A stretch of DNA of 42,821 bases. Origin: Sediminivirga luteola (lineage in GTDB: Bacteria > Actinomycetota > Actinomycetes > Actinomycetales > Brevibacteriaceae). The position numbers and the translations under genes were made by a program. The DNA lies in assembly GCF_014639315.1 (NCBI RefSeq), contig NZ_BMFY01000021.1:1-42821 (forward strand), given 5' to 3'. Positions 1-42,821 of this stretch are shown one piece after another; the stretch's first letter is position 1, and each line of letters opens with the position of its first letter. Below the pieces are notes generated by a model, which saw only the letters and a list, made by a program, of their open reading frames with translations, did not search any database and was not told where the DNA came from.

Positions 1-89
1 GCGGGGTTGTAGACGGGTGCGGTGTTGGTGCCGGTGGTGTGGTGTTCGGTTCCGTTGATCCAGTGCGGGATGAGCGGCAAATCAGACAT
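1..89 (-). CDS. iolA: Methylmalonate-semialdehyde dehydrogenase, N-terminal fragment (runs off the window)
   Basis: Only the first 29 codons lie in the window; the gene continues past base 1. The translation starts MSDLPLIPHWINGTE and reaches a V-Y-N-P stretch, the usual N-terminus of CoA-acylating methylmalonate-semialdehyde dehydrogenases (MmsA/IolA), where a W-I-N-G motif and a following V-x-N-P segment open the NAD-binding domain. IolA converts malonate semialdehyde to acetyl-CoA and CO2 at the end of inositol breakdown. A purine-rich stretch (AAAGGGAACC) lies just before the ATG at 89. It follows the aldolase-like gene by 28 bases on the same strand, so it is probably the next gene of the iol operon. 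The assignment rests on a short N-terminus plus context; another aldehyde dehydrogenase of the same superfamily is possible. Confidence 0.75.
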   Translation of the reverse strand, partial: MSDLPLIPHWINGTEHHTTGTNTAPVYNP

Positions 90-117
90 GGTGGTTCCCT
101 TTCGTGATCGTGGGTGA

Positions 118-1032
118 TCAGCCGTGCACGAGCCTGGCGGCGGTGTCCACGGCGCGCTCGACGTCGTCGTCAGCGGGGTAGAGCAGGCTGCGGCCGACCG
201 TGAGGCCGCGGACTCCCGGCAGCGCGAGGGCGCGCTCCCAGGTGGCGAAGGTCGCATCGGGGTCCTCGCTACGTTCTCCGCCCAGGAGGAGCGTGGGCAG
301 CGTGGTGGCGGCCATGACCTTCTCCATCTCGTCCACCACGGGCAGCTTCATCCAGGTGTAGGCGGAGCTGCGTCCCAGGCCGGCGGCGATGCTGAGCGCT
401 TTGATGGTCGCCTCGGCGGTCAGGACGTTGCGGACCCGCTCACCGTCCCAGACGTTCAGGAACGGCTCGAGCATGATGGGCAGTTGCGCGTCCGCGGCTT
501 CGTTGACCGCGCGGGTATTGGCCACCAGGGTGCTCAGGGTTCCGGGATCGGAGAGGTTGACCCGCAGCAGCGTCTTGGCGAAGTCGAGCCGGGCCCGTTT
601 GATCCCGGCGATGTCGTATCCGGTGAACCGGTCGTCGAGTTCGAACCGGGACCCCGCCAGGCCGCCGCGGTTCATGGAGCCGACCACGATCTTGCCCTCC
701 AGGGCACCCAGCAGCGCCAGATCGTCGACGATGTCCGCGGTCGCCAGGACGCCGTCCACGCCGGGGCGGCTCAGCGCCAGGGCGAGCCGGTCGAGCAGAT
801 CGCTGCGATCGGCCATCGCGGCGGGATCGCCCCCCACTCCGAGTGAGCCGCGGGCGGGGTGATCGGCGGCGACGATGAACAGCCGCCCGTCCGGGCCGAG
901 GAGCTCACGGCGGGTACGGGCCTGGAGCGCGCGGTCGATGGCCTCGGGATCCGCGGCACGGATCTCCCGCACCCGCTGCAGTGCCGCCGGGTCCAGGTAC
1001 CTGAATTCCGTGCGGGCCTTCAGCTCAGGCAT
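118..1032 (-). CDS. Cgl0159-family (beta/alpha)8-barrel aldolase-like protein of the inositol cluster
   Basis: A 304-residue protein of the family typified by C. glutamicum Cgl0159, annotated as a deoxyribose-phosphate-aldolase-like TIM barrel and found in actinobacterial iol clusters. In such clusters it is thought to stand in for the IolJ aldolase, which splits 2-deoxy-5-keto-gluconate 6-phosphate into dihydroxyacetone phosphate and malonate semialdehyde; that role is inferred here. Visible features are an early barrel strand FIVAADHPARG, a repeated pattern of strand ends (VVGSMNRGG, LPIMLEPF), a possible Schiff-base lysine in W-M-K-L-P, and a C-terminal G-L-T-V-G-R-S-L-L phosphate-site-like segment. 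The ATG at 1032 overlaps the end of iolC by 8 bases (ATGCCTGA), so translation is probably coupled. Confidence 0.8.
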   Translation of the reverse strand: MPELKARTEFRYLDPAALQRVREIRAADPEAIDRALQARTRRELLGPDGRLFIVAADHPARGSLGVGGDPAAMADRSDLLDRLALALSRPGVDGVLATADIVDDLALLGALEGKIVVGSMNRGGLAGSRFELDDRFTGYDIAGIKRARLDFAKTLLRVNLSDPGTLSTLVANTRAVNEAADAQLPIMLEPFLNVWDGERVRNVLTAEATIKALSIAAGLGRSSAYTWMKLPVVDEMEKVMAATTLPTLLLGGERSEDPDATFATWERALALPGVRGLTVGRSLLYPADDDVERAVDTAARLVHG

Positions 1033-2050
1033 CGGCGGCCTCCTTCTCCTTCAACAGCGCTTCCACCTCCGAGGTGGTGGGCATGGCGGTGGAGCATTCC
1101 CGGCGGGTGGTCACGATGGCGCCGGCCATATTGGCGAAGCGGAAGAGCCGTTCCAGGTCCCAGCCGGCCAGCAGGCCGTGGCAGAGCGCGCCGCCGAAGC
1201 TGTCCCCGGCGCCAAGCCCATTGACGACCTCCATCAGGTGTGGCGCCACCTCGACCCGTTCCTCCCGGGTCTTGGCCAGGACGCCCTTGGGGCCCTGCTT
1301 GACGATCGCCAGTTCCACGCCGCGCTCCAGCAGCGCATCGGCGGCGCGTTCCGGCTCGGTCTCCCCGACCGCGACCTCGCATTCCTCACGGTTGCCGACG
1401 GCGACGGTGACGTGCTCCAGCGCGGCACCGACGGCCTCGGACGCGACCTGCGGGGACTCCCAGAACATCGGCCGGTAGTCCAGGTCGAGGATGGTCAGGG
1501 GGCGCCGGCCGCGTGCCTTCCAGGCGGCGTGGTGCGCGCTGCGGCTGGGTTCGGCGGAGAGCCCGGTGACGGTGGCCCAAAAGATCCGCGCGGAGGCGAT
1601 GGCCTCGGTGTCGAGGTCCTCCGGCGAGATCTCCAGATCCGGTGCCTTGGGCTGGCGGTAGAAGTAGAGCGGGAAGTCGTCCGGCGGGAACATCTCGCAG
1701 AAGGTGACCGGGGTCGGGTTCCCATGCGAGGTGCCGACGAACCGGTTGTCCACGCCGAGCCGGGTGAGCTCGCGCTTGAGGTACCGGCCGAAGGGATCGT
1801 CGCCGACGCCGGTGATGACGGCGCTGCGCCGCGCGTGGCGTGCCGCCGCGACGGCGACGTTCGCCGCGCTGCCGCCGAGGTACTTGCCGAAGGACTCCAC
1901 GTCCTCCAGGCCCACGCCGTCCTGCAGCGGGTACACGTCCACGCCGATGCGGCCCATCGTGATGACGTCGAAGGGACCGTCCCCGGAGGCGGCGGTGGCG
2001 GGCGGCTGTGAAGCGTCAGGGCTTCCCTGGGAGAAGGATGCTGCTGTCAT
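1025..2050 (-). CDS. iolC: 5-dehydro-2-deoxygluconokinase (PfkB family)
   Basis: IolC phosphorylates 2-deoxy-5-keto-D-gluconate with ATP in the cytoplasmic myo-inositol pathway. The 341-residue product shows the ribokinase/PfkB fold: an N-terminal GRIGVDVYPLQ strand, the PfkB signature 1 region G-G-S-A-A-N-V-A-V-A followed by GVGDDPFG, and signature 2 N-G-L-G-A-G-D-S-F-G-G-A with the catalytic Asp of GAGD near the C-terminus. I place the start at the ATG at 2050 because the frame upstream (up to an ATG at 2131) is Arg-rich and unlike the family, although the ribosome site before 2050 is weak. A near-perfect IolR-type motif at 2133-2142 lies 83 bases upstream. It is followed, with an 8-base overlap, by the aldolase-like gene. 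Confidence 0.88.
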   Translation of the reverse strand: MTAASFSQGSPDASQPPATAASGDGPFDVITMGRIGVDVYPLQDGVGLEDVESFGKYLGGSAANVAVAAARHARRSAVITGVGDDPFGRYLKRELTRLGVDNRFVGTSHGNPTPVTFCEMFPPDDFPLYFYRQPKAPDLEISPEDLDTEAIASARIFWATVTGLSAEPSRSAHHAAWKARGRRPLTILDLDYRPMFWESPQVASEAVGAALEHVTVAVGNREECEVAVGETEPERAADALLERGVELAIVKQGPKGVLAKTREERVEVAPHLMEVVNGLGAGDSFGGALCHGLLAGWDLERLFRFANMAGAIVTTRRECSTAMPTTSEVEALLKEKEAADA

Positions 2051-2132
2051 ACGCCGGTGTACAACTTTCTCGCTGGCCGGGCACGCCCTGCGAATGCGAG
2101 CACAGCGCTGGGCACGACCCGTGGAGGTCATT

Positions 2133-2142
2133 TGTTATGACA
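2133..2142 (-). promoter_or_regulatory. IolR-type operator before iolC
   Basis: On the minus strand the sequence reads TGTCATAACA, which fits every position of the published C. glutamicum IolR consensus KGWCHTRACA. It sits in the 147-base gap between the GntR gene and iolC, upstream of the iolC operon. It shares the wider context TAATGTCA-two bases-ACAAA with the site at 3073-3082. Binding by the neighbouring GntR protein is inferred. Confidence 0.65.
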
Positions 2143-2197
2143 TTAGCACATGGGTGCCTTCACGGGAAGGGCGCATCTGCCGCCGGCGACCCGCCTC

Positions 2198-2962
2198 TCA
2201 GCGGCTGACGAGCATGATCTCGAAGGAGTACAGATCCGGGCGGTAGCAGTGCTCGCCGAGCTCGATCGCCATGCCGTTGTTGTCGAAGGCGGTGCGGCTC
2301 ATGGTCAGTGCGGCACTCGTCTTGGGGACGTCCAGCAGTTCGGCCTCCTTGGCCGTGCAATGCCGGGCGCCGATGACCTGCTTGGCGACGCTGAAGACCA
2401 CGCCGCGTTCCCGCAAGAGCTCGTACAGGCCCCGCTCCTGGAGGTCCTCGCGGTCCAGGTCCGTGTAGGCCTCGGGCAGATGGTTGTCCAGAATCGCCAG
2501 CGGGGTGCCGTCGGCGGTCCGCAGGCGGCGGATGTGCAGCGTGGGGGAGCCGGGTTGGACCACGAGGGCCCGGGCGACCGCGTCGTCGGCCGGGACCACC
2601 TCGTGCACGAGCACGGTGGTGGCGGGGCGCCGCCCGGACTCGCGGAGGTCCTCATTGAGGCTGGTGAGTTCCACCTTGCGGCTGACCTGGCCGTGTACGA
2701 CCTGCGTGCCGATTCCACGGCGGCGGACCAGGAGGCCCTTGTCGACGAGTTCCTGGATCGCCCTGCGGACCGTGGGGCGCGAGAGCCCGAGTCGCTCGCT
2801 GAGGGCGATCTCGTTCTCCAGCCGGGTGCCGGCCGGCAGCTGACCGGAGGTGATCGCGTCCTCCAGGCGGTTGGAGATCTGGTAGTAGAGCGGCACGGGC
2901 CCGCTCCGCTCCAGATCGCGGAACAGCTCGGCCGGCAGTTTCACTTCTGGCTGGCGCGCCAA
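2198..2962 (-). CDS. iolR: GntR/HutC-family regulator, probable inositol repressor
   Basis: A transcriptional regulator of about 254 residues. Its N-terminal winged helix starts at P-L-Y-Y-Q-I and contains the GntR recognition region (S-E-R-L-G-L-S-R-P-T-V-R-R-A), and the rest matches the UTRA effector-binding domain of the HutC subfamily. I choose the TTG at 2962 as the start because AAGGAGG, a full ribosome site, lies five bases before it; the ATG at 3007 would add an unconserved, hydrophobic-basic 15-residue tail. It lies within the inositol genes on the same strand as iolC and divergent from the transaldolase gene. Two IolR-like motifs (2133-2142 and 3073-3082) flank it, so it is the likely local repressor relieved by an inositol intermediate. 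The iolR name rests on context and the motif, not on an alignment. Confidence 0.82.
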   Translation of the reverse strand: MARQPEVKLPAELFRDLERSGPVPLYYQISNRLEDAITSGQLPAGTRLENEIALSERLGLSRPTVRRAIQELVDKGLLVRRRGIGTQVVHGQVSRKVELTSLNEDLRESGRRPATTVLVHEVVPADDAVARALVVQPGSPTLHIRRLRTADGTPLAILDNHLPEAYTDLDREDLQERGLYELLRERGVVFSVAKQVIGARHCTAKEAELLDVPKTSAALTMSRTAFDNNGMAIELGEHCYRPDLYSFEIMLVSR

Positions 2963-3072
2963 TGACGCCTCCTTCGTCCGGTTATGTAGCAACAATACGG
3001 GACGCATGTCACATCACACGCGCCACGTTCCGGGTTCGCGCAGGGCTGCCGGCCTGCATGGATATGAGTTAA

Positions 3073-3082
3073 TGTCAGGACA
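3073..3082 (+). promoter_or_regulatory. IolR-type operator before the transaldolase gene
   Basis: TGTCAGGACA matches KGWCHTRACA at nine of ten positions (G for T at position six) and shares flanking bases (TTAATGTCA, then ACAAAT) with the site before iolC. It lies between the divergent GntR gene (start 2962) and the transaldolase-family gene (start 3239), so it could control either or both. I see no convincing -35/-10 pair in the 160 bases that follow. Confidence 0.5.
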
Positions 3083-3238
3083 AATTGCCCGTTTCGGGTT
3101 AAGATCGTCGGCAGGGACCCGTGACGACGCAGTCGCTCCCTGCTGGGCCGGATCGGGCCTTACCGCGGATGGATCCTGCGGCGCGCCGTCGAGTGCCGCC
3201 GGCCGCCGGTGACTGATGAGACGATGAGGATGGAGACC

Positions 3239-4330
3239 ATGACCCAGCATTCCGGCAACGACGCCGTGCTGCCCCTGCGCTACGCCGCCGAGAACTCTCC
3301 CACCGCACTCTGGAACGACTCCGCCGACCCTCGGGAGCTGAAGGCGTCGATCGGCTTCGGCGCGGTCGGTGCGACCTGCAATCCCGTGATCGCCCTGACC
3401 GCGATCCAGAATGATCTGGACACCTGGCGGCCGCGGCTGGAGCAGCTCGCCGCCGAGTACCCGTCCGAGGGCGAGTCGAGGCTCGGCTGGCGGGTGGTGA
3501 AGGAGCTCTCCGTCTCCGCCGCCGCTCTGCTCGAGCCCGCCTTCGAGGCCAGCGGCGGACGCAACGGACGGCTGTCCATCCAGACGGACCCGCGACTGCA
3601 CCGCGATGCCGAGGCGCTCGTGGCCCAGGCCGTGGAGTTCTCGCAGCTGGCGGAGAACATCATCGTGAAGATCCCCGCCACCGCGACCGGGATCCGGGCC
3701 ATCGAGGAGGCCGTCTACCGCGGAGTCAGCGTCAATGCCACGGTCTCGTTCACGGTGGCGCAGGCCGTCGCCGTCGCCGAGGCGATCGAGCGCGGCCTGG
3801 ACCGGCGTGCCGCAGAGGGACTGGAGAACCACGAATTCGGCAATGTCGTCACCATCATGGGTGGCCGTCTGGACGACTGGCTCAAGGCCGTCGCCGCACG
3901 CGAGCGGCTGCTGATCGAGCCCGGCTATCTGGACTGGGCGGGGGTCGCCGCGCTGAAGAAGGCCTACCGCATCTTCACCGAGCGGGGCTTCCGCTCCCGC
4001 ATCCTCTCCGCCGCCTTCCGCACCCACCTGCACTGGTCGGAACTCATCGGCGGCGATCTGGTCATCTCCCCGCCGTTCGACTGGCAGGTCAGGATCAACG
4101 AGAACCGGATCCCGGTCGACCTGCACCGGATCGACGAGCCGGTGGACGAGCGGATCATCGAGACTCTGCGGGCGCGAATCCCGGATTTCTCCCGCGCCTA
4201 CGACGTCGACGGCATGACGCCGGAGGAGTTCGAGTCCTTCGGGGCGGCGCGCAAGACGCTGCGGCAGTTCCTTGACGCCGACGCCCGGCTGGACGCCCTG
4301 GTCCGCGATGTGCTGGTCCCCGCTCCCTGA
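3239..4330 (+). CDS. Transaldolase-family protein of the inositol cluster
   Basis: A 363-residue cytoplasmic protein of the class I aldolase TIM-barrel transaldolase family. The N-terminal G-A-T-C-N-P-V segment corresponds to the family's T-x-N-P substrate loop, and N-I-I-V-K-I-P-A-T carries the Schiff-base lysine. A C-terminal SRILSAAFRTHLHWSELIG stretch followed by D-L-V-I-S-P-P takes the place of the usual phosphate-site and final strand region. I choose the ATG at 3239 (GGATGGAG just before it) over a GTG at 3209. It is divergent from the GntR gene and preceded by an IolR-like site, which ties it to inositol metabolism; its true substrate is unknown and need not be sedoheptulose 7-phosphate. 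It ends 6 bases from the convergent gene at 4337. Confidence 0.82.
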   Translation: MTQHSGNDAVLPLRYAAENSPTALWNDSADPRELKASIGFGAVGATCNPVIALTAIQNDLDTWRPRLEQLAAEYPSEGESRLGWRVVKELSVSAAALLEPAFEASGGRNGRLSIQTDPRLHRDAEALVAQAVEFSQLAENIIVKIPATATGIRAIEEAVYRGVSVNATVSFTVAQAVAVAEAIERGLDRRAAEGLENHEFGNVVTIMGGRLDDWLKAVAARERLLIEPGYLDWAGVAALKKAYRIFTERGFRSRILSAAFRTHLHWSELIGGDLVISPPFDWQVRINENRIPVDLHRIDEPVDERIIETLRARIPDFSRAYDVDGMTPEEFESFGAARKTLRQFLDADARLDALVRDVLVPAP

Positions 4331-4336
4331 GGGCGG

Positions 4337-4984
4337 CTAGGGACCGTCGGCGCGGCTGAGCAGCAGATAGCTCAGGCGGCGCGCGGTGATGACGAAGCCG
4401 GCCAGGACGAGCGCCGCGACGAAGGCGACGGCCGTCTGCGCGGCGTGCCACTCGTCGGGGGTCAGCACATCGGTCCACAGCCACAGCCCGGCGCTGGCCA
4501 GTGCGTAACCGCAGGCGATGACGATGACCGTCTGCCACCGGCACAGCGGGCGCACGATGTTCGCGACCGCCAGGAGCATGAGCATGGCGCCGATGGTGCG
4601 CATCCCGGTCGTGGCCGCCCACAGCTGGTCGCCCGGGGTCAGCTGCTCCCCGGGCCCTTCGTAGGAGCCCAGGGCCCGGGCGGCCGCAGCGGTGGCCGAG
4701 GCCAGCAGGATCGTCAGTCCGGCTTCCGCGAGGCGCCATGAGGGGGAGATGGGATTTCCCTCCACGCCGTCGACCAGGTGCCACCTGGCCTGCCAGTGCA
4801 ACCGGTTAGAGGCGAAGCTGGTCAGCAGGATGACGATGCAGGCGCCGGCCAGGGTGAGGAAGCGGAGGGCTGAATCCGCGAAGAGGGAGAGTCCGGCGAC
4901 GGCGATCAGAACGGCGCCGGCGACGCCGATCCGCTCTACCGCGGTGGCGCCGCCGAACATGAGCATTGGGGTGCTCCGGCCCAC
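4337..4984 (-). CDS. Unknown integral membrane protein
   Basis: A protein of about 215 residues that I do not recognise. It has four or five hydrophobic segments: roughly residues 17-36 (VAGAVLIAVAGLSLFADSAL), 40-58, 85-103, 127-143, 150-170 and 185-202, with short charged loops such as N-R-L-H-W-Q-A-R-W-H. No enzymatic motif is visible. The start is uncertain: a GTG at 4984 lies 4 bases after the stop of the upstream HTH gene and would give translational coupling, while internal ATGs at codons 7 and 9 are alternatives. The tight spacing implies co-transcription with the HTH gene at 4989-5405. Confidence 0.65.
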   Translation of the reverse strand: MGRSTPMLMFGGATAVERIGVAGAVLIAVAGLSLFADSALRFLTLAGACIVILLTSFASNRLHWQARWHLVDGVEGNPISPSWRLAEAGLTILLASATAAAARALGSYEGPGEQLTPGDQLWAATTGMRTIGAMLMLLAVANIVRPLCRWQTVIVIACGYALASAGLWLWTDVLTPDEWHAAQTAVAFVAALVLAGFVITARRLSYLLLSRADGP

Positions 4985-4988
4985 CGCC

Positions 4989-5405
4989 TCACCGGTCCTT
5001 GATGTCCAGACGCGGCGGGAACGCCGCGGGGGTCTCCTTGTTCTTGACGATCTTGAACACCGCCTGGCGGCTCACGCCGAGTTCGGCTGCCACTGAGGCC
5101 AGCGTGGTCTGGTGCAGGGCCACGGTGAGGGCGGAGGCGCGCAGTGCGGCGGCGCGGCGGTACGCGGCGCTCGTATACGCCTGGACCTCGCCGGCGATGA
5201 GTGCGTTCCGAACTGCTTCGGGACGGCCCGCGGGCTGGGCGTCGACGAGTGAATCCCCCAGCGTCTGCAGTGCCTGCAGCAGCTCTTCGCCTGAGACGCC
5301 CGCAGCGGTGAGGCGGTCGGCGATCTGCGGGGCTTCCTCTGCGGAGCGGTACTTCAGGAGGACGTCGGCGATCCGCACGGCGGTGCCATCCGAGGTCTGA
5401 TGCAT
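4989..5405 (-). CDS. Small HTH DNA-binding protein
   Basis: A 138-residue protein whose C-terminal third holds a clear helix-turn-helix: T-L-A-S-V-A-A-E-L-G-V-S-R-Q-A-V-F-K-I-V, the kind seen in recombinase/MerR-like and sigma-like HTH modules. The first 95 residues look helical and carry a leucine-rich segment (EELLQALQTLGDSLVD); I recognise no named domain there. The ATG at 5405 has no obvious ribosome site. It sits 4 bases before the membrane protein gene and could regulate it or respond through it, as in small HTH/membrane-partner pairs; that is inference. Confidence 0.65.
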   Translation of the reverse strand: MHQTSDGTAVRIADVLLKYRSAEEAPQIADRLTAAGVSGEELLQALQTLGDSLVDAQPAGRPEAVRNALIAGEVQAYTSAAYRRAAALRASALTVALHQTTLASVAAELGVSRQAVFKIVKNKETPAAFPPRLDIKDR

Positions 5406-5508
5406 GGCCGCCAGTTTCCCACGTCGCAGAGGCCGTGTCCACTGCCGGCGCGTCTGCTGTGCGCGCGCCCAGCGTGAGCTGTGCCGGGCCCGTGAGGACG
5501 GCCGTCTC

Positions 5509-6090
5509 TCACACGGCCGGCGGCTCGGCGGCGACCCCTTTGAGCAGCGTGCGCATCGCCTGTTCCCGCGCTTCGAAGGGGCTCAGCCCCGTGCGGCTCT
5601 CGGGGGGGATGAAGTGCACTGCGTAGAGAGTGGACCAGATCAGGCTGCTGATCCATTCCACGCTCAGCGCCCGGTCGATGCTGCCGTCCTCGTGCCCACG
5701 CTGGATCGCTGCGGCGATGAGGGCATTCTGCTCGTCCCAGCTGCTCTCCTGCGCCTCGGCGGCGCCGGAGCCGGCCGCGCTCATCCACCAGACCAGGACG
5801 GGAAGGCTCTCCATCAGCCGCCCGCACAGACGCCGGTAGGCCTCGAGTCCGGTGCCGTCGTCCAGTCTGGCGTTCTGGACCGCCTGAACCCATTCCTGCT
5901 GCGCGAGCTCGTCCACCGCGGCCTTCAGCGCCGAACGGTCGGCGAAGTACCGGTGGAAGGTGCTGCGGGAAACGCCGGCTCGCTGCGCGACCTCGGCGAG
6001 CGGCGCTCCTGGATTGACCCCGAGCACCTCCACCGCGGCCATGAGGATGGAGCGGCGGGTGCGTTCGGCGGTCGTGCTGAGCTCGGGCAT
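5509..6090 (-). CDS. TetR/AcrR-family repressor next to an ABC exporter
   Basis: A 193-residue regulator. The N-terminal TetR HTH is clear: R-T-R-R-S-I-L-M-A-A, then A-E-V-A-Q-R-A-G-V-S-R-S-T-F-H-R-Y-F. The C-terminal ligand domain has the Trp-rich helices usual in the family (VLVWWMSAAG, SSLIWSTLYAVHF). The start is the ATG at 6090, where the TetR homology begins; the open frame extends to 6297 but that part overlaps the divergent gene. It is transcribed away from the ABC exporter at 6173 with 82 bases between, and these contain a GACAT-AA-ATGTC dyad, so it probably represses the exporter and itself. Confidence 0.85.
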   Translation of the reverse strand: MPELSTTAERTRRSILMAAVEVLGVNPGAPLAEVAQRAGVSRSTFHRYFADRSALKAAVDELAQQEWVQAVQNARLDDGTGLEAYRRLCGRLMESLPVLVWWMSAAGSGAAEAQESSWDEQNALIAAAIQRGHEDGSIDRALSVEWISSLIWSTLYAVHFIPPESRTGLSPFEAREQAMRTLLKGVAAEPPAV

Positions 6091-6135
6091 GCACTTCAGA
6101 GTACAAGATGCTTTCGGTGCAGAATAGTTCTCAGG

Positions 6136-6173
6136 TTGACAAAAATGCGACATAAATGTCTCAATAGTTGTCA
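6136..6173 (+). promoter_or_regulatory. Divergent promoter/operator region of tetR and the ABC exporter
   Basis: TTGACA at 6136-6141 is a good -35 element for the exporter. An inverted repeat GACAT-AA-ATGTC occupies 6149-6160, and outer arms TGACAA (6137-6142) and TTGTCA (6168-6173) mirror each other around almost the same centre. The arrangement is what a TetR dimer site placed over a promoter looks like. The exporter ATG at 6173 follows without a ribosome site; a poor -10 (TCAATA, 6161-6166) six bases before it suggests a leaderless transcript. Confidence 0.55.
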
Positions 6174-8383
6174 TGAGTGACCTGAACGAGTCTGCTACGC
6201 CGTCGTCCCCGGCGGCACCGCGTTCCTCCCAGACCGCCGGTCCCGAGGCCCCGGGCACCGGCGATCCCGCGGTGCCGACCCGTGAGCGGCTGACCATCCT
6301 GTGGTCCTTCGCCCGTCCCTACCTGCGTGTGCTGGTCTTCGGGCTCGTGCTCGCCCTGGCGGTCTCGGCGATGGGACTGGCGAGCCCCATGGTCACCAAA
6401 TGGGTGCTGGACACGCTCGAAGTCGACGGCTCGCTGCGCGATCCGGTGCTGGTGCTCGCGGCGCTCATGGTGCTCGGCGCCGTCATCGGCTGGTTCCAAT
6501 GGGTGATGCTCGGCACGCTCGCGGAGAACATCGTCTACGACGCGCGCCGGCGGATGATCCTGCGGTACCTCGGTGCGCGCGTCTTCGCGCTGCTGGGCCG
6601 CTCGCCCGGTGAACTGGTCACTCGCGTCACCTCCGACACCGTGTTGCTGAACCAGGCCGCCTCGTCCAGTGTGATCGGCCTGATCAACGGCAGCATCATG
6701 CTCATCGGCTCGCTCATCCTGATGGGGCGACTGGACATGGTGCTGCTGCTGACCACGATGGCGGCTGTAGCGGTCGTCGTCGTCCTGTTCATCGTGCTCA
6801 TGCCGCGGATCTCCAAGGTCGAGGAGAAGGCTCAGGCGGCGCTGAGCGGGCTCGGATCGGAACTCGAAGGCACCGTCCGGGCGATCAAGACGGTGAAGTC
6901 CTCCGGGGCGGAGCCACGGCGGTTCGCGGGCCTGATGCGTCACGTCGGCGAATCGCGGCGCTTCAGCCTGACGTCCGTGCGGATCCAGGCGACCGCCTGG
7001 ACGGTGGCGATGTCCGGGCTGGAGATCGCCGTGATCATGGTGCTGGCCCTGGGTGCCTACCGCGTGTCCATCGGGGAGATCACCGTCTCCACGCTCATCG
7101 CCTTCCTGCTCTACGTCTGGGGCCTGAGCGGGCCCATCATGGAGCTGACCCAGAACCTCACCACCCTGCAGTCAGGCATGGCAGCGGCTGGCCGGATCCG
7201 CCAGATCGAGCAGATGGAGGTGGAGTCGCCCGGAGCCGATGTCGCCATCGCCGCCGGCCGCCAGGATGCCGCCGATGCGGACGCCGCCGAGCGGGAACTT
7301 CGCCGAGCCGATCGCGGTGTTGAAGCCGCTAAGCCGGCCGTGCCGGGAACCATATCGGCGGTGGCGACGGGAAGCGGAAGGCCAGTGATCGCGCCGCCCG
7401 CGGCGGAGCGTGCCGGGGCGGTGCCGGCGAACGGAGGCTGGGAGCGGGGCAGGGCGCGGCCGGAAGCGGATTCATCGGCGGGCTCCCCGGGCGCAGGTCC
7501 CGCATCTGCGGCGGCGGAGCGTCGCGGACCGGCGGTGGAGCGTCCCGGACAGGCGGTGGAGCGAAACCGTGCGCCGGAGGGGGAACCGGCAAGGAGCCAG
7601 CGCAGCGCCGCGCACCCCGAGCCCGCAGCAAGCGATCACCGCGACCGGCAACCGCCGGTCCTGGAGATGCGCGCCGTCACCGCACGCTATGCGCCCGGGA
7701 TGGAGCCGGCGGTCCGGGACATCGAGCTGGTCGTACCGCGGCATGGTCATCTGGCGTTGGTGGGCTCGTCCGGGGCGGGCAAGACGACGATGCTCTCCCT
7801 CATGCTCCGGTTCCTGGAGCCGGAGTCCGGTGAACTCCGGCTCGACGGCGTGCCTTACGGCGCCCTCACCCATGCGCAGGTGCGCAGTGCCTTCGCCTAT
7901 GTGGAACAGGAGACGCCGGTCGTGCCGGGCACCATCCGGGACAATCTGCTCTTCACCAACCCCGGCGCCTCGGAGGAAAGCGTCGACGAGGTGCTCGACC
8001 GGCTGTTCCTGCGGGAGAAGGTTGAGGCGCTGCCGCAGAGGCTGGACACTCCGCTGAGCGAGACGAACGTCTCCGGCGGACAGCGCCAGCGGATCTCCCT
8101 GGCTCGTGCGCTGCTGGCCGATCCGCGGGTTCTCTTGCTGGACGAGGCGACGGCGCAGGTGGACGGCATCACGGAGAACGCCATTCACGAGACCATCGCC
8201 GAGCGAGCCGGACGGGCCGCCGTGGTGACGATCGCGCACCGGCTCTCCACCGTCATCGACGCCGATCAGATCCTGGTCATGGACGGCGGGCGGATCGTGG
8301 ACCGGGGCACTCACGACGAACTGCTCGGCACCAGTCCGCTCTACCGCGACCTGGTCGCCGCGCTGCGCATCAACGCCGGCTGA
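6173..8383 (+). CDS. ABC exporter half-transporter (TMD-NBD fusion) with a long low-complexity linker
   Basis: A 736-residue multidrug/lipid-type ABC exporter expected to work as a homodimer in the cytoplasmic membrane. Residues about 40-330 hold the six-helix transmembrane domain. The nucleotide-binding domain starts near residue 498, with Walker A G-S-S-G-A-G-K-T-T (about 531-539), signature V-S-G-G-Q-R-Q-R, Walker B R-V-L-L-L-D-E-A-T and the H-loop T-I-A-H-R-L-S all intact. Between the two lies an unusual insert of about 140 residues (355-497) rich in Ala, Gly, Pro, Arg and Glu, where related exporters have a short linker of roughly 20-30 residues. The ATG at 6173 has no ribosome site and may start a leaderless mRNA. 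It is divergent from the TetR gene, its probable regulator. The substrate cannot be read from sequence. Confidence 0.9.
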   Translation: MSDLNESATPSSPAAPRSSQTAGPEAPGTGDPAVPTRERLTILWSFARPYLRVLVFGLVLALAVSAMGLASPMVTKWVLDTLEVDGSLRDPVLVLAALMVLGAVIGWFQWVMLGTLAENIVYDARRRMILRYLGARVFALLGRSPGELVTRVTSDTVLLNQAASSSVIGLINGSIMLIGSLILMGRLDMVLLLTTMAAVAVVVVLFIVLMPRISKVEEKAQAALSGLGSELEGTVRAIKTVKSSGAEPRRFAGLMRHVGESRRFSLTSVRIQATAWTVAMSGLEIAVIMVLALGAYRVSIGEITVSTLIAFLLYVWGLSGPIMELTQNLTTLQSGMAAAGRIRQIEQMEVESPGADVAIAAGRQDAADADAAERELRRADRGVEAAKPAVPGTISAVATGSGRPVIAPPAAERAGAVPANGGWERGRARPEADSSAGSPGAGPASAAAERRGPAVERPGQAVERNRAPEGEPARSQRSAAHPEPAASDHRDRQPPVLEMRAVTARYAPGMEPAVRDIELVVPRHGHLALVGSSGAGKTTMLSLMLRFLEPESGELRLDGVPYGALTHAQVRSAFAYVEQETPVVPGTIRDNLLFTNPGASEESVDEVLDRLFLREKVEALPQRLDTPLSETNVSGGQRQRISLARALLADPRVLLLDEATAQVDGITENAIHETIAERAGRAAVVTIAHRLSTVIDADQILVMDGGRIVDRGTHDELLGTSPLYRDLVAALRINAG

Positions 8384-8437
8384 AGCCGCGAGGGTGGCGG
8401 CGGCTCCGGCGGATGAGAACGCTCGCCGCCCGAGGCG

Positions 8438-8512
8438 TCAACGGATGGCGAGGGCCACGAGGAGGGAGAACGGAGGGAACAGGAACAGGGCGGTGAAACC
8501 GAGTGAGCGCAT
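8438..8512 (-). CDS. Possible small hydrophobic peptide
   Basis: A 24-residue open frame beginning M-R-S-L-G-F with a hydrophobic core (ALFLFPPFSLLVALAI) long enough for one membrane span. AAGGG lies six bases before the ATG at 8512; another ATG two codons earlier (8518) is too close to that site. It occupies part of an otherwise gene-free 385-base stretch between the exporter and the methyltransferase. I do not recognise it, and a chance frame in GC-rich DNA is quite possible. The rest of 8384-8768 shows nothing else convincing except the promoter element just before 8769. Confidence 0.25.
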   Translation of the reverse strand: MRSLGFTALFLFPPFSLLVALAIR

Positions 8513-8755
8513 CGACATCCCTTGGGTGACTCGCGTTCGCCTATGACTCGACTTCGGCCAGCGGGTCCCGTGGGGGCCGCGGGCGGCGCAGTCGTCCTTA
8601 CGCTTCATGGCACCATGCCGGGGCGACATGCAGGGGAACACGCGGGCAACGATGCGTGAGCAGCCGGCGAACTGTTCGTCACCCGAGGCCATGTGCTTGC
8701 GCCCCGGGAAGGACGCCCATTCTCCCGTGCGGGAACCACTGTCCGTGCGGGCAGG

Positions 8756-8771
8756 CAGAATAGGGTGCATG
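8756..8771 (+). promoter_or_regulatory. Probable leaderless promoter of the DNA methyltransferase
   Basis: CAGAAT (8756-8761) lies seven bases before the ATG at 8769, the distance expected between a -10 element and a transcription start at the A of the start codon. The eleven bases TAGGGTGCATG (8761-8771) recur exactly at 37831-37841 before another gene. AGGG could alternatively act as a very close ribosome site. Confidence 0.4.
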
Positions 8772-10472
8772 CTCGACACCACCGCCGAACAGGCTCCTGC
8801 GCGTGCCGCAGGCGTCCCGGACACCCCGGAGGCGCGCAAGGCGCGCGGCGCCTTCTTCACGCCGCCGGCCATCAGCGGCTTCATCGCCCGCTGGGCCGTG
8901 CGCATGGCCGGGGACAGGGTCTTCGAGCCCGCGGCGGGCGACGCCTCCTTCCTCGTCCCGGCGGTCGAACGTCTCGCTGAGCTCGCCCCGGGGGAGCGGC
9001 CGGCGGTCGACGGTGTGGAGATCCACCCCGCCTCGGCGGCCCTGGCGCGGTCCCGGGTGTCGGCGGCCGGCGGCGTCGCGCGTCTTGAGGAAGCCGATTT
9101 CTTCTCCGTCCGGCCGCGGCCGGACTACTCCGCCGTGATCGGCAATCCGCCGTTCATCCGGTACCAGGACTTCAGCGGGGAGGCGCGGAGCCGCTCACTC
9201 CAGGCGGCTCTCGCCCAGGGGGTCGCGCTGTCGAAACTGTCCTCCAGCTGGGCCGCTTTCACCGTCCACGCCACAGGGTTCCTCGCTCCCGGCGGGCGCC
9301 TCGGCCTGGTGCTGCCGGCGGAGCTGCTGAGCGTCAACTACGCGGGCGCGGTGCGGAAGTTCCTCTTCGAGCGGTTCGCCTCGGTGGAGCTCGTCATGTT
9401 CGCCGAGCAGGTGTTCCCCGGCGCTGAAGCGGATGTGGTGCTGCTCCTGGCAGACGGCTGGGGTCAGGGGCCCGCCGGGCAGGCTACCGTGCGGCACGTC
9501 CGCAACGCCGAGGACCTCGACTCCCCCGGGGACACCCGTGCCTGGGCTGCGGACCCCGCTGATCCGACGGGGAAGTGGACCACCACCCTCGTCGACGCCC
9601 GACTGCTGGCCCGGATGGCGGAACTGGAAGCCGGCGGTATGCTCGCCTCCCTGGAAACCTGGGGCGATACGACGCTGGGCATGGTCACCGGCAACAACAA
9701 GTACTTCGCGCTCTCCCCGCAACGTGCCGCCTCCCTGGTGCTGCCCGCGCGGGACCTGCTCAGGCTTTCCCCACCAGGCAGCGCCCATCTGCGCGGATTG
9801 ACGCTCTCAGCCCAGCGTCTGTCTCAGCTCGGTGAGGAAGGACGGGCCACGCTGCTCTTCCGGCCGGCGCAGCGCAAGCCCCTCGACCCGGCGACCGAGG
9901 CCTATATCGCCGCCGGGGAGCATGCCGGGGTGAACCAGGCATACAAGTGCCGCATTCGCACACCCTGGTACCGCGTGCCCCTGCTGGAACCGGCAGATCT
10001 CCTGCTGACCTGCATGAACGCCGACGCTCCCCGCATCGTCGCCAACCCCGCCCGGGCGCGGCACCTCAACTCGGTCCACGGCGTGTACCTCCACGGCGGG
10101 AACGCCGCGCAACAGGCCCTCGCGGTGGAGCTGCTGCCGCTCGCGGCGCTCAACTCGGCCTCGCTGCTCAGCGCCGAACTGGTCGGCCGTTCCTACGGCG
10201 GAGGCATCCTGAAGCTGGAGCCACGTGAAGCCGACCGGTGGGCCATGCCGGCGCCGGCGCTGCTGGCGGAACAGGCCGAGGCGCTCCGGGGCATCAAACC
10301 GGCCGTGGCACGTCTGCTGGAGCGGGGTCGGCTCCTGGACGCCGCCGCCCGCGTGGACGACATCCTGCTGCGCCGTTCCGGCGTGCTCGGCGAGATAGAA
10401 TTGGCAGCGGTCCGTGAGGCCCACGGCATGCTTATGCGCCGCCGCCGGATCAGGGGTGGCAGTGGCCGCTGA
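8769..10472 (+). CDS. N6-adenine DNA methyltransferase of a candidate type II R-M system
   Basis: A 567-residue gamma-type adenine methyltransferase. Motif X-like R-G-A-F-F-T-P-P (residues 26-33) is followed by the SAM-binding motif I F-E-P-A-A-G-D-A-S-F (about 52-61) and the catalytic motif IV N-P-P-F-I-R-Y (126-132), the order typical of Eco57I/PaeR7I/SalI-type enzymes. The second half would carry target recognition and has several aromatic and Cys residues (for example K-C-R-I-R-T-P-W-Y). The N-terminus chosen is the ATG at 8769, preceded by a leaderless-type promoter; the frame stays open 54 codons upstream but that part is not family-like. Its stop lies 11 bases inside the downstream restriction-like gene, so the two are co-expressed. 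Confidence 0.85.
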   Translation: MLDTTAEQAPARAAGVPDTPEARKARGAFFTPPAISGFIARWAVRMAGDRVFEPAAGDASFLVPAVERLAELAPGERPAVDGVEIHPASAALARSRVSAAGGVARLEEADFFSVRPRPDYSAVIGNPPFIRYQDFSGEARSRSLQAALAQGVALSKLSSSWAAFTVHATGFLAPGGRLGLVLPAELLSVNYAGAVRKFLFERFASVELVMFAEQVFPGAEADVVLLLADGWGQGPAGQATVRHVRNAEDLDSPGDTRAWAADPADPTGKWTTTLVDARLLARMAELEAGGMLASLETWGDTTLGMVTGNNKYFALSPQRAASLVLPARDLLRLSPPGSAHLRGLTLSAQRLSQLGEEGRATLLFRPAQRKPLDPATEAYIAAGEHAGVNQAYKCRIRTPWYRVPLLEPADLLLTCMNADAPRIVANPARARHLNSVHGVYLHGGNAAQQALAVELLPLAALNSASLLSAELVGRSYGGGILKLEPREADRWAMPAPALLAEQAEALRGIKPAVARLLERGRLLDAAARVDDILLRRSGVLGEIELAAVREAHGMLMRRRRIRGGSGR

Positions 10473-11823
10473 GCGTTCTCTCAAGGCGCGCGCCTGGGAC
10501 CTCTTCGACCGGATCGTCGCCGAGGCAGCGCCGCGCGGCCATCACACCAATCCCTGGCGTCGCGCAGACACCTCCGGCGGTCAGGCAGGAATGCCCGGTC
10601 AGTCACGCGTTCAGGCCGTGCAGCCGCAGCACGCAATGCCCGGACCAGGACGGGGATCAGTGCCAGGGCCGGTCTCGTCACGCCCGGCAGCCAACGCCGA
10701 CCTCGTCTTCGAACCCGATTACGCCGTGCTGCGCCGGCTGCTGGGCGTCCCCCTCGCCCTGGCCGCCCCCACCACATCCGGGGTGCCCGCCCTGGCGCTG
10801 GACGTCTGGGTCGCCTATGAACTGCGCCGGGCCGGCCTGGACCCGGACGCCGTCTGGCCCCGTGCCCGCGCCCCGCGGATTCTCCCCGGTCCCGTCGCAC
10901 GGTTGCTGGAGACGCTGCCGGAGCATGAGCGCGCCCCCGTCGAGAAGCGGCTCGCCGCCGGCGCGATGAAGGGCGTCGCCGGCGCCAGCGCCAACATCCT
11001 CGGCAAGAACTACCTGAAACAGGTGGACGTCGTCATGGCCGACTGGGACACCGGCCCGGAACTGCTCATCAGTACCAAACGGATGGACTCGAGCTTCGGC
11101 AAGAACGCGGCCAACCGCGTGGAGGAGAGCTACGGCGACGCCAAGAACCTCCGCCTGCGGCACCCCCTGGCAGCGCTCGGATTCGTCTACGGGCTGCGGT
11201 CCACCATCCTGAAGACCGAACCCGAGAAAGCCGAATGGCTGATCGACCTGCTGCAGAAACTCGGCCGCGAGGACGACGCCTATCATGCGGTCGGGCTCCT
11301 CATGATCGACTACGACGATGAGCTGGCTCTTGCCGACGGCGATGACGCCGGCGACGGTGACGATCCGCTCGCGGCCGCCGGACTGGAACCCGATGACGAC
11401 GAGGTCATCGAAGGCCAGGAGAGCCTCCTCGACTTGCTCGGCACCGGTTTCGACAACGTGGACTCGACTGCTCACACCGGCAGCGGCTCGTCAGAAGTCG
11501 CCTCGGCTGGGACCGCCGATGCTGCTCGATCCGACGGTGGGGCCGGTCGGGCATCCGCAGACGGAACCCGGCAGGAACCGGGCAGTGCGGTGGACGGGAT
11601 CGCGGTGCCAGCAACATCAGGGGGCGAGCGGGGAATCGGTGCCGAGAGCGTGCCCGGCCCCGGCGACGGACTCGGATTGCCTGCGGTGCGTCTGCTTCAG
11701 GACGAGGTGCCGCCTGCGCTGCAGCCCTCCGTGTTCCTCGCTGCGATGGTCGAACGGGTGCTGGATGCGACCCCCGTCAACCGGCACCGGGAAGCTCGGC
11801 GCCGCCGCGCCACGGTCGTGTGA
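10462..11823 (+). CDS. Restriction-endonuclease-like protein, partner of the adenine methyltransferase
   Basis: A 453-residue protein (GTG start at 10462 after AGGGG, overlapping the methyltransferase by 11 bases). Its core contains K-Q-V-D-V-V-M (D189) followed by E-L-L-I-S-T-K-R-M (E200 to K206) and then S-F-G-K-N-A-A-N-R-V-E-E, which I read as a PD-(D/E)XK-like active site in its S-x-K variant, as known in Cfr10I-type enzymes. The fit to a restriction fold and the tight coupling to a methyltransferase are the basis of the call; specificity is unknown. Two low-complexity stretches interrupt it, at about residues 35-72 (Gly/Pro/Gln) and 335-405 (Ser/Gly/Ala/Asp), so it may be longer than its relatives. 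The frame runs on uninterrupted, so there is no sign of decay. Confidence 0.68.
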   Translation: MAAERSLKARAWDLFDRIVAEAAPRGHHTNPWRRADTSGGQAGMPGQSRVQAVQPQHAMPGPGRGSVPGPVSSRPAANADLVFEPDYAVLRRLLGVPLALAAPTTSGVPALALDVWVAYELRRAGLDPDAVWPRARAPRILPGPVARLLETLPEHERAPVEKRLAAGAMKGVAGASANILGKNYLKQVDVVMADWDTGPELLISTKRMDSSFGKNAANRVEESYGDAKNLRLRHPLAALGFVYGLRSTILKTEPEKAEWLIDLLQKLGREDDAYHAVGLLMIDYDDELALADGDDAGDGDDPLAAAGLEPDDDEVIEGQESLLDLLGTGFDNVDSTAHTGSGSSEVASAGTADAARSDGGAGRASADGTRQEPGSAVDGIAVPATSGGERGIGAESVPGPGDGLGLPAVRLLQDEVPPALQPSVFLAAMVERVLDATPVNRHREARRRRATVV

Positions 11824-12017
11824 GCTGAACCGATGCCGAAATGCCCCTGGCCCGAACTTTCGCAGATTAAATCCCCCCACCGCCGGAGCACGGGTGCGGA
11901 ACGCTACCGAGGCGAACTGAGCCGCGTCACAGTCGTGCGCACTCGCGAACGGAGGGGAGGCCTAGACTTCAGAACCAAGGAGAGGAACCCGAACCGTACA
12001 GGAAGGCGTGATGCGCT

Positions 12018-12692
12018 GTGACCGACCAGGATGCCCCGACCGCGGCAGCCGTCGACCGCTACCTCACGGACATGCTCGTCAATGAAGACGAGGCGCTGCG
12101 TCTGGCCCGCGAAAGCTCAGCGGAGACCACCGCTCCCGGCATCGAGATCACGCCGGCCCAGGGCGCGTTCCTCGCACTCATCGCGCAGATCGCGGGTGCC
12201 CGGCGCGTCCTGGAGTTCGGCACCCTGGCCGGCTACTCCACCATCTGGCTCGCCCGGGCGGTCGGCCCGGAAGGGCACGTCGTCACCTGCGAACTCAGCG
12301 AGCAGAACGCTGCCGTCGCCCGCCGCAACCTGGAACGTGCCGGCGTGAGCGAACGGGTGGACATCCTGGTCGGACCCGCTCTCGACTCCGCCCGGAGCCT
12401 CGCCCAGGAAGGTACCGAGCCGTTCGACCTCGTCTTCGTTGACGCCGACAAGCCCAACAACCCCGGCTACCTGGAGCAGGCCGTGCAACTGGGACGGCCC
12501 GGCACCGTGCTCATCGTCGACAACGTCGTCCGAGGCGGCGCCATCGTCGACGCCTCATCCGAGGACCCCAACGTCATCGGGGTGCGCGCTCTCATGGACG
12601 CGCTGCACGACGACCCCCGGATCGACGCCACCGCGCTGCAGACCGTCGGGCTCAAAGGCTGGGACGGCTTCTCCCTCGCGCGTATTCGCTGA
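12018..12692 (+). CDS. Class I SAM-dependent O-methyltransferase (CCoAOMT-like)
   Basis: A 224-residue protein of the caffeoyl-CoA/catechol O-methyltransferase type (Methyltransf_3). Motif I is L-E-F-G-T-L-A-G-Y-S-T, followed by the acidic strand V-V-T-C-E-L, and the metal/SAM-side signature D-L-V-F-V-D-A-D-K and V-L-I-V-D-N-V-V-R-G-G near the middle and end. The start is the GTG at 12018, with AGGAAGG about a dozen bases upstream; a TAGACT element at 11963-11968 may be its -10. It stands alone between the R-M pair and the LacI gene, so the acceptor substrate cannot be inferred. Confidence 0.88.
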   Translation: MTDQDAPTAAAVDRYLTDMLVNEDEALRLARESSAETTAPGIEITPAQGAFLALIAQIAGARRVLEFGTLAGYSTIWLARAVGPEGHVVTCELSEQNAAVARRNLERAGVSERVDILVGPALDSARSLAQEGTEPFDLVFVDADKPNNPGYLEQAVQLGRPGTVLIVDNVVRGGAIVDASSEDPNVIGVRALMDALHDDPRIDATALQTVGLKGWDGFSLARIR

Positions 12693-12905
12693 GGCTCTTC
12701 AGGCCCATGTCGCACGCGGCGCGGCGCCGGTGTTTCTCCCGCCGGATCGTGCGCTGACCCCTCCCACAGCGGTGCCGGCGCCGTTCAGAGACCCATCCAG
12801 GCATCCCGGAGGGAACACCCGGACTCTGCGCGCCCCCGGCTGCCGCGTCCGGCACGGCCCGGCCGCCCCGGCCGCGGGTACGGAGCCGCGGTGCTGCCGC
12901 GCCGG

Positions 12906-12920
12906 TAGACTGCCGACGTG
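12906..12920 (+). promoter_or_regulatory. Leaderless promoter of the LacI-family gene
   Basis: TAGACT (12906-12911), a typical actinobacterial -10, lies six bases before the GTG at 12918, and no ribosome site is present, so transcription most likely starts at the start codon. No clear -35 hexamer is seen. Confidence 0.55.
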
Positions 12921-13967
12921 CCCGCCCCCCGCCCCTCACTCCGCGATGTCGCAGCGCGCGCCGGCGTCTCCGTCTCCCTCGTCAGCTACGCCCTGAACGG
13001 CAACGGCCGGGTCTCGGACGAGACCCGCGAACGCATCCTCAGAGCGGCCGACGATCTTGGCTACCGGGGGAACCGGCACGCCCGCATGCTGCGGACCGGC
13101 CGCGGCGTCGACATCGGCGTGGTGATCCGCAACCTGCGGAACCCGTTCTTCCTGGACGGCCTCACCGCGATGGAAGAACGCGCCCGCGAGGAGGGCCGCG
13201 CGGTCCTGGTGACCAACTCCCAGTACGAGCTCAAAGAGCAGCAGGACCTGCTCGCCCACCTGGCCGAGCTGGGCGTCGGCGGCATCGTGATCGCGCCCGT
13301 CGGCGGCTCGGGACCGCTGCGGACGTGGATGACCGAGCACCCCGGCATCGGCGTGGTCGCCCTGAATCTGGACATGGGCGAGGTCGAAGCTCCCCCGGAC
13401 GAGGCCGCCGGGCAGCTGTCCACCATCAACCCGGACCACAGGGCCGCGGTCAAAGCAGCCGTGAGTCACTTCGCCGGCCGCGGCCACCGGCGCCTCGACT
13501 TCATTGCCGCGCCAGAGGAATCCGTCGCCGATGCCGTCCGCGAGCAGGTCTTCGTCACCGAATGCCGTACGGCCGGAATCCAGGGGGAGATCCTGCGCTC
13601 CCGCCTGCGCTCCGACGCGGTCGCCGGGCTGATCGAGGAGGAGCTCCGCCGCCGGGTCCTCGACGCGGCGCAGCCCGAACACCCCTGCTATCTGCTCAAC
13701 AGCGACTACCTGGCCGCAGTCGTGTACGGCGTCGCCGCGCGCCTGGGCCTGCGGGTCGGTCAGGATGTCAGCGTCATCGGCCACGACGATCTGCCCACCT
13801 CCGCGCTCCTGGACCCGGGCCTGACCACCATCGCCTTCGACCGGGCGCGGTTCGGCCTCGAGGCCCTGCGTCTGCTGCGCGAGGACCGCGTTGAGCACAT
13901 CGTGCTCCCGGTGGCCCTGCGTGAGCGCGGGTCCGTCGCCGAGCTCCGCATAAGCCCCTCGGCGTAA
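12918..13967 (+). CDS. LacI-family transcriptional regulator
   Basis: A 349-residue regulator. Residues 5-55 form the LacI headpiece: S-L-R-D-V-A-A-R-A-G-V-S-V-S-L-V-S-Y-A-L-N, then the hinge region L-G-Y-R-G-N-R-H-A-R-M-L. The remainder is the periplasmic-binding-protein-like core (IGVVIRNLRNPFFLDGL; late motif V-I-G-H-D-D-L-P-T-S) that binds a small ligand. The GTG start is leaderless. It precedes the importer operon in the same direction, and an A-A-A-C-G-T-T-T palindrome with the CG centre typical of LacI operators lies before that operon, so it probably regulates the importer and perhaps responds to its substrate. Confidence 0.9.
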   Translation: MPAPRPSLRDVAARAGVSVSLVSYALNGNGRVSDETRERILRAADDLGYRGNRHARMLRTGRGVDIGVVIRNLRNPFFLDGLTAMEERAREEGRAVLVTNSQYELKEQQDLLAHLAELGVGGIVIAPVGGSGPLRTWMTEHPGIGVVALNLDMGEVEAPPDEAAGQLSTINPDHRAAVKAAVSHFAGRGHRRLDFIAAPEESVADAVREQVFVTECRTAGIQGEILRSRLRSDAVAGLIEEELRRRVLDAAQPEHPCYLLNSDYLAAVVYGVAARLGLRVGQDVSVIGHDDLPTSALLDPGLTTIAFDRARFGLEALRLLREDRVEHIVLPVALRERGSVAELRISPSA

Positions 13968-13970
13968 AAA

Positions 13971-14069
13971 CCGCCGCTGTTTCGAGAATCCACGGCAGAT
14001 CATCGGCGGGGATTCGATGTGATGTCTCGGGAGTTCGGTGACATCGGTGGGGATTCGAAACAGCGGTGG
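13971..14069. repeat. Composite inverted/direct repeat element after the LacI gene
   Basis: The 12-base arm CCGCTGTTTCGA (13974-13985) is matched by its exact complement TCGAAACAGCGG (14055-14066). Inside are a direct repeat CATCGG-Y-GGGGATTCGA (14001-14017 and 14042-14058) and a second inverted repeat GATGTC (14021-14026)/GACATC (14040-14045). It starts within ten bases of the LacI stop. It could be a terminator-like RNA fold, a REP-type element or a small non-autonomous mobile element; there is no T-run. I see nothing else definite in 14070-14320. Confidence 0.55.
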
Positions 14070-14322
14070 ATTTCCGCGCCCGGGCTGCTTCCATGCTATG
14101 GCCGGTCTACGCGGGGCCGGCGACCGTGAGCGCCACACAATGCTGCCTCCGGCATGCGCCGCGCGCAGGCGCGATCGACATCGCCCGCCAGCCGGCCCAT
14201 CGTTTCTGCGGACTGGCGTGCACACACGGCGCCCAGGCGCCGTCCCCATCGCCGGCTCCACACCTCCTTAGCCGCCGGCACTACGGACGACCGTGAGTTT
14301 TCGCCTTCCTGTCCCATCGCAT

Positions 14323-14356
14323 TAGCCTTCCGTTCACCCTGTGCTGAAACGTTTGA
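14323..14356 (+). promoter_or_regulatory. Promoter and LacI-type operator of the importer operon
   Basis: TAGCCT (14323-14328) is a plausible -10. Downstream, TGAAACGTTTGA (14345-14356) holds the perfect 8-base palindrome AAACGTTT centred on CG, the usual form of LacI/GalR-family operators, with one mismatched pair outside it. Its position just after the presumed transcription start fits repression by the neighbouring LacI protein. Confidence 0.5.
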
Positions 14357-14385
14357 ACTCGCGCGGGAACGGTCTCGCGCATCAG

Positions 14386-14436
14386 CCCGCAGATCCCACT
14401 AGCTCGCAGGTCCCACCAGCTCGCAGATCCATCGAC
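14386..14436 (+). repeat. Three tandem 17-bp repeats in the importer 5' leader
   Basis: Three adjoining 17-base units: CCCGCAGATCCCACTAG (14386-14402), CTCGCAGGTCCCACCAG (14403-14419) and the less exact CTCGCAGATCCATCGAC (14420-14436), with a partial fourth unit after them. They lie in the untranslated leader between the operator and the AGGAGA ribosome site. No function is evident. Confidence 0.6.
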
Positions 14437-14469
14437 CCGCATCTGACCCACTCGCATAGGAGAGTTCTC

Positions 14470-15534
14470 ATGCGTCGCACGCCCACCACAGCCAGGACCG
14501 CAACCGCCGTCGCCGCGCTCGCCGCCGCGTCGCTGACTCTCGCCGCCTGCTCCGGCGGAGCGGACGCCGCCACCGAAGCGGACCTCGCGCACGAGCAGGA
14601 CGGCGATATCGTCGTCACCTACAACAGCCCAGCCGAATGGGCGAACTTCGGCGAGGTGCTCACGGAGTTCTCGCAGTTCGCCGGCATCGAAGCGCCCAAC
14701 GACCCGAAGAACTCCGGTCAGGCGCTCGCCGCCCTGCAGACCGAGGCGGCGTCCCCGGTCGCCGATGTCGTCTACGTCGGCATCGCCTTCGCCGACCAGC
14801 TCGTCGACGCCGATCTGCTCCAGCCCTACACCCCTGCCGGTGCCGAGGTGCTCGACGAGGACAACAAGTCCCCCGAGGAGCTGTGGCACGTCGTCCACTC
14901 CGGCACGGTCGCCTTCCTGGTCAACACCGATGCGCTAGGCGATGTCCCGGTCCCGCAGTCCTGGGAGGACCTGCTCGATCCCCAGTACGAGGGCCTGGTC
15001 GGCTACCTCGACCCCTCCCAGGCCGCCGTCGGCTACTCCGTGGCGACCGCCGCGAACCTCGCACTCGGCGGGGACCTGGACAACTGGGAGCCCGGCCTGG
15101 AATACCTCTCCGACCTGGCGGACAACGGCGCCGTGACCCCGGCCCAGACCGCCACCGCCTCGCTGTCGCAGGGTGAGATCCCGATCCTCATCGACGCCGA
15201 CTTCAACGGCTACAACCTGCAGGAGCAGGGCAGCAACATCGAGGTCGTCATCCCCGCAGAGGGTAGCTTGGAGATCCCCTACGTCGTCGGCCTTGTCAAC
15301 GGTGCCCCGCACCCGAACAACGGCAAGAACCTGCTCGACTTCTACTTCTCCGAGGACGGCCAGGCGCTGTTCTCCCAGGGCTTCATGCGCCCGGCGGTCG
15401 GGGAGTTCCCGGAGGAGCTCGCCGACAAGGTCCTCCCGCCGGAGGAATACGAGCGGGCCGCGACCGTGGACTACTCCCGCATGGGCGAGGTCCAGGAGGA
15501 GTTCACCGGCTTGTACGCGCAGCAGGTGGGCTGA
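14470..15534 (+). CDS. ABC importer substrate-binding lipoprotein (Fe3+/thiamine/AEP-type family)
   Basis: A 354-residue extracytoplasmic solute-binding protein. The N-terminus has three Arg/Thr-rich residues, a hydrophobic Ala-rich stretch and the lipobox L-A-A-C with the lipidated Cys at position 27, so it is membrane anchored. The mature part (I-V-V-T-Y-N-S, A-D-V-V-Y-V-G, SWEDLLDPQYEGLVGY, and G-L-V-N-G-A-P-H-P-N near the C-terminus) fits the family that binds ferric ion, thiamine, putrescine or 2-aminoethylphosphonate. The ATG at 14470 has AGGAGA nine bases ahead. It is the first gene of a five-gene unit. I cannot decide the ligand; there is no obvious ferric-iron Tyr pair. Confidence 0.88.
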   Translation: MRRTPTTARTATAVAALAAASLTLAACSGGADAATEADLAHEQDGDIVVTYNSPAEWANFGEVLTEFSQFAGIEAPNDPKNSGQALAALQTEAASPVADVVYVGIAFADQLVDADLLQPYTPAGAEVLDEDNKSPEELWHVVHSGTVAFLVNTDALGDVPVPQSWEDLLDPQYEGLVGYLDPSQAAVGYSVATAANLALGGDLDNWEPGLEYLSDLADNGAVTPAQTATASLSQGEIPILIDADFNGYNLQEQGSNIEVVIPAEGSLEIPYVVGLVNGAPHPNNGKNLLDFYFSEDGQALFSQGFMRPAVGEFPEELADKVLPPEEYERAATVDYSRMGEVQEEFTGLYAQQVG

Positions 15535-15536
15535 GC

Positions 15537-16445
15537 GTGACCACTGCTCTCCGCTATCCCGTCGGGATGCGGGTCCGGCGGCGGAGGGGAACCGCCCAGG
15601 CGCGGTTCTCCTCCCTGCCGGCGGCGCTTCCCGGCATCGCGGTGCTGCTGATCTTCGGCGCCGTGCCGCTGGCCATCCTCAGCGTCACCGCGCTCGGCCT
15701 CGGCGCCACCGGCAGCGGCGAGCAGCCGGGCTTCACCTTCGGCCATCTGCTGCAGGTGTTCACTGAGGCCCGGCTGCGCCGGGAGCTGATCAACTCGATC
15801 GTGGTGGGCATCGGCTCGGTGCTCATCATGCTGATCGCCGGCATCCCGCTGACCTTGGCCATGTCCCGCCACGAGCAGGACCGCGGACCCGGAATCTTGG
15901 GCGGCAGCGCTCTGGTGAGCGTCGTCTTCACGCTGCCGATCGCCCTGCCGGGCATCGTCGTGGGCTTCTTCACCATCCTCATGCTGGGCCGCACCGGCCT
16001 CTTCGCCCAGGCGATCCCCGCTTTCGGCGGCATGGCCTACGCCATCCCCGGGCTCTTCGCGGCCTATGTCTATTTCTCCTTCCCACGGGTGATCGGTCCG
16101 CTGCGCGCGGTCATGTCCTCCTTCGACCACTCCCTCGTGGACACCGCCCGGACCCTGGGATCCTCCCGGCTGCGCGCCTTCTTCACCGTGTCCCTGCCCA
16201 TCGTCCTCCCGGCCGTGGTGGAGGTGCTGGGCACCGCCGCTGCAGTGACCATCGGCGGCTACGGCACCATCGCAACGCTCTCCCAGGGGGAACGGCTGCT
16301 GGCGCTCTCCGTCGCCGATGAACTCTCCAACCGCTACCAGGTCGCCTCCGCCTCCGGTCTGGCGGTCGTGCTGGCCATGCTGGCCGCCGGCACCTTGGCC
16401 GTCTCCCGCGGCCTGGCCCGCATCCTCGAGAGGAGCCGCGCATGA
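15537..16445 (+). CDS. ABC importer permease 1
   Basis: A 302-residue inner-membrane permease with about six transmembrane helices and a basic N-terminal tail. The coupling (EAA) loop is visible as S-L-V-D-T-A-R-T-L-G-S-S-R-L-R-A-F-F-T-V-S-L-P, the site that docks on the ATPase. The family is the CysT/PotB/PhnU type (BPD_transp_1). The GTG at 15537 begins two bases after the stop of the binding-protein gene; an ATG at 15567 is a weaker alternative. The next permease overlaps it by ATGA. Confidence 0.88.
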   Translation: MTTALRYPVGMRVRRRRGTAQARFSSLPAALPGIAVLLIFGAVPLAILSVTALGLGATGSGEQPGFTFGHLLQVFTEARLRRELINSIVVGIGSVLIMLIAGIPLTLAMSRHEQDRGPGILGGSALVSVVFTLPIALPGIVVGFFTILMLGRTGLFAQAIPAFGGMAYAIPGLFAAYVYFSFPRVIGPLRAVMSSFDHSLVDTARTLGSSRLRAFFTVSLPIVLPAVVEVLGTAAAVTIGGYGTIATLSQGERLLALSVADELSNRYQVASASGLAVVLAMLAAGTLAVSRGLARILERSRA

Positions 16446-17335
16446 GCACGCCGCAGCAGACGCACTCTGGCCGGTCCGGTCGTCCCGATCTGCCCGGCCG
16501 TGCCGCAGCCGCCACCCCGGGCGGCCGGCGGCCGGCTCGCGTCCCCGGCACCGCCACCGGGGCCGCCACGCGCATCGCCGTGGCGCTCTGCCTGGTCTTC
16601 ATCCTGTTCCCCGTACTCATCTCCTTCGTGGTCGCCACCAGCATGAATTCCGCCCAAGGGCTCTGGGGCGGCGGGGTCACGGGCCAGTGGCTGGTCCAGG
16701 CCTGGGAACAGATCAACCCGACCCTGGGCCGCAGCGCCACCGTCGCGCTCGGCGTCGTCGCGGCCAACCTCGCCCTCGGCGGGCCGCTGGCGATGTGGCT
16801 GGCCCGCAGCGGCTCCCCGCTCACCCGGGCGGTGTCGTTCCTGGCCACCCTGCCCCTCGCCGTGCCCGGCATCGCGCTGAGCATCGGGCTGATCACTGTG
16901 TACCCGGAACTGCGACCCTCAGGGGCGCTGCTCTTCGCCGGACATGTCCTCTTCACGCTGCCGTTCACCCTGGCCGCGCTCGTGCCCGTGTTCGGGGAGC
17001 GTGAACTGCGCGACTGCGAGGACGTCGCCCTGAGCCTGGGCGCACCGGCCTGGCGGGTCCTGGCGACCGTGACCGTTCCGGTCAGCGCCGCCGCGCTCAT
17101 CCAGGCGGTGATCACCGCGTTCGCGCTGTCCTTCGGCGAGTTCAACATCAGCTTCTTCATCAACCCGCCGGCCGCGCCGATGGCGCCCTTCGCCCTGTTC
17201 GACGCCTACTCCACCCAGCGGCTGGAACTGGCCTCGGCGAAGACCGCGCTGTTCATCCTGTGCATCGTGCCGGTCCTGCTCATCGTGGTGCTCTCCCAGC
17301 GCATCACCCGCTCGACGAAAGGCCCGAAAGCGTGA
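16442..17335 (+). CDS. ABC importer permease 2
   Basis: A 297-residue partner permease. A Pro/Arg-rich cytoplasmic N-terminus of about 40 residues precedes six predicted helices; the coupling loop reads D-V-A-L-S-L-G-A-P-A-W-R-V-L-A-T-V-T-V-P. The ATG at 16442 overlaps the previous stop (ATGA) and has GAGAGGAG seven bases upstream. It resembles PotC/PhnV-type permeases and would form the heterodimeric channel with the preceding product. Confidence 0.88.
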   Translation: MSTPQQTHSGRSGRPDLPGRAAAATPGGRRPARVPGTATGAATRIAVALCLVFILFPVLISFVVATSMNSAQGLWGGGVTGQWLVQAWEQINPTLGRSATVALGVVAANLALGGPLAMWLARSGSPLTRAVSFLATLPLAVPGIALSIGLITVYPELRPSGALLFAGHVLFTLPFTLAALVPVFGERELRDCEDVALSLGAPAWRVLATVTVPVSAAALIQAVITAFALSFGEFNISFFINPPAAPMAPFALFDAYSTQRLELASAKTALFILCIVPVLLIVVLSQRITRSTKGPKA

Positions 17336-18414
17336 ACGACGTGACGAACACCGGCGGACTCGTGATCGAGGGCCTGAGCGTCGACTACGACGGCACTCGC
17401 GCCGTGGAAGAACTGAACCTGCACGTGCCCGACGGCGCGACCCTGGCCATCGTCGGGCCCTCCGGATGCGGCAAGAGCACTGTGCTGCGCACCATCGCCG
17501 GGCTCATCGGCGCCTCCGAGGGCAGGGTGGTCCTGGGCGGACGGGATCTGACCGGCGTGCCGGCCTCCAAACGGAACATCGGTCTGGTGCCGCAGCACTA
17601 CGCCCTGTTCCCGCATCTGAGCGTGCGCGGGAACATCGAGTACGGGCTCAAGGCCCGGGGTGTCCCGGCCGCGCAGCGCCGGTCGCGGGTGGACGAGCTG
17701 CTGGAGTTCACCGAGCTGGGCGCGCTGGAACGCCGCAAGCCCGCGCAACTGTCCGGTGGTCAGCGGCAGCGGGTCGCCCTGGCCCGCGCGATGGCCATCA
17801 ACCCGGACGTGCTGCTGCTGGACGAACCCCTGGCCGCGCTCGACCCCCAGCTGCGCGGCGGCATGCGGCGCCAGATGCTGACTCTGCTGGACGCCACCAC
17901 CAGCGTGAACGTGATCGTCACGCACGACCGGCAGGAAGCGCTCGCGATGGCCGATCTGGTCGCGGTGATGCGCGCCGGCAGGCTCGTCCAGATCGGTGCG
18001 CCCAGGGAACTCTGGGCTCGCCCCGCCGATGCCTTCGTGGCGGATTTCCTGTGCGACGCCGCGCTGATCGACGCGGTGCTCACGCCCGAGGGCGTGCAGG
18101 CGTTGGAGGGCCGCTGGCGCATCCCCTCCAGCACATTCGACGATGTCACCCCGCCTGCCGGTGACCAGCCCGCCCGGCTGCTGCTGCGGCCCACCGCGCT
18201 GGCGCTGAGTCACGGGCAGCCGGACCCGCCGGCCGGGAGCATCGAAGCACATGTGCGCCAGGCGGAGTTCGTCGGCGAGAGCACGCTCGCGCAGCTGGAT
18301 CTGGCCGGGCGGACCATCTCCGCCCAGACGCCCGTGCCGGTCGCCGCCGGCGATGTGGTGCACGTGACGATCGCCCAGCGCCGCGGTGTGGTGCTCGGCG
18401 AGAAGGAGGCATAA
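17332..18414 (+). CDS. ABC importer ATP-binding protein
   Basis: A 360-residue ATPase of the PotA/FbpC/PhnT type. Walker A is G-P-S-G-C-G-K-S-T, the Q-loop is V-P-Q-H-Y-A-L-F-P, the signature L-S-G-G-Q-R-Q-R, Walker B V-L-L-L-D-E-P-L-A-A-L-D, and the switch V-I-V-T-H-D-R-Q-E-A-L. The last 120 residues match the TOBE-like regulatory domain of this group. The GTG at 17332 overlaps the permease stop (GTGA). Translation of the downstream hydrolase starts directly after its TAA, so all five genes are co-expressed. Confidence 0.92.
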   Translation: MNDVTNTGGLVIEGLSVDYDGTRAVEELNLHVPDGATLAIVGPSGCGKSTVLRTIAGLIGASEGRVVLGGRDLTGVPASKRNIGLVPQHYALFPHLSVRGNIEYGLKARGVPAAQRRSRVDELLEFTELGALERRKPAQLSGGQRQRVALARAMAINPDVLLLDEPLAALDPQLRGGMRRQMLTLLDATTSVNVIVTHDRQEALAMADLVAVMRAGRLVQIGAPRELWARPADAFVADFLCDAALIDAVLTPEGVQALEGRWRIPSSTFDDVTPPAGDQPARLLLRPTALALSHGQPDPPAGSIEAHVRQAEFVGESTLAQLDLAGRTISAQTPVPVAAGDVVHVTIAQRRGVVLGEKEA

Positions 18415-19521
18415 GTGACCCTGACAGTGGAGATTCTCGGCAGCAACGCCACCGCCCCCACCGCGGCGGGCCCGGCGTCCGGCTACCTGCTGCGCACCGC
18501 CGCCGGCGCCGTGCTGGTGGACGCGGGGCCGGGCGTCATGGCCGAGTACGTCTCCCGGCACCGGCTGTCCGATCTGCGGGCGATCGTCGTGACCCACCTG
18601 CACGCGGACCACTCGCTCGACCTGATGGCACTGGCCTACCGTTGGACGTTCCCGGAGCAACTGCCGCGCATCCCGCTCTACGTGCCGGGCGCCGATGCCG
18701 AACGGCTGAAGGGGTTCGATGCAGTCTTCGGCATCGACACCCTGCCAGGCATGGAGTCGCCCATGCACGCGGCGTGGGAGGTGCGAGGGATGGGCCTGGA
18801 CGGCGGGATCGAACCCGGGCTCGATGATCTGGGCCTGGAACTGCGTTCCTACCGGGCGCATCACCCGGTCCCGGCGGCCAGCCTCCGGTTCCGGTCGCTC
18901 GCCGCGAAGTCCGTCTCTGCTGTCCGGCAGGAAAGCGACGGCTGGGGTGGCGGCATCGGGCATGACCGCAGAGGCGTCCATAACGGGGAAAGCCAGCCCG
19001 AAGCGCAGGAAAGCGACGCTCTGGAAAGCGGCGCTTGGGAAAGCGGCGCGCCGACCGGTGATCTCAGCGGCGGTCAGAGGAACGACGACTGTGCCGGCGG
19101 CGCCGGTGGCCAGGCAGCCGCCGCCGGGGCCACACCTGGTGACCGGCCCGCCAATCCTGGTGACCGGCCTGCCGATTCTGCTGACCGCCCTGGCGACCCT
19201 GCCGACCGGCCCGCTGGTCCCGTGACCGTTGCGTTCTCCGGGGACACCGGCCGCTGCGATGGCGTGCTGGAAGCGGCTCGGGACGCGGACCTGTTCGTGT
19301 GCGAGGCGACCTATCTGGAAGCGGGCCGGCAGGCCACCGAGGGGCACGGTCATCTCACCGGGCGCATGGCCGGCCGCCTGGCCGCCGACGCGGGGGTGAA
19401 GCATCTGGTGCTGAGCCACTTCAGCGTGGACGAGATGCGCGCGGTCGTGGGAGCGCATGCCGCCGAGGAGTTCAGCGGCCGGATCACCGTTGCCGCCCGC
19501 GGCCAGGAACACACGCTGTAA
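18415..19521 (+). CDS. MBL-fold metal-dependent hydrolase (RNase Z/PhnP-like) with a repeat-built insert
   Basis: A 368-residue metallo-beta-lactamase-fold protein. The metal ligands are visible: T-H-L-H-A-D-H (H-x-H-x-D-H, about residues 61-67), a later H-H-P-V (about 149), F-S-G-D-T-G-R (the Asp bridge) and L-S-H-F near the C-terminus. The layout is that of RNase Z-like and PhnP-like phosphodiesterases, which are about 250 residues long; the excess is a hydrophilic insert at about residues 161-270. That insert contains three 5-residue units E-S-x-A-x and four 7-residue units of the form G/A-D-R-P-x-x-P/S. The GTG at 18415 has AAGGAGG directly before it, inside the ATPase gene end. Being the last gene of an importer operon, it probably acts on the imported substrate; phosphodiester or cyclic phosphate cleavage is a guess from the family. 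Confidence 0.85.
   Translation: MTLTVEILGSNATAPTAAGPASGYLLRTAAGAVLVDAGPGVMAEYVSRHRLSDLRAIVVTHLHADHSLDLMALAYRWTFPEQLPRIPLYVPGADAERLKGFDAVFGIDTLPGMESPMHAAWEVRGMGLDGGIEPGLDDLGLELRSYRAHHPVPAASLRFRSLAAKSVSAVRQESDGWGGGIGHDRRGVHNGESQPEAQESDALESGAWESGAPTGDLSGGQRNDDCAGGAGGQAAAAGATPGDRPANPGDRPADSADRPGDPADRPAGPVTVAFSGDTGRCDGVLEAARDADLFVCEATYLEAGRQATEGHGHLTGRMAGRLAADAGVKHLVLSHFSVDEMRAVVGAHAAEEFSGRITVAARGQEHTL
19009..19221 (+). repeat. In-frame tandem repeats inside the MBL hydrolase gene
   Basis: Three 15-base units beginning GAAAGCG (19009-19023, 19024-19038, 19039-19053) encode E-S-D-A-L, E-S-G-A-W, E-S-G-A-P. Further on, four 21-base units (19138-19158, 19159-19179, 19180-19200, 19201-19221) encode GDRPANP, GDRPADS, ADRPGDP and ADRPAGP. 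Unit length is a multiple of three in both, so growth or loss would keep the frame. Confidence 0.8.
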
Positions 19522-19642
19522 CCTTCACGGCCCCGCCGGCGGCTCTTAGGTTTCCATTCCACCGCATGCCAGAACTCTGGACGCGCGTCATCTAGCCTCG
19601 GGCAGCCTCGGGCGCGGTCACACGCGTCGCGCACCTCGCGTG

Positions 19643-19719
19643 GTGACAGAACACCACCGTAATGACAGAACACCACCGTCTACGGTGTGGTTCTGTCATT
19701 TACATGGTGTTCTGTGCAC
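19643..19719. repeat. Four-copy dyad between convergent genes
   Basis: Two direct copies of TGACAGAACACCACCGT (in 19643-19662 and 19662-19680) are followed by two inverted copies: TACGGTGTGGTTCTGTCAT (19681-19699) and TTACATGGTGTTCTGTGCAC (19700-19719). The 10-base ATGACAGAAC (19662-19671) is exactly complementary to GTTCTGTCAT (19690-19699), so a long hairpin can form. It lies between the convergent MBL and treZ genes. It may be a bidirectional terminator, an operator cluster or a remnant of a small mobile element. The remaining bases of 19522-19798 show nothing else. Confidence 0.7.
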
Positions 19720-19798
19720 CGCTGGCGCGGCGCGTTCGCCGTTGCAGGTGCGTGACGGGCCGGGTTGCTGCGGGTGCTGAGAGGGCCCGCGAGGGAAC

Positions 19799-21601
19799 TC
19801 AGCCCAGGACTGCGGCGCTCCAGCCGGGCAGGCGGAGGGCGGCATCGGCGGCGGTGCGGTCGATCTGAGCGGCGGGGCCGTGGGTGTAAGCGGCGGTGTC
19901 CAGCAGGACCCGCTCATCGGAGGCCATCGGGCGGGTGACGCCGACAGGTCCCAGCGAGGTGATGACGCGGACGCCCGGAAGCCGCAGGTCCAGCCAGCGC
20001 TCGTCTTCGGAATGCTCCACGTGGATATCGGCGAATCCCAGCTCCCTGCCGGTGATGCGCTCGGCGCGCAGGGCCGCCAGGTGCCGGTGCAGCCGCAGCA
20101 GCGCGGCGCCCGTGCCCTGGGCGGTCTCCTCCCAGCGCAGCTTGGACCGGATGAAGGTCTCCGGGTCCTGCGGGTCGGGCACCGCGTCCAGGTCCCAGCC
20201 GTGGCGGCCGAACTCCTCCCGCCGCCCGGCGGCCACCGCCTCGGCCAGCCATTCCTCCGGATGGCTGGTGAAGAACTGGAACGGCGTCTGCGCGGCGAAC
20301 TCCTCGCCCATGAACAGCATCGGCGTGTAGGGGCTCAGCAGCAGGAGGGTCGCCGCGACCGCCAGCCGGTCCGGCGGCAGGGTCTGGCTGAGCCGGTCCC
20401 CGGCAGCCCGGTTGCCCACCTGGTCGTGGGTCTGCGCGGAGACCACGAGCGCCGAAGGCCGCACCCGCTCCGGCGGGATCGGCCGCCCGTGGTGGCGCTC
20501 ACGGAAGGAGGAATAGGTGCCGTCGTGGAAGAAACCGCCACGCAGGGTCTTGGCCAGAGCGGAGAACGGCTCGAAGTCCGCGTAGTAGCCGCTCGTCTCA
20601 CCGGTGAGCGCCACGTGCAGCGCGTGGTGGAAATCGTCGGACCACTGCGCCTCCAGGCCCATGCCGCCGGCGTCGCGTTCGGTCACGGTGGCGGGATCGT
20701 TGCGGTCGGACTCGGCGATCAGGGTCAGCGGCCGGCCCAGCTCGGTGGACAATCGTTCCGCGTGGGCGGCCATCTCCTCCAGGATGTGCATCGCGCGGGA
20801 GTCGACGAATGCGTGCACGGCGTCCAGCCGGAAGCCGTCCACGCCGTAGTCCCGGGCGAACATCGTGAGCGTGTCGAGGATGTAGGCGCGGACCTCGTCG
20901 GAGCCGGGCCCGTCCAGGTTCACCGACTTGCCCCAGGTGTTGGCGGCGGCCTGGTGCAGATACGGCCCGAAGCGCTCCAGGTAGTTCCCGCTGGGACCCA
21001 GGTGATTGAACACCACGTCCTGGATCACGCCCAGCCCGCGTTCGTGCGCGGCGGCGACGAACCGCCGGTACGCCTGCGGCCCGCCCAGGCTGTGCTGAAC
21101 GGCATGCCAGAGCACGCCGTCGTACCCCCAGTTGTGCTCCCCGTTGAAAGCGTTGACGGGCATCACCTCCACGAAGCCGGCACCCAGCCGGGCCACGTGG
21201 TCCAGCCGCCCGATGGCCGAGTCCAGGGTGCCCTCGGGGGTGAAGGTGCCGATATGGAGTTCGTAGACGGGTGCGCCGTCCCAGGGCCGGCCACGCCAGT
21301 TGCGGTCCGGCCATTGTTCCGGCGCCGGCAGGGACACCGTGCGGGAGGGGCAGTGCACGCCGTCGGGCTGGAAGCGGGATCGAGGGTCCGGCAGCAGCTC
21401 GGGATCGTCGTCCAGCCGATAGCCGTAGTCGAGTTCGTTCCCGTCGGGCTGCCATTCCGGCGTCCACCAGCCCTCACGAGGTCCCGGCCGGCAGGGGATC
21501 TCCCGGAAGGTGGTGGTGTGCGCGTGCCGGTGCATGAGCGTGACCGCGCCGGCATGCGGCGCCCACACCGAGAACGGCTGCAGGTCGTCGGCTGTCGTCA
21601 T
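19799..21601 (-). CDS. treZ: Malto-oligosyltrehalose trehalohydrolase
   Basis: A 600-residue cytoplasmic GH13 enzyme that releases trehalose from the maltooligosyl-trehalose made by TreY. An N-terminal CBM48-like domain (F-S-V-W-A-P-H-A) is followed by the barrel. Catalytic residues are seen in [10 protein letters not shown] (Asp near 260), [10 protein letters not shown] (Glu near 297) and Q-T-H-D-Q-V-G-N-R (Asp near 393). H-N-W-G-Y-D-G-V and L-F-M-G-E-E-F are also typical. The ATG at 21601 has GAGGAG six bases upstream; the frame upstream of it is not conserved. It lies 105 bases after treY on the same strand. Confidence 0.95.
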
Positions 21602-21706
21602 AGCAGTCTCCTCGTTCCAGATCTCAGGCGACGGTGCCGGTCGCGCGCCGTTCGCGTGCGGCGCGGACACGTGCTGCGCCTTGGGGAGCGTTCCGGTCGC
21701 ACCGGT

Positions 21707-24409
21707 TCATGACCGGCTCCGCTCGAATACGGCGACGGGGTAGCGGGCGAAGACGCTGCTCAGGCGTCCGTCCTGGAGGGGCGCGCTGCCGGTCAGGACC
21801 TCGGTCCAGGCGTGCGGTTCGGCCAGCAGGCTGCCGGTCGCAACAGGCATGGTCGCGGCAGGGACGAGCGCAGCATCGCCGGGGTCCAGGCCGGGCGAGG
21901 AAACCGGTCCCGGAACGATCTCCGAGTGCAGGGTCGCCCCATTCCAGCCCTCGCGGGCGGTTCGCACCGGGAAGCGGGATGCCAGGACCACGATGTCCTC
22001 ACCGCGGGCGAAGCCGATCAGGCGCGGATCGCGGAGTTCCAGGGGCGTGTAGCTCCCCGGTTCCAGCAGGTCCGGGTGGCGGTTCCGCAGCCGCAACAGC
22101 GTGCTGGTCAGGTGCAGTTTGGCCTGGTCGAAGGTCTCGCCGGGTCCGTCCAGCGCCGCCAGCAGGCCCGCCAGCCGCTGGAAGTCCACGGGCCGGCGGT
22201 TGTCCGGATCGACGAGGGACTGATCCCGGAGCTCGGTGCCCTGGTACACGTCCGGGACGCCGGGCGCCATGAGCTGCAGGGTCTTGGCGGTCAGGCTGAG
22301 CTGCTCGGCCGGGCGGCGGATGAGGCCGTCCAGGCGGTCGATCTCCGCGCGCAGCCCGGGATCGTCGAAGGTGAGGTCCACGGCTCGTCGCAGCGCCGTC
22401 TCGAACTGCTCATGAGGATCGGTCCAGGCGGTGTGCCAGGCCTGTTCGCGCGCGGCCTTGAGCGCATAGGCGTGCAGCCGCTCGCGCAGATCCGCGGGTG
22501 GTCCGGTCTTCGTGGCCAGCTGCGCGTGGGCGCCTCCCGTGCTCGTGGCGGGTTCCCAGGCGCCGATGATCGCCTGCCACAGCAGGACTTCGAGTTCGGG
22601 TGCGTCCGGGAGCGGTGCCGTCTGCCGTGCGCAGGCCAGTAACCGCGCGAAGTCCTCCGGGCATTCGGCGAGGACGGTGATACGGGCTCGGGTGTCCTCG
22701 CTGCGCTTGGTGTCATGCGTGGTCAGGGCGGACATCGCCCAAGGCGTGGTCTGCGCCCGCTCGGCCATGAGGGCGTGGAACCGGGCGGCGTCCCCGGACA
22801 TTCCAGCGCGGCCGGACTGGCCGGAACGCGCGGCGTCGCCCTGGTGCCCTGCGCCAGCGGATCCTTTGGCGGCGGCATGTGATCCATCCGGGTGACCTGT
22901 TTCCTCGGACGGGAAGCCGTCGGGCTGGCCGCCGACCTCGTTGAGGCTGGTCAGCCGCGCGTACCGGTAGAACGCGGTGTCCTCGACGCCCTTGGCCATG
23001 ACGGCGCCGGTCGTCTGCCGGAACCGTACCGCCAGGGGGTGGTCGTCTTCGCGCAGCAGCGGGGCCAGCGCGTCGACGAGTCCGATGAGGTCCGGGCGCG
23101 CGTGGCCGGCACGCGTCATCGCCGCGTCCAGCTCGTCCTGCGGCTGCCCTGCATAGGAACGGTAGACGTGGAACTGGACGGCGATCTCGCGCAGCGCCTC
23201 TTCCAGGAGGTCGGCGCGCGGCGCGTCCGCGCCCTCTGATGCGGCGCCGGCTTCCCTCGACCCGTGCGCGCGGCTGCCTGCCGACGGCGTGCCATGGTGG
23301 GCCCCGGCGCCCGCAACCGCGCCAGCGTCCGGTCGCCCACGCACGATGCCGGAGGGCAGATGGGCCTCTGCTAGGCGCGTGAGACGCAGGAACTCCGCCC
23401 GCAGCGCCGTTGCGGCCAGTTCCCGTTTGGCGGTCAGGGCGACCTCGTCGAACTCGGCCTCCGGGGTCAGGGCGGCGAAGGCGCCGGCGGCACCGGAGCC
23501 GGCCAGGTACCCGTCGATGGCGCGGATGACCTCGTACCCCGTGGTGCCATGGGCGGCCCAGTCGTCCGGCAGCGCCTCGCCGGGCTCGGTGATCTTCTCC
23601 ACCAGCGTCCAGGCGCCGCCGGTCAGCTCTGCGAGCCGTTCCAGGTAGCCGCGGGGATCGGCCAGCCCGTCGGGGTGGTCGATCCGGACCCCGTCGACCA
23701 GCCCCTCGGTGAACCAGCGGGCCACCTCGGCGTGCGCGGCGTCGAACACCGCGGGTTCCTCCACCCGCAGGCCGGCCAGTTCCTTGACCGCGAAGAACCG
23801 CCGGTAGTTCAGCCGGTGGTCCTCCCGCCAGGAGACCAGCGTGTAGTGCTGCGCGGCGAGCACGGCGGAGAGCTCCTGTGACCCGTGCGTCGGCCCGAGC
23901 GTGCCCGGCACCAGGGGGAAGGCGTGCTCGTAATAGCGCAGCACCCCGGCACCGGCATCCACCGTCACGGCGGCCAGATCCTCTGCCGAGCCCAGGACGG
24001 GCAGCACGATGCGGCCGTCGCCGGCGTCCCAGTCGATGTCGAAGAACCCGGCGTAGGCGGACTCGCGTCCGTGCCGCAGCACGTCCCACCACCAGGAGTT
24101 CTCCTGTGGGTCCGCCACGCCCATGTGGTTGGGAACCAGATCGGCGATCACCCGCATTCCGGCGGCGTGGGCCGCGGAGCTGAGTGCGCGCAGGCCCTCC
24201 TCGCCACCGCGTGCCGGATCGACTCGTGTCGGGTCCACCACGTCATAACCGTGCGCGGAACCGGAGGCGGCGGTCAGGATGGGGGAGAGGTATACGGCGC
24301 CGGTGCCCAGGCGGGTCAGATACGGCACTGCCTCGGCCGCGTCATACAGGGTGAAGTCGGGCGTGATCTGCAGGCGGTAGGTGGACATCGGCGGTCGCGT
24401 CGGTGCCAT
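21707..24409 (-). CDS. treY: Malto-oligosyltrehalose synthase, with two low-complexity inserts
   Basis: A 900-residue GH13 enzyme that isomerises the reducing end of a maltooligosaccharide to a trehalose unit. The N-terminus P-M-S-T-Y-R-L-Q-I and Y-L-S-P-I-L are typical; the catalytic region shows V-D-G-V-R-I-D-H-P-D-G-L, T-L-V-E-K-I and L-T-T-H-D-T-K-R-S-E-D. Actinobacterial TreY is usually well under 850 residues; the excess is explained by an Ala/Gly/Ser-rich insert at about 355-398 and a Gly/Ser/His-rich one at about 495-547. The ATG at 24409 follows AAGAGG; an ATG seven codons in (24388) is possible. It is upstream of treZ in the same direction, with the treX-like gene further upstream beyond the ArsR cassette. 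Confidence 0.94.
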   Translation of the reverse strand: MAPTRPPMSTYRLQITPDFTLYDAAEAVPYLTRLGTGAVYLSPILTAASGSAHGYDVVDPTRVDPARGGEEGLRALSSAAHAAGMRVIADLVPNHMGVADPQENSWWWDVLRHGRESAYAGFFDIDWDAGDGRIVLPVLGSAEDLAAVTVDAGAGVLRYYEHAFPLVPGTLGPTHGSQELSAVLAAQHYTLVSWREDHRLNYRRFFAVKELAGLRVEEPAVFDAAHAEVARWFTEGLVDGVRIDHPDGLADPRGYLERLAELTGGAWTLVEKITEPGEALPDDWAAHGTTGYEVIRAIDGYLAGSGAAGAFAALTPEAEFDEVALTAKRELAATALRAEFLRLTRLAEAHLPSGIVRGRPDAGAVAGAGAHHGTPSAGSRAHGSREAGAASEGADAPRADLLEEALREIAVQFHVYRSYAGQPQDELDAAMTRAGHARPDLIGLVDALAPLLREDDHPLAVRFRQTTGAVMAKGVEDTAFYRYARLTSLNEVGGQPDGFPSEETGHPDGSHAAAKGSAGAGHQGDAARSGQSGRAGMSGDAARFHALMAERAQTTPWAMSALTTHDTKRSEDTRARITVLAECPEDFARLLACARQTAPLPDAPELEVLLWQAIIGAWEPATSTGGAHAQLATKTGPPADLRERLHAYALKAAREQAWHTAWTDPHEQFETALRRAVDLTFDDPGLRAEIDRLDGLIRRPAEQLSLTAKTLQLMAPGVPDVYQGTELRDQSLVDPDNRRPVDFQRLAGLLAALDGPGETFDQAKLHLTSTLLRLRNRHPDLLEPGSYTPLELRDPRLIGFARGEDIVVLASRFPVRTAREGWNGATLHSEIVPGPVSSPGLDPGDAALVPAATMPVATGSLLAEPHAWTEVLTGSAPLQDGRLSSVFARYPVAVFERSRS

Positions 24410-24425
24410 CGGCGCCTCTTCTCGC

Positions 24426-24821
24426 TTACGAACCGGGCTTGTCCCTCAGCCTAGCGGAGCCGGTTCCCGGCGTGTGCGCGAGTCCGCCGGTCACGGTCCG
24501 GTTGTGATCCATGGCGATCCCGATCCAGGACGACAGCCGTTCGTCGTCGCTGATCGCCTCGGCGGAGACCTCTATCCAACCGGGACCCATATCGCGGCCC
24601 GGTCCCATCTCCGCCTGCACGGCCCCCGGCCGTTCGAGAAGTTCGTCGTGCCGGCCGGCGTCGACCCGGACGAGCAGGCCACCGTTCTTCAAGGCGCTGA
24701 CGATCATCTTCTCGTTCACCATCACCGACCTGCCGCCGAACATCGACACCTCGCGCACGAGTGGCTCATCGGCGATCAGGCTCCGCACACGTTCGACCAG
24801 GCTGGTCTGCTCAGGAGTCAT
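24426..24821 (-). CDS. TfoX N-terminal domain protein
   Basis: A 131-residue protein matching the N-terminal domain of TfoX/Sxy: R-E-V-S-M-F-G-G-R-S-V-M-V-N-E-K, then L-L-V-R-V-D, with no C-terminal TfoX domain. Stand-alone TfoX-N proteins are common in actinobacteria and their role is not known; a competence function should not be assumed. It is the last gene of a four-gene unit, 14 bases after the NTF2-like gene. Confidence 0.82.
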   Translation of the reverse strand: MTPEQTSLVERVRSLIADEPLVREVSMFGGRSVMVNEKMIVSALKNGGLLVRVDAGRHDELLERPGAVQAEMGPGRDMGPGWIEVSAEAISDDERLSSWIGIAMDHNRTVTGGLAHTPGTGSARLRDKPGS

Positions 24822-24835
24822 GATCTGTTCCCGGT

Positions 24836-25195
24836 TCAGTCTTGCGCGGGCGGGCTGTAGGAGAGCCGATCGAAGATCAGCACACTCGTGGTGATCTTCC
24901 CGGCCTGGACGGTGAGGAGCTCGGCAGCCGGAGCCGTGGAGGTCACCGCGGTTTGCGGGTAGTAGAACAAGGCCACGCGGTCTCCGTCGACGAATTCAGC
25001 GATGTCACCGATGCCGGTGAGCATGGGCGCGAAACCGCCGATGAATCCCTGGTAGGCGTCCTTGCCGTTCAGATCGGCGCCCGGTGCGCGGCAGGTGATG
25101 TCGTCGGCGACGTAGCTCATCGCCGTGTCGATGTCACCGCTGGTCCAAGCACGGTGGTACTTCTGCACGATGTCGTACGCGGTGCCGTGGGTCAT
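24836..25195 (-). CDS. NTF2-like (SnoaL-type) protein
   Basis: A 119-residue protein with the SnoaL/NTF2 cone fold pattern: an N-terminal helix (VQKYHRAWTSGDIDTAMSYV) followed by A-D-D-I-T-C-R-A-P-G and the strand-rich remainder ending in V-L-I-F-D-R-L. Such proteins are small isomerases, hydrolases or ligand carriers; no catalytic residues can be assigned here. The start is the ATG at 25195, preceded by AAGGAGA; the open frame reaches to 25411 but overlaps the SRPBCC gene. It lies between the SRPBCC and TfoX genes in one operon. Confidence 0.8.
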   Translation of the reverse strand: MTHGTAYDIVQKYHRAWTSGDIDTAMSYVADDITCRAPGADLNGKDAYQGFIGGFAPMLTGIGDIAEFVDGDRVALFYYPQTAVTSTAPAAELLTVQAGKITTSVLIFDRLSYSPPAQD

Positions 25196-25232
25196 GGGGC
25201 TCTCCTTGGCTCGTGTCGTGAATGCGGTGATA

Positions 25233-25667
25233 TCAGTCCGGGAGCGGCTGCCAGTCGTCCGGCCCGGCGTCGCCGCCGGCGCTGACGACGGCGAGACGAG
25301 GGAGGAAGTTCGCCCACCCGTCGGCGTGGCCACGTACTTCCGTGTCGGGCAGGTCATAATGCCACAGTTCGACTCTGGTGCCCCCGCTGATCGGCGTGAG
25401 CCGGAATTCAACCGTGGATGTTCCAGCCGGCAAGTCGTCGCTGCCGGCGAAACCCCAGCTCATCACGACGCGGTTCGGGGGTTCGACGTGCAGATACTTG
25501 CCTCGCACGGGGTGGCCGGCGATGTCCACCGCGAAGTTCCCGCCGGGTGCCGGATCGAGGTCGGCGTAGTGACCCATCCAGGCCGTCATCCCCTCGTTGG
25601 TGGTCAGGTACTCGAACACCGTTTCCGGCGGAGCGGCGATGTCGATGAAGTCCCGGAACTCAGCCAT
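25233..25667 (-). CDS. SRPBCC (AHSA1-type) protein
   Basis: A 144-residue START/Bet v1-like protein of the AHSA1 (activator of Hsp90 ATPase homologue 1-like) group. The N-terminal I-D-I-A-A-P-P-E-T-V-F-E-Y and M-T-A-W-M-G are hallmarks, as are the mid-protein P-P-N-R-V-V-M-S-W-G-F and the C-terminal helix G-W-A-N-F-L-P-R-L. It probably binds a hydrophobic ligand. The ATG at 25667 lies inside the end of the ArsR gene (8-base overlap), the classic ArsR-SRPBCC pair in which the two are expressed together. Confidence 0.88.
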   Translation of the reverse strand: MAEFRDFIDIAAPPETVFEYLTTNEGMTAWMGHYADLDPAPGGNFAVDIAGHPVRGKYLHVEPPNRVVMSWGFAGSDDLPAGTSTVEFRLTPISGGTRVELWHYDLPDTEVRGHADGWANFLPRLAVVSAGGDAGPDDWQPLPD

Positions 25668-25989
25668 CGGCTTTCTCCCACCGCGATTCGACGGCGGTCT
25701 TGAGGTCAGACAGCTTCCGCGGCCAGAAATCGTCCACGTATGAGCGCACCGCCGCCAGCCCGTCGGGGTCGACCGCGAACAGGTGGCGGGTGCCCTCACG
25801 ATGACCGGTTGCGAGACCCGCCTTGCGGAGCACCCCGAGATGGTGCGAAGTCGTCTGCTGCGAGAGGCCTACCTGTTCTGCGATCGCGCCGACCGGTTGC
25901 GGCCCGGCCCGGATCGCCCGCAGGATCGCACGCCGGTTGCGATCGGCCAGCGCGCGCCAGGCCAGATCGGTGACTTGCTCAGCGCCCAT
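25660..25989 (-). CDS. ArsR-family repressor paired with an SRPBCC protein
   Basis: A 109-residue winged-helix regulator: W-R-A-L-A-D-R-N-R-R-A-I-L-R-A-I, then the recognition helix region V-G-L-S-Q-Q-T-T-S-H-H-L-G-V-L-R-K-A-G-L and the wing G-T-R-H-L-F-A-V. There is no Cys-x-Cys metal site in the DNA-reading helix, so metal sensing is unlikely. The ATG at 25989 is preceded by AAGGAGG. A dyad at 26015-26043 lies just upstream. It heads the cassette ArsR-SRPBCC-NTF2-TfoX placed between treX and treY. Confidence 0.9.
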   Translation of the reverse strand: MGAEQVTDLAWRALADRNRRAILRAIRAGPQPVGAIAEQVGLSQQTTSHHLGVLRKAGLATGHREGTRHLFAVDPDGLAAVRSYVDDFWPRKLSDLKTAVESRWEKADG

Positions 25990-26014
25990 GTGACCTCCTT
26001 GGTGATGCTCACAG

Positions 26015-26043
26015 CATAACACAAGCAGGCATTTGTACTTATG
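26015..26043 (-). promoter_or_regulatory. Candidate operator/promoter of the ArsR cassette
   Basis: CATAA (26015-26019) and TTATG (26039-26043) mirror each other, and inside them ACAA (26021-26024) and TTGT (26033-26036) mirror each other around nearly the same centre. On the minus strand TATGCT just downstream would be a -10 for the ArsR gene. The 187 bases from 26092 to 26278 show nothing I can name. Confidence 0.45.
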
Positions 26044-26278
26044 ACCATAGGTGCAGTAGACCGGGCGTGCCGGGATGACTGTGCGCACCAAGACGAGGGC
26101 CGGGTGTCAGTAGGTGAGGCGCGGCCGCCACGCCACCGCCAGCGCACACGTGACCTGCGGCGTCCGTGAACTCTCGCAGCGGCGATTCGCCGCTTGCGTT
26201 GGATCGCCGCCGCCGGCATCGCCGCGCGGCGGGTCTTTGTCATGTGGCGCGAGCGGTTCGGCGTGCTGTGCGGTGGGG

Positions 26279-28456
26279 TCAGCCGCCGTTGCTGCGGGAG
26301 GCGACGGAGGCTTCGGCGGACATCTGCGCGTCGTCGCTCTCGTCCTGACCTTCCTGCAGGATCAGCATTGACTTCCCGCGTAGCGTGATCCGCTGACCGG
26401 CGCGAAGCGTCCGGCCGGTTTCCCAGTCACCTGCGGTGTCAATCTCCACTGTCCACACGTCGGCGTATTCGCGGTCCGGAAGGGTGAACTCCACTTCGCA
26501 CAGGTCCGCGTTGAAGAACAGCAGGAAATCGTCGTCGACGATCCGGTTGCCGCGCCGGTCCGTGCCCGGGATGGCATCGCCGTTGAGGAACACGCCAAGG
26601 CACTTGGCGTAACCGGAGTTCCAGTCCTCGAGGATCATCTCCTCGCCGTCGGTATTGAGCCACACCAGATCCGGCAAGGGGTCGGCGATGTCGCTGCGCA
26701 CCGCCTTGCCGGAGAAAAACCGGGTGCGGCGGAAGGTCGGGTGCTCGTGCCGGAGTTTGAACAGGTGCGCGGTGAAGGCGATCAGCGGCTCATCGGCGTT
26801 GTCCCAGTCGATCCAGGCCAGCGGCGAGTCTTGGCAGTAGGCGTTGTTGTTGCCGTGTTGGGTGCGGGAGAGCTCATCGCCGTGAGAGATCATCGGCACC
26901 CCCTGGCTCAGGGCCAGCGTCGCCAGGAAATTCCGCTGCTGGCGGGTGCGCAGCTCCAGGATCTCAACGTCGTCAGTGGGGCCTTCCACGCCGTGGTTCC
27001 AGGAACGGTTATGCGATTCGCCGTCCCGGTTGTCCTCGCCATTGGCCTCGTTGTGTTTCTCGTTGTAGGAGACCAGGTCCCACAATGTGAACCCGTCATG
27101 CGCCGTGACGAAGTTGATCGAGGCGAAAGGGCGTCGTCCGGAGTTGGCATACAGATCGGCGGAACCGGCGATTCGGGAGGCGAACTCGCCGATGGTGAAA
27201 TCGGCGCCTCGCCAGAAGTCGCGCACCACGTCGCGGTACTTGCCGTTCCACTCCGTCCAGAGCGGCGGAAAGTTCCCCACCTGGTAGCCCCCGGGGCCGA
27301 CGTCCCAGGGTTCGGCGATCAGCTTGACCTGGGAGACCACCGGGTCCTGCTGGACCATCTCGAAGAACGTGGACAGCCGGTCCACGTCGAAGAACTCCCG
27401 GGCCAGCGTCGAGGCCAGATCGAAGCGGAAGCCATCGACGTGCATCTCCAGGATCCAGTACCGCAGTGAGTCCATCAACAACTGCAGGGAGTGCGGGTTG
27501 CGGACGTTGAGGCTGTTCCCGGTACCGGTGTAGTCCATGTAATGCGCCTTGTCGTCCTCGACCAGGCGGTAGTAGTGCTCGTTGTCGATGCCGCGGAAAG
27601 AGATGGTCGGCCCCAGGTGATTGCCTTCGGCGGTGTGGTTGTAGACCACATCCAGGATGACCTCGATGCCGGCGCGGTGCAGGGCGCGGACCATCTCTTT
27701 GAACTCCTGCACCTGGCTGCCGGTCTCCGGGCTGGAGGCGTACCCGTTGTGCGGGGCGAAGAAACCGATCGTGTTGTAGCCCCAGTAGTTGCGCAGGCCC
27801 TGTTCCAGCAGCCTGGAGTCGTGCACGAACTGGTGCACCGGCATCAGCTCGATGGCGGTCACGCCGAGCCGCTGGAGGTGCTTGACGATCGCCGGATGCG
27901 CGACGGCGGCGTAGGTGCCGCGGATCTCATCGGGGATGTCGGGATGCTGCTGGGTGAGGCCCTTGACGTGCGCCTCGTAGATGACGCTCTGGTAGTACGG
28001 GTGGCGCGGCGGCTGGTCCCCGCGCCAGTCGAAATAGGGGTTGATCACGATGGCGCGCATAGTCGAGCCGGCCGAGTCCTCCGCCACGGGCCCTTCCCCG
28101 GAACCGCCGGAGTCCAGATCGTAGGAGAACATTGGCTGCCCCCATTGGATCTCACCGGAGATCGCCTTGGCGTAGGGGTCCAGCAGCAATTTGCTTGGAT
28201 CGCAGCGCTTCCCGTTGGCCGGGTCGTAGGGGCCGTGGACGCGGTAGCCGTAGTGCTGGCCGGGCCCCACATCGGGCAGATAGCAGTGCCAGACGAAGGC
28301 GTCGACCTCGGTCAGCTCGATCCGCGTCTCGGCGCCGTCGTCGTCGAAGAGGCAGAGTTCGACCTTGTCCGCGACCTCGCTGAACAGGGCGAAGTTCGTG
28401 CCGGAGCCATCGAAGGTGGCGCCCAGGGGATAGGCGGTGCCGGGCCATACCCGCAT
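26279..28456 (-). CDS. glgX: Glycogen debranching enzyme GlgX/TreX
   Basis: A 725-residue GH13 isoamylase-type debranching enzyme that cuts alpha-1,6 branches of glycogen and supplies linear chains to TreY. The N-terminal CBM48 region begins M-R-V-W-P-G-T-A-Y-P-L-G-A. The catalytic set is V-D-G-F-R-F-D-L-A-S (nucleophile Asp), L-I-A-E-P-W-D-V-G-P-G-G-Y (acid/base Glu) and V-T-A-H-D-G-F-T-L-W-D; N-E-A-N-G-E-D-N-R-D-G is a GlgX hallmark. The ATG at 28456 follows AAGGAGA; the frame extends upstream but without conservation. All residues expected are present. Confidence 0.95.
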   Translation of the reverse strand: MRVWPGTAYPLGATFDGSGTNFALFSEVADKVELCLFDDDGAETRIELTEVDAFVWHCYLPDVGPGQHYGYRVHGPYDPANGKRCDPSKLLLDPYAKAISGEIQWGQPMFSYDLDSGGSGEGPVAEDSAGSTMRAIVINPYFDWRGDQPPRHPYYQSVIYEAHVKGLTQQHPDIPDEIRGTYAAVAHPAIVKHLQRLGVTAIELMPVHQFVHDSRLLEQGLRNYWGYNTIGFFAPHNGYASSPETGSQVQEFKEMVRALHRAGIEVILDVVYNHTAEGNHLGPTISFRGIDNEHYYRLVEDDKAHYMDYTGTGNSLNVRNPHSLQLLMDSLRYWILEMHVDGFRFDLASTLAREFFDVDRLSTFFEMVQQDPVVSQVKLIAEPWDVGPGGYQVGNFPPLWTEWNGKYRDVVRDFWRGADFTIGEFASRIAGSADLYANSGRRPFASINFVTAHDGFTLWDLVSYNEKHNEANGEDNRDGESHNRSWNHGVEGPTDDVEILELRTRQQRNFLATLALSQGVPMISHGDELSRTQHGNNNAYCQDSPLAWIDWDNADEPLIAFTAHLFKLRHEHPTFRRTRFFSGKAVRSDIADPLPDLVWLNTDGEEMILEDWNSGYAKCLGVFLNGDAIPGTDRRGNRIVDDDFLLFFNADLCEVEFTLPDREYADVWTVEIDTAGDWETGRTLRAGQRITLRGKSMLILQEGQDESDDAQMSAEASVASRSNGG

Positions 28457-28758
28457 GGTCTCTCCTTCAGTTCGTGTGCGCTCGTGTCCGGTCGTCACGC
28501 CCTGGCGCCGCACCCGTCGGGCCTCCAGTCGAAGCATCTCGGCGGGCGCCTCCGACCAGGCCGGGGGCATCCGTGTGGCCCGCCGCCGGAACGGCGTGCG
28601 GTCCGCGGCCGGGTGGTAGCCGCCGGACGCGTCCACTCTATACGCGCCTGCGCTCCAGGGCACCGGACGCCGATGCCGCCCCTCCGGTGGCCGCCCGCCT
28701 CCCCGGGGCATGTGCCGCGCCTGCTCTCAGCGCGCGCCTGCCGCTTAGGTCGTCGCCG

Positions 28759-28827
28759 CGCCCGTATATCGTCGTCCCCCGGGCCTGGAGAGTGACGACG
28801 TACCGGCGGAGTGGCGATATACGGGCG
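28759..28827. repeat. Long inverted repeat between glgX and tetR
   Basis: CGCCCGTATATCG (28759-28771) is matched exactly by CGATATACGGGCG (28815-28827). A second, overlapping pair CGTCGTC (28770-28776)/GACGACG (28794-28800) lies inside. It is 37 bases beyond the tetR stop, so it may end tetR transcription, but the AT-rich centre of each arm and the 43-base spacing are unlike a simple terminator. The rest of the 407-base gap 28457-28863 holds the glgX upstream region, where I see no further clear element. Confidence 0.55.
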
Positions 28828-28863
28828 GTTTGCCTTCGACGAGCATTGCCGGCGTGTGCAGCC

Positions 28864-29550
28864 CTACTCGATGGGGCGGGTGATGGCGATCAGGAGGTCG
28901 GCCAGCAGTGAGAGGTCGAAGACGACCTCCGGATCTTCCGGATCCGCGGTCTCCAGGGCCCGCTGCACCGCGAACTCGTAGGCGGCCGCGAGCAGGTCCA
29001 GGCTGACCTCGTCCGAGAGGGTGAACGCACGCCCGCATTCGGCGACGAACGCCTTCGCGGCCTCATAGATGGAGCACATCTCGGTCTCCTGGTACTCCAC
29101 CAGGGCTTTGCGCAGCGAAGGTACCTTGACGGCATACAGCTGGAGTTCCTTGAACGTCAGCAGCAGGGTCCGCTCGCGGGGCACCGCTGAAGCCAGCTCG
29201 GCCACGCAGCGGCGCAGCCGTTCCTCGCCGTCGGTGATCTCCGGGTAGCTGGTGGTGGCATCGACGACCCGCTGCTGGATCTGCCCGATGATGTGCAGCG
29301 AGACCGCCTCGATCAGCTCGTCCTTGCTGCCGAAGTTCGAGTAGAAGGCGCCTCTGGTGAAGTCGGCTTCCTCGCAGATCTCCTCGACGGAGGCGCCGGC
29401 GATGCCGCGCTGCGCGAAGACGTGCTGGGCGGCGGTCAGCAGCCGCTCCCGGGTGCGGCGCCTGCGCTCGGTGATGGCACCCTCCGGGGCCTCGGCCGGC
29501 ACCTCTGCCGGTGCCGCGGCGTGATTCGTGCGTTCCTGCTGCGTGCTCAC
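28864..29550 (-). CDS. TetR-family repressor of the MMPL/YhgE operon
   Basis: A 228-residue regulator. After a flexible Ala/Glu-rich tail of about 28 residues comes the TetR HTH: R-R-T-R-E-R-L-L-T-A-A, then V-E-E-I-C-E-E-A-D-F-T-R-G-A-F-Y-S-N-F. The C-terminal part is helical and family-typical. I place the start at the GTG at 29550, the last plausible start before the HTH homology; the frame is open to 29928 but that stretch contains the operators and tandem repeats. This leaves a leader of roughly 280 bases. Two tandem palindromes lie between it and the divergent MMPL gene, so it most likely represses both. Confidence 0.83.
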   Translation of the reverse strand: MSTQQERTNHAAAPAEVPAEAPEGAITERRRRTRERLLTAAQHVFAQRGIAGASVEEICEEADFTRGAFYSNFGSKDELIEAVSLHIIGQIQQRVVDATTSYPEITDGEERLRRCVAELASAVPRERTLLLTFKELQLYAVKVPSLRKALVEYQETEMCSIYEAAKAFVAECGRAFTLSDEVSLDLLAAAYEFAVQRALETADPEDPEVVFDLSLLADLLIAITRPIE

Positions 29551-29714
29551 TGTCTGTATGTCCTGGTCTGGGATGCTCGCGGGTGTCGGGTTGTTGCTGT
29601 ATGGGTCGTGGCGGCGCTGGTCATTCGTGCCCGGTCCGCGGGCCGGGAACGGTGCTCGGTGGCGGCTCGCAACGCCCTTCTGAGGAGCGTTGCCTTCATC
29701 CTCAGGGGACGTGT

Positions 29715-29754
29715 GTTCCTGCCGGTTCCTGCCGGTTCCTGGCGGTCCCTGCCG
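29715..29754. repeat. Four tandem 10-bp repeats in the tetR leader
   Basis: GTTCCTGCCG (29715-29724 and 29725-29734), GTTCCTGGCG (29735-29744) and GTCCCTGCCG (29745-29754). They lie on the tetR leader between its operators and its GTG start. The function is unknown. Confidence 0.75.
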
Positions 29755-29829
29755 GCGCTGTACCGGCTTCCAGGCGGGCCCGGCAGAGCGTACATTGGCG
29801 AATGCTGAGAACTTTACCCTGCAAGCCAA

Positions 29830-29864
29830 CGATACACTCATGTATTCGATACAGTAGTGTATCG
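29830..29864. promoter_or_regulatory. Two tandem TetR operators
   Basis: Site 1 is ATACA-CTCA-TGTAT (29832-29845) and site 2 CGATACA-GTAG-TGTATCG (29847-29864), the second a perfect 7-base inverted repeat around four bases. Their centres are 17 bases apart, so two repressor dimers could sit side by side on nearby faces of the helix. TACAGT (29850-29855) inside site 2 could be the -10 of the rightward MMPL promoter. Confidence 0.75.
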
Positions 29865-29963
29865 AGCGTTCCCCGGGATCTGCTCCCACTTTCCACCGGC
29901 GCCTGAGTCGCTCGCGCCGGATCGCCACCGTCGGCCGTGCACCGTAAGGAGACTGCTGCCCTC

Positions 29964-32810
29964 ATGTCGTCGTTCCTCTATCGCCTGGGCCGCCGCTGCT
30001 TCCGCTACCGCAAGACAGTGCTGGCGTCCTGGGTGCTGGTGCTGGCGATCGTCGGCGCTGTGGCCGGGCTGTTCTCCAAGGGCTTCGACAACACCTTCAC
30101 CCTGCCCGGCAGCCCCTCGCAGGAAGCGCTCGACGATCTGAACCGGACCTTCCCCGAGGTGGGCGGGGGCTCAGCGCAGATCATCGTGGTGACCGCCGAG
30201 GGGGACGTCATCGACTCGCCCTCCTACCGGGACCCGGTCGAGGACGCGCTCGAGGAGATCGAGGATCTGGCGCACGTCGAGATCGCCAGCAACCCCTACG
30301 GCGACGAGGCCGGGACCACCAGCCTCTCCGACGACGACCGGGCCGCCATCATCTCCGTCCAGTACGACCTGGGCACCCAGGAACTCCCGGCCAGCGCGTC
30401 CGAGGAACTCGAAGCAGCGGCGGCCGCGCTGCAGGAGCAGCTGCCGCCAGGGGCCCAGGCCAGCCCCGGCGGTGAGCTGTTCCAGATGGACGAGGTGCAC
30501 GTGAGCATCGTCGAGGCCATCGGCGTCGTGGTCGCCCTCATCGTGCTGCTCTTCACCCTCGGCTCGCTCCGGGCGGCGGGCATGCCGCTGCTGACGGCGC
30601 TGCTGGGCGTCGGCGTCTCGATCGCGCTCATCACCGCCGCCACGCTCTTCTTCACCATCAATCCCACCACCATCATGCTGGCGCTCATGCTCGGCCTGGC
30701 GGTGGGCATCGACTACGCGCTGTTCATCATCTCCAGACACCGGGACCAGCTGGCCGCCGGCATGGACGCCGAGGAGTCCGCCGCCCAATCCACCGCGACG
30801 GCCGGCTCTGCGGTCGTCTTCGCCGGGCTGACCGTGATGATCGCGCTGGCAGGCCTCTCCGTCGCAGGCATCCCGTTCCTCTCGGCCATGGGCGTCGCCT
30901 CGGCGGCGGCCGTTCTGATCGCGGTGCTCATCGGCCTCACCCTGCTGCCGGCGCTGCTGGGCTTCGGCGGGGAGAAGCTGCGCCCGCGGAAAGTCCGCGA
31001 GGCGCTGGCAGCCGGGCAGCCGGCACCCGAACCCCGTCCCACCGCGGCCAGCCGCTTCTTCCGCGGCTGGGTGCGGGCCGCCACGAAGATCCCCGCGCTG
31101 ACCATCGTCGTCATCGTGGTGGGCCTCGGCCTCTTCGCCATCCCCGCTCAGCGCCTGGAGCTCGCGCTGCCCTCCAACGCCACCGCGGAGGAGGGCACCC
31201 CTCCCCGGGTGACCTACGACCTCATCGACGAGCACTTCGGGCCCGGTTACAACGGCCCGCTCATCGTCAAGGCCGACATCATCTCCTCCACCGACCCGCT
31301 CGGCGACATGGACGACATCGCCGATGAGCTGCGGGATCTGCCCGGCGTGGCGGATGTGCCCATGGCCACGCCGAACATGAACGCCGACACCGGCATCGCC
31401 CAGGTCATCCCCGAGACCGCGCCGGATTCCCCGGAGACCGCGGATCTGGTGCGCACCATCCAGGACATGAGCGCCCAGTTCGAAGACGAGTACGGCATCA
31501 GTACCGCCGTCACCGGCTTCACCGCGATCGGCATCGACGTCTCCGACCGCCTGGCCGGGGCGCTGCTGCCGTTCGGCGCCATCGTCGTCGGCCTGTCCCT
31601 GCTCCTGCTGGCGATGGTGTTCCGTTCCATCTGGGTGCCGCTGAAGGCCACCCTGGGTTATCTGCTGAGCGTCATCACCGCCTTCGGCGTGGTGGTGCTC
31701 GTCTTCGAGGACGGGCACGGCGCCGCGGCGCTCGGGATCGATGTGCTCGGACCCGTCATCAGCTTCCTGCCGATCATCCTGATGGGCGTCCTGTTCGGCC
31801 TGGCGATGGACTACGAGGTCTTCCTGGTCTCCCGGATGCGAGAGGACTACGTCCACGGCGGGGACGCGCGGCACGCCATCGAGACCGGATTCGTCTCCTC
31901 CGCCCGGGTCGTCACCGCCGCCGCGATCATCATGTTCTCCGTCTTCGGGGCGTTCGTCCCGGCCGGAGAGCCGGTCGTCAAGGCAATCGCGCTGGGTCTT
32001 GCGGTCGGGGTGTTCGTCGACGCCTTCATCGTCCGGATGACCCTCGTCCCGGCGGTGATGGCGCTGCTGGGCCGGTACGCCTGGTGGCTTCCGCCGTGGC
32101 TGGACCGGCTGCTGCCGACCTTCGACGTCGAAGGCGAGGCGCTGGCCCGCCAGCTCGCCCTCAAGGACTGGCCCGCGCCCGATGCGCCCTGGCTGGTCTA
32201 CGGCGAGGACCTGGGCCTGCGCCTGGACCGGGGCGCCGGCTACGGCCGCGGTTTCTCCTCCGTCTCCCTCGCGGCAGCGCCGGGCGAGGCGCTCATCGTC
32301 ACCGGCAGCGGCCGGCGCGCCGTCCTGCTGGCACTCAGCGGACGGCTGCCCCTGGACGAGGGCCGTCTGAAGGTCGACGGCTACGTCCTGCCCGAGCAGG
32401 CCGGTCAGCTGCGCCGTGTCCTGCCCCACAGCAGCCTCCAGGACCTGCCCGGCACGGAGGGCCGTCCGGGCCTGCCCGCCGCCGGCGCGAACGAGCTGAA
32501 CGGCCTGGCCCGCAAGATCCGTGCCGGATCGGGGCCCCGCGTGACGCTGCTGGACGAGGCCGACACGGTCACCGGGACCGCTACCCGGGATGCCGCCGCG
32601 GACCTCGCCGCCGCCGCGCTCTCCGGCGGAAGCCGCACTGGAGAAGACGTTGCGCCCGGCTGCCTGGTCCTGGGCGCCCGGACGCCGGCCGCCGCGAGCG
32701 CGCTGCTGCCGCCGGGCACGCCCACCCGCATCGTCGACACGGATGAACCCGCCGCGCGCACCTCCGGGCACAGCGACCCGGCCGCGGCCATGGAAGGAGC
32801 CCGCCGATGA
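29964..32810 (+). CDS. MMPL-family RND transporter with a C-terminal degenerate ABC-ATPase-like domain
   Basis: A 948-residue inner-membrane transporter. Residues 1-715 are a standard MMPL protein with two halves of six helices: helix 1 near 20-38, an extracytoplasmic domain, the motifs G-I-D-Y-A-L-F-I-I-S-R-H-R-D (about 250) and M-D-Y-E-V-F-L-V-S-R-M-R-E-D-Y (about 617) that carry the proton-relay Asp-Tyr pairs. From about residue 742 there follows a soluble domain with the order of an ABC nucleotide-binding domain: L-V-Y-G-E-D-L, S-S-V-S-L-A-A-A-P-G-E-A-L-I-V-T, then T-G-S-G-R-R-A-V where Walker A should be (no Lys, about 779-787), L-S-G-R-L-P-L-D-E-G, and an intact Walker B-like V-T-L-L-D-E-A-D (860-867). 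The LSGGQ signature and the switch His are missing. The ATG at 29964 is chosen; AAGGAG lies 13 bases upstream. It overlaps the YhgE gene by ATGA. Confidence 0.88.
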   Translation: MSSFLYRLGRRCFRYRKTVLASWVLVLAIVGAVAGLFSKGFDNTFTLPGSPSQEALDDLNRTFPEVGGGSAQIIVVTAEGDVIDSPSYRDPVEDALEEIEDLAHVEIASNPYGDEAGTTSLSDDDRAAIISVQYDLGTQELPASASEELEAAAAALQEQLPPGAQASPGGELFQMDEVHVSIVEAIGVVVALIVLLFTLGSLRAAGMPLLTALLGVGVSIALITAATLFFTINPTTIMLALMLGLAVGIDYALFIISRHRDQLAAGMDAEESAAQSTATAGSAVVFAGLTVMIALAGLSVAGIPFLSAMGVASAAAVLIAVLIGLTLLPALLGFGGEKLRPRKVREALAAGQPAPEPRPTAASRFFRGWVRAATKIPALTIVVIVVGLGLFAIPAQRLELALPSNATAEEGTPPRVTYDLIDEHFGPGYNGPLIVKADIISSTDPLGDMDDIADELRDLPGVADVPMATPNMNADTGIAQVIPETAPDSPETADLVRTIQDMSAQFEDEYGISTAVTGFTAIGIDVSDRLAGALLPFGAIVVGLSLLLLAMVFRSIWVPLKATLGYLLSVITAFGVVVLVFEDGHGAAALGIDVLGPVISFLPIILMGVLFGLAMDYEVFLVSRMREDYVHGGDARHAIETGFVSSARVVTAAAIIMFSVFGAFVPAGEPVVKAIALGLAVGVFVDAFIVRMTLVPAVMALLGRYAWWLPPWLDRLLPTFDVEGEALARQLALKDWPAPDAPWLVYGEDLGLRLDRGAGYGRGFSSVSLAAAPGEALIVTGSGRRAVLLALSGRLPLDEGRLKVDGYVLPEQAGQLRRVLPHSSLQDLPGTEGRPGLPAAGANELNGLARKIRAGSGPRVTLLDEADTVTGTATRDAAADLAAAALSGGSRTGEDVAPGCLVLGARTPAAASALLPPGTPTRIVDTDEPAARTSGHSDPAAAMEGARR

Positions 32811-35071
32811 CCCCGAACCTGCTCGAGCGCGCCAGCGGAGGACGCGTCACCTGGGTCTCCCTGCTCGGGATCGTCCTGGTGCCGTTCCTGATCGCAGGCG
32901 GATTCGTCTGGGCCACATGGAACGCCTCCGACCGGCTCGGCGAGGTCCGCGCCGCGGTGGTGAACAACGACGAGGCCGTCGAGATGGACGGCCAGCTGGT
33001 GCCCCTGGGCCGCCAGCTGGCGGCGGGACTCGTCGACACCGACGACGACAACCTCCGCTGGGTGCTCTCCGACGACGAGGACGCCCGCGAGGGCCTCCAG
33101 GACGGCACCTACGCCGCCGTCGTCACCATCCCGGAGGAGTTCTCCGCCGACGCCCTCTCCTTCGGCGAGGACGACCCGGCCGAAGCGCGGCAGGCCACCA
33201 TCGACGTGCGCACCTCCGAGGTCGGGCCGCTCTCGGACGCGATGATCGGGCGCACCATCGCCGATGTCGCCACCTCCACCATGAACCGGGAGCTGACCGG
33301 CAACTACCTGGACAACATCTATCTGGGCTTCAACGACATGGGCGACCAGATGCGCGAGCTCGGTGACGCCGCCGACGAACTCTCCTCCGGCGCCGGGCAG
33401 CTCGCCGACGGCACCGGTGAGGCCGCGCAGGGAGCCGGGGAACTCGCGTCCGGGCTGGAGGAGCTCGACGCCGCCGGTGGCGAGCTCAGCGGCGGCGCCA
33501 GCCAGCTGGCAGACGGCGCGGGGGAGCTGAGCAGCGGTTTGAGCCAGCTGCGGGACGGCACCGCGGAGCTGCCGGAGAGCACCCGGCAGCTGGCCGACGG
33601 TGCAGGTCAGCTGTCCTCCGGCGTGGACGAGTACACGCGCGGCGTGGACCAGCTCGTCGAGGGGCTCTCCGAGGCCGGCGGGGAAGACGCTGCCGGAGGC
33701 CTGCAGGAACTCGAGGACGGAGCCGCTCAGGTCGCTGACGGCGCCGAAGGGCTCGACCAGGGGCTGCGCCAGTACCAGGCCGGCCTGCGGGACGCGGCGG
33801 CCAATCCTCCCGCGCCGACGCCGGAGGAACAGGCCGAGCTGATCGCTGAACTGTGCACCCCGCAGGACACGCCGGAGATGTGCCAGGCCAGGCTCGAAGG
33901 CTACGGGGCGGGCGTCTCCGAAGGTCTGGACCAGGCCGCCGCGGGCCTGGACCAGCAGGACCCGTCGACCGGGACCAGCCTCATCGGCGGCGCAGGCCAA
34001 CTCGCCGAGGGCGCCCGTGAGCTCTCCGATGGAATCTCCGCCGGGCTCGGGGAGCTTCTGGAGCAGTTGCAGCAGGCCGCCGAGGGCGCCGGGCAGCTGA
34101 GCCAGGCCGGAGCGCAGCTGCGCGACGGGGCCGGCCAGCTGGCAGACGGCACCTCACAGCTGGCCGAGGGCATGCCCGCCCTGGCCGAGGGCATCGGACA
34201 GGCCGCCGACGGTTCCGGTCAGCTGGCCTCCGGAGCGGGGGAACTCGCGACCGGACTGGGGGAGTACACCGCCGGGGTCGGCCAGGTGGCCGACGGCGCC
34301 GGTGAACTCGCCGGGGGACTGTCCCAGCTCGATGAGGGCGCCGGGGAACTGGCCGACGGCACCGACCAGTTCGCCTCCGGGATCGCCTCGGGCGCAGAGG
34401 AGATCCCCTCGTACACGGCCCCGGACCGGGAGCGGCTCTCCGAGGTGGTCTCGCAGCCCATCTCCCAGGACGCCGATGACAGCCTCTTCGCGGATTCGTC
34501 CGCCATCGCCCTGCTGTTGTCGCTGGCTCTGTGGATCGGCGGCCTGGTGACCTACCTGATCCTGCGGGCGGTGAGCGCGGGCGCGCTGAGCAGCACCGCG
34601 AGCTCGGCGGCGCTGGCGGCCCGTGCGCTGCTGCCGGGTGTGCTGCTGGCATCAGTCCAGGCCGTGGCGCTCGTGCTGCTGGCCCAGAGCGTGCTGGAGC
34701 TGGGGTTCGCTGATCTGTGCACCCTGCTGGTGTTCGCCATCGTCTCCGGCGCCGTCTTCGCCGCGATCCACCATGCGCTGGTGGCGTGGTTCGGCGGCGC
34801 GGGCCGGTTCGTCGCGGTGCTGCTGGCCGTCTTGGGCGCCGCGGCGCATGTGCTCTCCGCCGTGCCCGGGTTCTTCATGGCGGTCAAGCCGGCGCTGCCG
34901 CTGACGCCGGTGTTCAACGGCGTCGCCTCGATCGTGGCCGGTACCCCGGGCCTGGGAGCCGCCTACGGAGCGCTGTTCATCTGGTTCGTCCTGGCGGTGA
35001 CCGCCGGCTGGCTGGCGATCGCCCGGAAGCGCACCGTCTCGCGGGGGCAGCTGGCCGAGGCGCTGGCCTGA
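32807..35071 (+). CDS. YhgE/Pip-domain membrane protein
   Basis: A 754-residue protein with one N-terminal transmembrane helix (about 15-38, LLGIVLVPFLIAGGFVWATW), an extracytoplasmic N-terminal domain (V-V-N-N-D-E, typical of YhgE/Pip), then a long array of heptad-like repeats of the form G-A-G-Q-L-A-D-G from about residue 190 to 525, and a C-terminal ABC-2-type membrane domain of five or six helices from about 565. A non-repetitive stretch near the middle carries two Cys (C-T-P-Q-D and M-C-Q-A-R). The family includes phage-infection protein Pip and the EsaA-like secretion proteins. Its ATG overlaps the MMPL stop (ATGA), so the two are made together. The stop codon sits at the end of the first copy of a 24-base tandem duplication. 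Confidence 0.9.
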   Translation: MTPNLLERASGGRVTWVSLLGIVLVPFLIAGGFVWATWNASDRLGEVRAAVVNNDEAVEMDGQLVPLGRQLAAGLVDTDDDNLRWVLSDDEDAREGLQDGTYAAVVTIPEEFSADALSFGEDDPAEARQATIDVRTSEVGPLSDAMIGRTIADVATSTMNRELTGNYLDNIYLGFNDMGDQMRELGDAADELSSGAGQLADGTGEAAQGAGELASGLEELDAAGGELSGGASQLADGAGELSSGLSQLRDGTAELPESTRQLADGAGQLSSGVDEYTRGVDQLVEGLSEAGGEDAAGGLQELEDGAAQVADGAEGLDQGLRQYQAGLRDAAANPPAPTPEEQAELIAELCTPQDTPEMCQARLEGYGAGVSEGLDQAAAGLDQQDPSTGTSLIGGAGQLAEGARELSDGISAGLGELLEQLQQAAEGAGQLSQAGAQLRDGAGQLADGTSQLAEGMPALAEGIGQAADGSGQLASGAGELATGLGEYTAGVGQVADGAGELAGGLSQLDEGAGELADGTDQFASGIASGAEEIPSYTAPDRERLSEVVSQPISQDADDSLFADSSAIALLLSLALWIGGLVTYLILRAVSAGALSSTASSAALAARALLPGVLLASVQAVALVLLAQSVLELGFADLCTLLVFAIVSGAVFAAIHHALVAWFGGAGRFVAVLLAVLGAAAHVLSAVPGFFMAVKPALPLTPVFNGVASIVAGTPGLGAAYGALFIWFVLAVTAGWLAIARKRTVSRGQLAEALA

Positions 35072-35095
35072 CAGCTGGCCGAGGCGCTGGCCTGA
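35048..35095. repeat. Perfect 24-bp tandem duplication spanning the yhgE stop codon
   Basis: Bases 35048-35071, encoding Q-L-A-E-A-L-A-stop, are repeated exactly at 35072-35095. The second copy is in frame but after the stop, so it is untranslated. The identity suggests a recent event. Confidence 0.9.
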
Positions 35096-35098
35096 CGG

Positions 35099-36199
35099 TC
35101 AGGCGGCCAGGCCCGCCAGCACGCCGCCGTCCAGGTAGCGCTCGGCCAGGGCGGCGGTGGCCGGGATGAAGCCGCCGTCCACGACGGCCGGATGGCGGCG
35201 CGCCCCGGCGCGCGCCAGCAGCTGCAGCCGCCGGAGCATGAGCATCGACGGGAGCACTGCCAGATCCTCCCGGCCCAGTTCCGCGCTGCCGGTGTACCCG
35301 CGCAGCCACGCCGCCACCCATGAGGGCAGGCGCGCATCGTCCTCGCGGAACGAGAGGGTGCAGGCCAGGTCGTACATGAACCAGCCGGTGCCGCAGTCGT
35401 CGAAGTCGATCACGGCCGTGCGGGAGCCGTCCACCAGGAAGTTCGCCGTGCGCAGATCCGCGTGGATCAGCCCGAAGCGGTCCCGGCCGGTGCCGTAGGC
35501 GGCCAGCTCGTTGCGGATCTTCGATTCGGCCCGCTCCAGAAGCCGGTGCGTGCGTTCCTCCGTGCGTGCCTCGGGCACCTGCCCCCAGCAGCCCCAGGGA
35601 GCCGTATCGCCGATCAGATGGTCCACGTTCCAGATGGGCCGGTCGAATCCGCGCGGCGCATTCCATCCGCGGGCATGGGCGTGCAGACGGGCGGTCTGGG
35701 CGCCGATGAGCGCCATGGTCCCCGGCAGATCCTCCGTCGCGGGTTCCCGGCCGGGGAGATGCTCGAACAGTGCCGCATGCAGCATCTGCCCCTCGGGACC
35801 GCGGAATCGTGCCACCGCTTCGGCCGGGGCGGCCATCCGGAACCCGGCCGTGTGCACGGCGCGATCACGGCGCAGCGCGTCGATCCACGCCAGTTCGCTG
35901 CGGATGTACACCAGCTGATGCACTCCGGGCCGGTGCAGCCGCAGTACGAGGCGCTCGCCGCTGTGCCTGTCGAGGCAGTCGTAGGTGGCGTTCTCTGCAT
36001 AGGCCAGCAGGCTCACCTCGAAGCGGCCGGCGTCCAGATCGAAGCACTGCAGCGCGGTGGACCACTGCCGGGCCCAGTGCCCGGCCTCTACCGGAGCGGG
36101 CAGCGGCGGGTGCCCGGCCGGATCGGGCTGGGCGGGCCGCGCCGACGGCTGGGGCAGCGGGGACCGTCCATACGGCCCGGCGGGTCCGGCGACGCTCAT
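35099..36199 (-). CDS. Aminoglycoside-phosphotransferase-fold kinase (choline/homoserine kinase type)
   Basis: A 366-residue cytoplasmic kinase of the APH superfamily. The catalytic loop reads L-I-H-A-D-L-R-T-A-N-F-L-V (H-x-D-x4-N) and the metal-binding motif V-I-D-F-D-D-C-G-T-G-W. The N-lobe shows L-V-L-R-L-H-R for the ATP-binding Lys/Arg region; the first 40 residues are Pro-rich. It resembles the HSK2/YihE-like group that phosphorylates small hydroxyl compounds; resistance to aminoglycosides should not be assumed. The ATG at 36199 follows GGGGAG. It is convergent with yhgE (27 bases between stops). Confidence 0.82.
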   Translation of the reverse strand: MSVAGPAGPYGRSPLPQPSARPAQPDPAGHPPLPAPVEAGHWARQWSTALQCFDLDAGRFEVSLLAYAENATYDCLDRHSGERLVLRLHRPGVHQLVYIRSELAWIDALRRDRAVHTAGFRMAAPAEAVARFRGPEGQMLHAALFEHLPGREPATEDLPGTMALIGAQTARLHAHARGWNAPRGFDRPIWNVDHLIGDTAPWGCWGQVPEARTEERTHRLLERAESKIRNELAAYGTGRDRFGLIHADLRTANFLVDGSRTAVIDFDDCGTGWFMYDLACTLSFREDDARLPSWVAAWLRGYTGSAELGREDLAVLPSMLMLRRLQLLARAGARRHPAVVDGGFIPATAALAERYLDGGVLAGLAA

Positions 36200-36398
36200 G
36201 CTGCTCCCCTCGTTCGGGTCCTGGCACGGGTTCCCCTGTGGACGTCGGTGCCCACCAGGGACCTCGCGCCGTCCCTTTAGACACCACTGTGAGGGACGCA
36301 CGTTTCACCGCGATGAGGACCGTGTCTCGTCCGTGTAAAGCCGCGCTGTGCCGCGGATGCACGCGTGCCGGTCCCACGCGGCCGTCGCGGACCTGGCG

Positions 36399-36485
36399 GC
36401 TGGCCGCCTGCCCGGGCCGGCCCCTCCATCGTTGGCACTCAGGCTCCACACCCTGGCTGGTCGCCTGCCCGGGCCTGTCCCCTCC
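36399..36485. repeat. Imperfect direct repeat upstream of the CoA transferase
   Basis: Two copies of about 29 bases, both built around CTGG-Y-CGCCTGCCCGGGCC followed by CCCCTCC, lie at 36399-36427 and 36456-36485 in the gap 36200-36531. TAGTCT (36495-36500) after them is a plausible -10 for the CoA transferase. Nothing else is evident in the gap. Confidence 0.5.
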
Positions 36486-36531
36486 GGCACGCGATAGTCT
36501 GGCGGCACGTCGAGGAAGACGAGGAGTTCCC

Positions 36532-37812
36532 ATGTCAGACACCCCGGAGGCACCCGGGACCGCGGAGGACGCGCTGCCGTTGAGCGGGTTGCGCGTCCTG
36601 GAGCTGGGCAACTACATCGCCGCGCCGACGGCCGGGCGGATGCTGGCCGACTTCGGCGCCGAAGTCATCAAGGTCGAACGGCCCGGCACCGGCGACGAAC
36701 TGCGCAACTGGCGGCTCTACCGCGGCACCACGTCGATGCTGTACCGGACCCTCAACCGGAACAAGAAGTCCATCGTGCTGGACCTGAAGTCCCCCGAGGG
36801 GCGGCAGGCGGTGCTGGACCTGGTGCCGCACTGCGACGCCGTGCTGGAGAACTTCCGTCCCGGCACCCTGGAGCGCTGGGGGATCGGCCCGGAGGAGATG
36901 AACTTCCGTAACCCCGAGCTGATCATCGGGCGGATCTCCGCCTTCGGGCAGAGCGGCCCGATGTCCGCGCGGCCGGGATTCGCCGCCGTGGCCGAGGCCT
37001 ACGCGGGGTTCCGCGAACTCGTCGGCGATCCGGACCGGCCGCCGGTACGGGTGGGCATCTCCATCGGCGACTCCATCGCCGGGATGCAGGCGGCCTTCGG
37101 CATCGTCATGGCCCTCTACCGGCGCGAAGCCCGTCGCGGCGCGGCCGGTGCTTCCGGGGACAGCACCGGCCTGCCGCAGCGGATCGTGGACGTGGCGCTG
37201 AACGAGGCGATGTTCTCCGTGATGGAATCCCTCGTGCCGGACTACTCCGCCTACGGCGAGGTCCGCACCCGCACCGGCGGCCGGACGCAGGGCATCGCGC
37301 CGTCGAACGCGTATGTGTGCGCCGATGGGAAGTCCATCGTGGTCGCCGGCAACGGCGACGCGATCTTCCAGCGGTACATGCGTGCTATCGGCCGCCCCGA
37401 TCTCGCCACGGACCCGGGCCTGCAGAGCAACGCGGGCCGCTGGGACCGCCGCGACGAGCTGGACGAGGCCATCGGAGCGTGGGCGGCGGGCCTGCCGAGC
37501 GCGGAGGCGCTCACCGTCCTCGACGAGGCGGGCGTGCCGGCCGGGCCGATCTATACCGCGCCGGACCTGCTCGACGATCCCCAGTTGCGTGCCCGGGGGA
37601 TGATCCAGACCCGGACGACCACCATCGGCGATGAGCAGGCGGAGGTCGCCTTCCCCGGCGTCACCCCCGTCATCGGCGGCGATGCCTCCCTGCCGATCCG
37701 GCATGTCGGCCCCGACCTGGGCGAGCACACCGAAGAGGTGCTCAGCGGACTGCTGGGTTACGATCCGGAGCGCATCGCGGCGGTCGCCGGCGAAGATGGG
37801 GGTTCTACGTAA
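36532..37812 (+). CDS. Class III CoA transferase (CaiB/BaiF family)
   Basis: A 426-residue enzyme that moves CoA between acyl-CoA and a free acid. L-S-G-L-R-V-L-E-L-G-N-Y-I-A-A-P at the N-terminus, A-D-F-G-A-E-V-I-K-V-E-R-P-G-T-G-D, N-R-N-K-K-S-I-V-L-D-L-K and E-N-F-R-P-G are hallmarks. The usual catalytic Asp position is within G-I-S-I-G-D-S-I-A-G-M. A short Gly/Ala/Ser insert (R-R-G-A-A-G-A-S-G-D) is seen near 200-212. The ATG at 36532 has GAGGAG five bases before it. The stop codon lies inside the palindrome before the next gene. The acid substrate is unknown. Confidence 0.9.
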   Translation: MSDTPEAPGTAEDALPLSGLRVLELGNYIAAPTAGRMLADFGAEVIKVERPGTGDELRNWRLYRGTTSMLYRTLNRNKKSIVLDLKSPEGRQAVLDLVPHCDAVLENFRPGTLERWGIGPEEMNFRNPELIIGRISAFGQSGPMSARPGFAAVAEAYAGFRELVGDPDRPPVRVGISIGDSIAGMQAAFGIVMALYRREARRGAAGASGDSTGLPQRIVDVALNEAMFSVMESLVPDYSAYGEVRTRTGGRTQGIAPSNAYVCADGKSIVVAGNGDAIFQRYMRAIGRPDLATDPGLQSNAGRWDRRDELDEAIGAWAAGLPSAEALTVLDEAGVPAGPIYTAPDLLDDPQLRARGMIQTRTTTIGDEQAEVAFPGVTPVIGGDASLPIRHVGPDLGEHTEEVLSGLLGYDPERIAAVAGEDGGST

Positions 37813-37841
37813 TTACGTAATTCGGTACTATAGGGTGCATG
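37806..37841 (+). promoter_or_regulatory. Palindromic operator and leaderless promoter of the ArsR-type gene
   Basis: TACGTAATTACGTA (37806-37819) is a perfect 14-base palindrome; it includes the TAA stop of the CoA transferase (37810-37812). TACTAT (37826-37831) is a good -10, and the ATG at 37839 lies seven bases beyond it, so the mRNA is probably leaderless. TAGGGTGCATG (37831-37841) is identical to bases 8761-8771. The palindrome covers the -20 to -33 region, suited to autorepression. Confidence 0.65.
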
Positions 37842-38411
37842 ACAGACGAGGACGCTACGCGGCTGGCCGAGGAACTGGAAGGTCTGCGCGCCCGGGTCGA
37901 GGCGCTGGAGGCGCGTGCAGCCCGCGGCGTAGCCGGCGCGATAGGGCCGGAGCAGCCCGCAGACGAGGATGCGGCCCCCGAGGACGACGTCTTCTGGGCG
38001 CTGAACGGCTTACGGGCGCGGCTCGACGAGGCGGGGCCTGAAGCGGGCGCTGAAGCCGGCGCCGTCATGCTGCTCGGCAGCGTCACCCTTCCGGCCGGCC
38101 CGGTGGAATGGCAGTACGGCACACCGGCCGGCCCGCTTCTGCAGGAGGACTGGTCCGACCGGGTGACGGCGCTGGCGGCCCTGAGCCACCCGGTGCGGCT
38201 GGAACTCCTGCGGCAGGTGCTGCACGGAGTCGAGACGACGGCCGCATTGACCGAGCTCGAGGGGTTGGGTACGACGGGGCAGCTGCACCATCATCTGCGG
38301 CAGCTCATCGCCGGCGGGTGGCTGCGCCAGCGCGGCCGCGGGCGTTACGAGGTGCCGCCGGAACGCGTCGTGCCGCTGCTCGTCTGCCTGATGGGGGTGC
38401 GCCCGGTATGA
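37839..38411 (+). CDS. ArsR-type winged-helix regulator
   Basis: A 190-residue regulator. The first 30 residues form a short coiled coil (A-E-E-L-E-G-L-R-A-R-V-E-A-L-E-A), then an acidic linker, and the winged helix occupies about 108-180: L-A-A-L-S-H-P-V-R-L-E-L-L-R-Q-V-L, then T-T-G-Q-L-H-H-H-L-R-Q-L-I-A-G-G-W-L and the wing R-G-R-Y-E-V-P. This is the ArsR/Rv-like HTH_20 pattern without visible metal ligands. Its ATGA stop overlaps the M23 peptidase start, so the two are co-translated. A perfect palindrome just upstream is its likely operator. Confidence 0.82.
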   Translation: MTDEDATRLAEELEGLRARVEALEARAARGVAGAIGPEQPADEDAAPEDDVFWALNGLRARLDEAGPEAGAEAGAVMLLGSVTLPAGPVEWQYGTPAGPLLQEDWSDRVTALAALSHPVRLELLRQVLHGVETTAALTELEGLGTTGQLHHHLRQLIAGGWLRQRGRGRYEVPPERVVPLLVCLMGVRPV

Positions 38412-39313
38412 GGGTTCTACGAGGCGTCTACCGGGTCCGGCTGATCGTCATCGCCGTCGGCCTCGTCATCTGCCTGGTCAATGCCGTGCGCAACATCGCC
38501 GGACTGCCGCAGCCTCTGCCGGTGGTCTGGCCCGTGGTCGTCTACGGCGCGGTGGCGGGCATCGGTGCGATGCTGCTGCTCTCCCTGCTCGGCGGTAAGC
38601 TGCACCCCCGCCACGAACGTCGCACGCTGCAGGCGCCCGTGCGGGGCCGCTGGCTGGCGCTCAACACCCCGAGCAGTGCGGTGCCCAGCCACGGCGTGAG
38701 GATCTTCGGCCAGGCCTATGCGATCGACCTGGCCGCCCGCCCAGCGGAGGGGCCCGACCCGCCCTATGACCGTGGCGGCATGGTGCCCCCGGAGGCGTTC
38801 GCCGCCTTCGGCGCGCCGATACACGCCATGGCCGCCGGTACCGTCGTGCGTACCTGCGGCTGGCAGCGCGATCACCGCTCGCGCACGTCCGGATGGGCGC
38901 ACCTGTGGCTGTTCGTGGAGGGCAACGTCCGGCAGCTGGGCGGTCCGCTCTGGGTGCTCGGCAATCACGTGGTGATCCGGCACGACGACGGTGCTTATGC
39001 CGCCTACGCGCATCTGCGACGTGGCTCCCTGCGGGTGCGCCGCGGCGAGCGGGTCGAAGCCGGGCAGCTGCTCGGCGAATGCGGGAATTCCGGCAACACC
39101 ACCGAGCCGCATCTGCACGCTCAGCTGATGGACCGGGCCTCGCTGCTGACCGCTGCCGGCATCCCCTTCGAGTTCGCGGCCGTGGAGATCGGGCCGCGCG
39201 ACGATCCGATCTGGGAGCCGTATGCCCACCGGGACAGCGGCATGAACCTGGCCGGAGTGCCGCACAGCGGCGAATACCTGCTCGTGCCCGAGGACGCCGG
39301 CTCGCCGCGTTGA
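38408..39313 (+). CDS. Membrane-anchored M23-family peptidase
   Basis: A 301-residue protein with two N-terminal transmembrane helices (about 10-30 and 40-62) followed by a lysostaphin-type zinc peptidase domain. Zinc ligands fit S-H-G-V-R-I-F-G-Q-A-Y-A-I-D-L (H and D) and E-P-H-L-H-A-Q (H-x-H); G-E-C-G-N-S-G-N-T-T is the usual M23 turn. Such enzymes cut peptidoglycan cross-links or activate other hydrolases. The ATG at 38408 overlaps the regulator stop by four bases. The topology would place the catalytic domain on the same side as both termini; whether that is outside needs to be known before a wall role is accepted. Confidence 0.85.
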   Translation: MRVLRGVYRVRLIVIAVGLVICLVNAVRNIAGLPQPLPVVWPVVVYGAVAGIGAMLLLSLLGGKLHPRHERRTLQAPVRGRWLALNTPSSAVPSHGVRIFGQAYAIDLAARPAEGPDPPYDRGGMVPPEAFAAFGAPIHAMAAGTVVRTCGWQRDHRSRTSGWAHLWLFVEGNVRQLGGPLWVLGNHVVIRHDDGAYAAYAHLRRGSLRVRRGERVEAGQLLGECGNSGNTTEPHLHAQLMDRASLLTAAGIPFEFAAVEIGPRDDPIWEPYAHRDSGMNLAGVPHSGEYLLVPEDAGSPR

Positions 39314-39371
39314 CCGGAGGGCATGGCGCCGGCAATGGGGCAACGGGCCTGACGGGACGCGTCGTGCAAGT

Positions 39372-39416
39372 CTCTGCGCCACGCAAAGGGGGCGTCGCCT
39401 CCGTCCGGGCGCAGAG
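39372..39416. terminator. Possible bidirectional terminator
   Basis: CTCTGCGCC (39372-39380) pairs exactly with GGCGCAGAG (39408-39416), with a GC-rich inner stretch that can fold further. It lies between the convergent M23 and FAD genes. There is no T-run on either side, so an intrinsic terminator is only suggested by position. Confidence 0.4.
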
Positions 39417-39433
39417 CGCGCAGCGGGCGGAGC

Positions 39434-41467
39434 TCAGCCAGGCAGCAGGCCGAGCACCGCCCGGGCGATCGCATCGGCGTCCCGCAGGCTGGGGGCGTTC
39501 GTGCCCGGCTGCGCCGCGATCGCCAGGCCCCACTGCACCGCGGAGAGCTGCAGGCCCAGGACGTAACGGCCTGGGTGAACCTCGCCGGCCGCGTTCACCG
39601 TGCGGTGCGCGGGCCCGGCCACCTCCAGACCGCTGGCGCGGTACAACCGGCCATTGGCCAGCTGCGACTCTCGCGCCCGGACCCGGCCGGCGTCGAGCAT
39701 GGACCGCAGCAGGCGGTCCTCGGCCAGCATCACCCGGTTCGCGGGGGAGGCCGCTTCGATGAGGTGGGTGGTGCGTACCGGTTCGGCGTCGGCCAGCAGT
39801 CGCCGCAGCGCGAAGGCCGGCGTCGCCGTGCCGACATCCCCGGTGACGGCCGCCGGACCGGCGAACCGGAGGAGACCTGCCCGGTGCAGGGCCAGAGCCT
39901 GCTCGATCCGCTCCACCGGAGGGCCGTCGCAGAGGCCCGCGACGAAATCCTCGAACCATCCGCGCAGCTCGTCCGCGAAGCTGGTCTCCTCGATGAGGCC
40001 GTCGGCAACGAGTTCCTTGACCACCAGGCGCGCGGCGGTGAGACTCACCTGGACCATCTTCAGCGGCGAATCGGCACCGGCACGGGCGGCGGCGATGTCC
40101 CGCTCGAGGAAACCGCGCATCCATGCCTCCAGCTCCTCCGGGGAGCCGAAGCGGCGGTCCTTCAGCGGGCTGATGAGGGCGTCGAAGTCAAGCCGGTCGG
40201 CCGGGTCCGGGACGAACCGCGCCTCGAGTTCGGGAAACGAGGCGTGCCGTTCCGGCACGATACCGTTCAGGAAGCTTTCCGGGTCTCCTTCGAAGGCCTG
40301 CGGCCGGACCCGGGCGAGGGTGCCGTAGTACGCCAGGCGCGCATCGGCGAGCACATGCGGCCACACGTCCCGGTTGAAGCCGAGCGTCCCGCCCAGTTCC
40401 TTTGCCTCAGCCGGGGGAGCGGCGGGTCCTCCGGCCGGGGCGCCCCAGCCCGCCTCCTGGTCCCGGCGCAGGCGCGCCGCCAGGTCACGGAACCGTCCCA
40501 CGGTGGTCCACCGGAGGGTCGCCTGCGGCACGGGGCGGCCGTCGATGACCGGCTTGGCGCGGTAGGGCACGCCCCGCCGGGACGTCACCCAGAACACCGG
40601 TTCGCGCCCGCTGGGCCGGTACACGAGTTCGCCGTCGGCTGCCCGGGTGAACCGTCCGCCGCGGCCGGTCGTGGCCAGCGCCATCAGGTCGAAGAAGTTC
40701 AGGCCGAAGCCGCGCACGATCACCTCGGTGCCCGGAGGCGCCATCCGGTCCAGGTCGACCTCGGCCGGCAGCGCGGGAGGCTGATAGGCCAGACCGCCCC
40801 GCCCGGCGTACGCGGCAAGGTCCTGCCGGTTCTGCGCGGGGCGGGCCGGCAGATGTCCCAGGCACAGGACGACGTGATCGGCGAGTAGATCGGTGCCGTC
40901 ATCCAGCCGGACGAGCTGATCCTGAACCTGGCCGGCAGCAGAGTCCGGACCGGCGCCGGGAGTCGTACCCGCCAGGGGATGCTCCGCGCGGGTGTCCGGT
41001 GCATCAAGGACCTCCAGGGCCTCTGCTCGGTGGACGGTCACGGTCATCCAGGCCGGCGCGTCCTTAACGATCCGCTCGAAGGCCCAGGCCAGGTAGTGCC
41101 CGTAGAGGCGCCTGGGCGGGAACCCCGGCGAGGGGAGCACCCGCAGATCGGCGCGTGCCTCATCGGTGGCCGGGATCTCCCCTGCGAGGACCCCCCTCGC
41201 CCACTGCGCCATCGTCGGCCCCGTCTGCCGGGGGCGGACGGCGACGCTCTCATCAGGGAATACGGTCTGCTCTTCCAGGACCGTGTTCATCAGCAGCTCG
41301 GCGCTCTGATCCGTGCGCCAGACCCTGCCGGGCCCCGGGGGGAAGGGGTCGACCAGATGAACCTGGACCGGCGCAGAGGGCGGCGGCATCGTGTGCGCGT
41401 GAGCGACCAGGCGCTCCAGGACGGTGGTGCCGCGCGGTCCGGCTCCGATGACGACGACGGTGGTCAT
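39434..41467 (-). CDS. Large FAD/NAD(P)-binding protein (FAD_NAD_binding_9 type)
   Basis: A 677-residue protein. The N-terminal Rossmann motif is V-V-V-I-G-A-G-P-R-G-T-T-V-L-E-R-L, typical of the HI0933/FAD-NAD(P)-binding_9 group, followed by an acidic strand end V-H-L-V-D-P-F-P-P and G-P-G-R-V-W-R. A second nucleotide-binding element is suggested by V-I-V-R-G-F-G-L-N-F-F-D. Small Gly/Ala/Pro stretches interrupt it (for example G-T-T-P-G-A-G-P-D and G-A-P-A-G-G-P-A-A-P-P). The reaction is unknown; relatives are flavin-dependent oxidoreductases annotated only by domain. The ATG at 41467 begins 9 bases after the LCP gene stop, so it is co-transcribed. Confidence 0.8.
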   Translation of the reverse strand: MTTVVVIGAGPRGTTVLERLVAHAHTMPPPSAPVQVHLVDPFPPGPGRVWRTDQSAELLMNTVLEEQTVFPDESVAVRPRQTGPTMAQWARGVLAGEIPATDEARADLRVLPSPGFPPRRLYGHYLAWAFERIVKDAPAWMTVTVHRAEALEVLDAPDTRAEHPLAGTTPGAGPDSAAGQVQDQLVRLDDGTDLLADHVVLCLGHLPARPAQNRQDLAAYAGRGGLAYQPPALPAEVDLDRMAPPGTEVIVRGFGLNFFDLMALATTGRGGRFTRAADGELVYRPSGREPVFWVTSRRGVPYRAKPVIDGRPVPQATLRWTTVGRFRDLAARLRRDQEAGWGAPAGGPAAPPAEAKELGGTLGFNRDVWPHVLADARLAYYGTLARVRPQAFEGDPESFLNGIVPERHASFPELEARFVPDPADRLDFDALISPLKDRRFGSPEELEAWMRGFLERDIAAARAGADSPLKMVQVSLTAARLVVKELVADGLIEETSFADELRGWFEDFVAGLCDGPPVERIEQALALHRAGLLRFAGPAAVTGDVGTATPAFALRRLLADAEPVRTTHLIEAASPANRVMLAEDRLLRSMLDAGRVRARESQLANGRLYRASGLEVAGPAHRTVNAAGEVHPGRYVLGLQLSAVQWGLAIAAQPGTNAPSLRDADAIARAVLGLLPG

Positions 41468-41476
41468 CGGCGGCGG

Positions 41477-42821
41477 TCAGCCCTGGGCGCCCGGCGTGTA
41501 ACCCTGGGGCAGCACGTTCGGGTCGTACCCCTGCGGGAAGCACATGCCCTCTTCGGTCTCGATGCCTGGTGCCGGCGGTTCCGTCTCGGCCGGTTCCTCG
41601 GTCTCCTCCGGGGCAGGCTCGGTGGCTTCCTCACCGGTCGCTTCCTCGGCCTGCGAGGGCTCCTGCGGATCGAGCTGCTCCTGCACCCAGGCGTGCAGCT
41701 CGTCCCAGTCGGGGTTCCCGGTGGCGATGACATCGTTGTTGATCTGGGCGGACTTGATCTCACCGCTCTGCATGCGCAGCGCCAGCTCGACGAAGGCGCC
41801 GACCTCGTTCTGCGGGATGTCGGTCTGGATGTTGCGGGTGGCGGAGCCGGCCAGACGCGGATACGCCATCGCCACCTCGTGCGGGTCCACCTGGTCCAGG
41901 GTGGTCTTGAGCATCCGCTGCTGACGGCACATCCGGTCGTAGTTGTCGGCGCCCTCACGGGAGCGGACGTACCACAGCGCCTCATAGCCGTCGAGCACCT
42001 GCTCGCCGGGATCGATCCAGTTGAAGATCGGGTATTTGGTGCCGGTGTTCTGGTTGGTGCCGCCGCCCATCGGGATGGGACGTTCGACGTTGATGCGGAC
42101 TCCGCCGATCGAGTCGACCAGGTCCTCGAAGCCCTTCATGTTCACCGCGCCGTAGTAGTCGAGCTCCAGCCCGAGGGACCCTTCGACGGCCTGCATGGTC
42201 GCCCACATGCCCGGCTCCAGGGCGGCGGGGTTGTCCACCGCCTGCGGCTCACCCTCGGCCCACGTCCAGACCGCGTTGATCATGCTTTCCTGCGGCCCGA
42301 AGGCGTCGAACCCGTAGGGGAAACGTTCCTCCAGGGCACTTCCGGACGGGAAGATCGGCTGGTTCAGATTGCGGGGCACGCTGATCAGGGTGCTGTCCCC
42401 GGTGGCGGTGTCGATCGAGGCGACCAGGATGGTGTCCGGCCGGACGCCGGTACGGTCCTCGCCGTCGTCGCGACCCAGCAGGAGCACGTTGACCTGGGGT
42501 TCGTCGGCCCAGAGATCCTCCGCCGCGACGGTGCTGCCGGTGGCGTCGCCGAAGACGGTGGAGATGGTGCTGCGCTGGATGAGCGCGTAGGACGACACGA
42601 CGCCGGCGGGAACGCCGATGATGACGGCCAGGGACGCGACCATGATGCCGCCGAGCGCCCGTTGCGCCCGGGAGAGCAGGATGGGTGCGCGGAGATTCCG
42701 GTAGGTCGCCAGTATGATGCCGATCCAGATCAGTCCGGCCAGGGCAGCGATGATGGCGATGGCCAGCAGATAGGTGGGGCTCGTGGTCATGCGCGCGCCG
42801 ACGGCCAGCGGGCCGCGCCAC
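41477..42821 (-). CDS. LytR-CpsA-Psr (LCP) family protein, 5' end beyond the window
   Basis: At least 447 residues are in the window. LCP proteins attach teichoic-acid-like or arabinogalactan-like polymers to peptidoglycan on the outer face of the membrane. Two hydrophobic helices (A-I-A-I-I-A-A-L-A-G-L-I-W-I and G-G-I-M-V-A-S-L-A-V-I-I-G) are followed by the LCP core: N-V-L-L-L-G-R-D-D, R-P-D-T-I-L-V-A-S-I, S-V-P-R-N, and W-Y-V-R-S-R-E-G-A-D-N-Y-D-R. A Glu/Pro-rich tail ends in a short C-F-P-Q-G-Y-D segment. The first ATG is at 42790, but the frame stays open to the edge (W-R-G-P-L-A-V-G-A-R before it) and related proteins have further N-terminal helices, so I think the true start is outside. 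Confidence 0.88.
   Translation of the reverse strand, partial: WRGPLAVGARMTTSPTYLLAIAIIAALAGLIWIGIILATYRNLRAPILLSRAQRALGGIMVASLAVIIGVPAGVVSSYALIQRSTISTVFGDATGSTVAAEDLWADEPQVNVLLLGRDDGEDRTGVRPDTILVASIDTATGDSTLISVPRNLNQPIFPSGSALEERFPYGFDAFGPQESMINAVWTWAEGEPQAVDNPAALEPGMWATMQAVEGSLGLELDYYGAVNMKGFEDLVDSIGGVRINVERPIPMGGGTNQNTGTKYPIFNWIDPGEQVLDGYEALWYVRSREGADNYDRMCRQQRMLKTTLDQVDPHEVAMAYPRLAGSATRNIQTDIPQNEVGAFVELALRMQSGEIKSAQINNDVIATGNPDWDELHAWVQEQLDPQEPSQAEEATGEEATEPAPEETEEPAETEPPAPGIETEEGMCFPQGYDPNVLPQGYTPGAQG

Follow-up and report, generated by a model that had tools for sequence, protein, structure and literature searches.

In MMPL transporters, the DY motifs of transmembrane helices 4 and 10 (TM4 and TM10) form the proton relay. 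Among ABC exporters, TAP1/2 and TM287/288 have one degenerate ATP site, with the other site intact and the helical subdomain present. In ABC proteins generally, the coupling helix of the membrane subunit docks at the Q-loop side of the nucleotide-binding domain (NBD). As far as the accessible part of the publication goes, the YhgE/PIP domain is without known function and an NBD partner is not mentioned (PMC4999554). In the portion available, a transcriptome study of Saccharopolyspora hirsuta reports two genes with consecutive locus tags, one for a YhgE protein and the other for an MMPL transporter; with cholesterol, their transcripts are up 3.82-fold and 3.33-fold, respectively (PMC9782250). 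Titles and abstracts of the literature yielded no description of an MMPL-ABC fusion or of a YhgE-linked pseudo-NBD.

Such a fusion is found in a stretch of 42,821 nucleotides from Sediminivirga luteola (contig NZ_BMFY01000021.1), which as a whole is called the window below; the host is a soil-type actinobacterium. The gene in question (positions 29937-32810, plus strand) encodes an MMPL protein of 957 aa with a C-terminal pseudo-NBD. It is read as an open frame from a GTG codon, and translation may well start instead at the in-frame ATG at 29964.

Architecture and ABC ancestry of the tail

The protein is a member of the MMPL family, matched by PF03176 over two stretches with 310.1 bits (Pfam cut-off 20.5). 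It carries DY motifs in both TM4 and TM10 (GIDYA and MDYEV), and by pattern both sites are kept in 84 of 89 fused rows. It stays well under the curated cut-off of the MmpL3 equivalog NF052608 (188.5 of 1400 bits) and far under that of the actII model TIGR00833 (192.3 of 874.7 bits). A Pfam match to CpaD (E 0.031) was taken as noise.

The tail begins with a linker (32115-32186, plus strand, PTFDVEGE...DWPAPDA), followed on the same strand by the degenerate NBD (32187-32681, residues about 751-915), which is supported by profile and predicted fold. The strings that the initial annotation had picked out of the translation are all at their places: SLAAAPGE (32265-32288), an instance of S-L-x-x-x-P-G-E, TGSGRRA at the P-loop position (32301-32321), LSGRL (32334-32348) and the Walker B string LLDEAD (32547-32564), the last with both the Walker B Asp and the catalytic Glu retained. 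The annotation was also right that the P-loop Lys, LSGGQ and the switch His are missing: none of these, nor the pattern GxxGxGK[ST], occurs in the translation of the tail. Compared with L108, a relative that has the Lys, the P-loop region lacks three residues. The LSGRL segment, however, is not a remnant of the signature; it is the end of the helix that follows the P-loop, and the helical subdomain, where a signature would sit, is deleted. The conserved GRLKVDGYVLPEQAGQLRR block (32361-32417, plus strand) lies on the Q-loop side and is a candidate docking face.

The relationship to ABC ATPases is barely visible from the single sequence. The tail of the window has no Pfam ABC_tran match at E<=1, and on its own it reaches CcmA among the NCBIfam models (E 0.0084) and PhnK in the PDB (E 0.059) only weakly, as well as one of the ABC ATPases encoded in its own genome (E 2e-4). 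Matches to haemagglutinin in the PDB (E 0.64-0.85) were taken as noise. Adding relatives raises the resemblance above chance: profile A1 (45 rows, the window and 44 of 60 loci picked for matches reaching into the tail) finds 408 distinct PDB sequences up to E 0.01, with ABCA3 as the best (6.7e-16), and the 60 matches listed are all ABC proteins. The alignment to ABCA3 leaves a gap in the relatives where the helical subdomain would lie, from the Q-loop side to Walker B. Taken singly, 7 of the 45 members of A1 match ABC_tran (E<=0.1). Profile A5 (55 rows, the window and 54 of 67 tailed named loci; 53 of the 55 rows without P-loop Lys in the motif census) matches EcfA1 in the PDB at 2.1e-9; its list down to the looser E<=1 includes a few non-ABC chains (lipase, designed barrel). 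Among ten selected relatives that represent graded intermediates, nine are above the Pfam ABC_tran cut-off.

The predicted fold points the same way. Searched with Foldseek, an AlphaFold2 model of 32115-32807 (mean pLDDT 88.5, pTM 0.85) yields 763 PDB matches at E<=0.001. The best reaches 8.9e-9, all 50 matches listed are ABC proteins, and their TM-scores are about 0.5. Aligned to 4yer_B with VIA-align, the model reaches Z 15.2 over 173 residues at 3.9 A. Profile and predicted fold thus provide computational support for an ABC ancestry of the tail as a degenerate NBD, and the proposal of a pseudo-ATPase domain is upheld by both, as well as by the motif census below.

Loss of catalytic parts and descent of the fusion

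The census comprises 148 aligned domains, 135 fused and 13 stand-alone; L225, which runs off its contig, and one truncated NBD copy of L162 were omitted. Eleven of the 135 fused rows have the P-loop Lys; the 13 stand-alone rows all lack it and have Arg in its place. The signature LSGG[QEM] occurs in 0 of 148 rows. In 118 fused rows, the window among them, the helical segment is shortened; the other 17 and all 13 stand-alone rows have it at full length. The Walker B Asp is found in 111 of the 135 fused rows, the Glu after it in eight, again including the window. As a control, the six other ABC matches in the window genome all have GxxGxGK[ST] and LSGGQ (6/6). Judged from these motifs, the tail of the window no longer looks able to use ATP; the loss of hydrolysis is an inference. 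Loss of ATP binding is not universal, since 11 of the 135 fused tails, among them L108 and L150, retain the P-loop Lys. Fused relatives in other families (L148-L151, L153, L154) have GKT together with a full helical segment. The domains can be arranged in a graded series, from stand-alone NBDs with a helical segment, through fused domains with helical segment and Lys and fused short domains with Lys, to fused short domains without Lys.

The tail lies within an open frame of 576-1295 aa in all 60 genomes of the family that were searched, which answers the question of whether relatives share the fusion. Named carriers include Brevibacterium, Microbacterium, Leifsonia, Leucobacter, Isoptericola, Tessaracoccus, Saccharopolyspora and Nocardioides; four Saccharopolyspora loci other than that of S. 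hirsuta have the fusion (L190, L196, L202, L204). Two larger match counts are not counts of fusions: among the matches in 242 of 297 genomes many span just the MMPL end, and for those in 387 of 394 genomes, ordinary ABC ATPases also score at E<=1e-6. In a phylum-wide sample, profile A5 at E<=1e-15 matches 1 of 119 genomes, only the window's own. We note that the 60 loci from which A1 was drawn and a further 20 were picked for matches that extend into the tail, and that kinship inflates all locus counts.

A quick tree of the MMPL part (simple model LG+G4, 102 rows left of 147 after thinning) has 89 fused rows on one side of a branch and 13 plain rows on the other (SH-aLRT 99), and is as such consistent with one fusion event. 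On this tree the Lys label needs 7 changes and the helical label 3. Repeated loss of Lys is the simpler reading, because regain of a P-loop Lys is, by inference, unlikely. Over 71 closer pairs from 26 family loci, the MMPL part has a median dN/dS of 0.127, and the tail core one of 0.226 with a range of 0.08 to 1.07; a first run of 232 pairs includes distant, nearly saturated pairs and was not used. By this estimate the tail appears relaxed yet mostly constrained, and faster-evolving than the MMPL part. It had been suggested that the domain might be a relic of a gene fusion. A single fusion agrees with the tree, but the tail is not merely a relic because it is conserved and mostly under purifying selection.

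The YhgE/Pip neighbour and the regulated module

The stop of the MMPL gene overlaps by 4 bases (ATGA) with the start of a gene for a YhgE/Pip family protein of putative ABC-2 type (754 aa, 32807-35071, plus strand). This protein is above the cut-offs of the N-terminal model TIGR03061 (126.2 bits, cut-off 96.15) and of PF12698 (ABC2_membrane_3; 52.3, cut-off 31.6), and below that of the C-terminal model TIGR03062 (79.5 bits, cut-off 102.2, E 2.6e-22). The EsaA N-terminal model TIGR03929 is also matched below its cut-off. A fold search with the whole YhgE model (pTM 0.52) gave mostly coiled-coil matches, none of them at E<=0.001, and is uninformative as to the fold. Only one YhgE match was found in the window genome.

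The neighbourhood is widely shared. A YhgE gene follows directly 3' on the same strand in 59 of the 60 chosen loci (the contig of the remaining one ends 88 bases on), and also at all 8 fused loci taken from outside the order. Among 80 named loci, 67 with tailed and 13 with tail-less MMPLs, YhgE stands directly after 65 of the tailed MMPLs, the other two reaching contig ends, versus 0 of the 13 tail-less ones, one of whose contigs ends 251 bases on. For the 65 + 12 judgeable loci, the association of tail and YhgE neighbour has a Fisher p of 2.7e-14, uncorrected for kinship. The product of the YhgE/Pip gene is a likely partner of the tail. For the suggestion that the domain may couple the transporter to a partner, a likely partner gene is thus at hand, and the physical coupling remains an inference.

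NBDs of the same class also occur beside YhgE without an MMPL. In all 12 loci examined among those with the best-scoring stand-alone NBDs of the class (L155-L166), YhgE is directly downstream, and no MMPL was detected at any of them. A search starting from YhgE found it in 41 of 148 genomes, at 57 places; the 20 regions examined (L255-L274) cover 21 of these places, all above the cut-off, with weaker places excluded. An NBD-like frame lies directly upstream of YhgE in 19 of them, none was found upstream of YhgE in L265, and MMPL matches are absent from all 20. When 20 P-loops near YhgE were judged by eye, Lys was seen in L255 only, without Ser/Thr after it. Degeneracy thus goes with YhgE and not with the fusion alone, because stand-alone NBDs near YhgE are degenerate too. 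The eight stand-alone proteins that were compared with NCBIfam are below every cut-off among the matches listed, and no family name was found for the group.

Upstream and divergent from the MMPL gene is a TetR-family regulator (28864-29928, minus strand, PF00440 E 1.8e-14), whose frame is overlong, the DNA-binding domain starting near residue 163 of 354. Of the 130 fused loci for which 1.5 kb or more of upstream sequence exists, 102 have a divergent TetR relative there; none was detected at the 13 plain MMPL loci. The divergent region holds a tandem palindrome (29830-29864, no strand assigned) with two ATACAnnnnTGTAT sites (29832-29845 and 29849-29862), which on sequence grounds may be regarded as a candidate TetR operator. 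With <=1 mismatch allowed, the core ATACAnnnnTGTAT occurs upstream of 98 of 133 fused loci, 80 of them having the exact core; none of the 13 plain loci has it, and shuffled controls give 0-1 of 133. Within the window genome, the exact 16-mer GATACANNNNTGTATC is found only in the region 29830-29864. At <=2 mismatches there are 12 places versus 8 for the reversed control pattern, so that other places of this kind are near background. A stand-alone NBD-YhgE locus (L266) likewise has an exact copy of the palindromic site and a TetR relative. Computation thus supports TetR gene and palindromic site as completing a module with the tailed MMPL and YhgE.

Possible role of the tail and comparison with known systems

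ABC ancestry, missing catalytic motifs, a single tailed group, the YhgE neighbour and the shared TetR gene and palindrome are supported by computation. What the tail does is inferred. The linker is the most conserved stretch of the tail (mean relative entropy 2.31), with Trp745 as the top position. After it come the LKVxGxxLPExxxxxR block and the preceding helix, with Walker B and P-loop lower. The GRLKVDGYVLPEQ face of the tail is a candidate docking face. Tail and YhgE divergence are correlated given MMPL divergence (58 loci; partial r 0.60 for the C-terminal and 0.52 for the N-terminal part of YhgE), versus a partial r of 0.27 for tail and MMPL given YhgE, despite their shared chain. Only partial correlations were used, because label permutation also breaks phylogeny. 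The set of YhgE rows (A6) comprises the window and 32 of 59 rows of suitable length. Conservation, the joint divergence of tail and YhgE and the DY motifs therefore lead us to a proposal in which YhgE is docked to the proton-driven pump by the dead NBD. We put the probability of this explanation, a dead NBD captured once and kept as an adaptor between MMPL and YhgE, at roughly 0.6.

According to this proposal, a single event would have joined the ABC ATPase subunit from an NBD-YhgE gene pair to the C-terminal end of an MMPL protein of the RND superfamily, after which the catalytic parts of the NBD would have been lost and the domain itself retained. On the cytoplasmic side of the MMPL protein, the tail would act as a non-catalytic adaptor, engaging cytoplasmic loops of YhgE at the usual docking place of an NBD. 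YhgE would thus be tied to the proton-driven MMPL in a single complex, under the control of the TetR repressor; proton-driven movement may be passed on to YhgE, and the complex may export lipophilic or envelope compounds. Physical docking, coupling, proton-driven transport and the substrate are all inferred, and no interface has been predicted or measured.

The tail could instead serve the MMPL protein alone, in oligomerisation, folding or cytoplasmic regulation, with YhgE merely a co-regulated neighbour. Its covalent attachment to the MMPL part and the position of the top conserved residues in the adjoining linker would suit this role, which nevertheless seems unlikely to us given the distribution of YhgE between tailed and tail-less MMPLs (65/67 versus 0/13), a tail divergence that tracks YhgE more than MMPL, and the existence of similar NBDs as separate proteins beside YhgE without any MMPL. 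There is also a small chance that the NBD is still active or senses nucleotide, either by unorthodox ATP binding or by pairing with a catalytic NBD encoded elsewhere, the latter modelled on heterodimeric ABC exporters with one degenerate site. The complete LLDEAD of the window, including the Glu, and the Lys of 11 of 135 relatives speak for either version; against them, no row (0/148) has, by the LSGG[QEM] pattern, the signature on which a partner NBD would depend, the helical subdomain is short in most fused rows (118/135), and there is no other YhgE-type partner gene at the locus, the window genome having just one YhgE match.

We consider it quite improbable that the tail is a decaying, functionless relic of the fusion. 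Repeated loss of catalytic motifs (the 7 Lys-label changes) and a dN/dS higher than that of the MMPL part are what such decay would predict, but the tail persists in 60 of 60 family genomes with a median dN/dS of 0.226 and a confidently predicted intact fold, and no MMPL-YhgE pair without a tail was seen among the examined loci. A chance likeness of motifs without ABC ancestry, for which one could cite the lack of an ABC_tran match for the window sequence and the few individual matches among A1 members (7/45 at E<=0.1), is scarcely credible in the face of the profile searches, the fold match and the graded intermediates, and was set aside after the profile and fold searches. The adaptor proposal has its own difficulties. 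The tail evolves faster than the MMPL part (0.226 versus 0.127), with single pairs at a dN/dS of 1.07; the fold search with the YhgE model has no matches at E<=0.001 and TIGR03062 stays below its cut-off; the P-loop Lys survives in 11 of 135 fused tails; and the neighbour counts are inflated by kin structure, with loci partly picked for the tail.

The tailed MMPL unites the RND/MMPL and ABC superfamilies in one polypeptide and one regulated module, and the pseudo-NBD probably joins two different kinds of pump. For YhgE/Pip, known mainly from phage reception, this offers a candidate for both partner and mode of action, and the question of an ATP-free ABC-2 permease becomes testable in harmless actinobacteria. 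A further-reaching reading, which we offer as a tentative and on balance doubtful possibility, is a hybrid RND-ABC machine with an ATP-free, MMPL-driven YhgE, together with an actinomycete YhgE/Pip class that has dead or nearly dead NBDs. If true, YhgE would be an ABC-2-type permease and the dead NBD a mechanical transmission, and, more widely, actinomycete YhgE/Pip proteins would be ABC-like exporters with dedicated dead or near-dead NBDs.

The closest relatives of the tail that are not fused, by score, are stand-alone NBDs of other actinomycetes whose genes lie directly upstream of YhgE (L155-L166, L255-L274). They share with it the changed P-loop (K to R or other), the lack of LSGGQ and the adjoining YhgE, but are separate proteins with no MMPL nearby, and those of L155-L166, unlike most tails, have a full-length helical segment (13/13). 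The YhgE neighbour resembles YhgE/Pip in being above the TIGR03061 cut-off, and EsaA of type VII secretion through the match to TIGR03929 below its cut-off; for members from Firmicutes, the roles described are those of receptors for phages or components of secretion. As in TAP1/2 and TM287/288, an NBD is retained despite a degenerate site; unlike in these exporters, it has no helical subdomain and there is no intact NBD at the locus. With MMPL/RND transporters (PF03176) such as MmpL3, finally, the window protein has the two MMPL domains and the DY motifs in common, but unlike them it ends in a pseudo-NBD, with YhgE following.

Degenerate NBDs beside YhgE genes

Many actinomycetes carry stand-alone genes for NBD-like proteins (NBD, ABC nucleotide-binding domain) immediately 5' of a YhgE/Pip family gene (loci L155-L166 and L255-L274). 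As a group these proteins look degenerate, with Arg, His or another residue in place of the P-loop Lys. Eight of them were compared with NCBIfam, and no family model scored above its cut-off among the matches listed. Four genomes (G110, G095, G124 and G079) harbor a second YhgE gene (L263, L264, L265 and L268, respectively), located elsewhere than the locus whose MMPL pump is fused to a C-terminal pseudo-NBD. A strongly degenerate stand-alone NBD precedes this second copy in three of the four (L263, L264, L268); an upstream NBD was also sought at L265, and none was found.

The YhgE protein of the window (32807-35071, + strand) contains ten xxxLxxG heptad stretches (TIGR03057) between residues about 175 and 531. 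The predicted structure models this region as very long helices, and it probably constitutes an extracytoplasmic stalk. YhgE and MMPL genes with consecutive tags are induced by cholesterol in Saccharopolyspora hirsuta (PMC9782250, Table 2); passages of that paper make no mention of a fusion.

The MMPL gene and its divergent region

A tandem palindrome, CGATACACTCATGTAT/ATACAGTAGTGTATCG (29830-29864), lies between the divergent TetR (28864-29928, - strand) and MMPL (29937-32810, + strand) genes and recurs upstream of fused relatives, a candidate TetR operator. Antisense to the MMPL gene runs an open frame of 866 aa (30171-32771, - strand), probably a by-product of high third-position GC, which reaches 0.93 in the MMPL part. 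By regular expression, the proton relay motif of TM10 is detected in the fused MMPLs L208, L212, L218, L219 (Leucobacter) and L220, and the DY pattern of TM4 is not detected in any of the five, reflecting either an altered relay or a pattern miss.

Fusions with a long segment before Walker B

Ten fusions without the P-loop Lys (L122, L124, L125, L223, L224, L226, L228, L230, L232 and L236), for the most part from Microbacteriaceae, retain a long segment before Walker B in which one position resembles the signature, for example LAALDPLSRAAVIAAAALAEEP in L124. The pseudo-NBD of the window, in contrast, is shortened.
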